NCBI GenBank assembly: GCA_018668255.1
Contig: JABISZ010000038.1
Coordinates: forward strand, 62,001-126,000
DNA from: Pseudomonadota bacterium
GTDB lineage: Bacteria; Pseudomonadota; Gammaproteobacteria; Ga0077536
DNA length: 64,000 nt
Direction of reading: 5' to 3'
The notes beneath the pieces were generated by a model. The model was not told the origin of the DNA and did not search any database. It saw nothing but the letters and a program-made list of their open reading frames with translations. Position 1 is the first letter of the stretch. Each line of letters starts with the position of its first letter. Positions 1 through 64,000 of this stretch are shown in pieces. Position numbers and translations under genes: made by a program.

Positions 1-213
1 TTGGCTGTTCTAGCGATGCCCGCTTTGCTCGCACCTACAGATATTTCCAAAGAGGTTTTCTTCAGAGATGTTTGTTATATGCTTGGTGTAGGGTTAATGT
101 TGTTGTTAGTTGTCTTAGTGAAAAGAGAAAAAGGTTATTTTTCTCGGACGTCTGGAGCAGTTATGTTGGTCAGTTTTATTTCGTATCAGGTTATAGTTTA
201 TTTGAGTATTTAA
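1..213 (+). CDS. yrbG: Calcium/sodium antiporter, C-terminal end (partial)
   Basis: The window opens inside this gene, so only about the last 70 codons are visible and the TTG at base 1 is not a start. The visible protein has two hydrophobic stretches (about residues 27-42 and 51-69) separated by a short basic loop (KREKG), as expected for the final membrane helices of a CaCA-family cation exchanger in the inner membrane. The assignment rests mainly on position: in E. coli and many relatives yrbG lies directly upstream of kdsD, which follows here after 40 bases. Sequence alone would only say membrane protein C-terminus. Confidence 0.6.
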   Translation: MAVLAMPALLAPTDISKEVFFRDVCYMLGVGLMLLLVVLVKREKGYFSRTSGAVMLVSFISYQVIVYLSI

Positions 214-253
214 TGCCAAGGGATACTGCGGCATCTTCGCGAAGGTATAGATA

Positions 254-1258
254 ATGAATCGAAAAAAAATGAGCGAGACAAAAAAAATTAATCGGTCGGA
301 CTTGAAGAAAATATGTGCAAAAGTTTTGGAGATAGAAGCTCGTGTATTGACTTCTATCTCAAGAGGGGTAGACGATTCATTTGCTATTGCTATAGAGTAT
401 TTGCTTGCCTGTAGCGGCCGTGTAGTTATTCTCGGCGTAGGGAAATCAGGGCACATAGGTGGTAAAATTGCGGCCACGCTTGCTAGTACAGGGACTCCGG
501 CATTTTTTGTACATGCTGGCGAAGCCAGTCATGGTGATATGGGTATGATCGTTTCTGCCGATTTAGTTGTGGCAATTTCTAATTCTGGGGAAACCTCCGA
601 ACTGACAGTCTTACTTCCAATGATTAAGCGACTCGGCGTGAAACTTATCAGTATGACTGGTAGTGAATCATCTTCATTAGCGAAAGCGTCGACTGTTCAT
701 TTACATGTGAAAGTTTTAGAGGAAGCCTGTCCACTTGGGCTCGCGCCAACGTCGAGTACCACAGCAGCCTTAGCAATTGGAGACGCGCTTGCTGTAGCGC
801 TTTTACAAGCTCGCGGTTTCACTGAATCTGATTTTGCTAAAGCGCACCCTGGAGGTGCTTTAGGACGACGACTCCTGATAAAGGTAGAGGATATTATGCA
901 TTCGGGCGCCCAAATGCCGGTGGTTCTCAGCGGAGTCTCCGTTAGCGAAGCACTTAGAGAAATCAGTAGAGCAGGATTGGGAGTGGCCGCCGTTTTATCG
1001 GCACTGGGGGATGTTGTTGGAGTTTTTACAGACGGGGATTTGAGGCGCATGTTAGATGCAGGACATGATTTACGGATTGCACCCGTTGAAGACTTCATGA
1101 CAAAGGATTGTGAAATGGTTACCGCGGACATTCTGGCTGCAGAGGCCCTTAATATAATGCAGGATAAAAAAATCAATGCTCTTTTAGTAACTGATTCTCA
1201 AGGGGCGCTAGCCGGCATCTTGAATATGCACGATTTATTATTAGCAAAAGTATTCTGA
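254..1258 (+). CDS. kdsD: D-arabinose 5-phosphate isomerase
   Basis: Converts D-ribulose 5-phosphate to D-arabinose 5-phosphate, the first dedicated step toward Kdo for the LPS inner core, in the cytoplasm. An N-terminal SIS domain carries the sugar-phosphate loop GVGKSG (61-66), the stretch HAGEASHGDMG and SNSGETSEL; two CBS domains fill roughly residues 205-334. The length of 334 aa is normal for KpsF/GutQ/KdsD. It opens the LPS-export gene run, with lptC starting one base after its stop. The usual next gene, kdsC (Kdo 8-phosphate phosphatase), is not present between kdsD and lptC. The start at 254 is chosen over the ATG five codons later because a GAAGG element lies about 10 bases upstream. 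Confidence 0.93.
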   Translation: MNRKKMSETKKINRSDLKKICAKVLEIEARVLTSISRGVDDSFAIAIEYLLACSGRVVILGVGKSGHIGGKIAATLASTGTPAFFVHAGEASHGDMGMIVSADLVVAISNSGETSELTVLLPMIKRLGVKLISMTGSESSSLAKASTVHLHVKVLEEACPLGLAPTSSTTAALAIGDALAVALLQARGFTESDFAKAHPGGALGRRLLIKVEDIMHSGAQMPVVLSGVSVSEALREISRAGLGVAAVLSALGDVVGVFTDGDLRRMLDAGHDLRIAPVEDFMTKDCEMVTADILAAEALNIMQDKKINALLVTDSQGALAGILNMHDLLLAKVF

Positions 1259-1259
1259 A

Positions 1260-1847
1260 ATGTCTGACATTGTAAAAGCTTGGGGATTCTCTCTTTTTGC
1301 CAGTTTTACTGCCATCGCCAGTTTCTGGTTACTGTTGGATTCCGATAACGATGCTTATTATGAGACGAAAGAAGACTTTAGAGCTCCGGACTATTCTTTC
1401 GAAGAAATGAATCGTAGGACCGGAAGCGAGCTTGGGGGATTAAAAAACGTACTCGATGCCGATTTGGTGGAACACTTTCCTAAAGACGACTCTATGGAGC
1501 TGGTTCGGCCTTATTTGAAAATTTATAATGATTCTGATGAGCCATGGCATATTAAGTCTGAAACAGGCTGGGTGAGCTCAGGGAATGAGGTAATTCTTCT
1601 GCACGGTGAGGTAGAAATATGGAAAAATGGGAAGAATAGGAAGCGCATCTTACAGGCACTTACTACTGAGCTTCGTATTTTACCCAACCAAGAGTACGCT
1701 CAAACTGATAATACAGCGATAATCATCGGTCCGTCCTCCGTAACTCATGCTTTAGGCTTCAGGGCTAATTTTTCTCTCAACCATCTGGAGCTGATTGAGC
1801 GCGTAAGGACCAAACATAGCAAAAAAAGTTCGAGGGTTGGATTGTGA
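1260..1847 (+). CDS. lptC: LPS export protein LptC
   Basis: Single-span inner-membrane protein that passes LPS from the LptBFG transporter to periplasmic LptA. The N-terminus has one hydrophobic anchor (about residues 8-27), followed by a periplasmic domain of beta-strand character (195 aa; the E. coli protein is 191). Similarity to LptC is modest at sequence level, as usual for the family. The call is firm because of location between kdsD and lptA-lptB. It starts one base after the kdsD stop and its own stop overlaps the lptA GTG start by 4 bases, so translation is probably coupled. Confidence 0.88.
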   Translation: MSDIVKAWGFSLFASFTAIASFWLLLDSDNDAYYETKEDFRAPDYSFEEMNRRTGSELGGLKNVLDADLVEHFPKDDSMELVRPYLKIYNDSDEPWHIKSETGWVSSGNEVILLHGEVEIWKNGKNRKRILQALTTELRILPNQEYAQTDNTAIIIGPSSVTHALGFRANFSLNHLELIERVRTKHSKKSSRVGL

Positions 1848-2419
1848 TAATTACATGGTTTTTTAGAGTTAAGTATCCCGCTTTGGCAAGCTTATTTTGT
1901 CTCACTCTATTCAGTCACGTTTACGGGTTATCAAGTGACTTTGAGCAACCGATTGAGATAGAGGCAGATTTTGCAGAACTCGATGACGAGAAAGGAGTGA
2001 CTGTATACATTGGTAAGGTGATTGTTGTGCAGGGGTCTATAGTAATGACAGGTGACCGTTTGACTGCGCGTTTCACATCAGAACGAGAGCTAGAAGATGC
2101 GGTATTGGAAGGACGGCTAGCAACGTTCAAACAGACTCCCGACTTGGGAGGGCTGGATATAGAAGGGGAGGCTGAGATAGTAGAAATGCATGCATTTGAA
2201 AATATATTTTATTTAACGGGAAAAGCCAAGGTTACACAAGGGAAAAGGTTAACGCAGGGTCATCGCATTAGTTATGATACTGAGAGAAGCCTTGCCACGG
2301 TAAGAGCTTCAAAGGGTAACGGTCGTGGAGGAAAGTTGGATCCTGGAGAGGGTGGGCGAGTGAGAATAATTATTCCTCCTAAAGAGAGCGTCAAGCCTTC
2401 CTTGTTAGAAAAGGACTAA
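1844..2419 (+). CDS. lptA: LPS transport periplasmic protein LptA
   Basis: Periplasmic bridge protein of the LPS transport machine. A signal peptide covers about residues 1-28, ending near the HVYG region. The OstA/LptA beta-jellyroll follows, with typical phrases such as PIEIEADFAELDDEKG and VVQGSIVMTGDRL near residue 55. The start is a GTG whose last bases form GTGA with the lptC stop, which argues for translational coupling. The 191-aa length fits the family. The C-terminus is rich in Gly and Arg (about 155-175), which I read as a flexible tail. A gap of 77 bases without a recognised element separates it from lptB. Confidence 0.9.
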   Translation: MIITWFFRVKYPALASLFCLTLFSHVYGLSSDFEQPIEIEADFAELDDEKGVTVYIGKVIVVQGSIVMTGDRLTARFTSERELEDAVLEGRLATFKQTPDLGGLDIEGEAEIVEMHAFENIFYLTGKAKVTQGKRLTQGHRISYDTERSLATVRASKGNGRGGKLDPGEGGRVRIIIPPKESVKPSLLEKD

Positions 2420-2496
2420 ATAAAAAGATGTGTTGGATATATTCTTTTCAGTCTCACGTTTATTGCGTTAGTCATTGTCACCGGAGTAAGTAATAG

Positions 2497-3225
2497 ATGA
2501 GTGTGCTCACAGTTAAAAATTTGTCCAAGACATTTAAATCCAGAATGGTTGTGAAAGATGTAACCTTAGATTTAGAAAGCGGTGAAGTCGTTGGACTGTT
2601 GGGCCCCAATGGTGCTGGAAAAACAACCAGTTTCTATATGATAGTTGGATTAATAAAAAGCGATCGTGGGTCAATCATGCTTGACCAAGAAGAGATAAGC
2701 TTCTTATCTATGGATGCTCGTGCTCGGAAAGGTATTGGATACCTTCCGCAAGAAGCATCTGTGTTCAGAAAATTGACGGTCGAAGATAATATAATGGGAG
2801 TTTTAGAGATTAGAAAAAATCTGTCTTTAGAGCAGAGAAGAAAGAAGCTCGAGTCCTTGCTAAAAGAGTTCCATATTGATCACATTCGTAATAGTGTTGG
2901 AATTTCCCTTTCCGGAGGGGAGCGCAGGCGGGTAGAAATCGCGAGAGCGTTAGCAAGTGAGCCGCGTTTTATTTTACTCGACGAGCCCTTTGCGGGAGTT
3001 GATCCGATTTCTGTTGGAGATATACAGCAGATAGTGTCGCACTTAAAGAACTTGGGGATAGGAGTGTTGATTACTGACCACAATGTTCAAGAGACGCTAA
3101 AAATTTGCGATCGTGCATATATTGTAAATGAAGGAACGATAATAGCCGAAGGAAAACCTGAGAAGATTTTAGAAAATGAAGTAGTTCGCCAAGTATACTT
3201 GGGGGACAATTTCTCGATTACTTAA
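2497..3225 (+). CDS. lptB: LPS export ABC transporter ATPase LptB
   Basis: Cytoplasmic ATPase that powers LPS extraction from the inner membrane together with LptF and LptG. Walker A is GPNGAGKTT (36-44), the Q-loop follows in [13 protein letters not shown], the ABC signature is LSGGERRR near residue 140, and Walker B is [13 protein letters not shown], with the switch His in TDHNVQETL. These sequences are characteristic of LptB rather than a generic ABC ATPase. Length 242 aa matches E. coli (241). Of its membrane partners, lptG is present in this window at 44683-45741, while no lptF is seen. Confidence 0.97.
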
Positions 3226-3301
3226 TGAGCTAATTAGCTTTTATTGTTTGTTGACTTTCTACAGGAAGTTTCACTTACCTGCTAAAAATATTAATTTTAC
3301 T

Positions 3302-4705
3302 ATGAAATCATCACTGCAATTAAAAATTGGCCAAAGTCTGACTATGACACCGCAGTTGCAGCAGGCGATAAGGCTGCTCCAGCTTTCTGCTAGTGAGTTA
3401 CACCAAGAAATACAAGACTGTATAGAGAAGAACCTGATGCTCGAGCTTGTCGAAGATGAGTTTCCTAATTATATCTCCAGTAACGTTATGCATGATGAAA
3501 GTCAGTTCAAACAGCAAGCAATCTCCGAAACGCGCACCCAGAATGCAGACTGGCAAGAGTCTGCTTATGAAGGCCACTCAATGGACCTAGAGCAGATCAC
3601 TGAAACGGAGACGCTCTCTTTACGAGGACATTTGTTGTGGCAATTAAATTTACTTCCCCTTAGTGAATCTGACGTCGTTATTGGTGTTGCTATCATAGAC
3701 GCAATAGATCTAAATGGCAGATTAGGTGTGAGTACTGAAGAGATCAGGGTTTCCTTAAAAAGACCCGGGCAAGAGGCGCCACAGGATGATGAAATCTCTT
3801 CAGTTCTGAAAATCGTGCAGACATTCGAACCAACAGGTGTAGCTGCTAGAACACTTTCTGAATGCCTATTGATTCAGCTTCGCGAACTTTCTTCGGAAGT
3901 TCCTTTTCTGGAAGCTACAAAAGCATGTGTCAAAGATTTTTTAGAGATGATCGGAAGACGAGAGTACCAGAAAGTATATAAAAGCTTAGGAGTCTCGCCT
4001 GACGATTTTCAGAAAGTTCTAGAGTTAATTAGGTCATTAAATCCCATGCCGGGTAATGATTATGGGATAGACAAGGTTGATTACGTGATCCCTGATGTTT
4101 TTGTGTTCTGTGAGAAAGGCCTGTGGATTGTCGAGCTTAATGAGCAAGTTGTACCTAAGCTCAGAGTTAATAAATCTTATTCTAATATGTTGCAAGGAGA
4201 AAGAGGTAGTGCTGTGGGGACAACCTTGAGGAGGCATTTGCAAGAAGCCCGTTTTCTAATAAAAAGTTTAGCAAGTAGAAATGACACGCTACTAGCCGCG
4301 GCATCAGCAATAGTTGAGCGACAGAAAGGGTTTTTGGCTTTTGGAGATCAAGCAATGAAGCCTCTTGTAATGCATGAAATTGCTGAGGCGATTAGTATGC
4401 ATGAGTCGACAGTATCCCGAGTCACCGCAAATAAATATATGCATACTCCTCGAGGAGTCTTTGAATTGAAGTATTTCTTTTCAAGCCAATTGAATAGTGA
4501 TCTAGGGACAGTATCCTCCGTGGCGATTCGTGCAGTAATTAAAAAATTAGTAGCTGCTGAAAACAAATTAAAGCCTTTAAGTGACAACAAACTATCCCAA
4601 GCTTTGTCTTCCCATGGAATACAAGTTGCTCGGCGAACCGTAGCTAAGTATAGAGAGCTTCTGTCCATACCTGCTTCGTCGGAGAGACGAAAGTTTAATG
4701 AATGA
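3302..4705 (+). CDS. rpoN: RNA polymerase sigma-54 factor
   Basis: Alternative sigma factor that needs AAA+ activators, used typically for nitrogen, motility and envelope genes. The start at 3302 gives MKSSLQLKIGQSLTMTPQLQQAIRLLQLS, the standard region I; an in-frame start further upstream (3248) would add 18 residues not seen in the family. Region I glutamines and leucines are at 1-50, followed by an acidic linker and the core-binding domain. The C-terminal RpoN box ARRTVAKYRE (about 445-454) binds the -24 promoter element. The 467-aa length is normal. In E. coli rpoN is followed by hpf-ptsN-rapZ-npr; here a terminator follows 46 bases after the stop and none of those genes is present. Confidence 0.97.
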   Translation: MKSSLQLKIGQSLTMTPQLQQAIRLLQLSASELHQEIQDCIEKNLMLELVEDEFPNYISSNVMHDESQFKQQAISETRTQNADWQESAYEGHSMDLEQITETETLSLRGHLLWQLNLLPLSESDVVIGVAIIDAIDLNGRLGVSTEEIRVSLKRPGQEAPQDDEISSVLKIVQTFEPTGVAARTLSECLLIQLRELSSEVPFLEATKACVKDFLEMIGRREYQKVYKSLGVSPDDFQKVLELIRSLNPMPGNDYGIDKVDYVIPDVFVFCEKGLWIVELNEQVVPKLRVNKSYSNMLQGERGSAVGTTLRRHLQEARFLIKSLASRNDTLLAAASAIVERQKGFLAFGDQAMKPLVMHEIAEAISMHESTVSRVTANKYMHTPRGVFELKYFFSSQLNSDLGTVSSVAIRAVIKKLVAAENKLKPLSDNKLSQALSSHGIQVARRTVAKYRELLSIPASSERRKFNE

Positions 4706-4750
4706 GAAGAATGTCTTTGCATCGATTAAGCCACTGGAGGAAAACCTTGC

Positions 4751-4778
4751 GGGGAGTTTGCATATGTCTCCCCTTTTT
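4751..4778 (+). terminator. Intrinsic terminator after rpoN (possibly bidirectional)
   Basis: GGGGAG (4751-4756), an 11-base loop and CTCCCC (4768-4773) form a GC-only stem followed at once by TTTTT (4774-4778). This is the clearest rho-independent terminator in the window and lies 46 bases after the rpoN stop, so the kdsD-lpt-rpoN transcript most likely ends here. On the minus strand the same stem lies just past the stop of the open frame 4786-5238 and is followed by GCAAGGTTTTCC, so it could also work, more weakly, in that direction. Confidence 0.8.
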
Positions 4779-4785
4779 GATGAAT

Positions 4786-5238
4786 TTATAGACGAGCCGC
4801 TATACTTGTAGAGATTACTACTATGGGAAGACTAAGAATTTGACTCTTAGACCTTGTGCAGGAACCTCTGTTGCTAAAATTAATAGAAAGTCTTTCTTTT
4901 TCCGTAGAATTTATTCGAATAGATAAGCCGACTAATTTTGACACTTCCGACAATATATCGGTAGATTTATTTTTGAAGTCAAAATTGTTTGGAAAACCCG
5001 AGAAAAAGGCGCGATTATAATAAAACCAGTTGGTGGAGAGGGAATCAAGTTCTAAAGAGTGGTTATTCCTTTGATAGCCATAGTAGTGTTGTTGCTCTAC
5101 TGATAGATAGTCAAAGTTTATAGCTACTTTAGTGTTATAAATATACACACGTGCTAAAGCTATAGATGGCCCCAATTTTAGGTAATAATCTTCGTGTCTA
5201 AAAATAATCGTAATCAAGAGCTGCTGAGAGACATCCAA
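4786..5238 (-). CDS. Unassigned open reading frame convergent with rpoN
   Basis: I do not recognise this protein. The minus strand is stop-free for up to 150 codons across essentially the whole gap between the rpoN terminator and mgtE, while the plus strand there is full of stops. In AT-rich non-coding DNA an open frame of that length is unexpected. The ATG at 5238 lies inside mgtE on the opposite strand with no Shine-Dalgarno; GTG at 5148 or TTG at 5175 would give about 120-129 residues, also without a clear ribosome site. The product would be rich in Tyr, Phe, Asn and Ser, with no signal peptide or membrane helix I can defend. It could be a lineage-specific gene, a decaying gene, or chance. 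Confidence 0.28.
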   Translation of the reverse strand: MDVSQQLLITIIFRHEDYYLKLGPSIALARVYIYNTKVAINFDYLSVEQQHYYGYQRNNHSLELDSLSTNWFYYNRAFFSGFPNNFDFKNKSTDILSEVSKLVGLSIRINSTEKERLSINFSNRGSCTRSKSQILSLPIVVISTSIAARL

Positions 5239-6543
5239 GTATTGCTAGAATCGAACGAGATTCAAGAATTAAGAGATCTGTTGGTCACTATTCATCCCTC
5301 TGAAATAGCTGATGTTCTTGAATCGTCGGCAAAGGCCGATCGTCATCGAATATGGGTATGTATTGACCCAAATGTTGAGGGTGAGATACTTTCTTACGCT
5401 AACACCTCAGTTAGGAACAGCCTTGTTCAGCAAATGGAACCTGCTGAGGTTGCTAGCGCGACTAATTTCCTCGACTCTGATGATATGGCGGACATTCTGC
5501 AAGATCTCCCAGAAGAGATGGCAGATGAAATTTTGTTGTCTATGGATGAGCAGAATCGCCAGAGAGTTAGCGTCGTGCTCAACTTCCCCCCTGATACGGC
5601 AGGCGGATTGATGAATATTGACACGGTTACTGTTAGGTCTGACGTTGATGCAGATGTGGTCTTGAGATATATGCGCAGGCTAAAAGAAATGCCTGATAAT
5701 TTTGATCAGCTTTTTGTGGTGGATCGCGGAGATGTGTTTTTAGGCGTCCTTCCATTGACGACTCTCGTCCTAGCTCAACCTCACGCAAAAATAAAAGACA
5801 TCATGGCAACAGATCAACCGGTTATTTGGGCTGATAGTGATATAAGCGAAGTCGTGACTATTTTTGAACAGCGAGATCTGATTTCGTCTCCTGTGACGGA
5901 TAGAAGCGGTAAATTATTAGGTCGGATTACTATTGATGACGTGGTCGATGTTATCAGAGAGCAAAGCGATCACTCCCTGATGCTGGCTGCCGGTTTAGAT
6001 GACGAGTCTGATGTTTTTGCTCCTATTCTGACCACGACGCGACAGCGATCTCTTTGGTTAGCGGTTAATCTCGGTACTGCCTTGTCGGCTGCCTGGGTAA
6101 TAGGCCTCTTTGAGGCGACGATTAAAGAGTTAGTGGCTCTAGCAGTCCTAATGCCAATTGTTGCAAGCATGGGTGGAATTGCTGGAAATCAAAGCTTAAC
6201 CATTGTCTTGAGAGGATTAGTTTTGGGCCATGTGGGAGACACTAATGCCCGAGCAGTGATTTGGCATGAAGTTGGAGTAGGGCTTTTAAATGGTTTTATT
6301 TGGGCGATTGTTGTCGCTGTTGTAGCAGCGCTATGGTTTGACAACTTTGGCTTGGGGGCAGTAATAGGATGTGCCATGGTTTTGAACTTGTTGACTGCTG
6401 GGCTTTTTGGAGCATCTATACCGGTATTACTTAAAAAAATAAATGTAGATCCAGCTTTAGCAGGAGGAGTAGTTCTGACGACGGTGACAGACATTGTTGG
6501 CTTTTTGGCTTTCTTGGGACTAGCGTCGCAATTTCTGGTGTAG
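5194..6543 (+). CDS. mgtE: Magnesium transporter MgtE
   Basis: Mg2+-gated Mg2+ channel of the inner membrane. Domains in order are: an MgtE N superhelical domain (about 1-125, acidic), a CBS pair (about 130-255) and a five-helix membrane domain (about 280-449). The pore-side phrase AVLMPIVASMGGIAGNQSLT contains the conserved P-x6-GG-x2-GNQ pattern of SLC41/MgtE. Length 449 aa is typical. The start is GTG at 5194, with AGGTAA about 10 bases upstream. It has its own leader region after the rpoN terminator. I saw no M-box-like riboswitch in the 380 bases before it, though I cannot fold the RNA here. Confidence 0.95.
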   Translation: MSKNNRNQELLRDIQVLLESNEIQELRDLLVTIHPSEIADVLESSAKADRHRIWVCIDPNVEGEILSYANTSVRNSLVQQMEPAEVASATNFLDSDDMADILQDLPEEMADEILLSMDEQNRQRVSVVLNFPPDTAGGLMNIDTVTVRSDVDADVVLRYMRRLKEMPDNFDQLFVVDRGDVFLGVLPLTTLVLAQPHAKIKDIMATDQPVIWADSDISEVVTIFEQRDLISSPVTDRSGKLLGRITIDDVVDVIREQSDHSLMLAAGLDDESDVFAPILTTTRQRSLWLAVNLGTALSAAWVIGLFEATIKELVALAVLMPIVASMGGIAGNQSLTIVLRGLVLGHVGDTNARAVIWHEVGVGLLNGFIWAIVVAVVAALWFDNFGLGAVIGCAMVLNLLTAGLFGASIPVLLKKINVDPALAGGVVLTTVTDIVGFLAFLGLASQFLV

Positions 6544-6600
6544 AGAGAATAAAACTAGGAATATAGTATTTATGTGTTAGTATGCATGATGCAGACGCTA

Positions 6601-6621
6601 TGTTGTAAAAATGATACAACA
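6601..6621. repeat. 21-bp perfect inverted repeat in the mgtE-lipoprotein gap
   Basis: TGTTGTA (6601-6607), a 7-base spacer and TACAACA (6615-6621) form an exact 7-bp inverted repeat. No T-run follows in either direction, so a terminator is unlikely. The site lies about 50 bases upstream of a promoter-like sequence for the lipoprotein gene, a plausible place for a dimeric regulator, or it may be a weak hairpin at the mgtE 3' end. Confidence 0.35.
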
Positions 6622-6672
6622 GCGGCAGCTGAAGTTAATAATGTTTCATTTATGGAAAGAAGCAGGGAGCTT

Positions 6673-6704
6673 TTGCAACGACTGGGTTGTTGTTAATCTA
6701 TAAT
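6673..6704 (+). promoter_or_regulatory. Promoter-like sequence before the small lipoprotein
   Basis: A perfect -10 hexamer TATAAT (6699-6704) is preceded by TTGCAA (6673-6678), but the spacing is 20 bases, longer than the usual 16-18, so the -35 assignment is doubtful. Transcription would start near 6712, giving about a 48-base leader before the ATG at 6760. Confidence 0.35.
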
Positions 6705-6759
6705 GTGAATAGAAGCCAAATGTAAGGCAAAAATTTAAAGTTCGTGGGAGACCTACAAA

Positions 6760-6990
6760 ATGTACAAAATTTCAAAGTTGTCAGCAGTTCTTATAGCCGG
6801 TTTGCTCCTAGGGGGCTGTGCTAACAGTGACCTAAAGCCTACTGATATTCTATGCCCGCTTCTTGGCGGGACATTAGGTGCTGGTGTAGTCGCTGGTGGC
6901 CTCGATGGGGACGATAAGGGTGCGATGATGCTTGGAGCCGCAGTAGGTGCTGGTTTAGGCCATTTTATCTGCAATGCAGGCGACGAGTAA
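6760..6990 (+). CDS. Small glycine-zipper lipoprotein
   Basis: A 76-residue predicted lipoprotein: basic N-terminus, hydrophobic core and lipobox LLGGC with Cys20 as the lipidation site; Asn22/Ser23 follow the acylated Cys-Ala. The mature part is a Gly/Ala-rich glycine zipper (GGTLGAGVVAGG, then LGAAVGAGLG), the pattern of small envelope proteins of the glycine-zipper 2TM kind. Two further cysteines (Cys32 and Cys71) flank the zipper and could form a disulfide in the periplasm. A short acidic loop LDGDDKG separates the halves. It appears to be monocistronic. The function is unknown; an envelope or outer-membrane role is inferred only from the lipobox and the zipper. Confidence 0.75.
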   Translation: MYKISKLSAVLIAGLLLGGCANSDLKPTDILCPLLGGTLGAGVVAGGLDGDDKGAMMLGAAVGAGLGHFICNAGDE

Positions 6991-7004
6991 AATCACTCAA
7001 GTTT

Positions 7005-7029
7005 AGAGTGGGCTGAGAACGCCCGCTCT
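7005..7029 (+). terminator. Hairpin after the lipoprotein gene
   Basis: AGAGTGGGC (7005-7013) pairs with GCCCGCTCT (7021-7029) through nine positions with one G-U pair and a 7-base loop, starting 14 bases after the lipoprotein stop. The stem is strong but no T-run follows, so it is either a rho-assisted or RNA-stabilising 3' structure rather than a textbook intrinsic terminator. Confidence 0.45.
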
Positions 7030-7141
7030 GTTCTGAAGTCTAAGTTACCAAGAACCACTGATTTCGTAAGCTTTCGGAGCTCAGAGCAATCCGTGTGTCC
7101 TTTAACTTATTCTAGATGCGGCCGCGGTATCAGAGACTAAT

Positions 7142-7495
7142 TTACCAGCTGAATATAAGCCATTGGTTGACGATAGGTTCAACTTTGCCATCCAGTTTGG
7201 TCTCAAGTAACCCATCTCCATCATGGTCAAGAAAGTAATAAGACGGTCCGACGCTAGGGGTAATCTTAACCATATAAAGTCTGCCGTTTATGCGGTATTC
7301 CTGGTGGGTCGCACCCTTTTTTTGGACAATAGTGATGTCCGGCTCAACCGCTTCATTTATATACGCGTCGTCTGGCACCAGAACTATGGGTGGTGGTGGT
7401 GCGTCCGTAAACTCTTCCGCGGCCAACAATGTCCCGTAGCTAATGGCGGCCACCATTATCCACGCTGACCAAACTATTCCCGTAAATTTTTTCAT
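7142..7495 (-). CDS. DUF2782 family periplasmic protein
   Basis: A 117-aa exported protein with a clear signal peptide (about 1-26, ending near LLAA-EE), then a Pro-rich segment PPPPIVLVPDD and a compact domain with RINGRLYMVKITP and YYFLDHDGDGLLETKLD. This matches the DUF2782 family, which in Pseudomonas-type genomes lies beside polA, as here, in divergent orientation. No catalytic motif is visible. DGDG resembles a calcium-binding turn but is too short to call. The function is unknown. Confidence 0.8.
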   Translation of the reverse strand: MKKFTGIVWSAWIMVAAISYGTLLAAEEFTDAPPPPIVLVPDDAYINEAVEPDITIVQKKGATHQEYRINGRLYMVKITPSVGPSYYFLDHDGDGLLETKLDGKVEPIVNQWLIFSW

Positions 7496-7612
7496 CCGAG
7501 CATTCTCTCTCTATGTAGATTTAGCTGTTACTATTGTATAGAAGAATAGCACTGAAACTACTTATAAGACATTAACCTTTGAAAAAACATAACTGAACTT
7601 TTGGTCAAAAAA

Positions 7613-10363
7613 ATGGATGAGAATCTTTTAATCCTTGTTGATGGCTCTTCATATCTTTATCGAGCATTTCACGGACTTCCGGCACTAGCTAATTCACAAG
7701 GCCACCCTACTGGTGCCATTCACGGTGTACTAAATATGCTTGGCCGATTGAAGTCTGACTACCCTACGGCATTTTTTGGCGTCGTGTTTGATCCCAAAGG
7801 CAAAACTCTTAGAGATGAATATTTTCCTAGTTATAAAGCGCAGCGACCTCGAATGCCGGAAGAGCTCTCAATGCAGATTTTACCACTATTCGATATAATC
7901 CGAGCTCTTGGCTACCCTCTTGTCCAAGTCCCTGGGGTAGAGGCAGATGATGTGATTGGCACCTTAGCTGATAAGGCAGCTAACAAAGGAATGCGAGTAG
8001 TCATTTCAACTGGCGACAAAGATTTCGCACAGCTCGTCAATGAAAAAATTTCACTCGTCAACACAATGGATAAAAGCACCCTTAATGAAGAAGGAGTGAT
8101 GAATAAATTTGGCGTTCGTCCTAATCAGATAATCGACTACCTTTCGTTGATGGGTGATAGCGCTGACAATATACCCGGAGTGCCAAAAGTTGGCCCGAAG
8201 ACAGCTGTAAAATGGCTTACGCAATATGGCTCCCTCGAGAATATTATTACAAATGCTACGGAAATCTCAGGAAAAGTAGGAGAGAACTTAAGAGAATCTA
8301 TTGATAAATTACCCCTTTCTCGCCGTTTAGTGACTATTCTTAAAGATATTGATGTCGGCATTCAAGTTGAAGATATTTGTCTTTCAGGTTCTGATAATTC
8401 GTTGTTACGCGAACTTTATACCAAGTATGAGCTAAGGTCGGCTTTAGCCTTATTAGACCGTGAAAACGATGTCACATCAAAGGAGCGTACAGGGCTTACT
8501 ATAGCAGGAGATATGGAGAGGACTCACTCAAAGCCTAGCGAGGAGAAAGAGGATGCAGTTAATTATGAGACGATATTAGAACTTCCAGTCCTTGAAGAGT
8601 GGATAGCCAAGCTCTCTTCCCAAGCATACTTTTCGTTCGATACTGAGACAACCAGCCTGGACTATCTGAAGGCTGAATTAGTGGGGGTGTCTTTTTGTTT
8701 TGAAAGTGGGCATGCTGCATATTTACCATTGATGCATAGCTATCCAGACGTCCCTAGTCAGATACCGATTGAGGTCGCGCTGGGCAAATTAAAAACCATA
8801 CTTGAAGATGAGAAAATTGGGAAACTAGGGCATAACCTTAAGTATGACCGTCATATCTTGCTAAATTATGATATCTCTCTGAAAGGCAAGCTAGACGATT
8901 CTATGCTGGAGTCTTATGTCCTCAATAGCACCTCAACACGGCACAATCTCGATGCACTTGCTCTGCAATACTTGGGTGTGAAAACAACTCACTATGAAGA
9001 AGTCGCTGGGAAAGGGGCTAAGCAAATTAACTTTTCTCAAGTGCCTATAGAGGTGGCGACTCCGTATGCAGCAGAAGATGCAGATATTTGCTGGCGATTA
9101 CATAAGGTTTTCAGTCAAATGCTCAGCGAACAACCAAGGTTGTCGCAGGTGTATAAGGACATAGAGTTACCGTTGTTGAGTGTCTTAGGCAACATTGAAA
9201 GAGATGGAGTTAATATTGATCCTGGGATGTTAGCGGATCAAAGTTCCAAGCTTTCAAATACCTTAGATGAATTGGAGATCCAGGCACATAATTTAGCTGG
9301 AGAAGTCTTTAACATGGGATCGCCCAAACAGATACAGGCCATTCTTTTTGAAAAGATGGAGCTTCCAGTTCTATCGAAAACTCCAAAAGGACAGCCTTCA
9401 ACCGCGGAGTCAGTGCTCCAAGAGCTTTCCCATGACTATCCTTTGCCTGGAGTTATTTTGCAGTACCGTTCGATGAGTAAGCTAAAGTCAACGTATACCG
9501 ATAAATTACCAATGCAGATTAATCAAACCACCAAAAGAGTGCACACTAGTTATCATCAGGCCATCACAGCTACAGGCCGTCTTAGTTCATCAGATCCTAA
9601 TTTGCAAAATATCCCAATACGTTCCCTAGAGGGTCGTCGGATTAGGAAAGCTTTTAGAGCCCCATCTGGGACAACTATTATTGCTGCGGACTATTCTCAA
9701 ATAGAGCTGAGAATAATGGCGCACCTTTCCTCAGATGAGGGCCTTTGTGCGGCTTTTAACGAAGGGTTAGATGTTCATCGTGCGACTGCTTCAGAGGTTT
9801 TTTCTGAGGAAGTTGCATTGATTACGAGTGATCAGAGAAGAGCCGCTAAGGCTATCAATTTTGGTTTGATTTACGGAATGTCAGCTTTCGGATTGGCGAA
9901 ACAATTGGGGATTGATCGGGCTAGTGCTCAAAGGTATATCGAGACTTATTTCTCTAGGTATCCAAAAGTGTTGCAGTTTATGGAAGAGACTAAAGCCTCT
10001 GCTCGTGAAAAAGAATTTGTAGAAACTGTATACGGGCGCAGGTTATATTTGCCAGACATTAATGCTCGACGAGCCCAGGTCCGCCAATATGCGGAGCGCA
10101 CGGCAATCAATGCACCAATGCAAGGGACTGCTGCAGATATCATTAAGTTAGCTATGATAAGAGTCTCCGATTGGATGCAGAGCTCTGATGTACCTGCAAA
10201 GATTATAATGCAAGTCCATGATGAATTAGTGATCGAAGCGGAGACTTCATCTTTGCAGAGTATCATCGACTCTGTTCGACACATCATGGAATCCGTGGCC
10301 AGCCTTGATGTGCCGCTTTTGGTAGATGTAGGGCACGGAGAAAATTGGGAAGAAGCACACTGA
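7613..10363 (+). CDS. polA: DNA polymerase I
   Basis: Repair and Okazaki-fragment polymerase with three activities. The 5'-3' exonuclease domain (about 1-290) includes LVDGSSYLYRAFHG and the GDSADNIPGVPKVGPKTA helix-hairpin-helix stretch. The 3'-5' proofreading domain retains its acidic residues in FDTETTSLD, HNLKYDRH and YAAEDAD. The polymerase domain has DYSQIELRIMAHLS (motif A), RRAAKAINFGLIYGMSAFGL (motif B) and QVHDELVIEA (motif C). All catalytic centres look intact. I use the ATG at 7613 (916 aa); an in-frame TTG at 7601 would add four residues, and neither has a strong Shine-Dalgarno. An imperfect hairpin (GACGT...ACGTC around TTTCATGAAA, near 10374-10400) follows the gene. Confidence 0.97.
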   Translation: MDENLLILVDGSSYLYRAFHGLPALANSQGHPTGAIHGVLNMLGRLKSDYPTAFFGVVFDPKGKTLRDEYFPSYKAQRPRMPEELSMQILPLFDIIRALGYPLVQVPGVEADDVIGTLADKAANKGMRVVISTGDKDFAQLVNEKISLVNTMDKSTLNEEGVMNKFGVRPNQIIDYLSLMGDSADNIPGVPKVGPKTAVKWLTQYGSLENIITNATEISGKVGENLRESIDKLPLSRRLVTILKDIDVGIQVEDICLSGSDNSLLRELYTKYELRSALALLDRENDVTSKERTGLTIAGDMERTHSKPSEEKEDAVNYETILELPVLEEWIAKLSSQAYFSFDTETTSLDYLKAELVGVSFCFESGHAAYLPLMHSYPDVPSQIPIEVALGKLKTILEDEKIGKLGHNLKYDRHILLNYDISLKGKLDDSMLESYVLNSTSTRHNLDALALQYLGVKTTHYEEVAGKGAKQINFSQVPIEVATPYAAEDADICWRLHKVFSQMLSEQPRLSQVYKDIELPLLSVLGNIERDGVNIDPGMLADQSSKLSNTLDELEIQAHNLAGEVFNMGSPKQIQAILFEKMELPVLSKTPKGQPSTAESVLQELSHDYPLPGVILQYRSMSKLKSTYTDKLPMQINQTTKRVHTSYHQAITATGRLSSSDPNLQNIPIRSLEGRRIRKAFRAPSGTTIIAADYSQIELRIMAHLSSDEGLCAAFNEGLDVHRATASEVFSEEVALITSDQRRAAKAINFGLIYGMSAFGLAKQLGIDRASAQRYIETYFSRYPKVLQFMEETKASAREKEFVETVYGRRLYLPDINARRAQVRQYAERTAINAPMQGTAADIIKLAMIRVSDWMQSSDVPAKIIMQVHDELVIEAETSSLQSIIDSVRHIMESVASLDVPLLVDVGHGENWEEAH

Positions 10364-10490
10364 GGAAGGATAGAGACGTAATTCTTTCATGAAAAACGTC
10401 GTGTTACTATTCGAGTTGATATCGCAGCTAAGTATGGGGAACCCTACTTTGTAATATTTTAATTTAAAGTAGATTGATGAGAGGTAGTTT

Positions 10491-11228
10491 ATGATTTTAA
10501 TCCCCGCTATCGATTTAAAGGGCGGAAAATGCGTGCGCTTAGTGCAGGGAGACATGAAACAGGACACGATTTATTCTGATGATCCTTTAGCGATGGCCGC
10601 CCGATGGGTAGATGAAGGTGCGAAAAGGCTGCATGTCGTTGACTTGGATGGCGCATTTGGTGGCGCACCAGCCAACCGACAGGTTATTCATGATATCGCG
10701 AGCGCGTTCCCAGAGGTGGCAATACAAGTGGGCGGAGGTATCCGTGATGAAGACACGATACAGTCGTATCTTGATGCTGGCGTTAGCTATGTAATTATAG
10801 GAACCAAAGCGGTTACAGCACCCCATTTCGTTTCTGATGTCTGTATAGAATTTCCAAATCATATTATTGTTGGCTTAGATGTGAGAGATGGGAAAGTAGC
10901 AATTGACGGTTGGTCGAAGCTTTCTAAGCACAATGCCCTAGATCTTGCCTTACAATTTGAAAATGATGGTGTTCAGGCAATTATTTATACTGACATTGGT
11001 AGAGATGGGATGATGATGGGGCTAAACATAGACTCTACTGCGGCTTTGGCCCGGGCACTTAAAATACCTGTAATTGCCTCGGGTGGCGTTACCAATCTCG
11101 AAGATATTCGGGGGCTGGCTGAAGTTGAGGATGATGGAGTTGCTGGTGCGATCACAGGGAAAGCAATTTATGAGGGGACTTTGGACTTCGCGGAAGCACA
11201 AAAGCTGGCTGACGAGCTTACAGGGTAG
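10491..11228 (+). CDS. hisA: 1-(5-phosphoribosyl)-5-[(5-phosphoribosylamino)methylideneamino]imidazole-4-carboxamide isomerase
   Basis: Catalyses the Amadori rearrangement of ProFAR to PRFAR, the fourth step of histidine synthesis. This is a (beta/alpha)8 barrel with the expected catalytic aspartates in [17 protein letters not shown] (Asp8) and [13 protein letters not shown] (second half), and phosphate loops GGGIRD and ASGGV. Length 245 aa is standard. A good Shine-Dalgarno (GAGAGGT) lies just before the ATG. It heads a hisA-hisF-hisI-hisE run. The genes usually found upstream in Gammaproteobacteria (hisB, hisH) are not here, polA being the upstream neighbour. Confidence 0.97.
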
Positions 11229-11232
11229 AGAA

Positions 11233-12000
11233 ATGGCAGTTTCAACGCGCATTATTCCTTGCTTAGACGTTGATGCTGGGCGCGTTGTCAAAGGAGTTAA
11301 GTTTGTTGATATCAGAGATGCAGGAGACCCTGTTGAAATAGCTCGACGGTATGATGCGCAAGGTGCGGACGAAATAACTTTTCTGGATATTACCGCTAGT
11401 AAAGACAACCGCAATACGATGGTGCCGGTTGTAGAGGCCGTGGCGTCGGAAGTATTTATACCTTTGACAGTCGGAGGTGGTATAAGAACAGTTGATGATG
11501 TCAGGCGGATGCTGATTGCTGGGGCTGATAAGGTCTCTATAAATACCGCCGCAATAGAAAATCCCAAGTTAATTGAAGCTGCCGCTAATTATTTTGGTTC
11601 TCAATGTATTGTAGTGGCGCTCGATGCTCGTCGCTCGACAAGTAAGCCTCACTGTTGGGAAATCTATACACATGGAGGTAGGAAGCCGACGGGCCTGAAT
11701 GCTGTCGACTGGGCTTGTCAAATGGCATCGGCGGGTGCTGGTGAAATACTGTTGACGAGCATGGATCGAGATGGCACGCGGGATGGTTATGATCTTGAGT
11801 TAACGAGAGTGATAGCAGACGCAGTCGAAATCCCAGTTATAGCCTCTGGTGGTGTGGGTAGTCTAAACGATCTCGTTGAAGGTGTTACGGAAGGACGGGC
11901 GAGCGCGGTTCTAGCAGCAAGTATTTTTCATTTTGGAGAGTATACTGTGTCTGACGCTAAGGAATTGATGCGCGAGTTTGGTTTGGAGGTACGCTTGTGA
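11233..12000 (+). CDS. hisF: Imidazole glycerol phosphate synthase, cyclase subunit
   Basis: With glutaminase HisH, turns PRFAR plus ammonia into imidazole glycerol phosphate and AICAR. The barrel protein begins [21 protein letters not shown], with the catalytic Asp11 in CLDVDAG, a second acidic residue in VALDARR (about 130), and phosphate loops GGGIRT and ASGGVG. The start at 11233 gives 255 aa, the family norm; a longer frame reaches back into hisA but adds unrelated sequence. It begins 4 bases after the hisA stop. HisH, its obligate glutaminase partner, is not encoded in the window and must lie elsewhere. Confidence 0.97.
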
Positions 12001-12398
12001 AAGTTTTAGATGAAGTGAAATGGAATGGCGATGGTCTCATTCCTGCGATTGCTCAGGACTTTGAGTCATTGAAAGTCCTTACTTTAGCTTGGATGAATAA
12101 AGAGGCTCTCGCAGCTACAATTAAAGAAGGTCGTGTAGTCTACTGGTCTAGGTCAAGGAAAAAATTGTGGCGTAAAGGGGAAGAGTCTGGCTTTGTACAA
12201 AAAATAAAAGAAATAAGAATGGATTGTGATCAGGACACGGTTCTTTTGAAAGTGCAGCAATTAGGAAATGTAGCCTGCCATACCGGAAGAGAGGTATGTT
12301 TTTATAAACGCTACCTTGACGAACAATGGATAGATTCAGAACCTGTTTTGGTAGATGCTGATGTCATTTACTCCTCCGGCAGCAGAGTAAAGGATTAA
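11997..12398 (+). CDS. hisI: Phosphoribosyl-AMP cyclohydrolase
   Basis: Opens the adenine ring of PR-AMP, the third step of histidine synthesis, in a stand-alone form (133 aa) without the fused HisE domain of enterics. Conserved phrases are [24 protein letters not shown] and the zinc/magnesium site [12 protein letters not shown] followed by CHTGREVCF. The start is GTG, overlapping the hisF stop by 4 bases, with an excellent GGAGGT at 11985-11990. The separate hisI/hisE arrangement next to tat genes is typical of Pseudomonas-like genomes. Confidence 0.96.
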
Positions 12399-12402
12399 CC
12401 TA

Positions 12403-12720
12403 ATGTCAGATGTGTTAAAAAAATTAAGCAAAGTAATTGAAGAGCGCTCCCAGCTGGACTCGAAAGAATCATATGTGGCGAGTCTATTTGAGGCCGGCTT
12501 GGATCAAATTTTAAAGAAGGTTGGTGAAGAGGCTGTCGAAGTTGTGCTGGCTGGAAAAAATGAGGACGACTATCAAGTAGTATACGAGACTGCTGATTTG
12601 TGGTTTCATTCGATGGTTCTTCTGAAATATAGAGGTATTGAACCTTCAGATGTCCTGTCGGAGCTGGAAAGACGTTTTGAACGCTCGGGGCTAGAAGAAA
12701 AAGCGAGCAGAAAAAGTTAA
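12403..12720 (+). CDS. hisE: Phosphoribosyl-ATP pyrophosphatase
   Basis: Removes pyrophosphate from PR-ATP in the second step of histidine synthesis. An all-alpha MazG-like protein of 105 aa; the metal-binding pattern [15 protein letters not shown] followed by [13 protein letters not shown] is clearly visible. It starts 4 bases after hisI. A short intergenic stretch separates it from tatA, so the his and tat genes may share one transcript. Confidence 0.95.
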
Positions 12721-12767
12721 TATGTAGTTATAGAGAACTAATTAGCTTATATATATTGGAGATTGAG

Positions 12768-13010
12768 ATGGGTTTTGGAATAAAAGAGCTGGTAGTTGTT
12801 TTGGTGATCGTTGCTTTAGTGTTCGGTACTAAGAAAATAAAAGGTGTAGGTAGCGACGTGGGAGGCTGGATCCGTGATTTTAAAAAAGCGATGAAAGAAG
12901 AGCCTACTAGCCCACTTGAAGAACATAGTGAAGCACACAGTGAAGCTAGAACTATAGATGGCGAGGCCGTTTTAGATAGCGAGACTGTTGTTGAAAAAGA
13001 ACGAGTCTGA
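12768..13010 (+). CDS. tatA: Sec-independent translocase subunit TatA
   Basis: Forms the size-variable part of the twin-arginine export pore in the inner membrane. The short N-terminal helix (GIKELVVVLVIVALVFGTKKI) ends in the family FGxKK hinge, followed by an amphipathic helix with GGWIRDFKKAM and an acidic tail. The ATG at 12768 has GGAG six bases upstream; an upstream TTG in frame would add four residues before the family start. The product is 80 aa. The acidic tail contains a short repeated SEAHSEA stretch. Confidence 0.94.
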   Translation: MGFGIKELVVVLVIVALVFGTKKIKGVGSDVGGWIRDFKKAMKEEPTSPLEEHSEAHSEARTIDGEAVLDSETVVEKERV

Positions 13011-13022
13011 TACCTAGACGCT

Positions 13023-13334
13023 ATGTTTGATATTGGTTTTTGGGAACTTGGCGTTATTTTTGTGATTGCTCTCATCGTGGTCGGGCCGGAAAAGATGCCT
13101 GGGTTAATAAAGGGTGCCGGTCAATGGATCGGTAAAATTCAAAGAACAGTGCGCAGCATGCGTTATGAGATAGAAAAGGAAGCCCAAACGGCCGAATACA
13201 GACAACTTAATAAGGAATTTTTGGAAGAAGATAAGCAGCTTAAAGACTTGGCTCGCGAACCTTTCAATGATGGCATTTCTTCTCAGGACCGGCCTCCACA
13301 GCCTCCTGATGAAAAACTAGCTAACGACAAATAA
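13023..13334 (+). CDS. tatB: Sec-independent translocase subunit TatB
   Basis: Part of the TatBC receptor that recognises twin-arginine signal peptides. The start MFDIGFWELGVIFVIALIVVGPEKMP is diagnostic (family: [26 protein letters not shown]), including the conserved Glu in the membrane helix. An amphipathic helix and a charged tail end in a Pro-rich segment (RPPQPPDE). At 103 aa it is shorter than E. coli TatB (171), but the variable tail is known to be dispensable in part. It begins 12 bases after the tatA stop. Confidence 0.95.
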   Translation: MFDIGFWELGVIFVIALIVVGPEKMPGLIKGAGQWIGKIQRTVRSMRYEIEKEAQTAEYRQLNKEFLEEDKQLKDLAREPFNDGISSQDRPPQPPDEKLANDK

Positions 13335-13374
13335 ATTTCACTTCCTCGTTTAAAGAAGTTATCGGCTTTTACCC

Positions 13375-14172
13375 ATGTTTTTCAGCAAAAATAAAAATAA
13401 ACAAGATGCCGCGTCAGCTGAAAGTGATGGCCAATCTTCTACTAAGGAGCAAACTTTTGTATCTCACCTAGTAGAGATGAGAGATAGGCTGCTAAAAGCA
13501 ATTGCGTGCGTCTTCGTGGTTTTACTGTGCCTGTTTCCTTTTTCTAATTTTCTTTATGGTTTGATTGCCGAGCCGCTATTAGTCCATTTAAGCGGGTCGA
13601 GCACAATGATAGCCACCCAAGTAGCCTCTCCATTCTTGGCTCCTTTTAAACTAACAGCTTTCGTCGCAGTAGTGATTTCTGTTCCCTATATTTTTTTTCA
13701 AGCTTGGTCTTTCATTGCGCCGGGACTATATATGAAGGAGCGCCGGTTAGCTTTGCCCCTAATTGTTTCAAGTACTATTCTTTTTTATCTTGGAATAGCG
13801 TTTGCTTATTACGCCGTTTTTCCTTTAGTCTTTGGTTTCTTTACTTCAGTGGCTCCAGAGGGAGTCACTATTATGACGGATATTTCGCATTATCTTGACT
13901 TTGTGTTGAAGATATTTTTGGCATTCGGTGCAGCTTTCGAGGTACCTGTTGCCACCTATTTAATTGTTAGGAGCGGACTATCAACTGTTGAGTCGCTTGG
14001 AAAGAAAAGACCATACATCATAGTAGGCTCTTTTGTCTTAGGTATGGTTCTAACTCCACCGGATGTGATATCTCAGACAATGTTAGCGCTACCGATTTGG
14101 GTTCTTTATGAAATCGGTTTGTTAATGTGTAAGTGGACTATTCCAGTCGAAGGATCTGACGATGAGCAATAA
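13375..14172 (+). CDS. tatC: Sec-independent translocase subunit TatC
   Basis: Six-helix inner-membrane core of the Tat translocase, which binds the twin-arginine motif. Characteristic residues are FVSHLVEMRDRLLKAI at the start of the core, the periplasmic stretch around ASPFLAPFKLT, QAWSFIAPGLYMKERR, FGAAFEVPVATYLIV and TPPDVISQTMLALPIWVLYEIG. An N-terminal extension of about 28 polar residues precedes the conserved part. Length is 265 aa. It ends the his-tat run and converges with rpiA, with only 5 bases between the two stop codons. Confidence 0.97.
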   Translation: MFFSKNKNKQDAASAESDGQSSTKEQTFVSHLVEMRDRLLKAIACVFVVLLCLFPFSNFLYGLIAEPLLVHLSGSSTMIATQVASPFLAPFKLTAFVAVVISVPYIFFQAWSFIAPGLYMKERRLALPLIVSSTILFYLGIAFAYYAVFPLVFGFFTSVAPEGVTIMTDISHYLDFVLKIFLAFGAAFEVPVATYLIVRSGLSTVESLGKKRPYIIVGSFVLGMVLTPPDVISQTMLALPIWVLYEIGLLMCKWTIPVEGSDDEQ

Positions 14173-14195
14173 AAAGCTCACGCTGATCTTTTTAT
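14169..14195. terminator. AT-rich hairpin across the tatC-rpiA junction
   Basis: ATAAAAAG (14169-14176) and CTTTTTAT (14188-14195) pair exactly across an 11-base loop, overlapping the last codons of both convergent genes. The A- and T-rich arms give a U-rich RNA end in either direction, but the stem is almost entirely A-T, so termination strength is doubtful. Confidence 0.35.
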
Positions 14196-14846
14196 AGTAT
14201 TTATTTTTCCATTGTCTGCAATTAATAAAATGTCCGCTGGCCTCTGAGCAAATATTCCATTCGTCACTACTCCTGTAATTTGGTTAAGTTGGGTTTCTAA
14301 ATCTACAGGTGCACTTATTTTCATATTATGTATGTCCAAGATATAATTACCGTTGTCCGTTAGAAATTTTTCTCTCCATCTTGGGGTTCCTCCTAGTTTA
14401 GCGATTTCTCTCCCGACATAACTCCTGGCCATCGGGATAACTTCAATAGGAAGAGGAAAACTACCCAGTTGGCTAACTAGTTTCGTGTCGTCAGCGATAC
14501 AGACAAAGAGCTTGCTCGCCGCCGCCGTAATTTTCTCTCTTGTAAGTGCTCCACCTCCGCCCTTTATCAGATGCCTATGATTAGTTGCTTCGTCAGCGCC
14601 ATCTACATAGACATCTAATTGTGTGACAGAATCTAAAGGAATAATTGGGATACCTAGTTCTCGTAATTTTTTTTCTGTAGCATCAGAACTAGCGACGGCT
14701 CCTTGGATTCTTGATTTTATTTTACCTAATTCTGCTATAAAACAGTCTGCAGTACTGCCCGTTCCAACACCTACAAAAAAATCATCTTCTATATATGTGA
14801 TGGCTGCTTTTGCAACAGCTTCTTTCTTTTCAATTTGAGTAGTCAT
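14178..14846 (-). CDS. rpiA: Ribose-5-phosphate isomerase A
   Basis: Interconverts ribose 5-phosphate and ribulose 5-phosphate in the pentose phosphate pathway. Visible motifs are [14 protein letters not shown] (phosphate loop), [40 protein letters not shown] (with catalytic Asp and Glu) and [19 protein letters not shown]. At 222 aa it matches the family (E. coli 219). It is divergent from ilvA with 55 bases between the assigned starts, an arrangement common in Gammaproteobacteria. Confidence 0.97.
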
Positions 14847-14901
14847 GTCCGTTCCTGATAATAAAAAAATATTTGACCAAAGGAAATGTTATCTTATTAC
14901 G

Positions 14902-16419
14902 ATGAAAAACAACTATCCAGACTTGATTCGTAAAGCTCCAGTGTACGATGTTGCCACAAAGACCCCATTAGACTTTGCTCCTTTGATTTCTAAGCGCATG
15001 AGTTCTCAGATATGGTTTAAGCGAGAGGATTTACAGCCAGTTTTCTCGTACAAAATCAGGGGCGCTTATAATTTAATGTCATCGCTTTCGGATGAGGTGA
15101 TGCGTTCGGGAGTAGTGGCGGCTTCAGCTGGAAATCATGCACAAGGTGTTGCCTTATCAGCTAAAAAGCTTGGAGTGAAGGCAACTATTGTGATGCCTAA
15201 AACCACTCCAGAGATTAAAGTGGAAGCGGTTGTCCGTTTAGATGGGCGTGTGATCTTGCACGGGAATAGCTACGATGACGCTAGTGATTATGCTCAGAAA
15301 TTTGCGCTAGAAAAAAACATGCCTTACATCCCTCCGTATGATCATCCACTGGTTATTGCTGGACAAGGAACGGTTGGTTTAGAAATACTAGAACAGTTTA
15401 CAACCTTACCTGATGCTATTTTTGTGCCAGTGGGTGGGGGTGGTTTAATTAGCGGAGTTGCGGCTTATGTAAAATCGGTTGCGCCTACTGTTAAAATCAT
15501 AGGGGTCGAGCCTGCCGAAGCGGCTAGTATGACCGCTGCTTTATCCTCTGGGCAGAGAGCAACTCTCGATCATATTGGAATCTTTGCGGACGGTGCCGCG
15601 GTAAAGCAGGTTGGAGAGGAGAATTTCCGCATAGCCAAAGAGTATGTCGATGAAATGCTGACTGTCTCTATAGATGAAATGTGCGCTGCGGTTAAGGATA
15701 TTTTCGAAGAAACGAGATCCATAGCAGAGCCGGCGGGAGCCTTGGCTCTGGCCGGCGCAAAACAGTACATTATAAAACACCCTAATGTCATAACTAATTC
15801 TGTTGCCATATTGAGTGGGGCGAACGTCAATTTTGATAGGCTAAGGCACATAGCGGAATTAGCTGAGCTTGGCGAACAGCGTGAGATCTTAATTGGCGCG
15901 ACTCTACCTGAAGTGGCTGGAACCTTTAGAGATTTTTGTCATGCTCTCGGTCCGCGCCTTATTACAGAGTTTAATTATAGAATGTCGAACGAAAATACAG
16001 CGGCTGTTTTTGCTGGAGTGAAGGTTAAAAATAGAGATAAAGAGCGTGAGATTCTAATGGATAATCTTACTGATAAGGGTTATCTACCGATAGACATGAC
16101 CGATGATGAAGTTGCGAAAATCCACCTTCGTTTCATGGTTGGCGGCCGTAGTAGCGTTCCTATAGACGACGAGCGACTACTGAGGTTCGAGTTTCCTGAA
16201 AGAGCTGGGGCTTTGCTCCATTTCCTTTCACACTTAGGTGATAAATGGAATATAAGTTTATTTCACTATCGTAATCATGGTGCAGCATATGGGCGAGTTT
16301 TGATGGGGATCCAAGTCCCTGAGTCGGATTTTGCTGATTTTGAAAATACGCTTTCTAGTCTTGGATTCCCCTACGAAAATGAAACAATGAATCCGGCTTA
16401 TCATTTGTTTTTGAATTGA
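14902..16419 (+). CDS. ilvA: Threonine ammonia-lyase, biosynthetic
   Basis: PLP enzyme converting threonine to 2-oxobutanoate, the first step of isoleucine synthesis. The catalytic domain (about 1-325) holds the PLP lysine in SYKIRGAYN, the glycine loop VPVGGGGLISG and SAGNHAQGVA. Two C-terminal ACT-like regulatory domains (about 330-505) are present, as in the isoleucine-inhibited biosynthetic enzyme. The ATG at 14902 (505 aa) fits the family N-terminus; an ATG at 14845 would add 19 residues that overlap the rpiA start and are not family-like. No leader-peptide attenuator is seen upstream. Confidence 0.95.
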   Translation: MKNNYPDLIRKAPVYDVATKTPLDFAPLISKRMSSQIWFKREDLQPVFSYKIRGAYNLMSSLSDEVMRSGVVAASAGNHAQGVALSAKKLGVKATIVMPKTTPEIKVEAVVRLDGRVILHGNSYDDASDYAQKFALEKNMPYIPPYDHPLVIAGQGTVGLEILEQFTTLPDAIFVPVGGGGLISGVAAYVKSVAPTVKIIGVEPAEAASMTAALSSGQRATLDHIGIFADGAAVKQVGEENFRIAKEYVDEMLTVSIDEMCAAVKDIFEETRSIAEPAGALALAGAKQYIIKHPNVITNSVAILSGANVNFDRLRHIAELAELGEQREILIGATLPEVAGTFRDFCHALGPRLITEFNYRMSNENTAAVFAGVKVKNRDKEREILMDNLTDKGYLPIDMTDDEVAKIHLRFMVGGRSSVPIDDERLLRFEFPERAGALLHFLSHLGDKWNISLFHYRNHGAAYGRVLMGIQVPESDFADFENTLSSLGFPYENETMNPAYHLFLN

Positions 16420-16433
16420 TTTAAAACACTCAG

Positions 16434-16463
16434 TTGTTGTTATCAATGTTATTGAGCTATGCT
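16434..16463 (+). promoter_or_regulatory. Promoter-like sequence before the VOC gene
   Basis: TTGTTG (16434-16439) and TATGCT (16458-16463) are separated by 18 bases, a plausible sigma-70 promoter. A transcript from here would start near 16470, about 17 bases before the strong ribosome site of the VOC gene. Confidence 0.4.
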
Positions 16464-16486
16464 CTTCATAAGCACTGTTGCTATAT

Positions 16487-16503
16487 AAGGAGGTTGGAAA
16501 ATT
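16487..16503 (+). promoter_or_regulatory. Strong Shine-Dalgarno placed for an ATT start
   Basis: AAGGAGGT (16487-16494) is a full-length match to the anti-Shine-Dalgarno. With a 6-base spacer it points exactly at ATT (16501-16503), which is in frame with the VOC protein. There is no in-frame ATG or TTG between it and the GTG at 16561, which is 66 bases away and itself inside the conserved fold. An in-frame TAA lies at 16486-16488, so the frame cannot begin earlier. Confidence 0.75.
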
Positions 16504-16926
16504 CAAGACGATCCGCTTAGTGAATTTACAAGTCGTCCTTATTTTAAGGCGTCTTTCCTCGTGTTCGATCTAAAAGCGACCCATGAATTTTATACAGAGA
16601 TTCTAGGGTGCCGTGTTGTCGTAGAGACGGACACTCTTTTAGAAATGGATTTCTTTGGAAATCGTATAGTTGCTAGACTTGCAAGCAGTAGACTTTCAAA
16701 ATCTGAGAGCCGTATTGGTCTGGGAGAAGAATCCTTTCCTGTGTTTGGATTGGTGATGAGTTGGAAGGATTGGCACAGGGCGGTTGATCACATGAATTAT
16801 ATCGGTGTTGATTTTAAAGTCGCCCCTTATACAACTAGCAAAGGCACCCAGGAAGAAAGTGCTATTTTTTGTCTTTACGACCCCTCTGATAATATATTAG
16901 AATTCAGGGCGTATAGAAACATCTAA
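16501..16926 (+). CDS. VOC/glyoxalase-fold protein, apparent ATT start
   Basis: A small beta-alpha-beta VOC-fold protein resembling the COG3565-type extradiol-dioxygenase-like family; substrate unknown. Read from ATT it is 141 aa, and the first 20 residues (including RPYFKASFLVFDL) restore the first beta strand of the fold, which would be lost with a start at the downstream GTG (16561). Conserved phrases are FYTEILGC, EMDFFGNRIVARL, SWKDWH and DPSDNILEFRAY. In homologues as I remember them the first-strand and mid-protein metal ligands are His (FHLAF, PHFG); here they are Lys16 and Val81, with only Glu134 kept, so metal catalysis may be lost. Its stop overlaps the trpC stop by 4 bases. Confidence 0.8.
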   Translation: MQDDPLSEFTSRPYFKASFLVFDLKATHEFYTEILGCRVVVETDTLLEMDFFGNRIVARLASSRLSKSESRIGLGEESFPVFGLVMSWKDWHRAVDHMNYIGVDFKVAPYTTSKGTQEESAIFCLYDPSDNILEFRAYRNI

Positions 16927-17729
16927 TCTGCAGTTGATTCGGTGCTAAAGATTTGAGAGAGTTGTTTGCCTGGGTTAGGCGCTTTCATAAATGCTTCCCC
17001 TACTAGGAAGGAGCTAATTCCTGCATCTAGTAGCATTCTCACGTTTTCAGGGGAGTGTATTCCGGATTCAGATACCACTAGCCGCTCTTTTCCTATGGTC
17101 TTATATAAGGTTAGACTTGTGCGAAGGTCTGTTTCAAAGGTTTTTAGGTTGCGATTGTTTATTCCAATGATAGCCTCCGAAATGGGTCGTGCTCGTGCCA
17201 GTTCGTCAGCTGTATGCACTTCAATGAGGACATCCATGCCTAGTTGTATCGCCTCGTCAGAGAGCTCTTTAAGCTCCTCATCTGACAGGCATGCGACTAT
17301 TAGTAAGACGCAGTCTGCACCGAGTAGGCGCGATTCAGATATCTGATAGCTGTCTATCATGAAGTCTTTTCTTAATATGGGGAGATTACAAGAATTTTTC
17401 GCTGATATTAAATCAGCATCACTGCCTTGAAAAAAAGGTACATCAGTTAGAACGGAGAGACAGCTTGCTCCCGCAGCCTCATAGGATTTAGCGATCTCTG
17501 CAGGATTATAGTTCGAACAAATTAGCCCTTTGCTTGGCGACGCTTTTTTACACTCGGCGATTACTGCAGGCCGCTTCTTTTGTATAGTAGAAATCAGGTT
17601 GGTTTTAAAGCCACGAGGTCTTTCCATATCAGAAATTTTAGCATCAATCTCAACGCGTGAATTTTTCTGCTTCCGCTCTAGTACTTCAAGCCTTTTAGAC
17701 TCTATTATTTGAGTAAGTATATCTTTCAT
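16923..17729 (-). CDS. trpC: Indole-3-glycerol phosphate synthase
   Basis: Closes the pyrrole ring of the tryptophan precursor. A stand-alone barrel (268 aa) without the fused TrpF domain of enterics. The start at 17729 (MKDILTQIIESKRLEV) is the family N-terminus, while a longer frame reaches into trpD. Catalytic residues are visible in IAECKKASPSKG, LRKDFMID, IGINNRNLKTFETD and VSESGI, followed by FLVGEAFM. It begins 10 bases after the trpD stop and converges with the VOC gene with overlapping stop codons. Confidence 0.96.
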   Translation of the reverse strand: MKDILTQIIESKRLEVLERKQKNSRVEIDAKISDMERPRGFKTNLISTIQKKRPAVIAECKKASPSKGLICSNYNPAEIAKSYEAAGASCLSVLTDVPFFQGSDADLISAKNSCNLPILRKDFMIDSYQISESRLLGADCVLLIVACLSDEELKELSDEAIQLGMDVLIEVHTADELARARPISEAIIGINNRNLKTFETDLRTSLTLYKTIGKERLVVSESGIHSPENVRMLLDAGISSFLVGEAFMKAPNPGKQLSQIFSTESTAD

Positions 17730-17739
17730 ATTTTTATAT

Positions 17740-18765
17740 TTACTGTTTAAAGGTGTTCGTGTAGTCAATGAATTCCGAAAACTTTTTAGCCGCTTTCCCA
17801 TCAATGAGAGCATTTGAAGCCATTTGGACGCCTGAGCCAAGATCCGAGACAAGACCGCCTACATATAGTGCCGCTCCAGCATTTAATGAGACTACATTGT
17901 GGGCGGGACCTACCTCTCCCAGAAATATCTGGTTGATTATGGATAAGCTTTCGCGTGGGCTTATAGCTAACAAGGCTTGGTTATTCTCTTCTTGCCGTAT
18001 ATTGAAGTCATCAGGCTTTATTTGGAAATGCCTGACAACTCCGTCTTTTACTTCGGCTACTGTTGTTGGTGCTGAAATACTTATCTCATCCATGCCATCG
18101 GCAGCGCAAACTATAAGTGCATGCTTCGTCCCTAGTGTCTTTAATACATCAGCGATTTTTGGGACCCACATCGGTGAGAAGACTCCTATCACTTGCCGAT
18201 CAGCACTCGCGGGATTAGTCATCGGACCTAAGATATTAAATAAAGTTCGGGCTCCAATTTGTTTCCTTACTTTCCCTGCATGTCTTGTAGCTCCATGATG
18301 GGCGGGCGCGAACATAAAACCGATTCCATTGGCATGTATACATTTAACTACTTGTTCGGGGGATAATGCTATAAGCGCACCCGCTGCCTCCAGCACATCT
18401 GCACTGCCACTTGCGCTGCTAGCTGCTCTATTCCCATGTTTTGCAACGAGCCCGCCACATGCTGCAGTAACGAAAGCTGCAGCGGTAGATATATTGAAGC
18501 TACTACTGCCATCTCCGCCAGTACCACAGGTGTCTATTAAAGGTGCAAGGCCAACATCCACCTTCGTAGCAAATTTACGCATCACCGTGACAGCTGCCGA
18601 GATCTCATCGGTGGTTTCTTCTTTCATTTTTAATGCGATTAAAAATGCGGCTATTTGTACGTCGGAAATCGCACCGGACATCATCTCGGTCATTATTGTA
18701 GTCATTTCATCGTAGGAGAGATCATCGCCATCAGCTACTTGCTTTATATTTCTGCTAATGTCCAC
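17740..18765 (-). CDS. trpD: Anthranilate phosphoribosyltransferase
   Basis: Transfers phosphoribose from PRPP to anthranilate, the second step of tryptophan synthesis. The PRPP-binding glycine loop DTCGTGGDGSSSFNIS is present, as are KHGNRAASSASGSADVLEAAG and the anthranilate-site stretch APAHHGATRH, and the metal acidic pair in ADGMDEIS. At 341 aa it is the stand-alone form, not fused to TrpG. It begins 10 bases after trpG in the rpe-gph-trpG-trpD-trpC run. Confidence 0.97.
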   Translation of the reverse strand: MDISRNIKQVADGDDLSYDEMTTIMTEMMSGAISDVQIAAFLIALKMKEETTDEISAAVTVMRKFATKVDVGLAPLIDTCGTGGDGSSSFNISTAAAFVTAACGGLVAKHGNRAASSASGSADVLEAAGALIALSPEQVVKCIHANGIGFMFAPAHHGATRHAGKVRKQIGARTLFNILGPMTNPASADRQVIGVFSPMWVPKIADVLKTLGTKHALIVCAADGMDEISISAPTTVAEVKDGVVRHFQIKPDDFNIRQEENNQALLAISPRESLSIINQIFLGEVGPAHNVVSLNAGAALYVGGLVSDLGSGVQMASNALIDGKAAKKFSEFIDYTNTFKQ

Positions 18766-18775
18766 TTAGCCTACC

Positions 18776-19354
18776 TTATAATTTTAAAAAATTTTCGAGC
18801 AACAGATGACCGTGCTCAGTTAAGATTGATTCAGGGTGAAATTGTATACCAAACAAAGGTAAGTCGAGGTGCCTAATACCCATAATTTCGTCTATTTCTC
18901 CACTTGGATGATTTGTCCATGCCGTGATCTTGAAGCACTCCGGCAGTGATTTTTGGTCTATGATCAATGAGTGATAACGCGTCGCTGTATAAGGGCTTGG
19001 AAGGTTCTCAAAAAGGTCTTCTTTATTATGGTGGATTAATGAAGTCTTCCCATGCATAACTTGACGTGCATGCGTAATTTTTCCGCCAAAGGCTTGCCCT
19101 AAACTTTGGTGGCCAAGACACACTCCAAGTATAGGCATGATTTTACTGAACTTTATTATCGTATCAATCGATATTCCTGCTTCATTTGGGGAGCAAGGGC
19201 CTGGTGATATCACAATGTGGGTAGGTGCAATTTTGCTAATGTCCGAAGTTTTTATTTCATCGTTCCTTACAACTTTAACGTCTTCTCCTAATTCCCCCAA
19301 ATATTGAACCAAGTTATAAGTAAAAGAGTCATAGTTATCTATCATTAAGATCAT
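18776..19354 (-). CDS. trpG: Anthranilate synthase glutaminase component II
   Basis: Class I glutamine amidotransferase that supplies ammonia for anthranilate (and in many bacteria also for 4-aminobenzoate). The triad is visible: Cys79 in GVCLGHQS and the His/Glu pair in IQFHPES near residue 174. The N-terminus [19 protein letters not shown] is diagnostic. Length is 192 aa. It begins one base after the gph stop. The synthase partner trpE, which lies between gph and trpG in many relatives, is absent, so TrpG must pair with a TrpE (or PabB) encoded outside the window. Confidence 0.95.
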
Positions 19355-19355
19355 T

Positions 19356-20063
19356 TTAATTTATCAACTTTTTTTCTATTTCATCTAGATCGCCACAGAG
19401 TTTTTTTATTAATGAAGGGAGAAAATCTAGACTGTCGATCATAATGCTGGGGTCATGCGTTTTTAGATCAATGCCGCCGTGGTATCCATAACTGACGCAG
19501 ATTGAATAGACATCAGCATTTTTTGCAGCTCGCAGGTCTGTAATCGAGTCTCCGACCATCACGGTCTTGTTGCGATCGCTTTTTGTCTGCTCTATTGCAT
19601 GGATAATTGGTAGAGGATCTGGTTTTTTTTCTTTGAGACTATTTCCTCCGAGAATGATGTCAAACAGGTGGGCTAACTCCGCTTTTTCTAGTAACGGCAA
19701 TGCATACTCATAAGGTTTGTTAGTGATACACCCTAGTTTAAAGCCTGCAGACTTTAACTCATCTAGAGACTCTAGAGCTCCTGAATATATTACAGAATCG
19801 ACGAATAAATTTTTGCTATAGTGGCTGCAGAAGCCGCTGTAGACCTGTGAGAAATGATTTTCTGGTGCTAGGCCATCTATTTCTTTTGTAATCGCTCTAT
19901 GCATCAATTTAGTTGAACCTTCACCAATATAGGCGCGCGCAGTGAGCTCTGATATCGGTGCGATGCTGGCAGCCTTTAGACCGCTATTAACTGCAGAGCA
20001 GATGTCAGGGGCGGTATCGATTAAGGTGCCATCGAGATCAAATAGGGCTAATTTCTCAGACAT
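19356..20063 (-). CDS. gph: Phosphoglycolate phosphatase
   Basis: HAD-superfamily hydrolase that removes 2-phosphoglycolate formed during DNA repair and metabolism. HAD motif I is [13 protein letters not shown] with the nucleophile and acid-base aspartates, motif II is in GCITNKP and motif IV is [14 protein letters not shown]; a helical cap domain lies between motif I and II. Length is 235 aa. Its place between rpe and the trp genes supports Gph over other HAD members. It starts one base after the rpe stop. Confidence 0.93.
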
Positions 20064-20064
20064 T

Positions 20065-20739
20065 TTAGGAATCAGTGTCTAGTTTTTTTCTGAGCTCAGC
20101 GATGGCTTTCTTGTAGTTAGATTGATTGAAGATGGCTGACCCAGCAACAAAAGTATCTGCTCCAGCTAAACCGATATCTCCAATATTATCTGCGTTAATT
20201 CCACCGTCAACTTCAAGTCGTATGGGACAGCGTGAATCGTCGATTAGCTTTCGCACAGCACTTATTTTAGTCAAGGTACTTTTAATGAAGGACTGGCCGC
20301 CAAACCCAGGGTTTACCGACATTAAGAGTATAATATCCAGCTTATCCATAACATGTTCAAGGTAGCTTAGAGATGTGGCAGGGTTTAGTACTAGGCCGGC
20401 TTTACAACCACCGTCTCTGATTTGCTGAAGATTTCTGTCCACATGCTCGCTCGCCTCCGGATGAAACGTAATACTGCTAGCTCCGCTTTCGATGAAATCG
20501 TCTATCAGCCTATCTACTGGCTTCACCATGAGATGGACATCGATGGGCGTCGAAATACCATGCGCTCGTAATGCTTTGCAAACCATTGGTCCGATTGTTA
20601 AATTTGGCACGTAATGGTTATCCATTACATCAAAGTGGATCCAGTCGGCTCCCGCGTTTACGACCGCTTCCACTTCCTCGCCCAGTCTGGCGAAGTCAGC
20701 GGACAGGATGGATGGTGCTATGGTTGGAGAAAACTTCAT
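20065..20739 (-). CDS. rpe: Ribulose-phosphate 3-epimerase
   Basis: Interconverts ribulose 5-phosphate and xylulose 5-phosphate. The barrel starts [17 protein letters not shown]. The metal/catalytic residues are visible in [18 protein letters not shown] (His, Asp), DVHLMV (His) and [11 protein letters not shown] (Asp), with the flexible loop [13 protein letters not shown]. Length is 224 aa. It is the first gene of the minus-strand rpe-gph-trpG-trpD-trpC cluster, so a promoter is expected in the 160 bases up to queG; none stands out clearly. Confidence 0.97.
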
Positions 20740-20900
20740 TTTTAACCCTAGTTCCGGCTACGATATTTTTGATTTTATCAGTACCCAAGTTTTAATTTTT
20801 TGTGAAAGCTATCGCATTAGTAATGATACTCTACTGAATTGACAAAATTAATCACTAATTCTCTTCAAGAAGAGTGCGATGATTGGCCTATGAAGGCGGC

Positions 20901-21980
20901 TTAGTTCTTTTTATGCTCCAGTATGGCCCAATTTACGTGTTCAAGAACCATTTCGTCTGGGAAAGTTAGTCTTTTCTCGAGCGCTTGTAGTACTTCTGGT
21001 GATGTCGGGGCATTTCCTAAGGCTATTGCAACATTACGTATCCATTGAGGATAACTTACTCTTCTTATGGCAGATCCTATTGTGAACTTTTCAAACTCGT
21101 CTTCGTCTAGAAGAAACAGATCTGTGAGTTTGGTCTTTTCGAGACCGTGCCGGGGTGCAAAATCCGTCACAGCAGTTAATTTCGCATACTTGTTCCAGGG
21201 ACAAAACAATTGACAGTCGTCGCAACCGAATATTCGATTCCCAATAGATTTTCTAAACTCAATGGGGATCGATTTTTTTGATTCTATCGTTAAGTAGGAA
21301 ATGCAACGGTTAGCATCAAGCTGGTAAGGGGCGATGATTGCTTTTGTTGGACAAACATCAATACACTCCTTACAGGTTCCACAATGGTTTTTAGGCGCGA
21401 CTTTTGAAGGTTCTAACGGGATGTCAGTGAAAATTTCTCCTAGAAAAAACATGGAACCATCTTTTTTACTTATCAGATTAGTATTTTTCCCGATCCAGCC
21501 TAGGCCGCTATTTCGGGCTAGCGCTCGTTCTAATACGGGCGCACTATCAGTAAATACGCGATAACCAAGAGAACCGACGTGAGCTTGGAGACTATTTGCA
21601 AGTTTCTTCAATTTGGATCTTAAAACTTTGTGATAGTCGCGGCCCAATGCATAACGCGAGATATAAGCGATATCAGCTTTTTCGAGAGCCTTAATTGAAT
21701 CGTCAAGGTCCACACTGAGATAGTCGCACCGAACGGATATGACAGACAATGTCCCAGGTATTAGTTTTTGAGGATCATATCTTTTTAGAGCATTCTGTTC
21801 CAAGTATGCCATTGAGCCGTGGTATCCCTTATCTAACCAAGATTCGAGGTAACTAATGTCCGAATCCAACTCGAGGCTTGCGATTCCAACATCCTGAAAG
21901 CCCAGTTCAGACGCCCAAATTTCGAGCTTCGAAACTATGTCTTTTTGGGAAAATTTTACTGGTAATACTATAGGTTTCAT
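20901..21980 (-). CDS. queG: Epoxyqueuosine reductase
   Basis: Cobalamin-dependent Fe-S enzyme for the last step of queuosine synthesis in the wobble base of GUN-reading tRNAs. The DUF1730 catalytic domain comes first, with YISRYALGRDYHKVLRSKL and SAPVLERALARNSGLGWIGKN. Two 4Fe-4S motifs follow: CGTCKECIDVCPTKAI and CDDCQLFCPWNK. The C-terminal part carries a HEAT-like segment. Length 359 aa is normal. The two genes on its sides (rpe downstream, a divergent PerM-like gene upstream) are unrelated. A short CTCTTC/GAAGAG hairpin lies about 40 bases past its stop. Confidence 0.96.
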   Translation of the reverse strand: MKPIVLPVKFSQKDIVSKLEIWASELGFQDVGIASLELDSDISYLESWLDKGYHGSMAYLEQNALKRYDPQKLIPGTLSVISVRCDYLSVDLDDSIKALEKADIAYISRYALGRDYHKVLRSKLKKLANSLQAHVGSLGYRVFTDSAPVLERALARNSGLGWIGKNTNLISKKDGSMFFLGEIFTDIPLEPSKVAPKNHCGTCKECIDVCPTKAIIAPYQLDANRCISYLTIESKKSIPIEFRKSIGNRIFGCDDCQLFCPWNKYAKLTAVTDFAPRHGLEKTKLTDLFLLDEDEFEKFTIGSAIRRVSYPQWIRNVAIALGNAPTSPEVLQALEKRLTFPDEMVLEHVNWAILEHKKN

Positions 21981-22118
21981 GCATTAAAATAAGTATTTCT
22001 ACTTTCTCTTGGGAGCTAGAATTTATTTTTTATGTGCCCAACACATAGTTATTAATATATCCTACTCGATATTGTCTAAGTTTTTATAATACGCTGTGGC
22101 TAATAAGTGGGTGAAAAT

Positions 22119-23168
22119 ATGATTGAGCTATTCAGAACCTGGTATGACCGTTATTTCTCAGACCCTCAAGCGGCATTATTAGTCACTGTACTGTTATTGT
22201 CATTTGGATGCTTGGCATTTTTTGGTGAGATGCTGGCGCCTTGTCTTGCCTCTGTGGTGATAGCTTATCTGCTCGAAACTTCTGTTTGTTCCCTTCAGAG
22301 ACTCGGTTTTGGAAGGAATCTAGCTGCAGGAGTTATATTTACAGTATTTATCTTAGCTTTGATTCTTCTTGTTGGTGGTTTGGTTCCACTTTTATCTTCG
22401 CAGTTAACTAGTTTTGTGCGTGATTTGCCTGGGACCATTAACGTTTGGCGAGAGGCTTTATTGCAACTGCCAGAAACATATCCAAATTTTTTGTCTGCTG
22501 AGCAGATAGATGCTTTAACAGGCAGCGTCCGGACAAAAATTAGCAGTTTGGGGCAGAATGCGCTTACTTTCTCTATTGCATCTATCCCCGCAATGGTGAC
22601 TTTGCTGGTTTACTTAGTGCTAGGGCCGGTCTTGGTCTTTTTTCTCTTAAAAGATAAAACACAAATCTTAGCTTGGTTGTTGAGTTATCTTCCGCAAGAC
22701 CGAATGGTGCTATCTTCTGTTTGGAGAGACGTTGATCGGCAGATAGGTAACTATGTCCGTGGAAAGTTTTACGAGATTTTAATAGTAGGACTAGTTTCTT
22801 ATGTTTGCTTTGCGTCTTTAGGTCTTTCATATGCACCGCTTCTTGCAGTTTTGACTGGAGTATCCGTGATCGTCCCGTACATTGGAGCAGTTGTGGTAAC
22901 CGTGCCGATTGCGGTCGCGGCCTATAGTCAATTTGGTTTAGTAGGCGATCAGTTTTTCTGGACGATGATCGTTTATGGCATTATCCAAGCTTTAGATGGG
23001 AACTTGTTAGTGCCCTTACTCTTTTCAGATGTTGTTAATCTTCATCCTATAGCAATAATAATATCCATTCTGGTTTTTGGCGGACTTTGGGGGTTCTGGG
23101 GCGTTTTTTTTGCTATTCCTTTGGCGACGTTGGTGCACTCCCTCCTACATGCTTGGCCTAGAACTTAA
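22119..23168 (+). CDS. AI-2E/PerM family membrane protein
   Basis: Polytopic inner-membrane protein of about 349 aa with roughly eight hydrophobic segments: two pairs before residue 100, a soluble amphipathic stretch (about 90-150), then helices to the C-terminus. Family phrases are PLLSSQLTSFVRDLPG, LVLGPVLVFFLLKDK, GQ-like NYVRGKFYEILIVG and VPYIGAVVVTVP. Members have been called permeases, autoinducer-2 exporters or Na+/H+ antiporters, so a substrate cannot be assigned. The start may be GTG at 22107 or ATG at 22119; neither has a strong Shine-Dalgarno (GTGGGTG lies before the ATG). A TATAAT hexamer lies about 30 bases upstream. Confidence 0.88.
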   Translation: MIELFRTWYDRYFSDPQAALLVTVLLLSFGCLAFFGEMLAPCLASVVIAYLLETSVCSLQRLGFGRNLAAGVIFTVFILALILLVGGLVPLLSSQLTSFVRDLPGTINVWREALLQLPETYPNFLSAEQIDALTGSVRTKISSLGQNALTFSIASIPAMVTLLVYLVLGPVLVFFLLKDKTQILAWLLSYLPQDRMVLSSVWRDVDRQIGNYVRGKFYEILIVGLVSYVCFASLGLSYAPLLAVLTGVSVIVPYIGAVVVTVPIAVAAYSQFGLVGDQFFWTMIVYGIIQALDGNLLVPLLFSDVVNLHPIAIIISILVFGGLWGFWGVFFAIPLATLVHSLLHAWPRT

Positions 23169-23224
23169 TTTTGCGGTACAGGTCTATTATTACAATCATG
23201 TAACGCCTTCTTAGCGGTCTAGCC

Positions 23225-23253
23225 TTGTTCTAATATGCTCTAGAAGTTAATAT
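23225..23253 (+). promoter_or_regulatory. Sigma-70-type promoter before dapA
   Basis: TTGTTC (23225-23230), a 17-base spacer and TAATAT (23248-23253) make a reasonable promoter, placing the transcript start near 23260, about 20 bases before the dapA ATG at 23281. No Shine-Dalgarno is apparent before that ATG, so initiation may depend on a short, unstructured, AU-rich leader. Confidence 0.5.
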
Positions 23254-23280
23254 CACTATTTTATTCGATTAGCTCTTTAT

Positions 23281-24171
23281 ATGATTTCTATTCAAGGCAG
23301 TATCGTTGCAATTGTGACTCCCATGAAGTCAGGTTGTGGACCCGAGACAGAAATTGACTTTTCTAGGCTTGCTGAGTTAATTGATTTTCATGTGGAGAAC
23401 CAGACGGATGGCATAGTTGTCGCTGGTACTACAGGGGAATCTGCTACGTTAACTGATCAAGAGCATTGTGATTTGATCGCGCGCGCAGTTAAGCTTGCTA
23501 AGGGGCGTATTCCGGTGATTGCAGGTACGGGCGCAAATTCCACTCACGAAGCTATCCGGCTTACTGCTTTTGCCAAAGAAGCGGGTGTGGATGCGTGCTT
23601 GCTGGTGACTCCTTACTACAATAAACCAACGCAAGAAGGGCTCTATCTGCATCACAAGATGATCGCTGAGTCAGTTGCTACACCTCAAATTTTATACAAC
23701 GTACCAGGCAGAACGGCCTGTGACATGCTACCTGACACTGTTGGTCGCCTGTCCGGTATTGCTAATATTATCGGAGTTAAGGAAGCTACCGGTGATTTGT
23801 CACGCGTGGCTGCTATTAAGTCAAAGTGTCGGAAAGGCTTTTTGTTATTTAGCGGGGATGATGAGACTGCCTGTGATTTTTTGCTTGAAGGAGGTGATGG
23901 AGTGATATCTGTTACCAGCAATGTGGCGCCTAAGAAGATGCGCGATCTTTGCATTGCTGCTAGATCTGGTCAGATTGGTCTTGCCAAGGAGATCGACAGG
24001 CAATTAAGTGCTTTGCACAAAAATTTGTTTTTAGAGGCTAACCCCATTGCAGTGAAATGGGCTTTAGCCGAAATGGGTTTGGTTGATCAAGGTATCAGGC
24101 TGCCGTTAACTTGGCTTTCTAGTCTCTACCATGAGCAGGTTCGGGACGCATTACGCCAAGCGGAAGTTTAG
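23281..24171 (+). CDS. dapA: 4-hydroxy-tetrahydrodipicolinate synthase
   Basis: Condenses pyruvate with aspartate semialdehyde at the entry to lysine and meso-diaminopimelate synthesis. The Schiff-base lysine is Lys167 in GVKEATGDLSR, the pyruvate loop is GTTGESATL (49-57), and the catalytic Tyr lies in ILYNVPGRT. Length 296 aa is standard. dapA-bamC-MBL order is the usual one in this class; the gene that often closes it, purC, is missing and der converges instead. Confidence 0.97.
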   Translation: MISIQGSIVAIVTPMKSGCGPETEIDFSRLAELIDFHVENQTDGIVVAGTTGESATLTDQEHCDLIARAVKLAKGRIPVIAGTGANSTHEAIRLTAFAKEAGVDACLLVTPYYNKPTQEGLYLHHKMIAESVATPQILYNVPGRTACDMLPDTVGRLSGIANIIGVKEATGDLSRVAAIKSKCRKGFLLFSGDDETACDFLLEGGDGVISVTSNVAPKKMRDLCIAARSGQIGLAKEIDRQLSALHKNLFLEANPIAVKWALAEMGLVDQGIRLPLTWLSSLYHEQVRDALRQAEV

Positions 24172-24240
24172 TTTTTACATCGGGTTAGAGTTTAATTTGA
24201 GTGGCTATTTTTAGGCTACCAGCACAAAGGAAATTATTTT

Positions 24241-25353
24241 ATGTCTAGAATTCTACTGGTAATAGTGGTTACGCTATTACTACTAACCGTGGGTTGCAGT
24301 AAGGTCGTTCAAAGTTTGGATCAAGTGAGGACAGACAATAAAAAATCTTACGAGAAGGCAAAAACTCTGCCTGATCTTGAGATTCCTCCCGGTTTAAGTA
24401 CGGAAGCCATTAATGACCGAATGGTTGTACCTGAAGGAGGTGAGGTAGCACGTTATTCTACCTATCAAGATAGGAACAGCTTATCATCGGACATCGAGTC
24501 TGCAAGCCAGAACGAAAATCGCGCTATTAAACTCCTAGATAATGAGCACTCATTGACGCTGTCATCAAGTCTTATTTCGGGATGGCCAATGTTGAAAAAT
24601 TTTATGGTGGGAGAGGGCTATACTCTAGAGCTGGATGATGTAGAACTGGGTATTATGGAAACTGCATGGAATTTTGGTTCGAAAATAAAAAGAGAAAAGA
24701 TAAAAATATTTGGGGAAGATGGGCTAGATTCTGCAACTCTTTTTATTGCACTTGAGACTGAAGAGCTTGAGAGTCAAGGAGATGATCTCGAGTGGCGACG
24801 GCAACCAAGAAAAGTGCAAAGTGAGCGTGAATTCGTAGATAAGCTGTTTACGTACATACGACCCGAGTCAGATTTAGATTCTGAAGAATCTGTGCTGCTA
24901 GAAAATGGAGCGAATGATTCGACTGCTGCACCACGTGTAGTTAATACTGTTTTGACACCCACTCCTAGAGAAACGGATGTTAGCCAGCTGATTAATGTGG
25001 GCGCGGGGAAAATTTATCTGGCACTGAGCCAGAGCTATGATGCGTCTTGGAAAACGATAGGCGTCGCCCTGGAAAATGGGGAGATTAAAGTAAAAAGCGC
25101 AGATAAGAGCCGAGGTATCTACGTCATATCTAGAAACCATCGGATAGGCTCGGACCAGAAAAAATCCGGGGTATGGCGAAAAATGAAGTTTTGGAAAAAA
25201 GACAAACAGAGAGAATTACAAGTAAGTCTCACTGGAGTTACTGATAAAACTGAAGTGGTTGTTCTTGATTCTAGTGGTAGATGGGTGACTGGATCGGAGT
25301 CCGATAATTTGCTACAAATGCTACATGACTCAGTAAATAGGAGCCGTCGCTAG
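24241..25353 (+). CDS. bamC: Outer membrane assembly lipoprotein BamC
   Basis: Lipoprotein subunit of the BAM complex that inserts beta-barrel proteins in the outer membrane. The signal ends in lipobox LLTVGC, with the modified Cys at residue 19. An unstructured N-terminal segment (about 25-85, binding BamD in E. coli) contains EIPPGLS, the most conserved stretch of the family, followed by two helix-grip domains. Length 370 aa is close to E. coli (344). Shine-Dalgarno AAGGAA lies before the ATG. It follows dapA, as in most Gammaproteobacteria. Confidence 0.9.
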   Translation: MSRILLVIVVTLLLLTVGCSKVVQSLDQVRTDNKKSYEKAKTLPDLEIPPGLSTEAINDRMVVPEGGEVARYSTYQDRNSLSSDIESASQNENRAIKLLDNEHSLTLSSSLISGWPMLKNFMVGEGYTLELDDVELGIMETAWNFGSKIKREKIKIFGEDGLDSATLFIALETEELESQGDDLEWRRQPRKVQSEREFVDKLFTYIRPESDLDSEESVLLENGANDSTAAPRVVNTVLTPTPRETDVSQLINVGAGKIYLALSQSYDASWKTIGVALENGEIKVKSADKSRGIYVISRNHRIGSDQKKSGVWRKMKFWKKDKQRELQVSLTGVTDKTEVVVLDSSGRWVTGSESDNLLQMLHDSVNRSRR

Positions 25354-25361
25354 TTTTACAG

Positions 25362-26141
25362 ATGCGTTTTTGTGTTGTAGGTAGTGGTAGCAAGGGTAAC
25401 TGTTTACTTGTACAGGAATCTGATACTTCTATACTAATAGATTGTGGATTTTCTTTAAAAAAGCTTGTGCGGCTTTTAGAACCTAGAGATTTTGATCTAG
25501 ATGGTCTTGATGCGATATTTATCACTCACGAGCATAACGATCATGTTGGAGGCGTAAGAAGCGTTGCCAAAGGCCTTAATATTCCTGTTTATGGGACATC
25601 CGGATCGATACATGCCTCGAAGGAAGCTCTTCAAGGTTTGACAGAAGTCTTAGAGCTTCCCTCATCAAACTCTGTTTTGATTGGTGATCTGGAAATCGAT
25701 CCGGTAACCGTTCCTCACGATGCCAGACAGCCATGTCAGTACATCATAAACGGGTCTAATCAGAGGCTCGGCATGCTCACAGACGTTGGTCACATTACTC
25801 CATTTGTCTTAGAGCAGTATAAGAATTTAGATGGATTTGTTTTAGAATTCAACCATGATACTTCTTTAATAAAGAAAAGCGCTTATCCTCCTGCTCTTCA
25901 GGAGAGGATAGCGGGTGCATATGGCCATCTTAGCAATAGTCAGTCCGAAAACTTCCTCAAAAAATTGGATTTAAGTCAGCTACAATTTTTGGTTGCGGCA
26001 CATTTAAGTCAACAGAATAACTCACAGGAACATGTCAGACAGTGTCTAGATAGAGTTTTATCTTCGGAAGTGATTCGATACATTGCTAGTCAAGAGGAGG
26101 CCTCGCCATGGTTCGATTTACACATTAGGGAAATCGCTTAA
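25362..26141 (+). CDS. MBL-fold metallo-hydrolase (YycJ/COG1235 type)
   Basis: Metallo-beta-lactamase-fold hydrolase of 259 aa. The zinc motif is THEHNDHVGG (HxHxDH), with the later ligands in VPHDARQP, LTDVGH and EFNHD. The N-terminus FCVVGSGSKGNCLLVQ is typical for the YycJ/WalJ-like group, some members of which are double-strand DNA exonucleases; the substrate here is unknown. It starts 8 bases after bamC, as in Pseudomonas-type dapA-bamC-MBL clusters. It converges with der, a single base separating the stop codons. Confidence 0.9.
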   Translation: MRFCVVGSGSKGNCLLVQESDTSILIDCGFSLKKLVRLLEPRDFDLDGLDAIFITHEHNDHVGGVRSVAKGLNIPVYGTSGSIHASKEALQGLTEVLELPSSNSVLIGDLEIDPVTVPHDARQPCQYIINGSNQRLGMLTDVGHITPFVLEQYKNLDGFVLEFNHDTSLIKKSAYPPALQERIAGAYGHLSNSQSENFLKKLDLSQLQFLVAAHLSQQNNSQEHVRQCLDRVLSSEVIRYIASQEEASPWFDLHIREIA

Positions 26142-26142
26142 T

Positions 26143-27570
26143 TTAACGCTTTTTGACAAATCGCATTAGCCTTTTTTTCTTCACTAGTTGGCGTTTGGTA
26201 AGCTGGTTCTTTCGTCCAGAAAATGGGTTCTCGCCCTTGAGGAAGAAAAATTTTATAGGGGTGCCGACCAGATTTAGCTCCTGTCTAAAAAAATTTTCTA
26301 GGAATTTCTTATAACTCTCTGGCAGTTTGTCTCCTTGGTTCCCATGTATAATTATTTTGGGTGGGTTGCTCCCCCCCATATGTGCAAACCTTAGTTTTAT
26401 TCTTCTGCCTCGGATCATTGGAGGTTGGTGTGTATCGAGCGCTTTAATTAAAAGCTTTGTTAGATCGTTTGTCTTATGTTTTTGAATCGATGCAGCAGCT
26501 GCTCTGTTTATTGAGTCAAACATCGCCTTGAGACCAGTGCCACGTAGGGCAGAGATAAAGCATATTTCAGCGTAGCGAGCAAACCGTAGTCTCCTGTCCA
26601 GAGCGGTGCGGCAGTCATCACGAACCTCTTCGGAGAGGTTATCCCACTTATTCACTGCGATTACAATTGATCGCCCGCTATCTATAGCTAGGCCTAAAAG
26701 ATTTAGGTCTTGGTCTGTTATAGGCTCACATGCGTCAATAACTAAGAGAGCAATATTGGCGCGATCTAAAGCTTGTAACGTTTGCATGACACTGAATTTT
26801 TCTGCAATACCGTCAGTTTTCCCTTTTCTTCTCACGCCAGCGGTATCAACAACTACATAGGATTGATCATCTCTAGTAAAGTCAAACTCAACGCTATCTC
26901 GTGTGGTGCCAGGGATATCGCTAGTGATCATTTTTTCATCACCCAGAATACGATTAACGAGTGTTGACTTGCCCACGTTGGGTCTTCCAAGCACAGCTAT
27001 CCTAATCCGGTCTAAGTCGTCAGCTTCAGTTTCATAGTAGGAAGCTGTTTCCCATTGGCTTGTTGCCAGTTCGATTAGGGAGATTAGACCTTCTCCATGT
27101 GCCGCAGATATTGGGATAATAGGTCCAATCTGGAGGTGGCTAAACTCAGAAAGAACTAGATCGAAATCCAGACCTTCGGTCTTGTTCACAGCCACTGTAA
27201 CGGGAATATTGAACTTTCTGAGCTCATCAGCAAGCATGATGTCGGAGGCGTTTGAACCAGCTCTACCATCTACGACAAGGATTATTGCGGCACATTCTTT
27301 ACCCACTTGAAGTGCTTTAGATGCTGCCGCAGCACTGAGCTCATCTTCATCGACGCTGTCAATTCCGCCAGTATCTACGACTATGTAGCCAGCATTACCA
27401 ATTTTACCGATTCCGACTTTTGGATCTCGCGTCAGTCCTGAAATATTTGCGACTAGCGCGCTCCTAGTGCGCGTTACCCGGTTGAATAGTGTAGATTTTC
27501 CAACGTTGGGTCTACCGATTATCGCAATAGTCGGTTTGAGTTCAACGCTTTCATCCTTAGGGGGTAACAT
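26143..27570 (-). CDS. der: Ribosome-assembly GTPase Der (EngA)
   Basis: Essential tandem GTPase for 50S subunit assembly. GTPase domain 1 (about 10-170) has IIGRPNVGKSTLFNR, DTGGI and NKTE; domain 2 (about 195-365) has VLGRPNVGKSTLVNR, DTAGVRRKGK and NKWD; a KH-like domain fills the C-terminus. Length 475 aa fits the family. The lysine/arginine-rich tail (about 455-475) is typical. It is the last gene of the hisS-yfgM-bamB-der run and begins 21 bases after bamB. Confidence 0.97.
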   Translation of the reverse strand: MLPPKDESVELKPTIAIIGRPNVGKSTLFNRVTRTRSALVANISGLTRDPKVGIGKIGNAGYIVVDTGGIDSVDEDELSAAAASKALQVGKECAAIILVVDGRAGSNASDIMLADELRKFNIPVTVAVNKTEGLDFDLVLSEFSHLQIGPIIPISAAHGEGLISLIELATSQWETASYYETEADDLDRIRIAVLGRPNVGKSTLVNRILGDEKMITSDIPGTTRDSVEFDFTRDDQSYVVVDTAGVRRKGKTDGIAEKFSVMQTLQALDRANIALLVIDACEPITDQDLNLLGLAIDSGRSIVIAVNKWDNLSEEVRDDCRTALDRRLRFARYAEICFISALRGTGLKAMFDSINRAAAASIQKHKTNDLTKLLIKALDTHQPPMIRGRRIKLRFAHMGGSNPPKIIIHGNQGDKLPESYKKFLENFFRQELNLVGTPIKFFFLKGENPFSGRKNQLTKRQLVKKKRLMRFVKKR

Positions 27571-27591
27571 AGGAGTTCTAGTAGACTAGTT

Positions 27592-28788
27592 CTATGGTGC
27601 ACGGGTTGCAGTTACCCGGCCTTGTGATGAAAAAATAATAGCCATGTCTGAGGCATTAAGAGCCTTGCTCAAAACTTTACTTTTATCAAAGCGTTGTTTG
27701 CTAATGAAATCCCCGTTTTTCGCATCCATCCAATAGGTATAGCCTTCATAATCCGATATTATAACTTTGCCATTATAGTAAGTAGGCCCAGTTGGGAACC
27801 TCTCTTTTAAGGTTTCTCTTTTCCAAACTGAAGCCCCGGTCGCTGTGTTTAGAGCCCAAATAGCACCGTCAGCATCAGTTACGAATACTAAATTTCCACC
27901 GACTGAGATCCCTGCGAAAGATGATATCTCTCTCGTCCATTTTATAGTGCCATCAAGTGTAGATATTGCAGACACGCCACCGTTAAAGCTTGAGGCGAAA
28001 ACAGTATCTCTTAGGACTGTTGGTTCTGAGTCTACGTCCACCATCCGCTCTAGATCAGAACGGCCACTGGCAATTGCTAGTGGACTATCCCATTTGGCTT
28101 GCCCAGTTTTTAGGTTCAACGCCACAAATCGACCACTATCAAAGCCGGCATAAACGTGATCCCCGCTGATAACAGGCGCTGCATTTCCTCGTAAAGTCAG
28201 GGAAGGAACTGTCCGGTCGTAATTCCAGAGTTCTTCTCCTGTCTCAGAGCGTAGCCCATATAATTTTCCATCCCCGGTTCGCGTAACGGTTACATTGTTA
28301 AATGCTTGTGGCGCTGCAAGGACTTCACTTGATACACGTGCAACCCATCTTAGCTTCCCCGTCTTTGCATTTCTGGCAATTACGCGCCCATCGCCAGTTC
28401 CTATTAGAACCATTCCATCTCCGCTACCAGGGGCGCTTGTATAAATGATGTTTTTATCGTGTATTTCCCAGATGATTGAGCCGTTGGATGTATCTATAGC
28501 CGCAAGTCGGCCATCTTTTGATGCAACGTATAGGTAGGCTCCTATAATTGTCGGTTTAAGATTTAAGTAAAGATTGTCAGCTCCTTTACCGATTTTTTTT
28601 GACCAGATAGTTTCGATTGTAGTCTTCGAATTATATGAAGTACTTAATATCCCAGTATCCTCTGGAGTTTTTTTGGAAATAAAGGCTTTTAATGAGGCGC
28701 TTTCTTTGAATTTGGTAACAGTTCCACAAGAAATGAGTGATAGGGACACCAAGAAGACGGCACAACACCTTGCTAAATTTGATATCAC
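27592..28788 (-). CDS. bamB: Outer membrane assembly lipoprotein BamB
   Basis: BAM-complex lipoprotein with an eight-bladed beta-propeller. The signal peptide ends at lipobox SLISC, with the lipidated Cys at residue 21. PQQ-like repeats recur through the rest, for example YVASKDGRLAAIDTSNGSIIWE, VIARNAKTGKLRW, LYGLRSETGEELW and FVALNLKTGQAKWD. Length 398 aa is close to E. coli (392). It overlaps the yfgM stop by one base and precedes der, the canonical order. Confidence 0.95.
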   Translation of the reverse strand: MISNLARCCAVFLVSLSLISCGTVTKFKESASLKAFISKKTPEDTGILSTSYNSKTTIETIWSKKIGKGADNLYLNLKPTIIGAYLYVASKDGRLAAIDTSNGSIIWEIHDKNIIYTSAPGSGDGMVLIGTGDGRVIARNAKTGKLRWVARVSSEVLAAPQAFNNVTVTRTGDGKLYGLRSETGEELWNYDRTVPSLTLRGNAAPVISGDHVYAGFDSGRFVALNLKTGQAKWDSPLAIASGRSDLERMVDVDSEPTVLRDTVFASSFNGGVSAISTLDGTIKWTREISSFAGISVGGNLVFVTDADGAIWALNTATGASVWKRETLKERFPTGPTYYNGKVIISDYEGYTYWMDAKNGDFISKQRFDKSKVLSKALNASDMAIIFSSQGRVTATRAP

Positions 28789-29435
28789 TATTTAGTCCCC
28801 GCTAAATTATTTTTAATATCGTTTAGCTTCAGGCTGAGGTTGCTCGAGTCTTGTCCATTAATGACATTCTTAGCAAGTGCTTTTTGGTACAAAGAGAGTG
28901 CACTTTCCAGATCCCCTCTAGTTTTCATTATGTCACCCTGAAGCTCTAACAAATGGTTTGTCAGATCCATTGACTTAGAGTTCTCAAGAACCTTTTGAGA
29001 GTCATCAGTTTTACCTTCACTTAACAGAATTCTTGCCAGTCTTTCCCGGGCAATATTACCTGTGTTTAAGTCGGAGCTTGACTTAATGAGAGCTGTTAAT
29101 GTGTTTTTAGCAACATCATAATCTCCCTTTTCAAAAGAAATTTTTGCCAAGAACAAGCTTGAGAGTTCTGCATAGCTAGATTGGGCATCCGTTTTTATAA
29201 TTTCCGACCCTATTTCATAGGCATCTTCGAACCTCTTTTGGTCGACTGCGAGCAGTAGTTGAGAATAGTTAAGAGAAGAGTTTTCGGCAGAGTCGCTTTT
29301 ATAAGATACCCACAGGTTTCGTCCTCCGAATGAGCCTGCGACTAGTATGGAAAGGATGACTATAGCCTTGCCATATTGCCCCCATAGTTGGCGGATGCGA
29401 TCTAGCGCTTCATCTTCAGTGGTGTAATCGTTCAC
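28788..29435 (-). CDS. yfgM: YfgM family ancillary SecYEG protein
   Basis: Inner-membrane protein with one N-terminal helix (about 23-42, IVILSILVAGSFGGRNLW) and a periplasmic TPR-like domain. The cytoplasmic start YTTEDEALDRIRQLWGQYGK is diagnostic for the family. In E. coli YfgM associates with SecYEG and the chaperone PpiD. Length 215 aa (E. coli 206). It lies between hisS and bamB, as usual. A TATAAT on the minus strand (29489-29484) in the 94-base gap after hisS could drive yfgM-bamB-der separately, but its -35 is poor. Confidence 0.92.
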   Translation of the reverse strand: MNDYTTEDEALDRIRQLWGQYGKAIVILSILVAGSFGGRNLWVSYKSDSAENSSLNYSQLLLAVDQKRFEDAYEIGSEIIKTDAQSSYAELSSLFLAKISFEKGDYDVAKNTLTALIKSSSDLNTGNIARERLARILLSEGKTDDSQKVLENSKSMDLTNHLLELQGDIMKTRGDLESALSLYQKALAKNVINGQDSSNLSLKLNDIKNNLAGTK

Positions 29436-29529
29436 TTTTTAATTCCCATATTTTATGGTCTAGAAACTGATTGTTGGGGTGGAATTATAGCGTTATTCAA
29501 CACTCGTGTGGGAATCCCTTTTAAGGTGT

Positions 29530-30804
29530 TTAGTCTTGCAGGAACCGCCCTAATACCTCTTCGAGTTCACTGATGCTGCAAGTAGTTTGTTCAGCCCGTG
29601 TGCGTAAGGGTTTTACGGTCACTTGATTTTCTTTAATTTCGTCCTCACCTATTAAGATTGCGACCTTAGCACCACTGCGGTCAGCTTTTTTTAGGCGCGC
29701 TTTCAGTTTCCCTGCAGAGGTATGTAGCTGGATGGATAGGTGCGGATAAGAATCTCTCAATAATTCAGCAAACTTTAGTGCTTCATCGTCCAAGTCATTT
29801 TCAGTAGCGCAAATATAAAGATCTGGTGCTAATGGAGCATCAAGTGGATTTTGAAGCCTTTGAAGTTCAAGAAGCCGCTCTAAACCCATAGCAAGTCCAA
29901 TAGCAGGGACAGCCGATCCACCCATGAGTTCTACTAAGTTGTCGTAACGCCCGCCTGCACAGACTGTGCCTTGAGCTCCCAATTCCTCGGTAATCCATTC
30001 AAAGACGGTCCCATTATAGTAGTCTAGCCCTCGTACTAGCCGAGGATTTACTACAGCATTAATTCCATATTTTTCTAAGATATTCTGAAATTTTTCAAAG
30101 TGCAATTGAGATTGTTCGTCAAGAGAATCAAGTAAGGAAGGTGCGCTACTGATAATGTTTTTGAGGGAGGGGTTTTTACTATCAAGTATTCTAAGAGGAT
30201 TCTTTTGCAGACGTAAAACACTCTCTTCATCAAGTTTGTCCAAATGCCTACTAAAGTAACTAACTAATTTTTCTTTATACTGCTTTCGGCTATCGGCATC
30301 ACCTAATGAATTGATCTCTAGACGCAAGCCTCGAAGGCCTAACTCGCTCCAAAGTCTTCTCGTCAGCAAAATCAACTCAGCGTCAGCCTCCGGTGCTCCA
30401 GAACCAAAAAACTCCACACCTGCTTGATGGAATTGTCTTTGTCTTCCTCTTTGTGGTCGTTCATGACGGAACATTGGGCCCATATACCATAGCCTTTGAG
30501 GGATCTGCTGAAGCAAGCTATTTTCCAAGGCCGCCCTCACACATCCGGCTGTGCCTTCGGGGCGGAGAGTAATAAAATCTCCATTTTTGTCCGCAAAAGA
30601 ATACATCTCTTTTTGGACTATATCAGTTTGATCTCCGATAGATCTTTGGAACACATCTGCTTTTTCAACTATGGGGAGTCTGATTTCTCGGTAGGCATAA
30701 AGGTTTAAAACAGAAGCAATACTGTGTTCGAGTTTCGTCCAGCTAGAGGACTGTTGCGGCAGTATATCACTCATTCCTCTTATCGCTTTCAGTGTTTTTT
30801 TCAA
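29530..30804 (-). CDS. hisS: Histidyl-tRNA synthetase, TTG start
   Basis: Class II synthetase charging tRNA-His. Motif 2 appears in RLWYMGPMFRHERPQRGRQRQFHQAG, the histidine A motif in LVRGLDYYNGTVFEW and motif 3 in AIGLAMGLERLL; an anticodon-binding domain ends the protein. I place the start at TTG (30804) because AGAAGGAA lies about 6 bases upstream and the protein then reads LKKTLKAIRGMSDILP, giving 424 aa, the same length as E. coli HisRS. An ATG ten codons earlier (30834) has no ribosome site. The gene is followed by yfgM; ispG, usually upstream, is missing. Confidence 0.95.
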   Translation of the reverse strand: MKKTLKAIRGMSDILPQQSSSWTKLEHSIASVLNLYAYREIRLPIVEKADVFQRSIGDQTDIVQKEMYSFADKNGDFITLRPEGTAGCVRAALENSLLQQIPQRLWYMGPMFRHERPQRGRQRQFHQAGVEFFGSGAPEADAELILLTRRLWSELGLRGLRLEINSLGDADSRKQYKEKLVSYFSRHLDKLDEESVLRLQKNPLRILDSKNPSLKNIISSAPSLLDSLDEQSQLHFEKFQNILEKYGINAVVNPRLVRGLDYYNGTVFEWITEELGAQGTVCAGGRYDNLVELMGGSAVPAIGLAMGLERLLELQRLQNPLDAPLAPDLYICATENDLDDEALKFAELLRDSYPHLSIQLHTSAGKLKARLKKADRSGAKVAILIGEDEIKENQVTVKPLRTRAEQTTCSISELEEVLGRFLQD

Positions 30805-30915
30805 CGGCGTTCCTTCTTCATGTGAAAAATGCAATGCTCGGCCGGCATTACTTTTCTATAGACTAGCATAAGGTTATATAGTTAAGCTCCTTAAGCGGCG
30901 GCTAAAATTAAGAGC

Positions 30916-32007
30916 TCATTCTCCCCGTTTGCTAGAGGCTAGACTGCGCTTTTTAGAGGTGACGTCTCCCACTAATTGACCGCAAGCGGCATCAATATCA
31001 CTACCTCTGGTTTTGCGTGTAATAGTAATAATCCCTGATGCGGATAACCGCTCTCGGAAAGCATCTATGTGGCTTTCAGAAGATCTGACGAAATGATTGC
31101 CCTTAAATGTGTTGAAAGGAATTAAGTTGACTTTTGCCGGAATCTCGCCGAGTAACTGTGCAAGACGACGCGCTTCCGGAACGCTATCATTGACATCTTT
31201 TAACATAACATACTCGAAAGTTATTGTGCCATCGTTAGTCGCTCTACTATATTCTTTACAAGTTTGGATAAGCTCTGCGATGGGATATTTTCGGTTGATC
31301 GGCACCAGCTTGTTTCTAAGCTCATCGTTAGTAGCGTGTAGGGAGATTGCTAAACTGACAGGGCACTCATTTGCAAGTCGTTTTATTCCCGGAATTACGC
31401 CTGCAGTGCTCAAAGTGACGCGACGCTTACTAAGTCCATAGGCATTATCGTCCATCATTAGCCGCATTGAGGCCACAGCGTTGTCGAAGTTAAGCAGGGG
31501 CTCTCCCATCCCCATCATTACAACATTTGTGATTTTTCTAGTCGAGGCTGAACTCTGTCCAAGCTTTCTCGCGGCCAACCAAACTTGACCGATTATTTCT
31601 CCGACAGATAAATTACGACTAAATCCTTGAGTAGCTGTGGCGCAAAATTGACAATTCAAAGGACAACCAACCTGAGAGGACACACACAAAGTGCCTCGGT
31701 CTCCCTCCGGGATGAATACTGTTTCAACGCAATTGAAGGGGTCCGTCCGCACTAGCCATTTACGTGTCCCGTCTTCAGATATTTGTTCATCATCTATTGT
31801 TGGGGGCCGTAATTCAGTGTTGTTCTTTAGTTTTTCTCGAAGAGTCTTACTTAGGTTTGTCATGGAGCTATAATCTATCACCCCATGTTGGTGTACCCAT
31901 TTGATGATTTGAGTCGATCTAAATCCATTCTCGCCTATTCCATCAAAATAATCCGTGAGAGCGGGGGATCCCAAGTTCATGAGATTAATTTGGGGCGTTT
32001 CTCCCAT
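30916..32007 (-). CDS. rlmN: Dual-specificity rRNA/tRNA m2A methyltransferase RlmN
   Basis: Radical-SAM enzyme methylating C2 of A2503 in 23S rRNA and A37 in some tRNAs. The cluster motif CxxxCxxC is in GCPLNCQFCATATQ, followed by MGMGEPLLNFDN. The resolving Cys near the C-terminus is in DAACGQL. The start at 32007 (MGETPQINLMNLG) gives 363 aa; a longer frame would run deep into ndk. It begins 10 bases after the ndk stop. ndk-rlmN is the usual order, but here it is followed directly by hisS, without pilF, rodZ and ispG. Confidence 0.96.
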   Translation of the reverse strand: MGETPQINLMNLGSPALTDYFDGIGENGFRSTQIIKWVHQHGVIDYSSMTNLSKTLREKLKNNTELRPPTIDDEQISEDGTRKWLVRTDPFNCVETVFIPEGDRGTLCVSSQVGCPLNCQFCATATQGFSRNLSVGEIIGQVWLAARKLGQSSASTRKITNVVMMGMGEPLLNFDNAVASMRLMMDDNAYGLSKRRVTLSTAGVIPGIKRLANECPVSLAISLHATNDELRNKLVPINRKYPIAELIQTCKEYSRATNDGTITFEYVMLKDVNDSVPEARRLAQLLGEIPAKVNLIPFNTFKGNHFVRSSESHIDAFRERLSASGIITITRKTRGSDIDAACGQLVGDVTSKKRSLASSKRGE

Positions 32008-32017
32008 CTTGTCAGTA

Positions 32018-32443
32018 TCAGCCTGCGTTGATTTCACTCGCCGAGAAGAAAATTTTGATTTCTTCCTCTGCGGTGTCTGGAGCATCCGATCCGTGAACAG
32101 CATTTGCAGTCATGCTTGTAGCAAACTCAGCCCTAATCGTTCCAGGTTCCGCATCTGCAGGGTTTGTCGCTCCCATGATATCGCGATTTTTTTGTATCGC
32201 GTTGTCCCCCTGAAGTACTTGGGCCACAATTGGGCCAGAAACCATAGAAGAGACCAGTTCGTCAAAAAAAGGTTTTTCCTTATGGACGGCATAAAACAAT
32301 TCTGCTTTTTCTCGTGTTAAAAGTAACATTTTGGCAGCTACTACTTTCAGTCCACCTTTTTCAAATTTTGAGATTATTGCGCCGATATGATTATCTGCGA
32401 CAGCACTAGGCTTAATTAATGATAAAGTTCTTTCTATCGACAT
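32018..32443 (-). CDS. ndk: Nucleoside diphosphate kinase
   Basis: Balances nucleoside triphosphate pools through a phosphohistidine. The protein begins [12 protein letters not shown] and the active-site His is in NAVHGSDA (about residue 117), with [18 protein letters not shown] just before. Length 141 aa matches the family (E. coli 143). It lies between sufT and rlmN. The 121-base upstream gap has a minus-strand TATAAT (32498-32493), which may give ndk its own promoter. Confidence 0.97.
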
Positions 32444-32525
32444 AGCTCTTTATTCTCCGCAAGCATTAGTAGAGTGTTGAATTTGGTGGAGCATTATAAC
32501 GAGGTTCTCTTATATGGCTACCACT

Positions 32526-32542
32526 GGCTTGCAAATCAAGCC
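32526..32542. repeat. Perfect inverted repeat downstream of sufT
   Basis: GGCTTG, a 5-base loop and CAAGCC (32526-32542) form a perfect 6-bp stem 22 bases past the sufT stop, in the sufT-ndk gap. No T-run follows on the minus strand, so it is not a standard terminator. It may protect the 3' end of the suf transcript or mark a regulator site ahead of ndk. Confidence 0.3.
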
Positions 32543-32564
32543 TAACTAGAGTCCATGACAAGTC

Positions 32565-33131
32565 TCAGTAAAGCCCAGTTTCCAATCGCGCCGCTTCCGA
32601 CATCATCTCTTGGCTCCATGGCGGGTCAAATACTAAGTCCACATCGACCAATGACACATTTGGGACTTGTCGGACCTTCGACACTATATCGTCTACTAAA
32701 AACGGCCCCATACCGCACCCGGGAGCTGTGAGCGTTAGATCTATTTCTACTCTATTTCCCGTTTTTTCATAGAACACGTCGCATCGATAAACCAAACCTA
32801 GTTCGACTATATTAATAGGGATTTCGGGATCGTAACATGTGCTGAGTTGTTCCCAAATAATTTCATCGTCAATCAAACCAGAGTTCCCCGTGTCTGAGGT
32901 ATATTGCTTGAGCTCCGGAGGCTTCATCCCAAGTGCTGTTGTGTTTTGCTCGCTAATTCTAGCAAGATTTCCGTTTACGTTGACTGTAATAGAACCACCT
33001 AAAGCTTGAGTTATAAAGACTGCCATTCCTTTTTCAAGTGTAATTTTCGCCCCTTCTGGAATCAATATCGCCTCGCAGTCATGCAATAGTTCGATAGGAT
33101 TTCGATAGTCCGGCACCTGTATATCATCCAT
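32565..33131 (-). CDS. sufT: Fe-S assembly protein SufT (DUF59/MIP18)
   Basis: Auxiliary Fe-S maturation protein of the SufT type, with an N-terminal extension (about 1-85) and a C-terminal DUF59 domain. The conserved DUF59 phrases are CYDPEIPINIVELGLVY and LTLTAPGCGMGPFLVDDI, including the conserved Cys in PGCGMG. The N-terminal part has LIPEGAKITLEKG and ITQALGGSITVNV. Length is 188 aa. It ends the iscR-suf gene run, 5 bases after sufS. SufT genes accompany SUF systems lacking ISC in many bacteria; they help in Fe-S supply to specific enzymes, though the exact reaction is not settled. Confidence 0.9.
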   Translation of the reverse strand: MDDIQVPDYRNPIELLHDCEAILIPEGAKITLEKGMAVFITQALGGSITVNVNGNLARISEQNTTALGMKPPELKQYTSDTGNSGLIDDEIIWEQLSTCYDPEIPINIVELGLVYRCDVFYEKTGNRVEIDLTLTAPGCGMGPFLVDDIVSKVRQVPNVSLVDVDLVFDPPWSQEMMSEAARLETGLY

Positions 33132-33136
33132 TATTA

Positions 33137-34405
33137 CTAACCTCTAAGCATCGGTATTATTTTTTCTATTGCATCAAAGATACTTTTGATCTCATCTAAA
33201 GTATTGTAGAAAGCAAAGGATACTCTAGCTGTCCCAGAGACCCCTAGTCTGCGCATTACAGGCATCGCACAATGGTGACCTGTTCTTATGGCAACACCCT
33301 GGTGATCTAACAAAGTTCCTAGATCCTGGGGATGTACCCCCTCGATATTAAAGGAAATTACGGATGCTTTATTGCTCGCGTTCCCAACGATAGAAAGGCC
33401 AGGTATTGCTAGTGCTCTTTCAGTGGCAAGGTTGAGCAACGCTTTCTCATGAGACATGACTGCTTGTAAATTTAGGTTTGAAAAGTAAGATAAGGCTGCC
33501 CCTAGGCCTATACCCCCAGCAATATTCGGGGTGCCGGCTTCGAATTTGTACGGGAGGACGTTATATTCAGTTTTTTCAAAGCTCACCGTTTTTATCATAT
33601 CTCCGCCGCCCTGCCATGGTGGCATTTCGTCGAGTAGCTCGGCTTTACCATAAAGGACACCGATCCCAGTGGGACCAAGTGCTTTATGGCCAGAGAAAGC
33701 ATAAAAATCGCAGTCGATTTGAGTTACATCTATATATTCATGAATACTCGCTTGAGCTCCATCAACCAGAACCACAGCATTTACCGCATGTCCTAAACTG
33801 ACAATATGTTTAATATCGTTAATAGTCCCAAGAGCATTCGATACATGACCGATAGCAATTATTTTTGTGTTCGACGTGATGAGCGAAGCAAATTGCTCCA
33901 TCAGTATTTCGCCGTCATCGTTGATAGGTCCGACTTTTAACTGTGCACCAGTTTGTTCGCAAACCATTTGCCAAGGCACAATGTTAGAATGATGTTCGAG
34001 CGCGCTGATTAGGATTTCATCACCTGCCTTCAACTTGGTTCGTGCATAGCTTTGGGCCACCAAGTTGATCGCTTCAGTTGTTCCGCTCGTGAAAATAATC
34101 TCTTGAACAGAATCCGCGTTTAGAAATTTTCTCACTCCTTCTCTAGCTGCCTCAAAAGCTTCAGTTGCTTCTTCGCTAAGAGAATGAACACCGCGATGTA
34201 TATTTGCATTTTCTTGTTCGTAGTAATCTGAAACCCGCCTTATAACAGAGGTAGGTTTTTGTGTTGTTGCAGCATTATCAGCATAAATTAACTTTTTCCC
34301 ATTAATTCTCCTTGAAAGGATTGGGAAGTCGTCCCGTATCGCTTTTACGTCAAAATTATTACCTATTTCTTTATTTCGGTTACCCGCCATACTCATGGCT
34401 AACAT
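33137..34405 (-). CDS. sufS: Cysteine desulfurase SufS
   Basis: PLP enzyme that removes sulfur from cysteine for Fe-S cluster building. The PLP lysine is in FYAFSGHKALGPTGIGVLYG, the active-site Cys is in AIRTGHHCAMPVMRRLG (group II desulfurase, short loop), and the N-terminus has YADNAATTQKP. Length is 422 aa. No separate SufE or SufU sulfur acceptor is visible, so sulfur transfer must go directly to SufB or through a protein encoded elsewhere. It overlaps the end of sufD by 7 bases; three in-frame ATGs within six codons make the precise start uncertain. Confidence 0.96.
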   Translation of the reverse strand: MLAMSMAGNRNKEIGNNFDVKAIRDDFPILSRRINGKKLIYADNAATTQKPTSVIRRVSDYYEQENANIHRGVHSLSEEATEAFEAAREGVRKFLNADSVQEIIFTSGTTEAINLVAQSYARTKLKAGDEILISALEHHSNIVPWQMVCEQTGAQLKVGPINDDGEILMEQFASLITSNTKIIAIGHVSNALGTINDIKHIVSLGHAVNAVVLVDGAQASIHEYIDVTQIDCDFYAFSGHKALGPTGIGVLYGKAELLDEMPPWQGGGDMIKTVSFEKTEYNVLPYKFEAGTPNIAGGIGLGAALSYFSNLNLQAVMSHEKALLNLATERALAIPGLSIVGNASNKASVISFNIEGVHPQDLGTLLDHQGVAIRTGHHCAMPVMRRLGVSGTARVSFAFYNTLDEIKSIFDAIEKIIPMLRG

Positions 34406-35733
34406 GCCTCACTTTTTAATTCGCTCATTTGGTTGTGCCCGATAAATCTGCGCTCTAGATTACTTCGGAGATTGTCTACCGGAATTGTGTTTATGATTTC
34501 TTCAGCAAAGGCAAAGATTAGTAGGGCTCGAGCTTTTTGTTCACTTATTCCTCTCGAGCGTAAGTAAAACAGTGCGGCTGAGTCCAGCTGTCCTATGGTT
34601 GCACCGTGAGCACACTTCACATCGTCCGCGTAGATCTGTAGTTCAGGTTTAGTATCAATTTCAGCCGTTCTAGAAAGAAGTAAATTATTACTTGCTTGCT
34701 TAGCGGTGATTTTCTGAGCGTCTTTTTCAACTACCACTTTCCCGTTAAAAACTCCTCGGCTTTTATCATCTAAGATACCTCGATAGAGCTCTTCACTGTG
34801 TGTATCACCTACTTGATGTCTCACGGTGGTATGGTGATCGATATGCTGCTCTCCTGAGCCCGAGAATAGTCCATTTAATCTACATGTAGCCCTCTCCCCT
34901 GTAAGAGCTACATCTATCTCTAGTCGCGTAAGTTGCCCACCAAGAACTATCGAATCGGAATTGTAGCTAGCATTCGCTTCGACTGAGGCTACTATTTTTG
35001 CAATTTGACTGCTAGATATGGCCTCGTTTTGTAATCTATGGTGATTTAGCCTGGCACCTTCTTGAAGCACTATGTTCGTGCTCACGTTAGTTAGCCCGAA
35101 ATCACTAACGCCACTTCTGTATTCCTCAATCAATCGTAGTTGCGCATTTTGACCTAATTGGATGATATTTTTAATATTTCGTAAAAGAGGGTCTCTATGC
35201 TCACCTATGAATACCAACCGAATAGTTTCTGAAATAAGTGCATTGTCATCTACTTCGATAGATATACCATCGGAAAAGCCAGCTAGGTTGAGGGCAGCAA
35301 AAGCATCATTACTATAGCTTGAAATGAATTCTTGATTCTTTTCTAGCATATTACTGTTGTTGTAGAGCGGCTCGATTTTTATGCCAGCGACAGTATTTTT
35401 ATAAGTGCCTAAGTCTTCCCTGAAAAAGCCGTTGATGAAGATTACAGTTTTCTCTTTTGAGTTGTCGATTTCGAGCTTAGGCATTACTGTAGTATCGGCC
35501 GTCGAATCGGCGATTTCAGCGGGTCTGAAGTCAACCTTCTTCAAACGGTGTAGGCTGGTATATTTCCATGTTTCGATTCCTGAGTTAGGAAATCCAAGCT
35601 CTTTAACAGCCTGTCCTGCTTCTTGCCTCTTCTCATGCAGCCAATCAGGCTCAGAAAGAGAGTGTCGACTTTCGGAGGGAGGTAAGAGCTCTGAGAGGAC
35701 ATCGGTCAAACTAGATTCTCCTCGGCTAGCCAA
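34399..35733 (-). CDS. sufD: Fe-S scaffold complex subunit SufD
   Basis: Partner of SufB in the SufBC2D scaffold. Beta-helix core with the conserved C-terminal stretch [27 protein letters not shown] (split here: key residues CAHGAT and FYLRSRG), including the Cys and His of the SufD cluster interface. The N-terminus contains GIETWKYTSL. Length 444 aa fits (E. coli 423). Its ATG overlaps sufC by 28 bases; a somewhat later start cannot be excluded. Confidence 0.95.
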   Translation of the reverse strand: MASRGESSLTDVLSELLPPSESRHSLSEPDWLHEKRQEAGQAVKELGFPNSGIETWKYTSLHRLKKVDFRPAEIADSTADTTVMPKLEIDNSKEKTVIFINGFFREDLGTYKNTVAGIKIEPLYNNSNMLEKNQEFISSYSNDAFAALNLAGFSDGISIEVDDNALISETIRLVFIGEHRDPLLRNIKNIIQLGQNAQLRLIEEYRSGVSDFGLTNVSTNIVLQEGARLNHHRLQNEAISSSQIAKIVASVEANASYNSDSIVLGGQLTRLEIDVALTGERATCRLNGLFSGSGEQHIDHHTTVRHQVGDTHSEELYRGILDDKSRGVFNGKVVVEKDAQKITAKQASNNLLLSRTAEIDTKPELQIYADDVKCAHGATIGQLDSAALFYLRSRGISEQKARALLIFAFAEEIINTIPVDNLRSNLERRFIGHNQMSELKSEAC

Positions 35734-36458
35734 TCATATCCCCTTTCTTCTAAAGTCAGAGCGAGTTCTTTGTCTCCGGTTCTTACTATTTTCCCTTGAG
35801 ATAGCACATGTACAAAGTCAGGTACTATATGGTCTAGCAAGCGCTGATAATGAGTTACTACAATGAACGCTCGAGTGGCAATCCTCAGTTTATTTACCCC
35901 ATCGGCAACAGCTTTTAATGCATCTATATCTAGTCCGGAATCGGTCTCGTCTAGCACTGCTAGAGTTGGTTCCAAGACACTTAGTTGAAAGATTTCATTT
36001 TTCTTTTTTTCGCCACCAGAAAAGCCTGAATTGACCTGTCTATTGAGTAACCCCTCATCTAGACCAACAGCTTTTACTTTATCTTTTACCATTTTTAAGA
36101 ATTGTACAGATGAGAGTTCTGGCTCGCCTCTGTAAGCTCTAATTCCATTAAGTGCTGCTTTAAGCATATAAACATTATTGACGCCCGCTATTTCGATTGG
36201 ATATTGAAAAGCAAGAAACACGCCTTCTCCTGCCCTTTCTTCGGGCTCCAGATCTAAGAGTGATTTCTCTTTGAAAAGTATTGAACCTTTTGTAACTTCG
36301 TAGCCTTCCTTTCCAGCAAGGACATGAGACAAGGTACTTTTCCCCGAACCGTTCGGCCCCATAACTGCATGTACTTCCCCTGCGTTAACAGTTAGATTTA
36401 TTCCAGACAGGATCTCTTTTCCTTCTACTGCAACGTGTAGGTTTTTTATTTCAAGCAT
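35706..36458 (-). CDS. sufC: Fe-S scaffold ATPase SufC
   Basis: ABC-type ATPase, not a transporter, that drives remodelling of the SufB-SufD scaffold. Walker A is GPNGSGKSTL (about 34-43), the signature is NSGFSGGEKKKNEI and Walker B is AVLDETDSGLDIDAL, the characteristic SufC form with ETDSGLD. Length 250 aa. It lies 27 bases after sufB and overlaps sufD. Confidence 0.97.
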   Translation of the reverse strand: MLEIKNLHVAVEGKEILSGINLTVNAGEVHAVMGPNGSGKSTLSHVLAGKEGYEVTKGSILFKEKSLLDLEPEERAGEGVFLAFQYPIEIAGVNNVYMLKAALNGIRAYRGEPELSSVQFLKMVKDKVKAVGLDEGLLNRQVNSGFSGGEKKKNEIFQLSVLEPTLAVLDETDSGLDIDALKAVADGVNKLRIATRAFIVVTHYQRLLDHIVPDFVHVLSQGKIVRTGDKELALTLEERGYDWLAEENLV

Positions 36459-36485
36459 TATTCTTTTCTCGTTATCTTTAGAACT

Positions 36486-37934
36486 TTAACCGACTGAACC
36501 TTCTAGGCTTATACCTAAAAGCTTTTGAGCTTCTACGGCAAACTCCATAGGAAGCTCCTTGAGGACTTCTTTGCAGAACCCATTAACAATCATGTTGATG
36601 GCATCCTCTTGTTTTATCCCTCTACTTCTCAGATAGAACAACTGATCTTCACTTATTTTTGACGTTGATGCTTCATGCTCTATTTGAGCTGTAGGGTTTT
36701 TACATTCAATGTAAGGGAACGTGTGTGCCGCGGACCGGTCACCTAATAGCAAAGAATCACACTGAGTGTAGTTGCGGGCATTTTCTGCGCTCCCTCCCAC
36801 ACGAACTAGACCTCGGTATGCATTCTCGCTTTTCCCGGCCGATATTCCTTTTGAGATAATAGTGGACTTAGTCTCTTTCCCTAAGTGCACCATCTTTGTA
36901 CCAGTATCCGCTTGCTGCAGATTGTTTGTCAGTGCGACAGAATAGAACTCGCCTACTGAGTAGTCCCCCCGAAGTATGCAGCTGGGATATTTCCATGTTA
37001 TTGCAGAGCCGGTCTCTACCTGGGTCCAGGATACTTTCGATCTTTTTCCTCGACAGTCTGCTCTTTTAGTTACAAAATTATATATTCCCCCTTTGCCGTC
37101 TTCGTCGCCAGGGTACCAGTTTTGAACTGTGGAATATTTGATTTCAGCATCATCCATAGTCACTAATTCTACAACCGCTGCATGGAGTTGATTTTCATCG
37201 CGCATTGGAGCAGTGCAGCCTTCCAGGTAGCTAACATAGCTTCCTTCATCTGCGATAATAAGTGTTCTCTCAAATTGGCCACTATTTTCTGCATTCATCC
37301 TGAAGTATGTTGATAGCTCCATGGGGCATCTAGTATTTTTCGGTATATAGACAAATGAACCGTCAGAGAAAACGGCGGAGTTGAGCGCGGAGAAGTAGTT
37401 GTCTCTTGCGGGGACAACAGTACCTAAGTATTTACGAACTAAGTCTGGATATTCCCTGACGGCATCTGAGAACGAACAGAAAATTACGCCTACTTCTGCT
37501 AGTTTTTCTCGGAATGTCGTATGCACGGATACGCTATCGAAAACGATATCCACCGCTATCCCAGCTAATACCTTTTGCTCCTGCAGGGGGATTCCTAGTT
37601 TTTCATATGTTTCTAAAATTTTCGGATCTATTTCATCTAAGCTTTTTGGGCGGTCTTCATCTCTTTTAGGCGCCGCATAATAACTTATGGCTTGTAAGTC
37701 AATACTAGGATAAGTGACATTCGCCCAGACGGGTTCTGTCAGAGAAAGAAATTGTTGGTAGCATTTAAGGCGCCACTCTAACAGCCATTCCGGTTCATTT
37801 TTTTTAGCTGATATGAACCTTATGGTGGCTTCATTTAATCCAGGCGGTAACATTTCCTGCTCAATGTCTGTATAAAACCCAGCCTCGTAACTTTGGCCAA
37901 CTAGATTTTCTATATTTTCGGCGTTGCTTGCCAT
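36486..37934 (-). CDS. sufB: Fe-S scaffold subunit SufB
   Basis: Main scaffold on which clusters are built. Recognised by [17 protein letters not shown] near the N-terminus, [29 protein letters not shown] in the core, and the C-terminal [22 protein letters not shown] with the conserved Glu/His region and Cys in [11 protein letters not shown]. Length 482 aa (E. coli 495). It follows the A-type carrier gene after 34 bases. Confidence 0.97.
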
Positions 37935-37968
37935 TATTTATCCTTGAATTAGGTTCTTTTATGGAACC

Positions 37969-38292
37969 TTAAATACTAAAGCTTTCACCGCACCCACAGG
38001 TTGCAGCTGCGTTTGGATTGTTGAATCTGAACCCTTCATTCAACCCTTCTTTTGTAAAATCTATTTCGGTACCCTTGAGATACTTTAGACTTTCAGAGTC
38101 GATACCAATCTTGATTCCGTATGAATCAAAAACTTCGTCTTGACTATTAAAGTTATCAGATAACTCAACTACATACATGAACCCAGAGCATCCGGTAGTT
38201 TTTATTCCAACTCGGACCCCAATTGATTTGTCTTCTGAAGCCATAAAGTTTTTAACATGATCCGCCGCACGTTTTGTTAAACTTATGTCCAT
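37969..38292 (-). CDS. sufA: A-type Fe-S carrier (SufA/IscA)
   Basis: HesB/IscA-family carrier that moves nascent clusters to client proteins. The three conserved cysteines are visible: TTGCSGFMY and the C-terminal CGCGESF. From the ATG at 38292 it is 107 aa, the length of E. coli IscA rather than SufA (122), so it could be a retained IscA recruited to a SUF operon; sequence alone does not decide. The start overlaps the iscR stop as TAATG, with GGAG upstream, so the two are translationally coupled; the longer frame from 38301 has no better ribosome site. Confidence 0.9.
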   Translation of the reverse strand: MDISLTKRAADHVKNFMASEDKSIGVRVGIKTTGCSGFMYVVELSDNFNSQDEVFDSYGIKIGIDSESLKYLKGTEIDFTKEGLNEGFRFNNPNAAATCGCGESFSI

Positions 38293-38777
38293 TACAGGCA
38301 CTCCGCTAAAAAGGTTACTTGTTTGATATTGTGTTCGCTTATCATCTCAGGCGAATTTTTAAGCCTTGCATTTCTTTTGGCATCAGTCGCCAATTGCTCG
38401 AGGCTCACTTCCCCAAGGAATCTTTGGATCTGACAACTGAGCTCTTGCCAGAGATTGTGCGTCAGGCACCTCGTTTCTCCCCGACAATTCTCATGTCCGC
38501 CACACATTGTCGCATCGACTGTTTCGTCAACAGCTGCTATCACATCACCAACCGATATCTCATTTATTGGCCTTCCAAAGCTGTAGCCTCCTCCTGGTCC
38601 GCGACGCCCATCGACTAGGCCTCCCTTGCGAAGTTTTGAGAAAAGTTGCTCCAAATATGATTGAGACAGACCTTGTCTTTCGGCAATCGCGGCCAACGAC
38701 ACCGGCTTCCCTTCGACATGTAAGGCAAGGTCAACCATCGCAGTTACCGCGTATCTGCCACGAGTAGTTAGTCGCAT
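38292..38777 (-). CDS. iscR: Fe-S cluster sensing repressor IscR
   Basis: Rrf2-family transcription factor that reads the cell's Fe-S status. The start at 38777 ([20 protein letters not shown]) is the family N-terminus; a TTG five codons earlier is less likely, since GGAG is well placed for the ATG. Winged helix about 1-75. The 2Fe-2S ligands Cys92, Cys98, Cys104 and His107 ([16 protein letters not shown]) are all present at the E. coli positions, so it should sense clusters. Length 161 aa. Its promoter carries an IscR type-1-like box (38824-38848), suggesting autorepression of the whole iscR-suf run. Confidence 0.96.
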
Positions 38778-38823
38778 GTTCGATAACTCCAAGGTTTAGC
38801 TAGTGTACAAGGAGTATTTTCCT

Positions 38824-38848
38824 ATAACCCAGTAATTTAGTCAACAAT
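38824..38848 (-). promoter_or_regulatory. IscR type-1-like operator and promoter of iscR-suf
   Basis: Read on the minus strand, ATTGTTGACTAAATTACTGG then GTTAT (38848-38824) matches the known type-1 IscR site pattern (ATASYYGACTRWWWYAGTCRRSTAT) at most positions, especially GACTAAATTACT. It includes a -35-like TTGACT, as in E. coli and Azotobacter iscR promoters. The site lies about 47 bases upstream of the iscR ATG. Type-1 sites bind only cluster-loaded IscR, so the operon should rise when Fe-S clusters are short. Confidence 0.75.
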
Positions 38849-38873
38849 TAGCAAGATAAAGTGCCTCGTTCAC

Positions 38874-39584
38874 TTACTTTTTATCTGTCTTAGCTTCTAT
38901 AATTTCGATTCTTTCCCTTAGAAAATCTAGTTTAGCGGCTATTTCCTGGGTTAACTGGTCAATGCTCTCAGTGTTGTTGTTTCTTGATCCTGCCAGGCTC
39001 GCAACTTCCGCATAAGGCTGAAACTCCCCGCTAGGGTTAAGGACACTTTCTTGTTCAAAATCGCCTTCTTTCTGCTCAATTGGTCGGCCTGGGATTCCTA
39101 CAATAGTTGCGCCAGAGCTCACGTTATTCACGACCACTGCATTAGACCCAATTCTGGCATTTTCATCAATATGAATTGGCCCAAGCACTTTAGCCCCGGC
39201 CCCTATAATAATATTGTTTCCTAAGGTCGGATGCCGCTTTCCTTTTTTCCAGCTGGTGCCTCCTAAAGTGACGCCATGGTAGAGAGTGCAGTCATCGCCT
39301 ATTTCAGAGGTTTCTCCTATGACCACCCCCATGCCATGATCTATGAAAAACCTACGTCCTATTTTAGCGCCCGGATGTATTTCTATTCCGGTTAGAAAGC
39401 GGCCTAGATTAGACAATAATCTGGCTATCCATTTCAGTCTTAGATTCCATAATCTATGACTTAGTCTATGAAGGAGGAGGGCATGGACACCTGGATAGCA
39501 GGTAATTATTTCTAATGTGTGGCGCGCTGCTGGATCTCGTTCGAAGACGCACTTGATATCTTCTCTGAGTCTGAGGAAAGTCAT
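38874..39584 (-). CDS. cysE: Serine O-acetyltransferase
   Basis: Makes O-acetylserine for cysteine synthesis, hence the sulfur donor for SufS next door. Left-handed beta-helix hexapeptide repeats are visible ([60 protein letters not shown]), with active-site His residues in IDHG and YHGVTLGGT. At 236 aa it belongs to the shorter form, and the C-terminus (after about 175) is a Ser/Glu-rich tail with a predicted coiled segment. cysE-iscR adjacency is conserved in Pseudomonas-like genomes. A perfect palindrome lies upstream. Confidence 0.95.
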
Positions 39585-39633
39585 TTTTATGAGTTGCTCA
39601 CTTATTTTGATTAACAGTGTAACGCGCTAGTCC

Positions 39634-39653
39634 TAGTATTGTGCACAATACTA
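39634..39653. promoter_or_regulatory. Perfect 20-bp palindrome upstream of cysE
   Basis: TAGTATTGTGCACAATACTA is an uninterrupted perfect palindrome 50 bases upstream of the cysE ATG. On the minus strand it overlaps a TATAGT hexamer (39655-39650) that could be a -10. A strong spacer-free palindrome at a promoter is typical of a dimeric repressor site; the core TTGT-N2-ACAA resembles sites of FCD-type GntR regulators, but the regulator is unknown. Confidence 0.55.
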
Positions 39654-39789
39654 TACTCGTTGGACCAGTTTTCCGAGCTGAGTTCTTATATTCTTGAAGG
39701 GGTTTGTGTGAGAAAATAGATATCCATCTCAGAGCTATGTGGTAATTAGCGACACGATAGAAGATTTTAATTGCTATTTAGCGTCTTTT

Positions 39790-42546
39790 CTATAATTTTA
39801 CAATCTGCGCCCGTAGTTTTACAATTGCACTAGCAGAATTCTCTAACCTGATTCGCATCTCCTCCACGACTTTCTCTGGAGCTTTTTCTGTAAACAACTG
39901 ATTTTCAAGCTTTTTTTCAGTCTGTTGTGCTACTTTCTCAGCTTTCTCTAACTCCTTCTGTAATCGAGTCCTTTCTGCGTTTTTATCTATTAACCCATCA
40001 AATGGGATGTAAAGAGTGAGTTCTCCAACAAGAGAAGTGGCGGCTTCTGTTAATGGTTCTTTAGCCGGACTTATATCCCCTACACGACCCACAGCCATGA
40101 TGATATCTTCATTCTGTTGGAGCCAGTCTAGTTGTTCTTCGCTATTTCCGAAAACAGATATGGAAATTACTTTTTTAGGCTCGATGTTATAATCTGCCCT
40201 TATGCGCCTTATGCCTAGGATAAACTCTTTTAACCATTCAAAAATTTCAACGGCTTTCGCATCATTATGTCTCTCCGGCGCTGGGTAAGACTCTAGCATT
40301 ATAGACTCCCCTCTTGCTGGGAGTATCGGTCTTAGCTTGAGCCAGATTTCTTCTGTGATAAAAGGCATTATAGGATGTAGCGCTTTTAATAAGTCTTCTA
40401 GCATTTCTATGAGAACAGAGCAGATGCCATCTTTGACTTGTTGAGATGTTCCCTCTCGATACAATCTAACTTTTGACACCTCGATATACCAGTCACAATA
40501 GTCGTCCCATACAAACTCATAAAGCGATTGTGCTGATCGATCAAACCGGTACTCATTAAAGCCTTTTACGACTTGAGCAATAGATGCTCTAAAACGCTCC
40601 TTTATCCATAGCTCGGGAACACCGATTATCAAATCTTTCTCTGCTGTCTGACCTTTATGTTGCTCAACTACTGATAAGACAAATCGAGCTGCATTCCATA
40701 CCTTGTTACAAAAATTTTTATATCCGTTGATTCGAGTAAGTTCGAACCTTATATCACGCCCTTGAGTGGCCATAATCGCAAAGGTGAAGCGGAGCGCGTC
40801 CGTCCCGAAGCTTTCAATACCTTTTGGGAATTCACTGCGTGTTTCCAGCTCTATCTTATCGGCATCCTCAGATTTCATAACCCCCGAGCGTCGTTTGTTC
40901 ACCAGATCACTTAGGTCGATTCCGTCGATGAGGTCTAAGGGGTCTAAAATATTCCCTTTAGATTTAGACATCTTTTGCCCTTTTGCGTCGCGCACAAGAC
41001 CATGTATATAGACTTCTTTAAATGGGACGGAACCAGTAAATTTGAGGCCCATCATAATCATCCTGGCAACCCAAAAGAAAATAATGTCAAATCCCGTCAC
41101 TAGCACATTAGTCGGATAATGTTGCTTAAACTCTGGTGTTTTTTCAGGCCACCCCAGTGTCGAAAACGGCCATAGCGCGGATGAAAACCAAGTGTCTAAG
41201 ACGTCTTCATCTTGACGTAATACAACGGACTTAGGCACTCCTCCGTGTTCTCGAGCATCAGCCTCATCTGCACCAACATAAATGACTCCCTCTTCGTCAT
41301 ACCAGGCTGGTATTCTATGCCCCCACCAAAGCTGTCGTGATATACACCAGTCTTGTATGTTATTCATCCACTCAAAGTAAGTTTTAGACCAATTTTCAGG
41401 GACGAATTTTACATCGCCTTGTTCAACTGCCTCAATTGCGGGTTTGGCTAGTTCGGCAACCTGTACGAACCATTGATCCGTTAAATATGGCTCGATAACT
41501 GTTCGTGTTCGGTCTCCACGAGGGACCATCAGCGTATGGTCATCAATTTTCTCGAGGAGCCCTAGGCTCTGCATTTCTTTTACAATTAGGGTTCGCGCTA
41601 TAAAGCGGTCTAGCCCACGATATCTTTCAGGAACGTTCTCGTTTAGTGTGGCGTCGTCTTCAAAAATATTAATTAATGGCAAGTCATGCCGTTGCCCCAT
41701 CAAATAGTCATTGAAATCGTGCGCCGGCGTAATTTTGACGCAGCCCGAACCAAACTCTTGGTCGACATATCCATCCGCGATTACTGGTATCAGCCTATTA
41801 GTAATTGGTAACTTAACACTGGAGCCTATTAGGTGCTTATAACGAACGTCCTCAGGGTGAACGGCAATCGCCGTATCCCCGAGCATGGTTTCTGGACGCG
41901 TGGTTGCAACAATGATTTTTTCCTGTGTACCTTCCATCTCGTAGCACATATGCCAGAGGCTTCCTTTTTCTTCCTCGGACACCACCTCAAGATCAGAAAT
42001 AGCTGTTTTTAAAACAGGATCCCAGTTTACTAAGCGTTTCCCTCTATATATTAGGCCTTCTCGATAAAGTGATACAAATACTTGCTTCACTGTGTTCGAT
42101 AGCTCCTCATCAAGAGTAAATTTTTCTCGACTCCAATCCATGGAGCTACCCATCCTCCGAAGCTGTTCAGTGATGGTGCCTCCGGATTCGGCCTTCCAAC
42201 GCCACGCTTCTTCTAGGAACGCCTTCCTGCCTATATCCTGGCGCGCGACTCCTTTTTGCGTTAATTGACGTTCGACTACTATTTGTGTCGCGATTCCTGC
42301 GTGATCGGTTCCACACTGCCAAAGTGTGTCTTTTCCACGCATTCGGTTAAATCTGATTAGGGCATCCATCAGTGTGTCTTGAAACGCATGTCCCATATGC
42401 AAGCTGCCGGTGACATTTGGCGGTGGAAGCATAATACAGTAGCTGTCCTTCTCTACTGCTCCCGACTCAAAGTAGCCATTTTCCTCCCAAGTGCTATAAA
42501 GCTTCTGTTCTATGCTCTTGGGGTCGTAGCTTTTCTCCATATTCAT
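39790..42546 (-). CDS. valS: Valyl-tRNA synthetase
   Basis: Class I synthetase charging tRNA-Val. HIGH motif appears as SLHMGHAFQ (about 48-53) and KMSKS as GQKMSKSKGN (about 525-530). The CP1 editing domain holds TTRPETMLGDTAIAVHPED. WCISRQLWWGHRIPAW and the anticodon-binding domain follow, with a C-terminal coiled coil (about 850-918) rich in Lys and Glu. Length 918 aa (E. coli 951). It follows holC after 41 A-rich bases in the pepA-holC-valS order conserved in Gammaproteobacteria. About 205 bases separate it from cysE, holding the cysE palindrome and no gene. Confidence 0.97.
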   Translation of the reverse strand: MNMEKSYDPKSIEQKLYSTWEENGYFESGAVEKDSYCIMLPPPNVTGSLHMGHAFQDTLMDALIRFNRMRGKDTLWQCGTDHAGIATQIVVERQLTQKGVARQDIGRKAFLEEAWRWKAESGGTITEQLRRMGSSMDWSREKFTLDEELSNTVKQVFVSLYREGLIYRGKRLVNWDPVLKTAISDLEVVSEEEKGSLWHMCYEMEGTQEKIIVATTRPETMLGDTAIAVHPEDVRYKHLIGSSVKLPITNRLIPVIADGYVDQEFGSGCVKITPAHDFNDYLMGQRHDLPLINIFEDDATLNENVPERYRGLDRFIARTLIVKEMQSLGLLEKIDDHTLMVPRGDRTRTVIEPYLTDQWFVQVAELAKPAIEAVEQGDVKFVPENWSKTYFEWMNNIQDWCISRQLWWGHRIPAWYDEEGVIYVGADEADAREHGGVPKSVVLRQDEDVLDTWFSSALWPFSTLGWPEKTPEFKQHYPTNVLVTGFDIIFFWVARMIMMGLKFTGSVPFKEVYIHGLVRDAKGQKMSKSKGNILDPLDLIDGIDLSDLVNKRRSGVMKSEDADKIELETRSEFPKGIESFGTDALRFTFAIMATQGRDIRFELTRINGYKNFCNKVWNAARFVLSVVEQHKGQTAEKDLIIGVPELWIKERFRASIAQVVKGFNEYRFDRSAQSLYEFVWDDYCDWYIEVSKVRLYREGTSQQVKDGICSVLIEMLEDLLKALHPIMPFITEEIWLKLRPILPARGESIMLESYPAPERHNDAKAVEIFEWLKEFILGIRRIRADYNIEPKKVISISVFGNSEEQLDWLQQNEDIIMAVGRVGDISPAKEPLTEAATSLVGELTLYIPFDGLIDKNAERTRLQKELEKAEKVAQQTEKKLENQLFTEKAPEKVVEEMRIRLENSASAIVKLRAQIVKL

Positions 42547-42587
42547 TAGTTTTTTCTTTTTATACGTTGAACAAGTTTTTTTTATTT

Positions 42588-43034
42588 TTAATTTTTACCA
42601 ATTTCATGGGTAAATATTGGGTATCCGCGGTCTTTGTAGTATTTATATTTTTTTCGTGCATCTTCTCGCATCACCTCGTTGTAACCCGTAGATTCAATAA
42701 CACGGATAAATTTACCAGCATGTTCTGGAACATCAGTAGTTAAATTTATCAACACTTCATAGCTTCTCAGTGTCTTCCTCTCGGAACTGAGAAGGACTAC
42801 TTTCCCATCATCATCATCATCACCATCACCATCACATATTGGTGAGTGGGGGATGAAGCTTGTTGCACTGAATGTCCAGAGCAGTTCGTCGAACCTATCT
42901 AATTGCTCAGTATTTGAGCAGAGTAGGAAAATTTCATGTTGGTTTTGCCACGCTTTTTCGGTAATTTTGCATATGAGACGTTCATAAGCTGTCTGGCTAG
43001 CTTGATTTTGGACGTAAAAATCAATCCTCGTCAC
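42588..43034 (-). CDS. holC: DNA polymerase III chi subunit with an Asp/Gly insertion
   Basis: Clamp-loader accessory protein that binds single-strand DNA-binding protein. The family pattern is visible: FYVQ at the start, LICKITEKAWQNQHEIFLLCSN, FDELLWTFSATSFIPHSP, then VLINLTTDVPEHAGKFIRVIE and RKKYKYYKDRGYPIFTHEIG. Length 148 aa equals E. coli (147). Between residues 68 and 77 there is a run DGDGDDDDDG, encoded by a trinucleotide repeat (42807-42833), falling in the loop where E. coli has AGEGPRGGAP. It overlaps the pepA end by 14 bases. Confidence 0.92.
   Translation of the reverse strand: MTRIDFYVQNQASQTAYERLICKITEKAWQNQHEIFLLCSNTEQLDRFDELLWTFSATSFIPHSPICDGDGDDDDDGKVVLLSSERKTLRSYEVLINLTTDVPEHAGKFIRVIESTGYNEVMREDARKKYKYYKDRGYPIFTHEIGKN
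42807..42833. repeat. ATC trinucleotide microsatellite inside holC
   Basis: On the plus strand the tract reads five ATC units, then ACC, ATC, ACC, ATC. On the coding strand this is GAT with two GGT interruptions, giving alternating Asp and Gly, then five Asp. Slippage here changes length in whole codons, so the reading frame would survive. Confidence 0.9.
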
Positions 43035-44535
43035 AGTTTTTATCCAAAGCCTTTGACTGAATGTAGTCGACTAGCATAGGGACAGGCCTCCCTGTTGCTC
43101 CTTTTTGGATTCCTGATTTCCAGGCAGTTCCCGCAATATCGAGGTGGGCCCATGCCATGTTTTTGGTGAATTTAGATAAAAAGCAGGCTGCGGTTATCGT
43201 TCCTGCAGCCCGTCCTCCTACATTAGCCATGTCCGCAAAAGGGCTTTCAATTTGTTTATGGTATTCTGGCCATAAAGGCAGACGCCAAGCTCTATCCCCA
43301 GATCTAGTCCCAGAAGTGAGCAAATCATTAGATAGATTGTCGTCATTAGAAAGAAGCCCTGTAGCATGCTCTCCTAACGCGACGACGCAAGCGCCTGTTA
43401 GAGTAGCTATATCGATTATAGCTTCGGGATCAAACTGTTCTGCATACGCGAGCGCATCGCATAGAATCATCCTCCCTTCTGCATCGGTGTTGAGTATTTC
43501 GATAGTCTGTCCTGACATGCTAGTGACGATATCGCCAGGTTTACTAGCATTGCCATCTGGTAGATTTTCTGTAGCAGGTATCACTCCAATCACATCGATC
43601 TCAGGTCGGATGATAGAGACAGCAAGCATAGAGCCGAGGACCGCCGCGGCTCCGCCCATATCATATTTCATTTCGTCCATCCCGGCCCCGCCTTTAAGAG
43701 AAATGCCTCCAGAGTCGAAAGTCACTCCTTTTCCGACTAAGACTATAGGTTTCGCTTGGCTAGGGTTCTCCGCAGCATATTTTATAATGATGAACTTTGC
43801 GGGCTCTCGAGAGCCTTTTGATACTGAGAGCAATGCTCCCATTTTGAGTTTTTCCATATCGAGCTCTTCAAGCACCTGCGTTGTCAAATTATCATTTGAC
43901 TCAGCAAGCGATATAGAAACTTCTGCTAAATGTGTCGGCGTGCAGATATTTGCCGGTCTGTTGGCAAGGTTTTTAGCCAAGTCTATTCCTTGGATTAGCC
44001 CAGATGTTTCTTTACACGCTGCATTCATTTTCTTTCCCTCGCTAGTGTCATTAACTAGAAAGGTAAGTTTGTTAAATCCCTGGTTTTTACTTTTACTGGT
44101 TTTGAATTCATTGAATTGATACGCTGCTGCAGAAACTTCCTGCGCTATAGTGTTGATTTTCCACGATAATCCGTTGCGATCAGTAACGTGAGTCCTATGC
44201 ATAGTATCTATGGCAGTTTTTATACCTAATGATTTTAATCTTTTTGCCGCGCCGGCTACTATCTTTCGAAACTCACTTTCAGTGGCACCTTTACTACTGC
44301 CACCGTTGATCAATAGAAGTCTGCTGGCAGCGACTCCTGGACAGTTATTAATCAGCAACGTTTCTCCGATCTCGTCAATTAGATCTCCTCTTTTTATCAA
44401 GGAGGAAATCAATCCGTTCGTATTTTTGTCTAGTATCTGAGCTGCTTCACTTAATACTTTTTTATGATGAACGACAGCGATGATACAGGGTGTGCGTTGT
44501 TCGCTCGGAGACCCAACTTTTGAAGCTATTTGCAT
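43021..44535 (-). CDS. pepA: Leucyl aminopeptidase (PepA)
   Basis: Hexameric M17 aminopeptidase; in E. coli it also acts as a DNA-binding regulator. The metal and active-site residues appear in VGKGVTFDSGGISLK, GMDEMKYDMGGAAAV and NTDAEGRMILCDALAYAE, with the signature NTDAEGRM intact. Length 504 aa (E. coli 503). It opens the pepA-holC-valS run and is divergent from lptG across about 147 bases. Note that a long open frame exists on the opposite strand within it; I treat that as a by-product of codon bias. Confidence 0.97.
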   Translation of the reverse strand: MQIASKVGSPSEQRTPCIIAVVHHKKVLSEAAQILDKNTNGLISSLIKRGDLIDEIGETLLINNCPGVAASRLLLINGGSSKGATESEFRKIVAGAAKRLKSLGIKTAIDTMHRTHVTDRNGLSWKINTIAQEVSAAAYQFNEFKTSKSKNQGFNKLTFLVNDTSEGKKMNAACKETSGLIQGIDLAKNLANRPANICTPTHLAEVSISLAESNDNLTTQVLEELDMEKLKMGALLSVSKGSREPAKFIIIKYAAENPSQAKPIVLVGKGVTFDSGGISLKGGAGMDEMKYDMGGAAAVLGSMLAVSIIRPEIDVIGVIPATENLPDGNASKPGDIVTSMSGQTIEILNTDAEGRMILCDALAYAEQFDPEAIIDIATLTGACVVALGEHATGLLSNDDNLSNDLLTSGTRSGDRAWRLPLWPEYHKQIESPFADMANVGGRAAGTITAACFLSKFTKNMAWAHLDIAGTAWKSGIQKGATGRPVPMLVDYIQSKALDKNCDED

Positions 44536-44602
44536 TTTTTATTACGCTTGTATGAATACATAGTGGACTTTAACATGTTCTAATTCCCTGCGCACGGGCG
44601 TT

Positions 44603-44619
44603 TGGTGTCTTATACACCA
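44603..44619. repeat. Inverted repeat in the pepA-lptG divergent gap
   Basis: TGGTGT, 5 bases, ACACCA (44603-44619) is a perfect 6-bp inverted repeat midway between two divergent starts (44535 and 44683). It is a candidate site for a shared regulator; no factor is identified. Confidence 0.35.
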
Positions 44620-44682
44620 TCTATATGCTTGGATGTCGTGGCTAAGACCACTGAGAAAAACACTGCAATTGTAAAGTGTAAT

Positions 44683-45741
44683 ATGAAAATTTTAGATACT
44701 TATATAAGTAAATCAGTGCTAACAAGCTCATTTATTGTTTTGTTTGCATTAGTTGGGATTTTTACTTTTTTTGCATTTATTGGTGATCTGTCCGATTCGG
44801 AGGGGGCAAATACTAAAATTATAGACATCATTTTGACTTCCACTCTAGGTATCCCTGAGCTTGCTTATCAAGTGATGCCTCTAGCTGCGCTGATAGGGAG
44901 CTTGCTAGCGCTCGGGGGTATGATGGAAGCACATGAACTGGTAGTCATCAGGGTAGCTGGGGCGACAAAAATCCGCGTTCTTCAGGTAGTGATAAAAACT
45001 TCCGTTTTGCTAATGCTGGCCGCTTTGCTTCTTGGGGAGTTTGTAGCGCCCTTGGCGCAGACAAAGATTCATGAACTTAGCTTCAAATCAGACCGTGGCC
45101 TGGGATCTGTCAACAATAAGATTTGGATACAGGATTTGAGTGCTTTTGTAAGTGTTAAAGCTATTTTACCTGATTGTAGGATGGTAGGGGTTAACATATT
45201 AGAGCTTGGGGCCGATGGCAAGTTAAGTAAGTCTATCTATGCTGACGAGGCAAGTTGCTCTTCTGAGGGATGGATCCTTAAAAAAGTAAAGCGGACTAGC
45301 TTTAAGGGTGATGCTTATGATAATTCGCACGTCGAATCTCTGGTGTGGCCAACTGAACTGGACTTTAATCTGTTAGGTTTGTTGGGCTTAGAGCCTCAAA
45401 AACTTACGCTAAAGGAGCTGTCCCTATATCTACGTTTTGCTGACGAGGATGCTGGGGATTTTCAGCAATGGTCTCAAGCTTTCTGGACCCGTATAGTGCA
45501 CCCTTTCAGTATCATGCTTATGACATTCCTCTCTTTCACGGTTGCTCTAAGTGTATCTCGCAGTTCTTCCGTCGGCGGCAGTGTTCTTGCGGGGAGTGCA
45601 ATAGGCTTGGTATTCTATGTCTTGAATGAGTTAGTAGGCAATTTTGGTTTGGTTTTCAATATGAATTCCGCCCTAGCAGCAGTACTACCGAGTTTATTAG
45701 TTCTATTCTTGGCTGGATGGCTATTCAGGAGAATTCCTTAG
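44683..45741 (+). CDS. lptG: LPS export permease LptG
   Basis: Inner-membrane subunit of the LptB2FG transporter. Three N-terminal helices (about 10-120), a periplasmic beta-jellyroll (about 125-250) and three C-terminal helices (about 270-350). The coupling-helix region reads MMEAHELVVIRVAGATKIRV, typical of the LptF/LptG family, and the start MKILDTYISKSVL is LptG-like. The ATG at 44683 gives 352 aa, matching the family (E. coli 360); an upstream in-frame start would add 27 residues with no membrane character. lptF, usually directly before it and divergent from pepA, is not present. Its stop overlaps the convergent RDD gene. Confidence 0.9.
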   Translation: MKILDTYISKSVLTSSFIVLFALVGIFTFFAFIGDLSDSEGANTKIIDIILTSTLGIPELAYQVMPLAALIGSLLALGGMMEAHELVVIRVAGATKIRVLQVVIKTSVLLMLAALLLGEFVAPLAQTKIHELSFKSDRGLGSVNNKIWIQDLSAFVSVKAILPDCRMVGVNILELGADGKLSKSIYADEASCSSEGWILKKVKRTSFKGDAYDNSHVESLVWPTELDFNLLGLLGLEPQKLTLKELSLYLRFADEDAGDFQQWSQAFWTRIVHPFSIMLMTFLSFTVALSVSRSSSVGGSVLAGSAIGLVFYVLNELVGNFGLVFNMNSALAAVLPSLLVLFLAGWLFRRIP

Positions 45742-46166
45742 CTTTGTTTAGTTACTAAGCGCGTATCAGAGAGTTTATCGTGCCAAGTGTTGTTGTCTCT
45801 TTCTACAAGTGCGTAGAGATAGCCCATCCCCATAAGGGCAGAAGATATCCATGCTCCGATGAAGCGGATAAAACACGCTTTAGAGCTTGGATTTCCTCCG
45901 GAAGAATTTACTATGGTAACGCCCCACGCTAACATTCCCAGTGTCTTGCCTCTGCGCCAACAAATTGTATAGTAAGTGAGGCTAATCAAGGTCAGATAGC
46001 TCTGCAAAAATATGTTCTCAGGCTTAATAGCATCACCTGCAGCTAGAGTTGGAATGAATGCCGCAAAGAATAAGATTGCGGTAAGCGCGACCGAATCATA
46101 GACTAAGCAGCCTATGCGGCGTGCAAAGGATATTTTTTTCATATTTAGGACAGCTTTTTCCATCAT
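45738..46166 (-). CDS. RDD family membrane protein
   Basis: A 142-aa inner-membrane protein with three hydrophobic segments (about 25-42, 55-70 and 103-122). The RDD signature residues are in FARRIGCLVYDSVAL (Arg and Asp), with RRGKTLGMLAWGVTIV and the C-terminal WHDKLSDTRLV. RDD proteins often lie next to lptFG in Gammaproteobacteria; the function is uncertain, transport roles having been proposed for some. It converges with lptG with overlapping stop codons and lies 58 bases downstream of tRNA-Glu on the same strand. Start codon choice among three near ATGs is uncertain. Confidence 0.85.
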   Translation of the reverse strand: MMEKAVLNMKKISFARRIGCLVYDSVALTAILFFAAFIPTLAAGDAIKPENIFLQSYLTLISLTYYTICWRRGKTLGMLAWGVTIVNSSGGNPSSKACFIRFIGAWISSALMGMGYLYALVERDNNTWHDKLSDTRLVTKQS

Positions 46167-46223
46167 GTGTTCTTTGAAGAGCTCGCTTGTGAGAGGACGA
46201 CGTGTGCCATGTTCGATTTAGGG

Positions 46224-46295
46224 CGCTCCCTAGGGGAATCGAACCCCTGTTTTCGCCGTGAGAGGGCAACGTCCTGACCGCTAGACGAAGGGAGC
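46224..46295 (-). tRNA. tRNA-Glu with CTC anticodon
   Basis: Read on the minus strand, the acceptor arms GCTCCCT and AGGGAGC pair over 7 bp. The D arm is GTC...GAC, the anticodon stem TTGCC/GGCGA (one G-U pair) with loop CTCTCAC places CTC at positions 34-36, and the T arm AGGGG/CCCCT encloses TTCGATT. The discriminator base is G and the CCA end is not encoded (genome reads CCC). The body closely resembles E. coli tRNA-Glu (which has TTC). This isoacceptor should read GAG only, so a TTC species is expected elsewhere. Confidence 0.95.
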
Positions 46296-46373
46296 TATCC
46301 TGATTAGGATGCTATCATAACTCAAGGATTGGGTAAAAAAGAATGACAAGGGCTTTACGGTATGATCAGTTGA

Positions 46374-47654
46374 ATGCGAATGAGTGAAATAGACAAATCT
46401 AATTATTCTACTGAGCCTGTTGTTTACGGGAAGGATGAGTGTGGTGAATTTCAAGGTTTGATTTCTAGGGCAGCTTTAACTGTTATCGAGAAGCTTAACA
46501 AGGGCGGTTACAATGGCTATCTAGTCGGCGGGGCGGTCCGAGATATTCTACTTGGTAAGACTCCAAAAGACTTTGATATAGCGACTGATGCTAGGCCAGA
46601 ACAAGTTGTAGCATTGTTTAAGAATAGTCGACTGATTGGTCGACGGTTCCGTATTGTTCATGTTCGCTTTGGGCGCGAGATCATTGAAGTAGCGACTTTT
46701 CGAGCAGCACATAACCAGTCTTCAGCCTCTGCAAAAACATCAACGGACGGACAATTACTTCGTGATAATGTGTATGGTCGCTTCGAGGATGACGTTTGGA
46801 GACGTGATTTCACAATTAATGCTTTGTACTATGATATTCGTGACTCCTCCGTCATTGATTATGTAGGCGGTGTTCGGGATTTGAGGTCTAATATTATTCG
46901 ACTGATTGGCGATCCTGAGGTTAGGTATCGTGAGGACCCTGTGCGAATGCTGCGAGCAATTCGTTTTGCGGCGAAATTGAATTTCAAGATTACACCCTCC
47001 GCAAGTAGTCCTATCTCCTCTTTGGCTTACCTGTTGCAAGAGATTTCTCCGGCACGGTTGTTTGATGAGTCGTTGAAACTCTTTAGCTCGGGATACGCCA
47101 GTGACAGTTATAAAGGACTAGTAGAGCATGATTTATTCCGTTACTTGTATTCGGTTGGTAGTGGCGAGCTTAATCAAGCAGATCCATTTGATAACAAATT
47201 TGTTCTTAGCGCGCTTGAGAATACGGATAGAAGAATCAAAGATGGGAAAAGCGTTAATCCTGCTTTCTTAATAGCTGTGTTTTTATGGAGCACTATGCAG
47301 CTGCATTATAGCGAGTATCAGCGAGGTGGTTTGCCCGCCAGAGTCGCTTTATTGAATGCATCCGATCGCACAATTTCAGCTCAGATAAAGCAACTCTCTA
47401 TTCCTAAAAGACTTACGCTGGCAGTTAGAGAAATTTGGGAACTTCAGAGTCGTTTTTTTAAGCGGACGCCTAAACGAGCTAATCGTCTTTACTGTCATCC
47501 ACGGTTTCGCGCAGCATACGATTTTCTCGTGCTGAGATCGGTAGATGGAGCTGATTTAAAGGCACTTGGTGACTGGTGGACTTTATACCAAGAAGTCGAT
47601 GAGACGCAGCGTAAAAATTTATTTGGTGAAATAGAGATTCAGCAGAGGCATTAG
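46374..47654 (+). CDS. pcnB: Poly(A) polymerase I
   Basis: Adds 3' poly(A) tails that promote RNA decay. The nucleotidyltransferase head has GYLVGGAVRDILLGKTPKDFDIATDA (catalytic DxD in DFDIATD), followed by RFRIVHVRFG, RRDFTINALYYD and DPVRMLRAIRFAAKL. This is the class II poly(A) polymerase pattern rather than CCA-adding. Length 426 aa (E. coli 465), the C-terminus being shorter with a basic segment near KRTPKRANRLYCHPRFRAAYDFL. It begins the pcnB-folK-panC run; panB is missing from it. Confidence 0.93.
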   Translation: MRMSEIDKSNYSTEPVVYGKDECGEFQGLISRAALTVIEKLNKGGYNGYLVGGAVRDILLGKTPKDFDIATDARPEQVVALFKNSRLIGRRFRIVHVRFGREIIEVATFRAAHNQSSASAKTSTDGQLLRDNVYGRFEDDVWRRDFTINALYYDIRDSSVIDYVGGVRDLRSNIIRLIGDPEVRYREDPVRMLRAIRFAAKLNFKITPSASSPISSLAYLLQEISPARLFDESLKLFSSGYASDSYKGLVEHDLFRYLYSVGSGELNQADPFDNKFVLSALENTDRRIKDGKSVNPAFLIAVFLWSTMQLHYSEYQRGGLPARVALLNASDRTISAQIKQLSIPKRLTLAVREIWELQSRFFKRTPKRANRLYCHPRFRAAYDFLVLRSVDGADLKALGDWWTLYQEVDETQRKNLFGEIEIQQRH

Positions 47655-47671
47655 ATCGAGAGGACCCTACT

Positions 47672-48166
47672 TTGACCAAAGATGTATTAGCCTATATAGG
47701 GCTGGGTAGCAACCTGAATGACCCTGTGATTCAAGTCACACGTGCTCTAGAAGCTCTGGGTACGATAGAAGGGACCTCTATTTTGGAGGCTTCCCAGTTC
47801 TACACCAGCCCTGCTATGGGGGGGCCTGTAGATCAAGCTGATTATGTGAATGCGGTGGCAGCTTTAAGGACAGTTCTTAGTCCTAGGAACTTGTTGCAGC
47901 AATTACAACTTCTGGAACTTTCGCAAGGGCGCAAAAGAGGTCCCAGATGGGGGTCGAGGATTATAGATCTTGATATACTTCTCTATGGTGACAGGATTAT
48001 TGACGAGAAAGATTTTCGGGTACCACATATCAGCTTGCACCAGCGAGCCTTCGTCCTGATCCCTTTGTTTGAGATAGCACCTGATTTAATAATGCCTAAT
48101 CATGGTAAGTTGTCCCACCTAGTAGATGCACTTGATTCGGATGAACTAGAATTAGTTAGAAATTAA
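47672..48166 (+). CDS. folK: 6-hydroxymethyl-7,8-dihydropterin pyrophosphokinase, TTG start
   Basis: Transfers pyrophosphate from ATP to hydroxymethyl-dihydropterin in folate synthesis. The family pattern is visible: YIGLGSNLNDP near the start, QFYTSPAMGG, DYVNAVAAL, GPRWGSRIIDLDILLYGD (substrate and ATP site) and VPHISLHQRAFVLIPLFEIAPD. Length 164 aa. The start is TTG at 47672, supported by GAGAGGA seven bases upstream; no nearby ATG fits the family N-terminus. It lies 17 bases after pcnB. Confidence 0.95.
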   Translation: MTKDVLAYIGLGSNLNDPVIQVTRALEALGTIEGTSILEASQFYTSPAMGGPVDQADYVNAVAALRTVLSPRNLLQQLQLLELSQGRKRGPRWGSRIIDLDILLYGDRIIDEKDFRVPHISLHQRAFVLIPLFEIAPDLIMPNHGKLSHLVDALDSDELELVRN

Positions 48167-48250
48167 CAAGACGCTTTCCTCGCAAAGTGTAGCTATTTCT
48201 AATGAGAGTAAAATAATTAGTCTAATAAAAAAGGTTCGACAGTAAGTAAT

Positions 48251-49102
48251 ATGGACGTGATTTTCGATCTGAAGAGTTTGCGGGAAAAAATATATTTTTG
48301 GAAAAAAGATGGTCTATCGATTTCGTTCGTTCCTACCATGGGCAATTTGCATGCTGGTCATTTGTCTTTGATTTCGGGCGCGTCGGAGAAAGCGGATAAA
48401 ACTGTAGTGAGTATCTTTGTGAATCCTATCCAGTTCGGACATGGAGAAGACTATGAAAAATATCCAAGCACTCTTGACCACGATTTGTCTAAACTGTCCG
48501 ATGAATCTGTCGATATGGTATTTGCTCCTAATTTGAATGAGTTATATCCGGGTGGTATTGAGAGCGATACGCGAGTAACTATTCCAGCTCTTTCTGAAAC
48601 GCTCTGCGGGGAGTTTCGGCCAGGGCATTTTTCTGGGGTGGCTACTGTGGTGATGAAGTTGTTTAATAATGTACAGCCGGATTTCGCTTTTTTTGGAGAA
48701 AAAGATTTCCAACAAATACTCGTTATTCGTCGTATGGTCGAAGATCTTCTTTTGCCAATTGAGGTCGTGAGCATGCCAATAGTTAGAGAAATTGACGGGC
48801 TTGCAATGAGCTCGCGGAATAGTTATCTCAGCGAATTTGAGAGAGCCTGTTCCGTCGAAATATACTCAGTCCTTGTGCAAGCCGCGGAGGCACTAAAGGA
48901 GGGCTTTAAAAGTATCAATGAAATTGAAAACCAATCCGTGTCCTCACTTGTCCAGAAAGGGTTCGAGGTGGAGTACTGTTCGGTTAGGCATTCAACAGAC
49001 TTAGCTGTCCCTGCGGTGGACAACAAAAGTTTGGTAATTCTTATAGCCGCTTGGTTGGGAGATACTCGCTTAATCGACAATATCAGGGTAAATTTGGCTT
49101 GA
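48251..49102 (+). CDS. panC: Pantothenate synthetase
   Basis: Joins pantoate and beta-alanine with ATP. Motifs are FVPTMGNLHAGHLSLI (HIGH-like), SIFVNPIQFG, PDFAFFGEKDFQQILVIRRMV (KMSKS-like region) and REIDGLAMSSRNSYLS. Length 283 aa equals the family norm. In relatives panB, which makes ketopantoate's precursor step, lies between folK and panC; here an 84-base gap with no gene takes its place, so panB must be elsewhere or the organism relies on imported pantoate. Confidence 0.97.
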   Translation: MDVIFDLKSLREKIYFWKKDGLSISFVPTMGNLHAGHLSLISGASEKADKTVVSIFVNPIQFGHGEDYEKYPSTLDHDLSKLSDESVDMVFAPNLNELYPGGIESDTRVTIPALSETLCGEFRPGHFSGVATVVMKLFNNVQPDFAFFGEKDFQQILVIRRMVEDLLLPIEVVSMPIVREIDGLAMSSRNSYLSEFERACSVEIYSVLVQAAEALKEGFKSINEIENQSVSSLVQKGFEVEYCSVRHSTDLAVPAVDNKSLVILIAAWLGDTRLIDNIRVNLA

Positions 49103-49153
49103 ATTTTTGGAATAATAAGAAAATTGATTCTAGTCTAGAAAGATAGTGGGTTA

Positions 49154-49198
49154 CTATGTACGTAACGGGCCATTCATTGGTCCATTAGAGGTTTTTTT
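49154..49198 (+). promoter_or_regulatory. Hairpins and T-run immediately before miaB
   Basis: Within the panC-miaB gap, GTTAC...GTAAC (about 49150-49166) is followed by GGGCCA-TTCAT-TGGTCC (49167-49183, one G-U pair). After 8 bases comes TTTTTTT (49192-49198) directly before the ATG. The arrangement looks partly like a terminator, but GAGG at about 49188-49191 is more simply the miaB ribosome site. A structural control of miaB translation is possible but unproven. Confidence 0.3.
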
Positions 49199-50548
49199 AT
49201 GAGTGAAGGGTTGTTCGTCAAAACGTTTGGCTGCCAGATGAACGAGTATGATTCAGGGAAAATGGTCGACTTACTAGAAGAATCTTGCAATCTTTCTTTG
49301 GTAGATTCTCCTGAAAAAGCACAGGTTGTGCTTGTGAATACCTGCTCGGTGAGGGATAAAGCACAAGAGAAATTGTTTCATCAATTAGGTCGATGGGCAT
49401 TACTAAAAAAAAATAACCCAAGTATGATTATAGCGGTTGGAGGCTGTGTCGCCAGTCAAGAAGGTGAGCAGATATGGGAACGAGCGCCTTATGTAGATAT
49501 TGTTTTTGGCCCTCAGACTTTGCACCGGTTACCTGAATTGATCGGGAGAGTGAAATCTGAGAGTAAACCTGTCATAGATGTTAGTTTTCCAGAAATCGAG
49601 AAATTTGATCGGTTGCCTGCATCTAAGAAGTCAAGTGCTAGTGCCTATGTGTCGATCATGGAGGGGTGCAGCAAGTATTGCAGTTTCTGTGTTGTTCCTT
49701 ATACCCGTGGAGAGGAATTCAGTCGTCCGTTCGACGATGTTATTTCAGAAATTCACGATATGGCGACAAGAGGAGTACGAGAGATTGTTCTATTAGGACA
49801 GAACGTTAATGCTTATCGTGGCCCTATGCTTGGAGGGAAGATTGTTGATCTATCTGCACTTATAAGGATCGTAGCCGCTATTGACGGGATTGATCGAATT
49901 CGTTTTACAACGTCACACCCGATTGAATTTACTGATAGATTAATAGCGGCATACCAAGACATACCTGAATTGGCAAACCACCTACATCTTCCTGTTCAAA
50001 GCGGATCAGATAGAATTCTATCGCTTATGAAGCGCGGTTATATGGTTGCGGAATATAAGTCTATCATCCGGAAGCTCAGGAAAGTACGGCCTGATATCTC
50101 AATATCATCAGACTTCATAATAGGGTTCCCTGGGGAGACACATGAAAATTTTGAAGAGACACTACGACTTATTAGCGATGTCGGTTTTGATCAATCTTTT
50201 AGCTTCATATACAGTGCCCGTCCAGGAACACCCGCCGCGAGCTTGGTAGATGATGTCCCTATGGTAGAGAAAAAACACCGGCTCGCCATTCTTCAAAGAG
50301 AGGTTCTTAAGCTTGCCCAAGAGCATAGTAAAGCCATGATTGGTAGCACTCAAAAAGTCCTAATTACGGGGCGTTCCAAGAAAGATCCAGAGGAACTGAC
50401 CGGACGCACTGAAAACCAGAGGGCGGTTAATTTTGCAGCGGAAGCCAGTCTCATCGGCCAATTCGTAGACGTAGTAATAACTGAATCTCTTCCAAACTCC
50501 CTAAGGGGTGTATACCTATCTGAAAAACTTGCGAGCATTACTGCATGA
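49199..50548 (+). CDS. miaB: tRNA-2-methylthio-N6-dimethylallyladenosine synthase
   Basis: Radical-SAM methylthiotransferase that completes ms2i6A37 in tRNAs reading UNN codons. It has an N-terminal UPF0004 domain with three cysteines in [19 protein letters not shown] and GGCVASQEG. The radical-SAM CxxxCxxC is in [18 protein letters not shown] (about 155-162), and a C-terminal TRAM domain begins near residue 375. Length is 449 aa. It is the first gene of the miaB-ybeZ-ybeY-corC-lnt operon; its stop overlaps the ybeZ ATG (ATGA). Confidence 0.97.
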
Positions 50549-51495
50549 CAGTGGCTAATGATGAGGTTTTTTTTCACTCTGCCAATAATACTCGCTTAGC
50601 CAATCTGCGCGGACAGTTTGATGAGAATATCAAACTAATAGAAAGTGGCGTTGACGTTGAAATTGGGAGTCGTGGAAGCTCTTTCTTTTGTTCAGGCACA
50701 GAGACTTTAGTGGAATGTGCAAAGCAAATACTATGTAATTTATATGAGTTAGCTGCATCGAGACCTGTGCGTGCAGATGATGTGCATTTGGAAATTAGAA
50801 ATGCTGGAGCTGATGAGCCTGGAATACTTGTTCCCGATCAAAGCATTCAGGCGGGGAAGTCTCTGATTAAGGCGCGTGGTGCTAATCAGAAGCGTTATTT
50901 GAGCGCCATAAAATCGTATGATATCAGCTTCGGTGTAGGGCCGGCTGGTACAGGGAAGACTTATTTGGCGGTAGCAGCAGCAGTCGATGCTCTTGAACAT
51001 GATCGAGTGCGTCGGATTTGTTTAGTGCGCCCTGCTGTAGAGGCGGGTGAACGTTTAGGTTTTCTACCTGGGGACATGGCTCAAAAGATTGATCCGTACT
51101 TGCGCCCATTGTATGACGCGCTTTATGAAATGTTAGGGTTCGAGAAAGTTGCGATGCTTGTTGAGAGAAATATTATTGAAATAGCACCGCTTGCTTTTAT
51201 GCGCGGCCGGACCCTAAACGAGTCTTTTGTTATCTTAGACGAGGCTCAGAATACTACTACGGAACAAATGAAAATGTTTTTAACTCGCCTTGGATTTGGG
51301 TCACAGGCTGTGGTGACTGGAGACGTTACACAGATTGACTTACCTCGTGGTCGAGGGTCTGGGCTAAAAGAAGCTCTTGCTGTGTTAAAAAATGTACCTG
51401 GAATGAGTTTTACTTTTTTTAAGTCTAAGGACGTCGTGCGCCATTCACTAGTAGCTAAAATTTTGGATGCATATGCTGCCCATGAGGAAAAATAA
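50545..51495 (+). CDS. ybeZ: PhoH-like ATPase YbeZ
   Basis: P-loop ATPase partner of the rRNA-maturation enzyme YbeY. Walker A is [21 protein letters not shown] (shown in part: GPAGTGKT, about 133-140) and Walker B is [29 protein letters not shown] is the family's third motif. An N-terminal KH-like segment precedes the ATPase core. Length 316 aa. It starts within the miaB stop codon and is followed by ybeY 30 bases later. Confidence 0.95.
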
Positions 51496-51525
51496 ACACC
51501 GTTTCATAAAAAAGCTATTCGCCTA

Positions 51526-51978
51526 ATGAAAAAGAACTCTTCTGTTGATCTGCAAATAGCTGCAGAGTTGGGAAACACTCTTAAGAAAGAGTTTTTTACC
51601 TCTATCGTCGATGCAACCTTAGATGACAAGAGAGACAGGATAGAACTGACTATCCGTATAGTTTCTCTAGAAGAATCTGCTTATCTAAACAAAAAGTACC
51701 GTAAAAAAGAAGGTCCTACTAATATTTTATCGTTCGTCTCAGAAGGTGTCGAGAAGATCGCACCAGATTTTCTGGGAGACTTAGTGGTCTGTGCACCAGT
51801 TGTAAATAAAGAGGCCGACCAACAAGGTAAAAATATCGAAGCCCATTGGGCGCACATGGTAGTGCACGGTGTCTTACATTTGCTTGGCTTCGACCATCAA
51901 GATATTTGCCAAGCAGAAGCTATGGAAAACCGTGAACGCAGTATACTATCCAATCTAGGGTATCCTGATCCTTATTGA
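51526..51978 (+). CDS. ybeY: Endoribonuclease YbeY
   Basis: Zinc RNase for 16S rRNA 3'-end maturation and ribosome quality control. The metal site HMVVHGVLHLLGFDHQD (HGxLHLxGxDH) is intact (about 108-124), and the conserved Arg/Lys region is in YLNKKYRKKEGPTNILSFVSE. Length 150 aa. It lies between ybeZ and corC in the conserved order. Confidence 0.95.
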   Translation: MKKNSSVDLQIAAELGNTLKKEFFTSIVDATLDDKRDRIELTIRIVSLEESAYLNKKYRKKEGPTNILSFVSEGVEKIAPDFLGDLVVCAPVVNKEADQQGKNIEAHWAHMVVHGVLHLLGFDHQDICQAEAMENRERSILSNLGYPDPY

Positions 51979-52002
51979 ACAATCTAGGAAAGTACGATTT
52001 TA

Positions 52003-52926
52003 ATGAATTTGGTTTTTATGAGAATAATACGGTTTTTGAATAGATTGCTCCGATTATTTCTTGTCGCGGGAAGAGTAATGAGATTTTTACGGTCGTTTTC
52101 TATCCGTGCTTTGCAGACAACTGAAAATGCTAAACAGGTTCTAATCAATCAATTACATGAAGCGGAGAAGAATAATGTAATAGAGCCGGACACGTTCGCT
52201 ATGATAGAAGGCGCCCTTGTCGTTTCGGATATGCAAGTGCGAGATATAATGATTCCTCGCTCTGATATCGTTTTCATAGAGGAAGACGCTCAGCCCAAGG
52301 AGTTTCTTCCGAAAATAATTGAAAGCGGACATTCGAGATTCCCTGTTTTTGATGAGGAGCATGAGAGTGTCTTAGGTATACTCCTTGCCAAGGATTTACT
52401 TTCATTAGCGCTAGATGTCTCTCAAGATTTTTTGATACGTGAAATTATTCGGCCTGTAGCCTTTATTCCTGAAAGTAAGCGTCTCAATGTCTTACTGAGA
52501 GAGTTTCGGTCACGGCGGAATCATCTGGCTGTGGTGGTTGACGAATATAGTAATATTTCCGGGCTTGTGACAATTGAAGACGTGATTGAGCAGATAGTTG
52601 GCGAGATTGATGATGAACATGACTTTACTGAAGAAGACAATATACGGCGACACAGGAACAATCGGTTTACTGTCAAAGCTCGGACTGTACTAGACGAATT
52701 TAATACATATTTTGAAACCCAGTGGGATTCTGATCGTTTCGATACGATTGGAGGTTTGATTATCAGTCAGTTAGGTCGGCTACCCAGGCAGGGAGAAGAA
52801 ATTGACTATCGAGGGTTTAATTTTAGGGTTCTAAGGGCAGATAGAAGGCGAATTCGACTGCTTCGCGTAATGCCTGCATCGATGGATAAAGACGGTCTTT
52901 CTAAGTCAGAAGAATCGATTAGCTGA
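52003..52926 (+). CDS. corC: CorC/YbeX transporter-associated CBS protein
   Basis: Cytosolic protein with two CBS domains (about 70-190) and a C-terminal CorC_HlyC domain (about 205-290). Typical phrases are MIPRSDIVFIEED, HSRFPVFDEEHESVLGILLAKDLL, NHLAVVVDEYSNISGLVTIEDVIEQIVGEIDDEHD (in parts). It has been linked to Mg2+/Co2+ efflux and, more recently, to ribosome metabolism. The N-terminus is unusually hydrophobic and basic for about 30 residues (FLNRLLRLFLVAGRVMRFL), a possible membrane-associated amphipathic helix or evidence for a later start. Length is 307 aa. Its stop overlaps the lnt ATG (TGATG). Confidence 0.92.
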   Translation: MNLVFMRIIRFLNRLLRLFLVAGRVMRFLRSFSIRALQTTENAKQVLINQLHEAEKNNVIEPDTFAMIEGALVVSDMQVRDIMIPRSDIVFIEEDAQPKEFLPKIIESGHSRFPVFDEEHESVLGILLAKDLLSLALDVSQDFLIREIIRPVAFIPESKRLNVLLREFRSRRNHLAVVVDEYSNISGLVTIEDVIEQIVGEIDDEHDFTEEDNIRRHRNNRFTVKARTVLDEFNTYFETQWDSDRFDTIGGLIISQLGRLPRQGEEIDYRGFNFRVLRADRRRIRLLRVMPASMDKDGLSKSEESIS

Positions 52927-54413
52927 TGAGTAAGTTCGTCGCTGCAGCCTTGTCTTTGGTTGCGGGCTTAATACTGCCTTTTTCTTTCGCACCGTATAAT
53001 ATCTGGTATCTAGCGATCATTTCACCTGCAGTTTTTATTGTTATCGTAAAGCTTCAACCTTTAAAAGAAAGCTGTCTAATAGGATGGCTTTATGGAATTG
53101 GATTTTTGGGTTTCGGAGTGAGTTGGATACATATTAGCCTTCACCAATTTGGCATTCCTAACTACTTTTTTTCAATTGGGCTGACTAGTATATTCGTAGC
53201 TTTGATGGCTACATACTTGATGTTCTACTCTTGGGCGCTAAAGTTATTCTTGGTTCGAGGTGTGCCTTTAGTCTTAATAGCTCCTGCACTTTGGCTTTTG
53301 GTGGAGTATCTACGGGGATCTATGTTTACCGGCTTTCCATGGCTTATTCTGGGTTATAGTCAAATCGACTCAATCCTTGCAGGCTATATTCCTTTGTTCG
53401 GTGCTTTGGGTTGCTCTTGGGTAGTACTAACTCTTTCGGCCCTGCTTGTGACTTACTTCTGTGCTACAGAAAAGCCAATTTTTCGTACCATTATTTTTAT
53501 CTCTATACTGTCCTCATCAGGGTGGGGTCTATCTAAGTTTGAACAGACATTTTCTGACGGAGAACTTCTAGAGGTAGCTTTGGTCCAAGGTGCAGTGCCA
53601 CAGAACATAAAATGGCATAAAAATGTTCGCGCGCCGTCGATTTTACACTACAGGGAATTAACCGAGGACTATTGGGATACAGATTTAATTATCTGGCCTG
53701 AGACAGCAATTCCGGCATTTAAGAATGAAGTAACGGACACTATCACTCTGTTAACGAGTAAGGCTATTAAAGAGGATACTACTCTGATGTTTGGGCTTCC
53801 GACAGTTGGCGGTGAGGGAATTCATTACAATAGTCTACTTGCCGTGGGCGCAAACTCGGGTACATACCATAAGAGGCATTTAGTTCCTTTTGGCGAGTAT
53901 TTCCCATTAGGAAATCATGTCCGCGGATTGTTAAGTCGGCTCAGTATTCCAATGTCTGATTTTACTCCTGGAAGTCTCAAACAACCTGGTTTTTATCTTG
54001 GAGATAAACTCATTGGGCTATCTATTTGTTATGAGTCTGCTTTTAGCGCTTTGATTCTAGAGTCAACTCCAGCTGCAAGGCTACTGATTAATGTAAGTAA
54101 TGATGCTTGGTTCGGACGGAGTATCGCTCAAGATCAGCACCTACAGGTTGCTCAAGCTCGAGCTTTAGAGTCTGGCCGTTATCTATTACGAGCTACGAAT
54201 GACGGTATTACTGCGATTATAGACTATAAGGGTAAAATCGTTGATCGCTTACCCCAATATGTACCCGGTACGTTAAGATCAACGGTGGAACTCAGACAGG
54301 GGAGTACTGTTTTCGCAAAATTTGGTATTTTCCCATTACTACTAGTTATATTTACGATGTTTTTCCTTGCTGGCTGTATACGGATTTTTTCTGGGAGAAA
54401 TACTGGATTATGA
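52926..54413 (+). CDS. lnt: Apolipoprotein N-acyltransferase
   Basis: Adds the third acyl chain to the N-terminal Cys of lipoproteins, such as BamB, BamC and the small lipoprotein of this window. Five to six N-terminal membrane helices (about 1-190) precede a nitrilase domain in the periplasm. The catalytic Glu lies in IWPETAIPAF, Lys in HKRHLVPFGEYFPLG and Cys in LSICYESAF; a last helix ends the protein. Length 495 aa (E. coli 512). It closes the miaB-lnt operon and converges with the DUF368 gene across 133 bases. Confidence 0.96.
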   Translation: MSKFVAAALSLVAGLILPFSFAPYNIWYLAIISPAVFIVIVKLQPLKESCLIGWLYGIGFLGFGVSWIHISLHQFGIPNYFFSIGLTSIFVALMATYLMFYSWALKLFLVRGVPLVLIAPALWLLVEYLRGSMFTGFPWLILGYSQIDSILAGYIPLFGALGCSWVVLTLSALLVTYFCATEKPIFRTIIFISILSSSGWGLSKFEQTFSDGELLEVALVQGAVPQNIKWHKNVRAPSILHYRELTEDYWDTDLIIWPETAIPAFKNEVTDTITLLTSKAIKEDTTLMFGLPTVGGEGIHYNSLLAVGANSGTYHKRHLVPFGEYFPLGNHVRGLLSRLSIPMSDFTPGSLKQPGFYLGDKLIGLSICYESAFSALILESTPAARLLINVSNDAWFGRSIAQDQHLQVAQARALESGRYLLRATNDGITAIIDYKGKIVDRLPQYVPGTLRSTVELRQGSTVFAKFGIFPLLLVIFTMFFLAGCIRIFSGRNTGL

Positions 54414-54546
54414 GAATTATGGATACGCCTATTATGACTAACACTAGACTATAGAGCGTTGTTGAGGATAACACTGGTAGTTCTGGGGAGGAAGATACGA
54501 GCCTTAATTTTCCATGAAGAGTAGTATAAATTCTTTCCTGAAAAGG

Positions 54547-55290
54547 CTATATCCGATAGAGAGACGCGGTTAAAAAGCCTGCTATACCTAGCGTGAACGC
54601 GGTGGGAAATTTTTGAATTATGGAAGACAACAAGCGAGCAAATAAGCATATACCGACACCGAACCCCAAGATAAAAGGGATTAGGATTGTAGGCTCAATG
54701 TTACCTATTGCATCTAGCACTACGCTATATTTCCCTAGTAATAATAGAACAAAAGATCCGGATATTCCTGGGGAGATCATTGCGCACGCACCTAATATTC
54801 CAGTTGCAAAGATAAACAATGGTGTATCTGGATAATTACTTGGTACGATGCTGAGGACTGTAAATCCCAATGCTAACCCCACAGCAAAGAAAAAGAATTT
54901 CTTCCAAGTAATAGGCCTGAAAGATCGTAATAGAAAAATTATTGAGCCTATAATCAGCCCAAAAAAAACGCTGTATATTTTTTCCGGGTGGGAAATAAGT
55001 AGTTTTGGTAGAGGCACTATCTGAGTGAAAAATATTATGGCTATTCCTATTCCAGAGAGCAAAGGAATTACAAACATAAAATGAGGACGTCCTATAGCGA
55101 TATCCCATCGCATTGTGAAGATTGCCCGTAGCCATTTCGTATCGAAGGATTTTATTGCGTTTACGAGTTCGAGGTAGATTCCTAAGATAAGCGCCATAGT
55201 TGCACCGGATACCCCTGGAACAACATCAGCAGTACCCATTACTGCGCCTTGGTAGATTCGAGTGAGGAATGTCTTAGCTTTCTTGCCCAT
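54547..55290 (-). CDS. DUF368 membrane protein, candidate undecaprenyl-phosphate translocase
   Basis: Polytopic inner-membrane protein of about 247 aa with roughly eight hydrophobic helices. The family signature near the N-terminus is GTADVVPGVSGATMALILGIY, repeated in part as GACAMISPGISGSFVLLLLGKY at about residue 165, indicating an internal duplication. Some DUF368 proteins (PopT) are reported to recycle undecaprenyl phosphate across the inner membrane; I transfer that only as a candidate role. The start at 55290 (MGKKAKTFLTRIYQG) overlaps the end of hemE by 17 bases, implying co-transcription with hemE; an upstream start inside hemE would add 12 non-family residues. Confidence 0.88.
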   Translation of the reverse strand: MGKKAKTFLTRIYQGAVMGTADVVPGVSGATMALILGIYLELVNAIKSFDTKWLRAIFTMRWDIAIGRPHFMFVIPLLSGIGIAIIFFTQIVPLPKLLISHPEKIYSVFFGLIIGSIIFLLRSFRPITWKKFFFFAVGLALGFTVLSIVPSNYPDTPLFIFATGILGACAMISPGISGSFVLLLLGKYSVVLDAIGNIEPTILIPFILGFGVGICLFARLLSSIIQKFPTAFTLGIAGFLTASLYRI

Positions 55291-56323
55291 GAAATTTCTG
55301 GCTATATGAATGGACTGTTGACACAAGCGCCTCTACATTTTCAGGAGGAACTTCTGGAGTAATCCCATGCCCTAGATTGAAAATATGCCCCGAACCAAGG
55401 CCAAACTTGTCAAGTATCTTTTTGGCTTCTTCAGCAACTATTTGAGGAGTAGTGAGCATAATTGCCGGATCGAGGTTTCCTTGCAATGCCACTTTGCCGC
55501 CAATAAGCTTTTTAGCAATAGAGATGTCTGTTGTCCAGTCGAGTCCTACTGCTGTGCATTGAGTGTCTCCTATGGACTCTAACCATAGCCCCCCTCCTTT
55601 TGTAAAGAGGATTGTAGGGATTTTATATTTAGTGAGTTTTTGAACAATAGTTCGCATATAGTGAAGAGAGAATATTTCATAGGCATCAGTCGATAGTATC
55701 CCTCCCCAGCTATCAAATATCATGATCGCATCAGCGCCAGCTGAAATTTGCGCTTCTAAATAAAGTGTCACTGATTCAGTGAGTTTGCCAAGAAGCATGT
55801 GTATAGCTTCTTGATTACCGTATGCAAGTTTTTTTATTTTTGCGAAGTCCCGACTTCCTGCACCTTCCACCATATAAGCTGCGAGAGTCCAGGGGCTTCC
55901 TGCAAAACCAATCAATGGTACCTTGTCGTTTAGAGCTTTCTTAGAAAGCCTTATGGCCTCCATTACGTAGCCAAGATCTTTCTCGGGGTCTGGGATGGGT
56001 AAAGCTTTTATTTCGTTAAAGCTTTTTATCGGCCGCGAAAAAACAGGGCCAATTTTTTCTTGGAGGCTAAGACCTAGCCCCATTGAGTCTGGGATAGTTA
56101 GAATATCCGAAAAAATTATTGCTGCATCAAGGTCGAATCTTTGCAGCGGTTGCATCGTCACTTCACAGCAAAGTTCGGGATTCTTACACAAGGCAAGAAA
56201 GTCCCCTGCTTTTTCTCGGGTGGCTCTATATTCTGGAAGATAGCGACCAGCTTGCCGCATGATCCATATAGGCGTCTTATCCACGGGTTGTCGATTTAAG
56301 GCGCGTAGAAATCTATCTTTCAT
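55274..56323 (-). CDS. hemE: Uroporphyrinogen decarboxylase
   Basis: Decarboxylates uroporphyrinogen III to coproporphyrinogen III in heme synthesis. Diagnostic stretches are TPIWIMRQAGRYLPEYRATRE (Arg residues that bind the substrate), DAAIIFSDILTIPDSMG with the catalytic Asp, GFAGSPWTLAAYM and FNLGHGITPEVPPENVEALV. Length 349 aa (E. coli 354). It follows gltD after 32 bases, the aroB-gltB-gltD-hemE order seen in Pseudomonas. Confidence 0.97.
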   Translation of the reverse strand: MKDRFLRALNRQPVDKTPIWIMRQAGRYLPEYRATREKAGDFLALCKNPELCCEVTMQPLQRFDLDAAIIFSDILTIPDSMGLGLSLQEKIGPVFSRPIKSFNEIKALPIPDPEKDLGYVMEAIRLSKKALNDKVPLIGFAGSPWTLAAYMVEGAGSRDFAKIKKLAYGNQEAIHMLLGKLTESVTLYLEAQISAGADAIMIFDSWGGILSTDAYEIFSLHYMRTIVQKLTKYKIPTILFTKGGGLWLESIGDTQCTAVGLDWTTDISIAKKLIGGKVALQGNLDPAIMLTTPQIVAEEAKKILDKFGLGSGHIFNLGHGITPEVPPENVEALVSTVHSYSQKFHGQES

Positions 56324-56355
56324 AACGACTGAGATCTTGAGTTCATGATCGCCTT

Positions 56356-57795
56356 TTAAACAGGAGCAGGAAGAGTTGAGGAGCCCATGAGAAACTCGTC
56401 TATAGATTTGGCTGCAGAGCGGCCTTCAGCGATAGCCCAAACGATTAGAGACTGCCCATGTTGCATATCACCGGCGACGAACACATTGTCTAGATTAGTT
56501 TTCCAGTTATTATCGCGCTCTACATTCCCTTGTGTGTTCAGCTGGACACCCAATGCCTCGACGACTCCATCTTTTTCTGGCCCAGTGAAACCCATTGCGA
56601 GTAATGCAAGATCGCAAGGTATTGTTGTGGCAGTTCCATCTACTTCTTCAAAACCGCCACCATCGGACTGTTTCTGGCGCATCTCTACAAGTTCAATTTG
56701 ACAGACTCTTCCCTGTTCATTCCCGATGAAACGTTTGGTAGAAATCGCGTAAAGCCTTTCTCCGCCTTCTTCATGCGCAGATGCTATACGGTAGATTTTT
56801 GGCCATTCAGGCCAAGGATTTTCGGCGGCGCGTACATTTGGAGGTTGTGGCATGATTTCTAAACTCGTTACTGAGGCGGCTCCTTGTCTATGGGCCGTCC
56901 CAATACAATCTGCACCAGTATCTCCGCCACCAATAATGACTACGTGTTTACCTGCAGCACTTATAGACGGCTCTTGAATACTTTTATCTTCACAGATTCG
57001 GTTTTGTAGCGGTAAGTATTCCATCGCAAAATGTATTCCGGAAAGATTTCGGCCAACAACTGATAAGTCCCGTGAAGTTGTAGAACCTCCCGCGAGTAAG
57101 ACAGCATCAAAATTTTCTTTCAACTCCTTGGCATCTACATTCGCTCCAACGTCAGCATTGGTGCGGAAGGTAATGCCTTCTGCTATCATTTGCTCAAGTC
57201 GTCTATCGATGATAGCTTTTTCCATTTTGAATTCTGGGATGCCATATCTCAGCAATCCTCCGATCCTGTCATCTCGTTCAAAGACAGTCACGTCGTGACC
57301 GACCCTACAAAGCTGTTGTGCTGCCGCAAGCCCCGAGGGACCGGATCCTATGATTGCTACATTCTTATCAGTTTTAATAGCTGAAGGTTCAGGCACGATC
57401 CAGTTTTCACTAAAAGCTCGATCGATAATACTAAGTTCTACTCCTTTTATCGTTACTGCGTCATCGTTGATTCCCAGAACACATGCGCCCTCGCATGGCG
57501 CTGGACACAATGTGCCTGTAAATTCTGGGAAATTATTAGTTTTGTGAAGCCTTTGGATAGCATCTTTCCATCTATTTTGGTACACAAGATCATTCCATTC
57601 TGGAATCAAATTACCCAATGGACAGCCTTGATGACAAAAAGGGATCCCGCAGTCCATGCATCGGCTAGCTTGCTTCGTGAGTGTTTTGGGGTCATAAGGC
57701 GTGATGACTTGCTTGTAATCGCGCAAGCGTTCGTCTACCGGACGGTATTTTATAGTTTGTCGGTCATGTTCTAGAAAACCCGTCGCCTTAGCCAT
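56356..57795 (-). CDS. gltD: Glutamate synthase small subunit
   Basis: NADPH-dehydrogenase subunit passing electrons to GltB. N-terminal 4Fe-4S cysteines appear in ASRCMDCGIPFCHQGCPLGNLIPEWN and TLCPAPCEGACVLG, the FAD Rossmann loop is AIIGSGPSGLAAAQQL and the NADPH loop is VIIGGGDTGADCIG. The end VFVAGDMQHGQSLIVWAIAEGR is typical. Length 479 aa. It overlaps the gltB end by 8 bases. Confidence 0.97.
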   Translation of the reverse strand: MAKATGFLEHDRQTIKYRPVDERLRDYKQVITPYDPKTLTKQASRCMDCGIPFCHQGCPLGNLIPEWNDLVYQNRWKDAIQRLHKTNNFPEFTGTLCPAPCEGACVLGINDDAVTIKGVELSIIDRAFSENWIVPEPSAIKTDKNVAIIGSGPSGLAAAQQLCRVGHDVTVFERDDRIGGLLRYGIPEFKMEKAIIDRRLEQMIAEGITFRTNADVGANVDAKELKENFDAVLLAGGSTTSRDLSVVGRNLSGIHFAMEYLPLQNRICEDKSIQEPSISAAGKHVVIIGGGDTGADCIGTAHRQGAASVTSLEIMPQPPNVRAAENPWPEWPKIYRIASAHEEGGERLYAISTKRFIGNEQGRVCQIELVEMRQKQSDGGGFEEVDGTATTIPCDLALLAMGFTGPEKDGVVEALGVQLNTQGNVERDNNWKTNLDNVFVAGDMQHGQSLIVWAIAEGRSAAKSIDEFLMGSSTLPAPV

Positions 57796-60700
57796 TCATA
57801 GCCTCCATCATAGCGTCCTCTTCTGTCATACCTTTACTTTGAGCTGTCTTGATGACATCAAGGACTCTTTTGTAGTCTTTAGGCATTACTTTGACAAATT
57901 TATTTTTGTTTTCTACCCAGCGCGAGAGGATTTCCTGAGCTAAAGTGCTTGCAGTCATTTGGTGATGGTTAGAAATTAGTGTTTTCAAGACTTGCTCGTC
58001 ATTCTTACTCACCTTTTCTAGAAGCACCATCTCCTGATTACACTGTGAGGAGAATACACCTCTCGGGTCAAAAATATATGCAGTTCCACCCGACATTCCA
58101 GCTGCGAAATTTCGTCCTGTGCAGCCAAGAATAACGACCGTTCCCCCAGTCATATATTCACAGCCATGGTCGCCTATTCCTTCAATTACTGCTTTGGCGC
58201 CACTATTCCGGACAGCAAAGCGTTCGCCTCCAATGCCATTAAAATATGCTTCCCCTCCAGTTGCCCCGTATAGAGCGACGTTGCCAATAAGGATGTTTTC
58301 TTCTGCGGCAAAGGATCTAATACGAGGAGGGTATACGACTATTTTTCCTCCAGATAAGCCTTTGCCTATATAGTCGTTGCTGTCGCCCTCTAAGGTCATC
58401 GAAACACCTGCAGGGAGGAATGCTCCAAAGCTTTGCCCTGCAGACCCATTGAAATGCAGTCTGATCGTTTCATTCGGTAACCCTGCACTGCCGTATTTTT
58501 TTGTTATTTCGTATCCTAGGAGAGTTCCCACTGTTCGATTGATATTTCTTATTGCAAACGATGCATTCACCGACTTCCCGGACTCAATGGCATCGGTGCA
58601 AGCAGGAATTATTTGAGTTCGGTCTAATGATTTGTCGAGCTTATGGTCTTGCGTGGTTACTTGTCTTAAAGCACCTTTATATTCTGCAGGTCTGTAGAGG
58701 ATAGCTGACAGATCTAGATCTTTTGCTTTCCAGTGGTCAGATGCTTCTATCGTATCGAGAAGATCTGACCTTCCGATTAGATCATCTAACTGAGAAATCC
58801 CTACGCTTGCCATATATTCTCGCATTTCATTCGCGATATAGCGGAAAAAATTCTCCACAAACTCTGGTTTTCCATTGAACTTCTTTCGGAGTTCGGGGTT
58901 TTGGGTGGCGATTCCCACCGGGCAAGTGTTTAAGTGGCATACTCTCATCATTATACATCCCATCACAACAAGAGGAGCCGTTGCGAACCCGAATTCTTCG
59001 GCTCCAAGCATAGCGGCTACGATACAATCCCATCCTGTCTTGAGTTGACCATCTACCTGCACAACGATTCTATCTCTTAAGCCATTATTCAGGAGTGTTT
59101 GCTGCGTTTCTGCCAGTCCAAGTTCCCAAGGCACGCCTGTATGTTTTAACGAAGTGACTGGTGAGGCACCAGTTCCTCCGTCATAGCCTGAAATGAGAAC
59201 CACATCTGCGAATGCCTTAGCTACACCTGCTGCTACCGTACCGACTCCTGCTTCTGCTACGAGTTTCACATGCACACGAGCTCTAGGGTTGGCATTTTTG
59301 AGATCGTGAATTAGCTGCGCTAGATCTTCAATAGAATAGATATCATGGTGAGGCGGCGGCGATATCAGCCCAACTCCCGGAGTGGAACGGCGAACTTTGG
59401 CGATCCACGGATATACTTTATGTCCAGGAAGTTGCCCTCCTTCGCCAGGTTTCGCACCCTGCGCCATTTTGATTTGCAGGTCATCAGCATTTACTAGGTA
59501 GTCGCTAGTAACGCCGAATCGACCAGATGCGATTTGTTTAATAGCACTTCTTTTTGAATCTTTGCCTTTTTCAACAATAAATCTTTCAGGGTCTTCGCCA
59601 CCTTCCCCAGTATTAGAGCGTCCGCCGATTCTGTTGAGTCCGATAGCTAAGGTTTCATGCGCTTCCTGGCTAATAGAGCCAAGGGACATCGCTCCAGAAT
59701 TGAAGCGTTTCATTATCTTTTCTACTGATTCTACGGTTTCGATTGGAATAGGTGTGCAATGTTTTAGCTTGAGTAAACCTCTTATCGTTGCGCGTGACCT
59801 GCTTTGGTTATCAATCGCGGCGGTATACTCTTTGAAGATAGAATATTGTCCAGATTGAGTGGCATGCTGAAGCTTGAATACTGTTTCTGGGTTAAATAGA
59901 TGGTGTTCTCCGTCACGACGCCATTGGTATTCGCCTCCGGACTCTAAGGTAAGGTCTCCGGATTTCCTTTGTGGCCAAGCCTTGCCATGGCGGATATTTA
60001 CTTCTTTGTTAATTACTTCAAGTCCCACCCCACTAATTTTGCTAGATGTTCCTGTAAAATACTCCTTTACAAAGTTGCTGCCTAACCCCACGGCCTCAAA
60101 TATCTGAGCACCCCGATAGGATTGCACAGTAGAAATTCCCATTTTGGACATGATCTTGGTCATTCCGGTATTAATTGCACGGATATAATTCTTTGTTAAG
60201 AGAGTTTGATTTAAGCGGTTACCTTGGTCGCTCAAAACCGCGCGAGCGAGCAGGCTAGCGATTGTATCGATAGCCACATATGGATTAATAGCATCAGCGC
60301 CGTATCCAACCAGAGTTGCAAAGTGATGGACTTCGCGAGCATCTCCTGATTCAACAATCAGACCTATCCGTGATCGATTCCCATTTTTAACTAGGTGGTG
60401 ATGCAACGACGATACTGCCAACAAACATGGGATCCCAGCTCTTTCACGATTTGTTTCTCTGTCTGAAAGGATAATAAAGTCAAATCCATCGTCTATAGCT
60501 TGATCCGCTTCTAGGAAAATTTCTGTCAGTACAGCTTCAATCGCGCTCTCATCCGAGCTCGATGGGTAGGTTATATTTAAGGTTTTCGAGGAAAAGCCGT
60601 TAGAGTTTATTTGTTGTATTTGAGAGAACTCATTGTTGTTAAGGACAATCGAGTCCAAAAAGAGACGTCGACAATTCATGTCTTTGGTCTCCAACATATT

Positions 60701-62377
60701 CTTTTCTGGTCCTATGACTGTAGAAACCTGAGTAACCAATTTTTCCCTCATCCCATCTAATGGGGGGTTCGTAACCTGCGCAAATTTTTGTTTAAAGTAG
60801 TCGTAGAGTAGTCTCGGCTTATCTGACAGCACGGCTAAAGGAGTGTCGGTTCCCATAGAACCGATAGCTTCATTTCCGCTTTCTACCATCGGTTGGATAA
60901 GAAGTTTTATCTCTTCTTCCGTATAACCAAAGGCGATTTGTTTCTCGAACAGTTCTTCCTCGTTTAGCGCAGGGGCAGAACTCACTTTAGGAAGATCCTC
61001 AAGACTAAGTTTGTTTGTTTTTAGCCAGTCACCATAGGGGTGCTCGTTGATATACGTTTCTTTTAACTCGGTATCTTCAACAATACGTCCGAGTTCGGTG
61101 TCGACCAGAAAGATCCTTCCTGGCTGCAAACGACCTTTGATTTTGACCTTTTCAGGGGGGAGCTCGAGCACTCCAACTTCTGAGGCCATGACCACTAAAT
61201 CGTCCGTAGTCACATAATAACGTGAGGGCCTCAAGCCGTTTCTGTCTAGAATCGCGCCGATCGATCGTCCGTCCGTAAACGCTATTGATGCCGGTCCATC
61301 CCAAGGTTCCATAAGACAAGAATGATATTCGTAGAAGGCTTTGCGGGCGGGGTCCATTGTTTCATGCCCACTCCAAGCTTCAGGCACCATCATTAGAACT
61401 GCGAGAGGCAGTGGTCTTCCCGCCATATGCAGAAACTCCAATACCTGGTCGAAAGAGGCCGTATCTGAATTACCTTCGAGGACTATTGGAAATAATTTTT
61501 CTAAGTCACTGCCTAACGCTTCGCTCTTGCATAAAGCTTGTCTTGCTTTCATCCAGTTACTATTACCACTCACCGTGTTTATTTCTCCGTTGTGAGCGAT
61601 AAACCTGAAGGGCTGTGCGAGCGTCCATGAAGGGAATGTATTTGTTGAAAATCTTTGGTGTACTAGAGCTAGAGTTGATTCGACCCTTTCATCATGTAAA
61701 TCGGGAAAAATAATTTCTAGTTGGTTCGCAAGTAGCATGCCTTTGTAAACAATTGTCATGGAAGACAGGCTTGGGATATAAAAAAGGCTTTTTTCTTTCA
61801 GCTTACTGGCCCATATCAGATGCTCTATCCGTTTACGAATAACGTAAAGCTTTCTTTCAAATTCTGACCCAATTTTTGTGTCAGCACCTTTGCCCAAAAA
61901 TATTTGACTGAAGTGCGGTTGCGCTTTTCTAGCACTAGGTCCTATCACTTCGGGCCCAAGAGGTATCTCTCTCCATCCTAAAACAAACTGTCCTTCCTCT
62001 TTGACGATTCGGGATAATTTACTTATGCAATCTTCTCTGTCGCTCAAATTATTCGGCAAGAATATATTGCCAGCAGCGTACTCACCTGCGGTGGGTAAAT
62101 CTATTCCAAGTTTCCCACACTCAGCCCTTAAAAACTTATCGGGAATTTGCAGCAGAATACCAGCCCCGTCGCCCGTATTCTCCTCGGCTCCAGTGGCGCC
62201 GCGATGCCACAGGTTTTTTAAAATTGAAAGTCCTTGGGTAATGATGGTGTGGGATTTTCTCCCCTTAAGATCCGCAACAAACCCTAGTCCACATGAATCG
62301 TGCTCATAACTTTCGTCATACAAGCCACCCTCTGGTCTACCAATATGAGGGAATTTTACTTCGGTAACGTCATCCAT
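57788..62377 (-). CDS. gltB: Glutamate synthase large subunit
   Basis: Makes two glutamates from glutamine and 2-oxoglutarate. The class II amidotransferase nucleophile is Cys29 (HDSCGLGFVAD) after a short propeptide that would be removed. The FMN-barrel synthase domain follows (about 850-1250) with GRSNTGEGGEDPERF and PGEGGQLPGHKV. The 3Fe-4S cysteines are in MGCIMMRVCHLNTCPVGIATQ, and a C-terminal beta-helix domain is Gly-rich. Length 1529 aa (E. coli 1486-1517 by form). It is preceded by a 406-base leader with paired hairpins and overlaps gltD. Confidence 0.97.
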   Translation of the reverse strand: MDDVTEVKFPHIGRPEGGLYDESYEHDSCGLGFVADLKGRKSHTIITQGLSILKNLWHRGATGAEENTGDGAGILLQIPDKFLRAECGKLGIDLPTAGEYAAGNIFLPNNLSDREDCISKLSRIVKEEGQFVLGWREIPLGPEVIGPSARKAQPHFSQIFLGKGADTKIGSEFERKLYVIRKRIEHLIWASKLKEKSLFYIPSLSSMTIVYKGMLLANQLEIIFPDLHDERVESTLALVHQRFSTNTFPSWTLAQPFRFIAHNGEINTVSGNSNWMKARQALCKSEALGSDLEKLFPIVLEGNSDTASFDQVLEFLHMAGRPLPLAVLMMVPEAWSGHETMDPARKAFYEYHSCLMEPWDGPASIAFTDGRSIGAILDRNGLRPSRYYVTTDDLVVMASEVGVLELPPEKVKIKGRLQPGRIFLVDTELGRIVEDTELKETYINEHPYGDWLKTNKLSLEDLPKVSSAPALNEEELFEKQIAFGYTEEEIKLLIQPMVESGNEAIGSMGTDTPLAVLSDKPRLLYDYFKQKFAQVTNPPLDGMREKLVTQVSTVIGPEKNMLETKDMNCRRLFLDSIVLNNNEFSQIQQINSNGFSSKTLNITYPSSSDESAIEAVLTEIFLEADQAIDDGFDFIILSDRETNRERAGIPCLLAVSSLHHHLVKNGNRSRIGLIVESGDAREVHHFATLVGYGADAINPYVAIDTIASLLARAVLSDQGNRLNQTLLTKNYIRAINTGMTKIMSKMGISTVQSYRGAQIFEAVGLGSNFVKEYFTGTSSKISGVGLEVINKEVNIRHGKAWPQRKSGDLTLESGGEYQWRRDGEHHLFNPETVFKLQHATQSGQYSIFKEYTAAIDNQSRSRATIRGLLKLKHCTPIPIETVESVEKIMKRFNSGAMSLGSISQEAHETLAIGLNRIGGRSNTGEGGEDPERFIVEKGKDSKRSAIKQIASGRFGVTSDYLVNADDLQIKMAQGAKPGEGGQLPGHKVYPWIAKVRRSTPGVGLISPPPHHDIYSIEDLAQLIHDLKNANPRARVHVKLVAEAGVGTVAAGVAKAFADVVLISGYDGGTGASPVTSLKHTGVPWELGLAETQQTLLNNGLRDRIVVQVDGQLKTGWDCIVAAMLGAEEFGFATAPLVVMGCIMMRVCHLNTCPVGIATQNPELRKKFNGKPEFVENFFRYIANEMREYMASVGISQLDDLIGRSDLLDTIEASDHWKAKDLDLSAILYRPAEYKGALRQVTTQDHKLDKSLDRTQIIPACTDAIESGKSVNASFAIRNINRTVGTLLGYEITKKYGSAGLPNETIRLHFNGSAGQSFGAFLPAGVSMTLEGDSNDYIGKGLSGGKIVVYPPRIRSFAAEENILIGNVALYGATGGEAYFNGIGGERFAVRNSGAKAVIEGIGDHGCEYMTGGTVVILGCTGRNFAAGMSGGTAYIFDPRGVFSSQCNQEMVLLEKVSKNDEQVLKTLISNHHQMTASTLAQEILSRWVENKNKFVKVMPKDYKRVLDVIKTAQSKGMTEEDAMMEAMNG

Positions 62378-62783
62378 ACTCTAGCAGTCTCTCCACGTGT
62401 CCATGTCCTTCGTGATAGGACAGACTTTTTGCTGACTAACTTGTCAGCCGGTTATTGATTAGATCTTAGGACGCGACTTTGCCGACCTATATAAAATTCG
62501 AACTTTACAAAAACGAGCGCATGCTTGGGAAGGCACTATGTCTCTCGCCTGTTATTTTATAAGATTTAGCATGTCGTGTCATCCCGATGGGGTAGGATTC
62601 CACGTTATTATAGAGCGAGCTCCTTAGTTCAAGGTATCTCAGCGATTATCACGCGTGGCGAGACACGCATTTTAATTTTAGATTTTGAAAGACATTGAAG
62701 ACTTATAGAAGAACTTGGAAGACATTGGCTGCATTTAAAGGAAAATAATTTTTAGGTGTAGCTTACCCGTCTAGCTCGAGAAA
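62378..62783 (-). promoter_or_regulatory. gltB leader region with two hairpins, no gene
   Basis: No coding frame is supportable in these 406 bases between aroB and gltB. On the minus strand a perfect TATAAT (62612-62607) could start a transcript near 62600 with a leader of about 220 bases, although its -35 is poor. Close to gltB lie two perfect 6-bp stem-loops: GCTGAC/GTCAGC (62448-62431) followed by AAAAAG, and TGTCCT/AGGACA (62422-62404). A third inverted repeat, GCGTG/CACGC, is at 62653-62668. Pseudomonas relatives have a SPOR-domain (DamX-like) gene between aroB and gltB; none is here. Confidence 0.45.
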
Positions 62784-63866
62784 TCAATATGCATGGTTTT
62801 CTACCGTCTCTAGCAGGATTTCTTTTAAATAGTCATTGGTGACGAAGGCGTCCCCAAAATTTTTCAGTAATACAAGACGAATACTACCATCTATATTTTT
62901 TTTGTCTTTGGACATAAGGGCTATGAACTGCTCAGGCGTTATTTGTTGTGGAGCCTCAGTAGGCAGAGAAAACTGGGTTAAGAGTAATTTGATTTCTTTT
63001 ATCTGCCCTTTATGCAGAAAGCCAAGCTTCCAGGACATAAAAAGAGCCATCATAATTCCTGCTGCTACTGCTTCACCGTGCAACCATTTCCCATAACCCA
63101 ACGCAGTTTCTATCGCATGACCGAAAGTATGGCCTAAATTGAGGGTGGCTCTTATTCCTCGTTCTTGTTCGTCAGCTGAAACAATCTTAGCTTTGTTTTC
63201 ACAGGAACGTTGGATTAAATAATTCAACGTATCGCCGTTTTGCGCTAGGATATTGAGAACATTTGCCCCAATCCAATCAAGAAAATCTGCGTCGTTGATC
63301 AAGCCATATTTAACGACCTCAGCCATGCCAGAGTTAAACTCACGATTTGGTAACGTCTTTAATGTCGAGGTATCAATAAATACAGCTTGAGGTTGGTAAA
63401 AGGCACCGACCATATTTTTCCCAAGAGGGAGGTTAATTGCGGTTTTTCCACCAACGGATGAGTCAACTTGAGCGAGTAATGTTGTCGGCATCTGAACGTA
63501 GCTTATGCCCCTTTGGTAGCTCGCTGCAGCGAATCCTGCCAGGTCGCCTACAACCCCGCCACCAAGAGCAATCAACGTGGCATTTCGATTGATATTGTTT
63601 TCGAGCATAAAACTGAGTAACCGCTCAAGTTCTACAAAGTTTTTCGATTCTTCACCTGGAGAAAGGATGAAAGTGTGACATTCATTTTTAGAAAAGTGTT
63701 GTTTGACTGCTTTTAAGTGGAAATTGGCCACATTGGAATCAGTAACTATGACTACCTGATTGCTATGGATAGCAGTTAAAATTAATTTCGAGTCAGTGAG
63801 AATCCCATCGCCAATATAGATAGGGTAGCTGCGACTTTCTAGAGAGACATTAATCTTGGTTAGCAT
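62784..63866 (-). CDS. aroB: 3-dehydroquinate synthase
   Basis: Second step of the shikimate pathway, from DAHP to 3-dehydroquinate, NAD+- and metal-dependent. The NAD loop is ALGGGVVGDLAGFAAASYQRGI, the lysine-rich site is VQMPTTLLAQVDSSVGGKTAINLP, and metal ligands fall in EVVKYGLI (Glu), LNLGHTFGHAIE (His) and LHGEAVAAG (His). Length 360 aa (E. coli 362). It overlaps the aroK end by 17 bases. Confidence 0.97.
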   Translation of the reverse strand: MLTKINVSLESRSYPIYIGDGILTDSKLILTAIHSNQVVIVTDSNVANFHLKAVKQHFSKNECHTFILSPGEESKNFVELERLLSFMLENNINRNATLIALGGGVVGDLAGFAAASYQRGISYVQMPTTLLAQVDSSVGGKTAINLPLGKNMVGAFYQPQAVFIDTSTLKTLPNREFNSGMAEVVKYGLINDADFLDWIGANVLNILAQNGDTLNYLIQRSCENKAKIVSADEQERGIRATLNLGHTFGHAIETALGYGKWLHGEAVAAGIMMALFMSWKLGFLHKGQIKEIKLLLTQFSLPTEAPQQITPEQFIALMSKDKKNIDGSIRLVLLKNFGDAFVTNDYLKEILLETVENHAY

Positions 63867-64000
63867 GAATTTTTTTACTAATAGTTTGAATAATTTGATG
63901 AATGGTTAACGTATCAGTGGATATTACATGATTTGCTATCTCACGATACAAGGAATCCCTTGCGAGCACAATTTCTGAGAGCTTTTTACGCGGATCCTCA
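63850..64000 (-). CDS. aroK: Shikimate kinase, C-terminal end (partial)
   Basis: Only the last 49 codons are inside the window; the gene runs off the right edge. The visible protein has PRKKLSEIVLARDSLYREIA and a following strand near VISTDT, the conserved end of AroK (family: ...LLEELMAERDPLYREIADYVVETD). It phosphorylates shikimate. It overlaps aroB by 17 bases, so the aroK-aroB pair is co-translated as in most Gammaproteobacteria. The N-terminal P-loop lies outside the window and cannot be checked. Confidence 0.9.
   Translation of the reverse strand, partial: EDPRKKLSEIVLARDSLYREIANHVISTDTLTIHQIIQTISKKIHANQD

What the first reader, a model, noticed from the sequence alone, without database searches (positions are those of the whole stretch)
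16487..16560. A VOC-fold gene that appears to start at ATT
A full AAGGAGGT Shine-Dalgarno sits 6 bases before ATT (16501). The 20 codons from there to the first GTG encode the first beta strand of the VOC fold, and an in-frame stop (16486-16488) rules out any earlier start. ATT starts are known mainly for infC and pcnB, where they allow control by IF3, so an ATT start on an ordinary small enzyme-like gene is unusual. It could mark IF3-sensitive control or a recent ATG-to-ATT mutation.
Basis: partly seen in the sequence, partly recalled or inferred. Interest (0 to 1): 0.62.

Follow-up and report, generated by a model that had tools for sequence, protein, structure and literature searches.

The report
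Bacterial gene starting at ATT codon
A small enzyme-like bacterial gene almost certainly begins at the very rare start codon ATT, held in place by an unusually strong ribosome-binding site and kept in three related species; ATT starts are known but rarely documented, and this one seems to be built from the leftover end of a gene that once stood in front of it.

Summary
TAAGGAGGT (16486-16494) lies 6 bases before ATT 16501. The in-frame TAA 16486-16488 blocks earlier starts, and the first in-frame ATG/GTG/TTG is GTG 16561. All three genomes of this clade keep both the Shine-Dalgarno (SD) and ATT, and in one of them (UBA4457) the downstream GTG is GTT. The 20 codons before GTG hold family-invariant residues (E8, F9, P13) and the first helix and strand of a VOC fold. 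The gene is under purifying selection (dN/dS 0.05-0.09 against the window). The SD is the strongest of about 57 ORFs in the window. SD+ATT pairs are not enriched genome-wide, whereas SD+ATG pairs are, so ATT starts are exceptional here. The start is neither a sequencing error nor very recent. Relatives outside the genus have ilvA, class II aldolase, then the VOC gene, whose ATG overlaps or closely follows the aldolase end. In this genus the aldolase is gone from that place, and the SD-ATT segment resembles its tail (position-anchored p about 0.001), so ATT was probably exapted from that relic. IF3-sensitive low expression is plausible but untested. ATT starts with strong SDs are known (S. aureus cvfC1): a new member of a known kind.

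The parts
16486..16494 (+). Shine-Dalgarno TAAGGAGGT, 9 nt complementary to the usual 16S 3' end; its first three bases are the in-frame TAA stop
   Evidence: identical in G001 and G003
16501..16503 (+). ATT start codon of the VOC gene
   Evidence: only ATN or NTG codon in frame before codon 21; conserved in three genomes
16501..16926 (+). VOC-fold (Pfam Glyoxalase PF00903) gene, 141 aa, stop TAA 16924-16926
   Evidence: (E 5.8e-07), AlphaFold mean pLDDT 84.7, best PDB match 3rri, dN/dS 0.05-0.09 against the window
16561..16563 (+). first in-frame canonical start (GTG, codon 21); rejected as the true start; GTT in UBA4457
16487..16509 (+). probable relic of the 3' end of a lost class II aldolase gene (AAG GAG GTT GGA AAA TTC AAG AC. 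= K E V G K F K T, compare K E V L E K F K T Y G in relatives); best-matching core 16499-16509
14845..16419 (+). upstream ilvA (threonine dehydratase), same strand, 81 bp before ATT; no terminator-like site found in between
   Evidence: identified by its sequence and by synteny with relatives

Best explanation
Shown: an intact, selected VOC-fold gene downstream of ilvA has ATT as the only plausible start codon, preceded by the strongest SD among the ORFs of the window, and this arrangement is kept in three species. Inferred: 30S subunits are docked by the 9-nt SD so that initiator fMet-tRNA is placed on AUU, giving a Met-first protein of 141 residues at reduced yield. Inferred, less certain: the start was created when the class II aldolase gene that stands between ilvA and the VOC gene in relatives was lost from this place. 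A stub of its last codons remained (K E V . . K F K T); its AAG GAG GTT became a full SD, and the ATT inside AAA|TTC took over when the old ATG was lost with the deleted bases. Like other AUU starts it is expected to be repressible by IF3, but no dedicated control has been shown.
For: ATT and TAAGGAGGT are identical in three genomes from independent assemblies, while the surrounding sequence differs. In UBA4457 codon 21 is GTT, leaving no canonical start before ATG codon 49. Family-invariant E8, F9, P13 and nearly invariant R12 lie before codon 21. A profile built without the three ATT genomes scores 173.8 bits for the ATT product and 151.0 for the GTG product. dN/dS is 0.087 (G001) and 0.051 (G003) against the window, with no amino-acid change in codons 2-20. 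The SD is the best of ~57 ORFs. SD+ATG is enriched in the own genome (123 against 64 reversed control) but SD+ATT is not (94 against 102), so this is a special case. All 27 other homologues examined have a nearby ATG, mostly overlapping or adjoining the aldolase end. The relic core scores as high at no other of 127,978 positions of the window, and position-anchored shuffles reach the observed score in 0-4 of 2000. Precedent: AUU with an extended SD, about 10% of AUG yield (PMC13009471).
Against: There is no expression, ribosome-profiling or peptide data. The anti-SD could not be read because no 16S 3' end was found in these assemblies. The relic match is short; without anchoring to position its gapped score is reached by 20 of 1000 shuffles, and the core segment was chosen after seeing it. 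A longer aldolase profile finds other alignments just as good. The three ATT genomes are close, so conservation of ATT over this divergence is not strong evidence by itself.
Confidence: 0.86

Rival explanations
1. Translation starts at GTG 16561 (codon 21), giving a 121-residue protein; the upstream open frame is chance.
For: It is the first canonical start in frame, and automatic pipelines would probably choose it.
Against: GTT in UBA4457. A GTG start would lose the invariant E8, F9, P13 and beta-1. No strong SD stands at normal spacing before GTG. Profile score falls by 23 bits. A 9-nt SD would be left without a gene.
Confidence: 0.05
2. The gene is reached from upstream by recoding: +1 frameshift at AGG AGG T from a short ORF starting at ATG 16446, or readthrough of TAA 16486 from ATG 16459 (MLFISTVAI).
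For: The ORF from ATG 16446 reads ...ATA AGG AGG TTG and a +1 shift would enter the VOC frame; the nine-codon ORF from ATG 16459 is in frame (sequence).
Against: UBA4457 has TGA inside the ATG 16446 ORF before AGG AGG. No clear SD stands before either ATG, the extra residues have no counterpart in homologues, and the strong SD at the right distance from ATT would be unexplained.
Confidence: 0.03
3. The start is ATT, but it arose by a single ATG-to-ATT change at the same position, tolerated or selected for low or IF3-tuned expression, and the likeness to an aldolase tail is chance. (This rivals the origin part of the best explanation only.)
For: A point change is the simplest path to ATT. AUG-to-AUU switches happen, though only 1 of 61,358 ancestral AUG starts in the survey of PMC5622118.
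Against: The TT of ATT and its neighbours match the aldolase Lys-Phe-Lys-Thr codons, and the old ATG of relatives lies in the stretch missing here.
Confidence: 0.35
4. Dead gene that has lost its start codon and is decaying.
For: The presumed metal-binding His residues of some relatives are replaced (K16, V81) in this clade.
Against: Frame intact in three species with dN/dS 0.05-0.09 against the window and a perfect SD retained; other intact homologues also vary at the metal sites.
Confidence: 0.03

Closest known systems
Staphylococcus cvfC1 (AUU start with strong extended SD; PMC13009471)
   Same: AUU start on a small non-infC gene, very strong SD, both conserved among relatives
   Different: Firmicute; first gene of its operon; shown by ribosome profiling and reporters; no relic origin mentioned in the passages read
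Escherichia coli infC and pcnB (AUU starts; Butler 1987 and Binns 2002, cited in PMC1780047)
   Same: AUU initiation in a gammaproteobacterium
   Different: Translation factor and poly(A) polymerase; in this genus infC appears to begin at ATA and pcnB at ATG
Streptomyces sigR (GTC start repressed by IF3; PMC5472188)
   Same: Non-canonical start on an ordinary gene with a strong SD, previously annotated at a nearby GTG
   Different: GTC instead of ATT; its role in control was demonstrated
VOC-fold protein 3rri (Alicyclobacillus, solved, function not assigned in its title)
   Same: Best sequence and fold match of the product (E 5.7e-07; TM 0.72; 26% identity)
   Different: Distant; says nothing about the start codon

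Membership tests
Genes with an AUU start | AUU at the homology-supported start position with no usable canonical start | tested here: met
Genes with an AUU start | Strong, well-spaced SD | tested here: met
   9 nt, 6-nt spacer
Genes with an AUU start | Start codon conserved among relatives | tested here: met
   three genomes of one clade; the sister clade of the genus uses ATG
Genes with an AUU start | Initiation shown by peptide, footprint or reporter | not testable with these tools
   no experimental data held
IF3-controlled genes | Expression rises when IF3 activity falls, and the effect is lost with AUG | not testable with these tools
   needs a reporter in an infC mutant
VOC / Glyoxalase superfamily (PF00903) | Pfam score above gathering cut-off and VOC fold | tested here: met
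   30.4 against 20.6 bits; AlphaFold and Foldseek
VOC metalloenzymes such as glyoxalase I or FosA | Metal-ligand His/His/Glu set | tested here: not met
   positions that are H, H, E in some relatives are K16, V81, E134 here; ligand roles inferred from position

The most novel reading that the evidence does not exclude
A start codon and its Shine-Dalgarno were exapted from the coding remnant of a deleted upstream gene: loss of an aldolase from an operon took the next gene's ATG with it, the remnant's Lys-Glu-Val codons became a perfect SD, and the ATT inside its Lys-Phe codons became the start, fixing an IF3-sensitive, low-yield state in one clade.
Probability: 0.4. Interest if true: 0.55.

Novelty: new member of a known kind. 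Interest (0 to 1): 0.42.

Why it matters
Conserved AUU starts outside infC and pcnB are rarely documented, and most start-finding tools do not allow them; one sister genome here has no alternative canonical start before codon 49, so the gene would be truncated or missed. The six genomes of the genus give a natural comparison, with ATT in one clade and ATG in the other at the same locus, and suggest a concrete path by which a rare start codon can arise and be rescued by a strong SD.

Tried and rejected
A longer aldolase-tail profile gave competing alignments and did not extend the relic. RNA folding of the start region is no more stable than shuffles (z -0.3 to -0.7). No terminator-like or promoter-like site was found in the ilvA-VOC spacer. 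The 16S 3' end was not found in any of six genomes of the genus, so the anti-SD was not read. The pattern scan for SD+ATT shows no genome-wide excess. Frameshift and readthrough routes were considered and rejected (see rivals).

Full report
WHAT IS THERE. The window belongs to a 2.30-Mb, 106-contig genome that is gammaproteobacterial to judge by the titles of near-identical records. Between ilvA (ends 16419) and trpC (opposite strand, ends near 16923) lies a 141-codon frame on the + strand. It opens after TAA 16486-16488; the sequence TAAGGAGGT TGGAAA ATT puts a 9-nt SD six bases before ATT 16501. The only ATN or NTG codon in frame before GTG 16561 is that ATT. The product matches Pfam Glyoxalase, its AlphaFold model (mean pLDDT 84.7, 30-sequence alignment) has helix 5-11 and first strand 16-21, and the best solved match is the VOC-fold protein 3rri by sequence and by fold.

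IS ATT THE START. Six genomes of the genus are held. Three, the window, G001 and G003 (UBA4457), have the same TAAGGAGGT-TGGAAA-ATT although DNA around it varies. Codons 2-20 carry no amino-acid change among them; over the whole gene dN/dS is 0.087 (window-G001) and 0.051 (window-G003), and 0.164 for the close pair G001-G003, which differ at few sites. In G003 the downstream GTG is GTT, leaving ATG codon 49 as the next canonical start. Of the family alignment's invariant residues, E8, F9 and P13 fall before codon 21. A profile made without the three ATT genomes gives 173.8 bits to the ATT product, 151.0 to the GTG product and, for the first 20 residues alone, 11.1 bits. The homologues outside the clade have an ATG a short way before the same EF motif, so ATT sits where the family starts. 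A sequencing error is made very unlikely by three independent assemblies.

IS IT UNUSUAL HERE. Among ~57 ORFs of the window, the best anti-SD match at any canonical start is at most 7 nt; this site has 9. In the own genome AAGGAG-N6-9-ATG occurs 123 times against 64 for the reversed control, but AAGGAG-N6-9-ATT 94 against 102. ATT is therefore not a general start codon in this organism. infC of five members of the genus appears to begin at ATA after AGGAGGG or GGGAGGG, which fits the IF3 autocontrol known elsewhere, and pcnB begins at an ordinary ATG.

WHERE IT CAME FROM. Outside the genus the order is ilvA, class II aldolase, VOC in the case read in full, and the aldolase lies directly before the VOC gene in most relatives; its tail ...LEKFKTYG overlaps or adjoins the VOC gene, in many with the VOC ATG inside ACCTATGG. 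In the genus the aldolase is not at this place; homologues lie elsewhere, beside mtnP-, apt- and mtnA-like genes (gene names are my reading of the sequences). In the window another frame across the SD reads AAG GAG GTT GGA AAA TTC AAG ACG, K E V G K F K T, where relatives such as G020 have K E V L E K F K T Y G. The 11-base core AAATTCAAGAC scores as high at no other of 127,978 positions in the window. With the match anchored just before the VOC homology, 0-4 of 2000 dinucleotide shuffles reach the observed score for segment lengths 9-20. Unanchored, the gapped score is reached by 20 of 1000 shuffles, and a longer profile gives rival alignments. The sister clade with ATG shows no such match. 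I take the relic as probable, about 0.6, and the full exaptation story as about 0.4.

HOW IT PROBABLY WORKS. Inferred from established knowledge: the long SD-anti-SD helix holds the 30S subunit so that fMet-tRNA can sit on AUU; yield is lower than from AUG (about 10% in S. aureus reporters, PMC13009471) and IF3 disfavours it (PMC5472188). Compensation of weak starts by strong SDs is a known trend, and AUG-to-AUU switches are very rare, 1 of 61,358 ancestral AUG starts (PMC5622118). Whether low expression is useful or only tolerated is unknown.

COMPARISON. AUU starts are known: infC, pcnB, proposed lepA (PMC1780047), cvfC1 (PMC13009471). This is a further, well-supported member, on a kind of gene for which I found none described in the papers searched. 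Its 'recent mutation' idea is not supported, and its IF3 idea is open.

Noticed in passing
L067:1320-1340 (own genome, contig C15); also L042, L043, L046, L047: infC of this genus appears to start at ATA (AGGAGGG CTATGAT ATA GCT GCT), another non-canonical start, with an out-of-frame ATG-ATA-TAG overlapping it.
   Followed up: partly
L063 (own genome C43), L064, L065, L066: The class II aldolase that accompanies the VOC gene in relatives sits, in this genus, beside a gene resembling MTA phosphorylase, and in several genomes near adenine phosphoribosyltransferase and mtnA; this looks like a methylthioadenosine/deoxyadenosine salvage (DHAP-shunt-like) cluster.
   Followed up: partly
window:16546-16548 and 16741-16743 (residues K16 and V81): Positions that are His in several relatives (FHLAF and PHFGL), probably metal ligands, are Lys and Val in the ATT clade, so the product may not be a standard VOC metalloenzyme.
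   Followed up: partly
window:16499-16504 with 16522-16527: AAATTC around the ATT can pair with GAATTT in codons 8-9; in G001 and G003 the SD AAGGA can pair with TCCTT downstream. Overall folding is no better than shuffles.
   Followed up: partly
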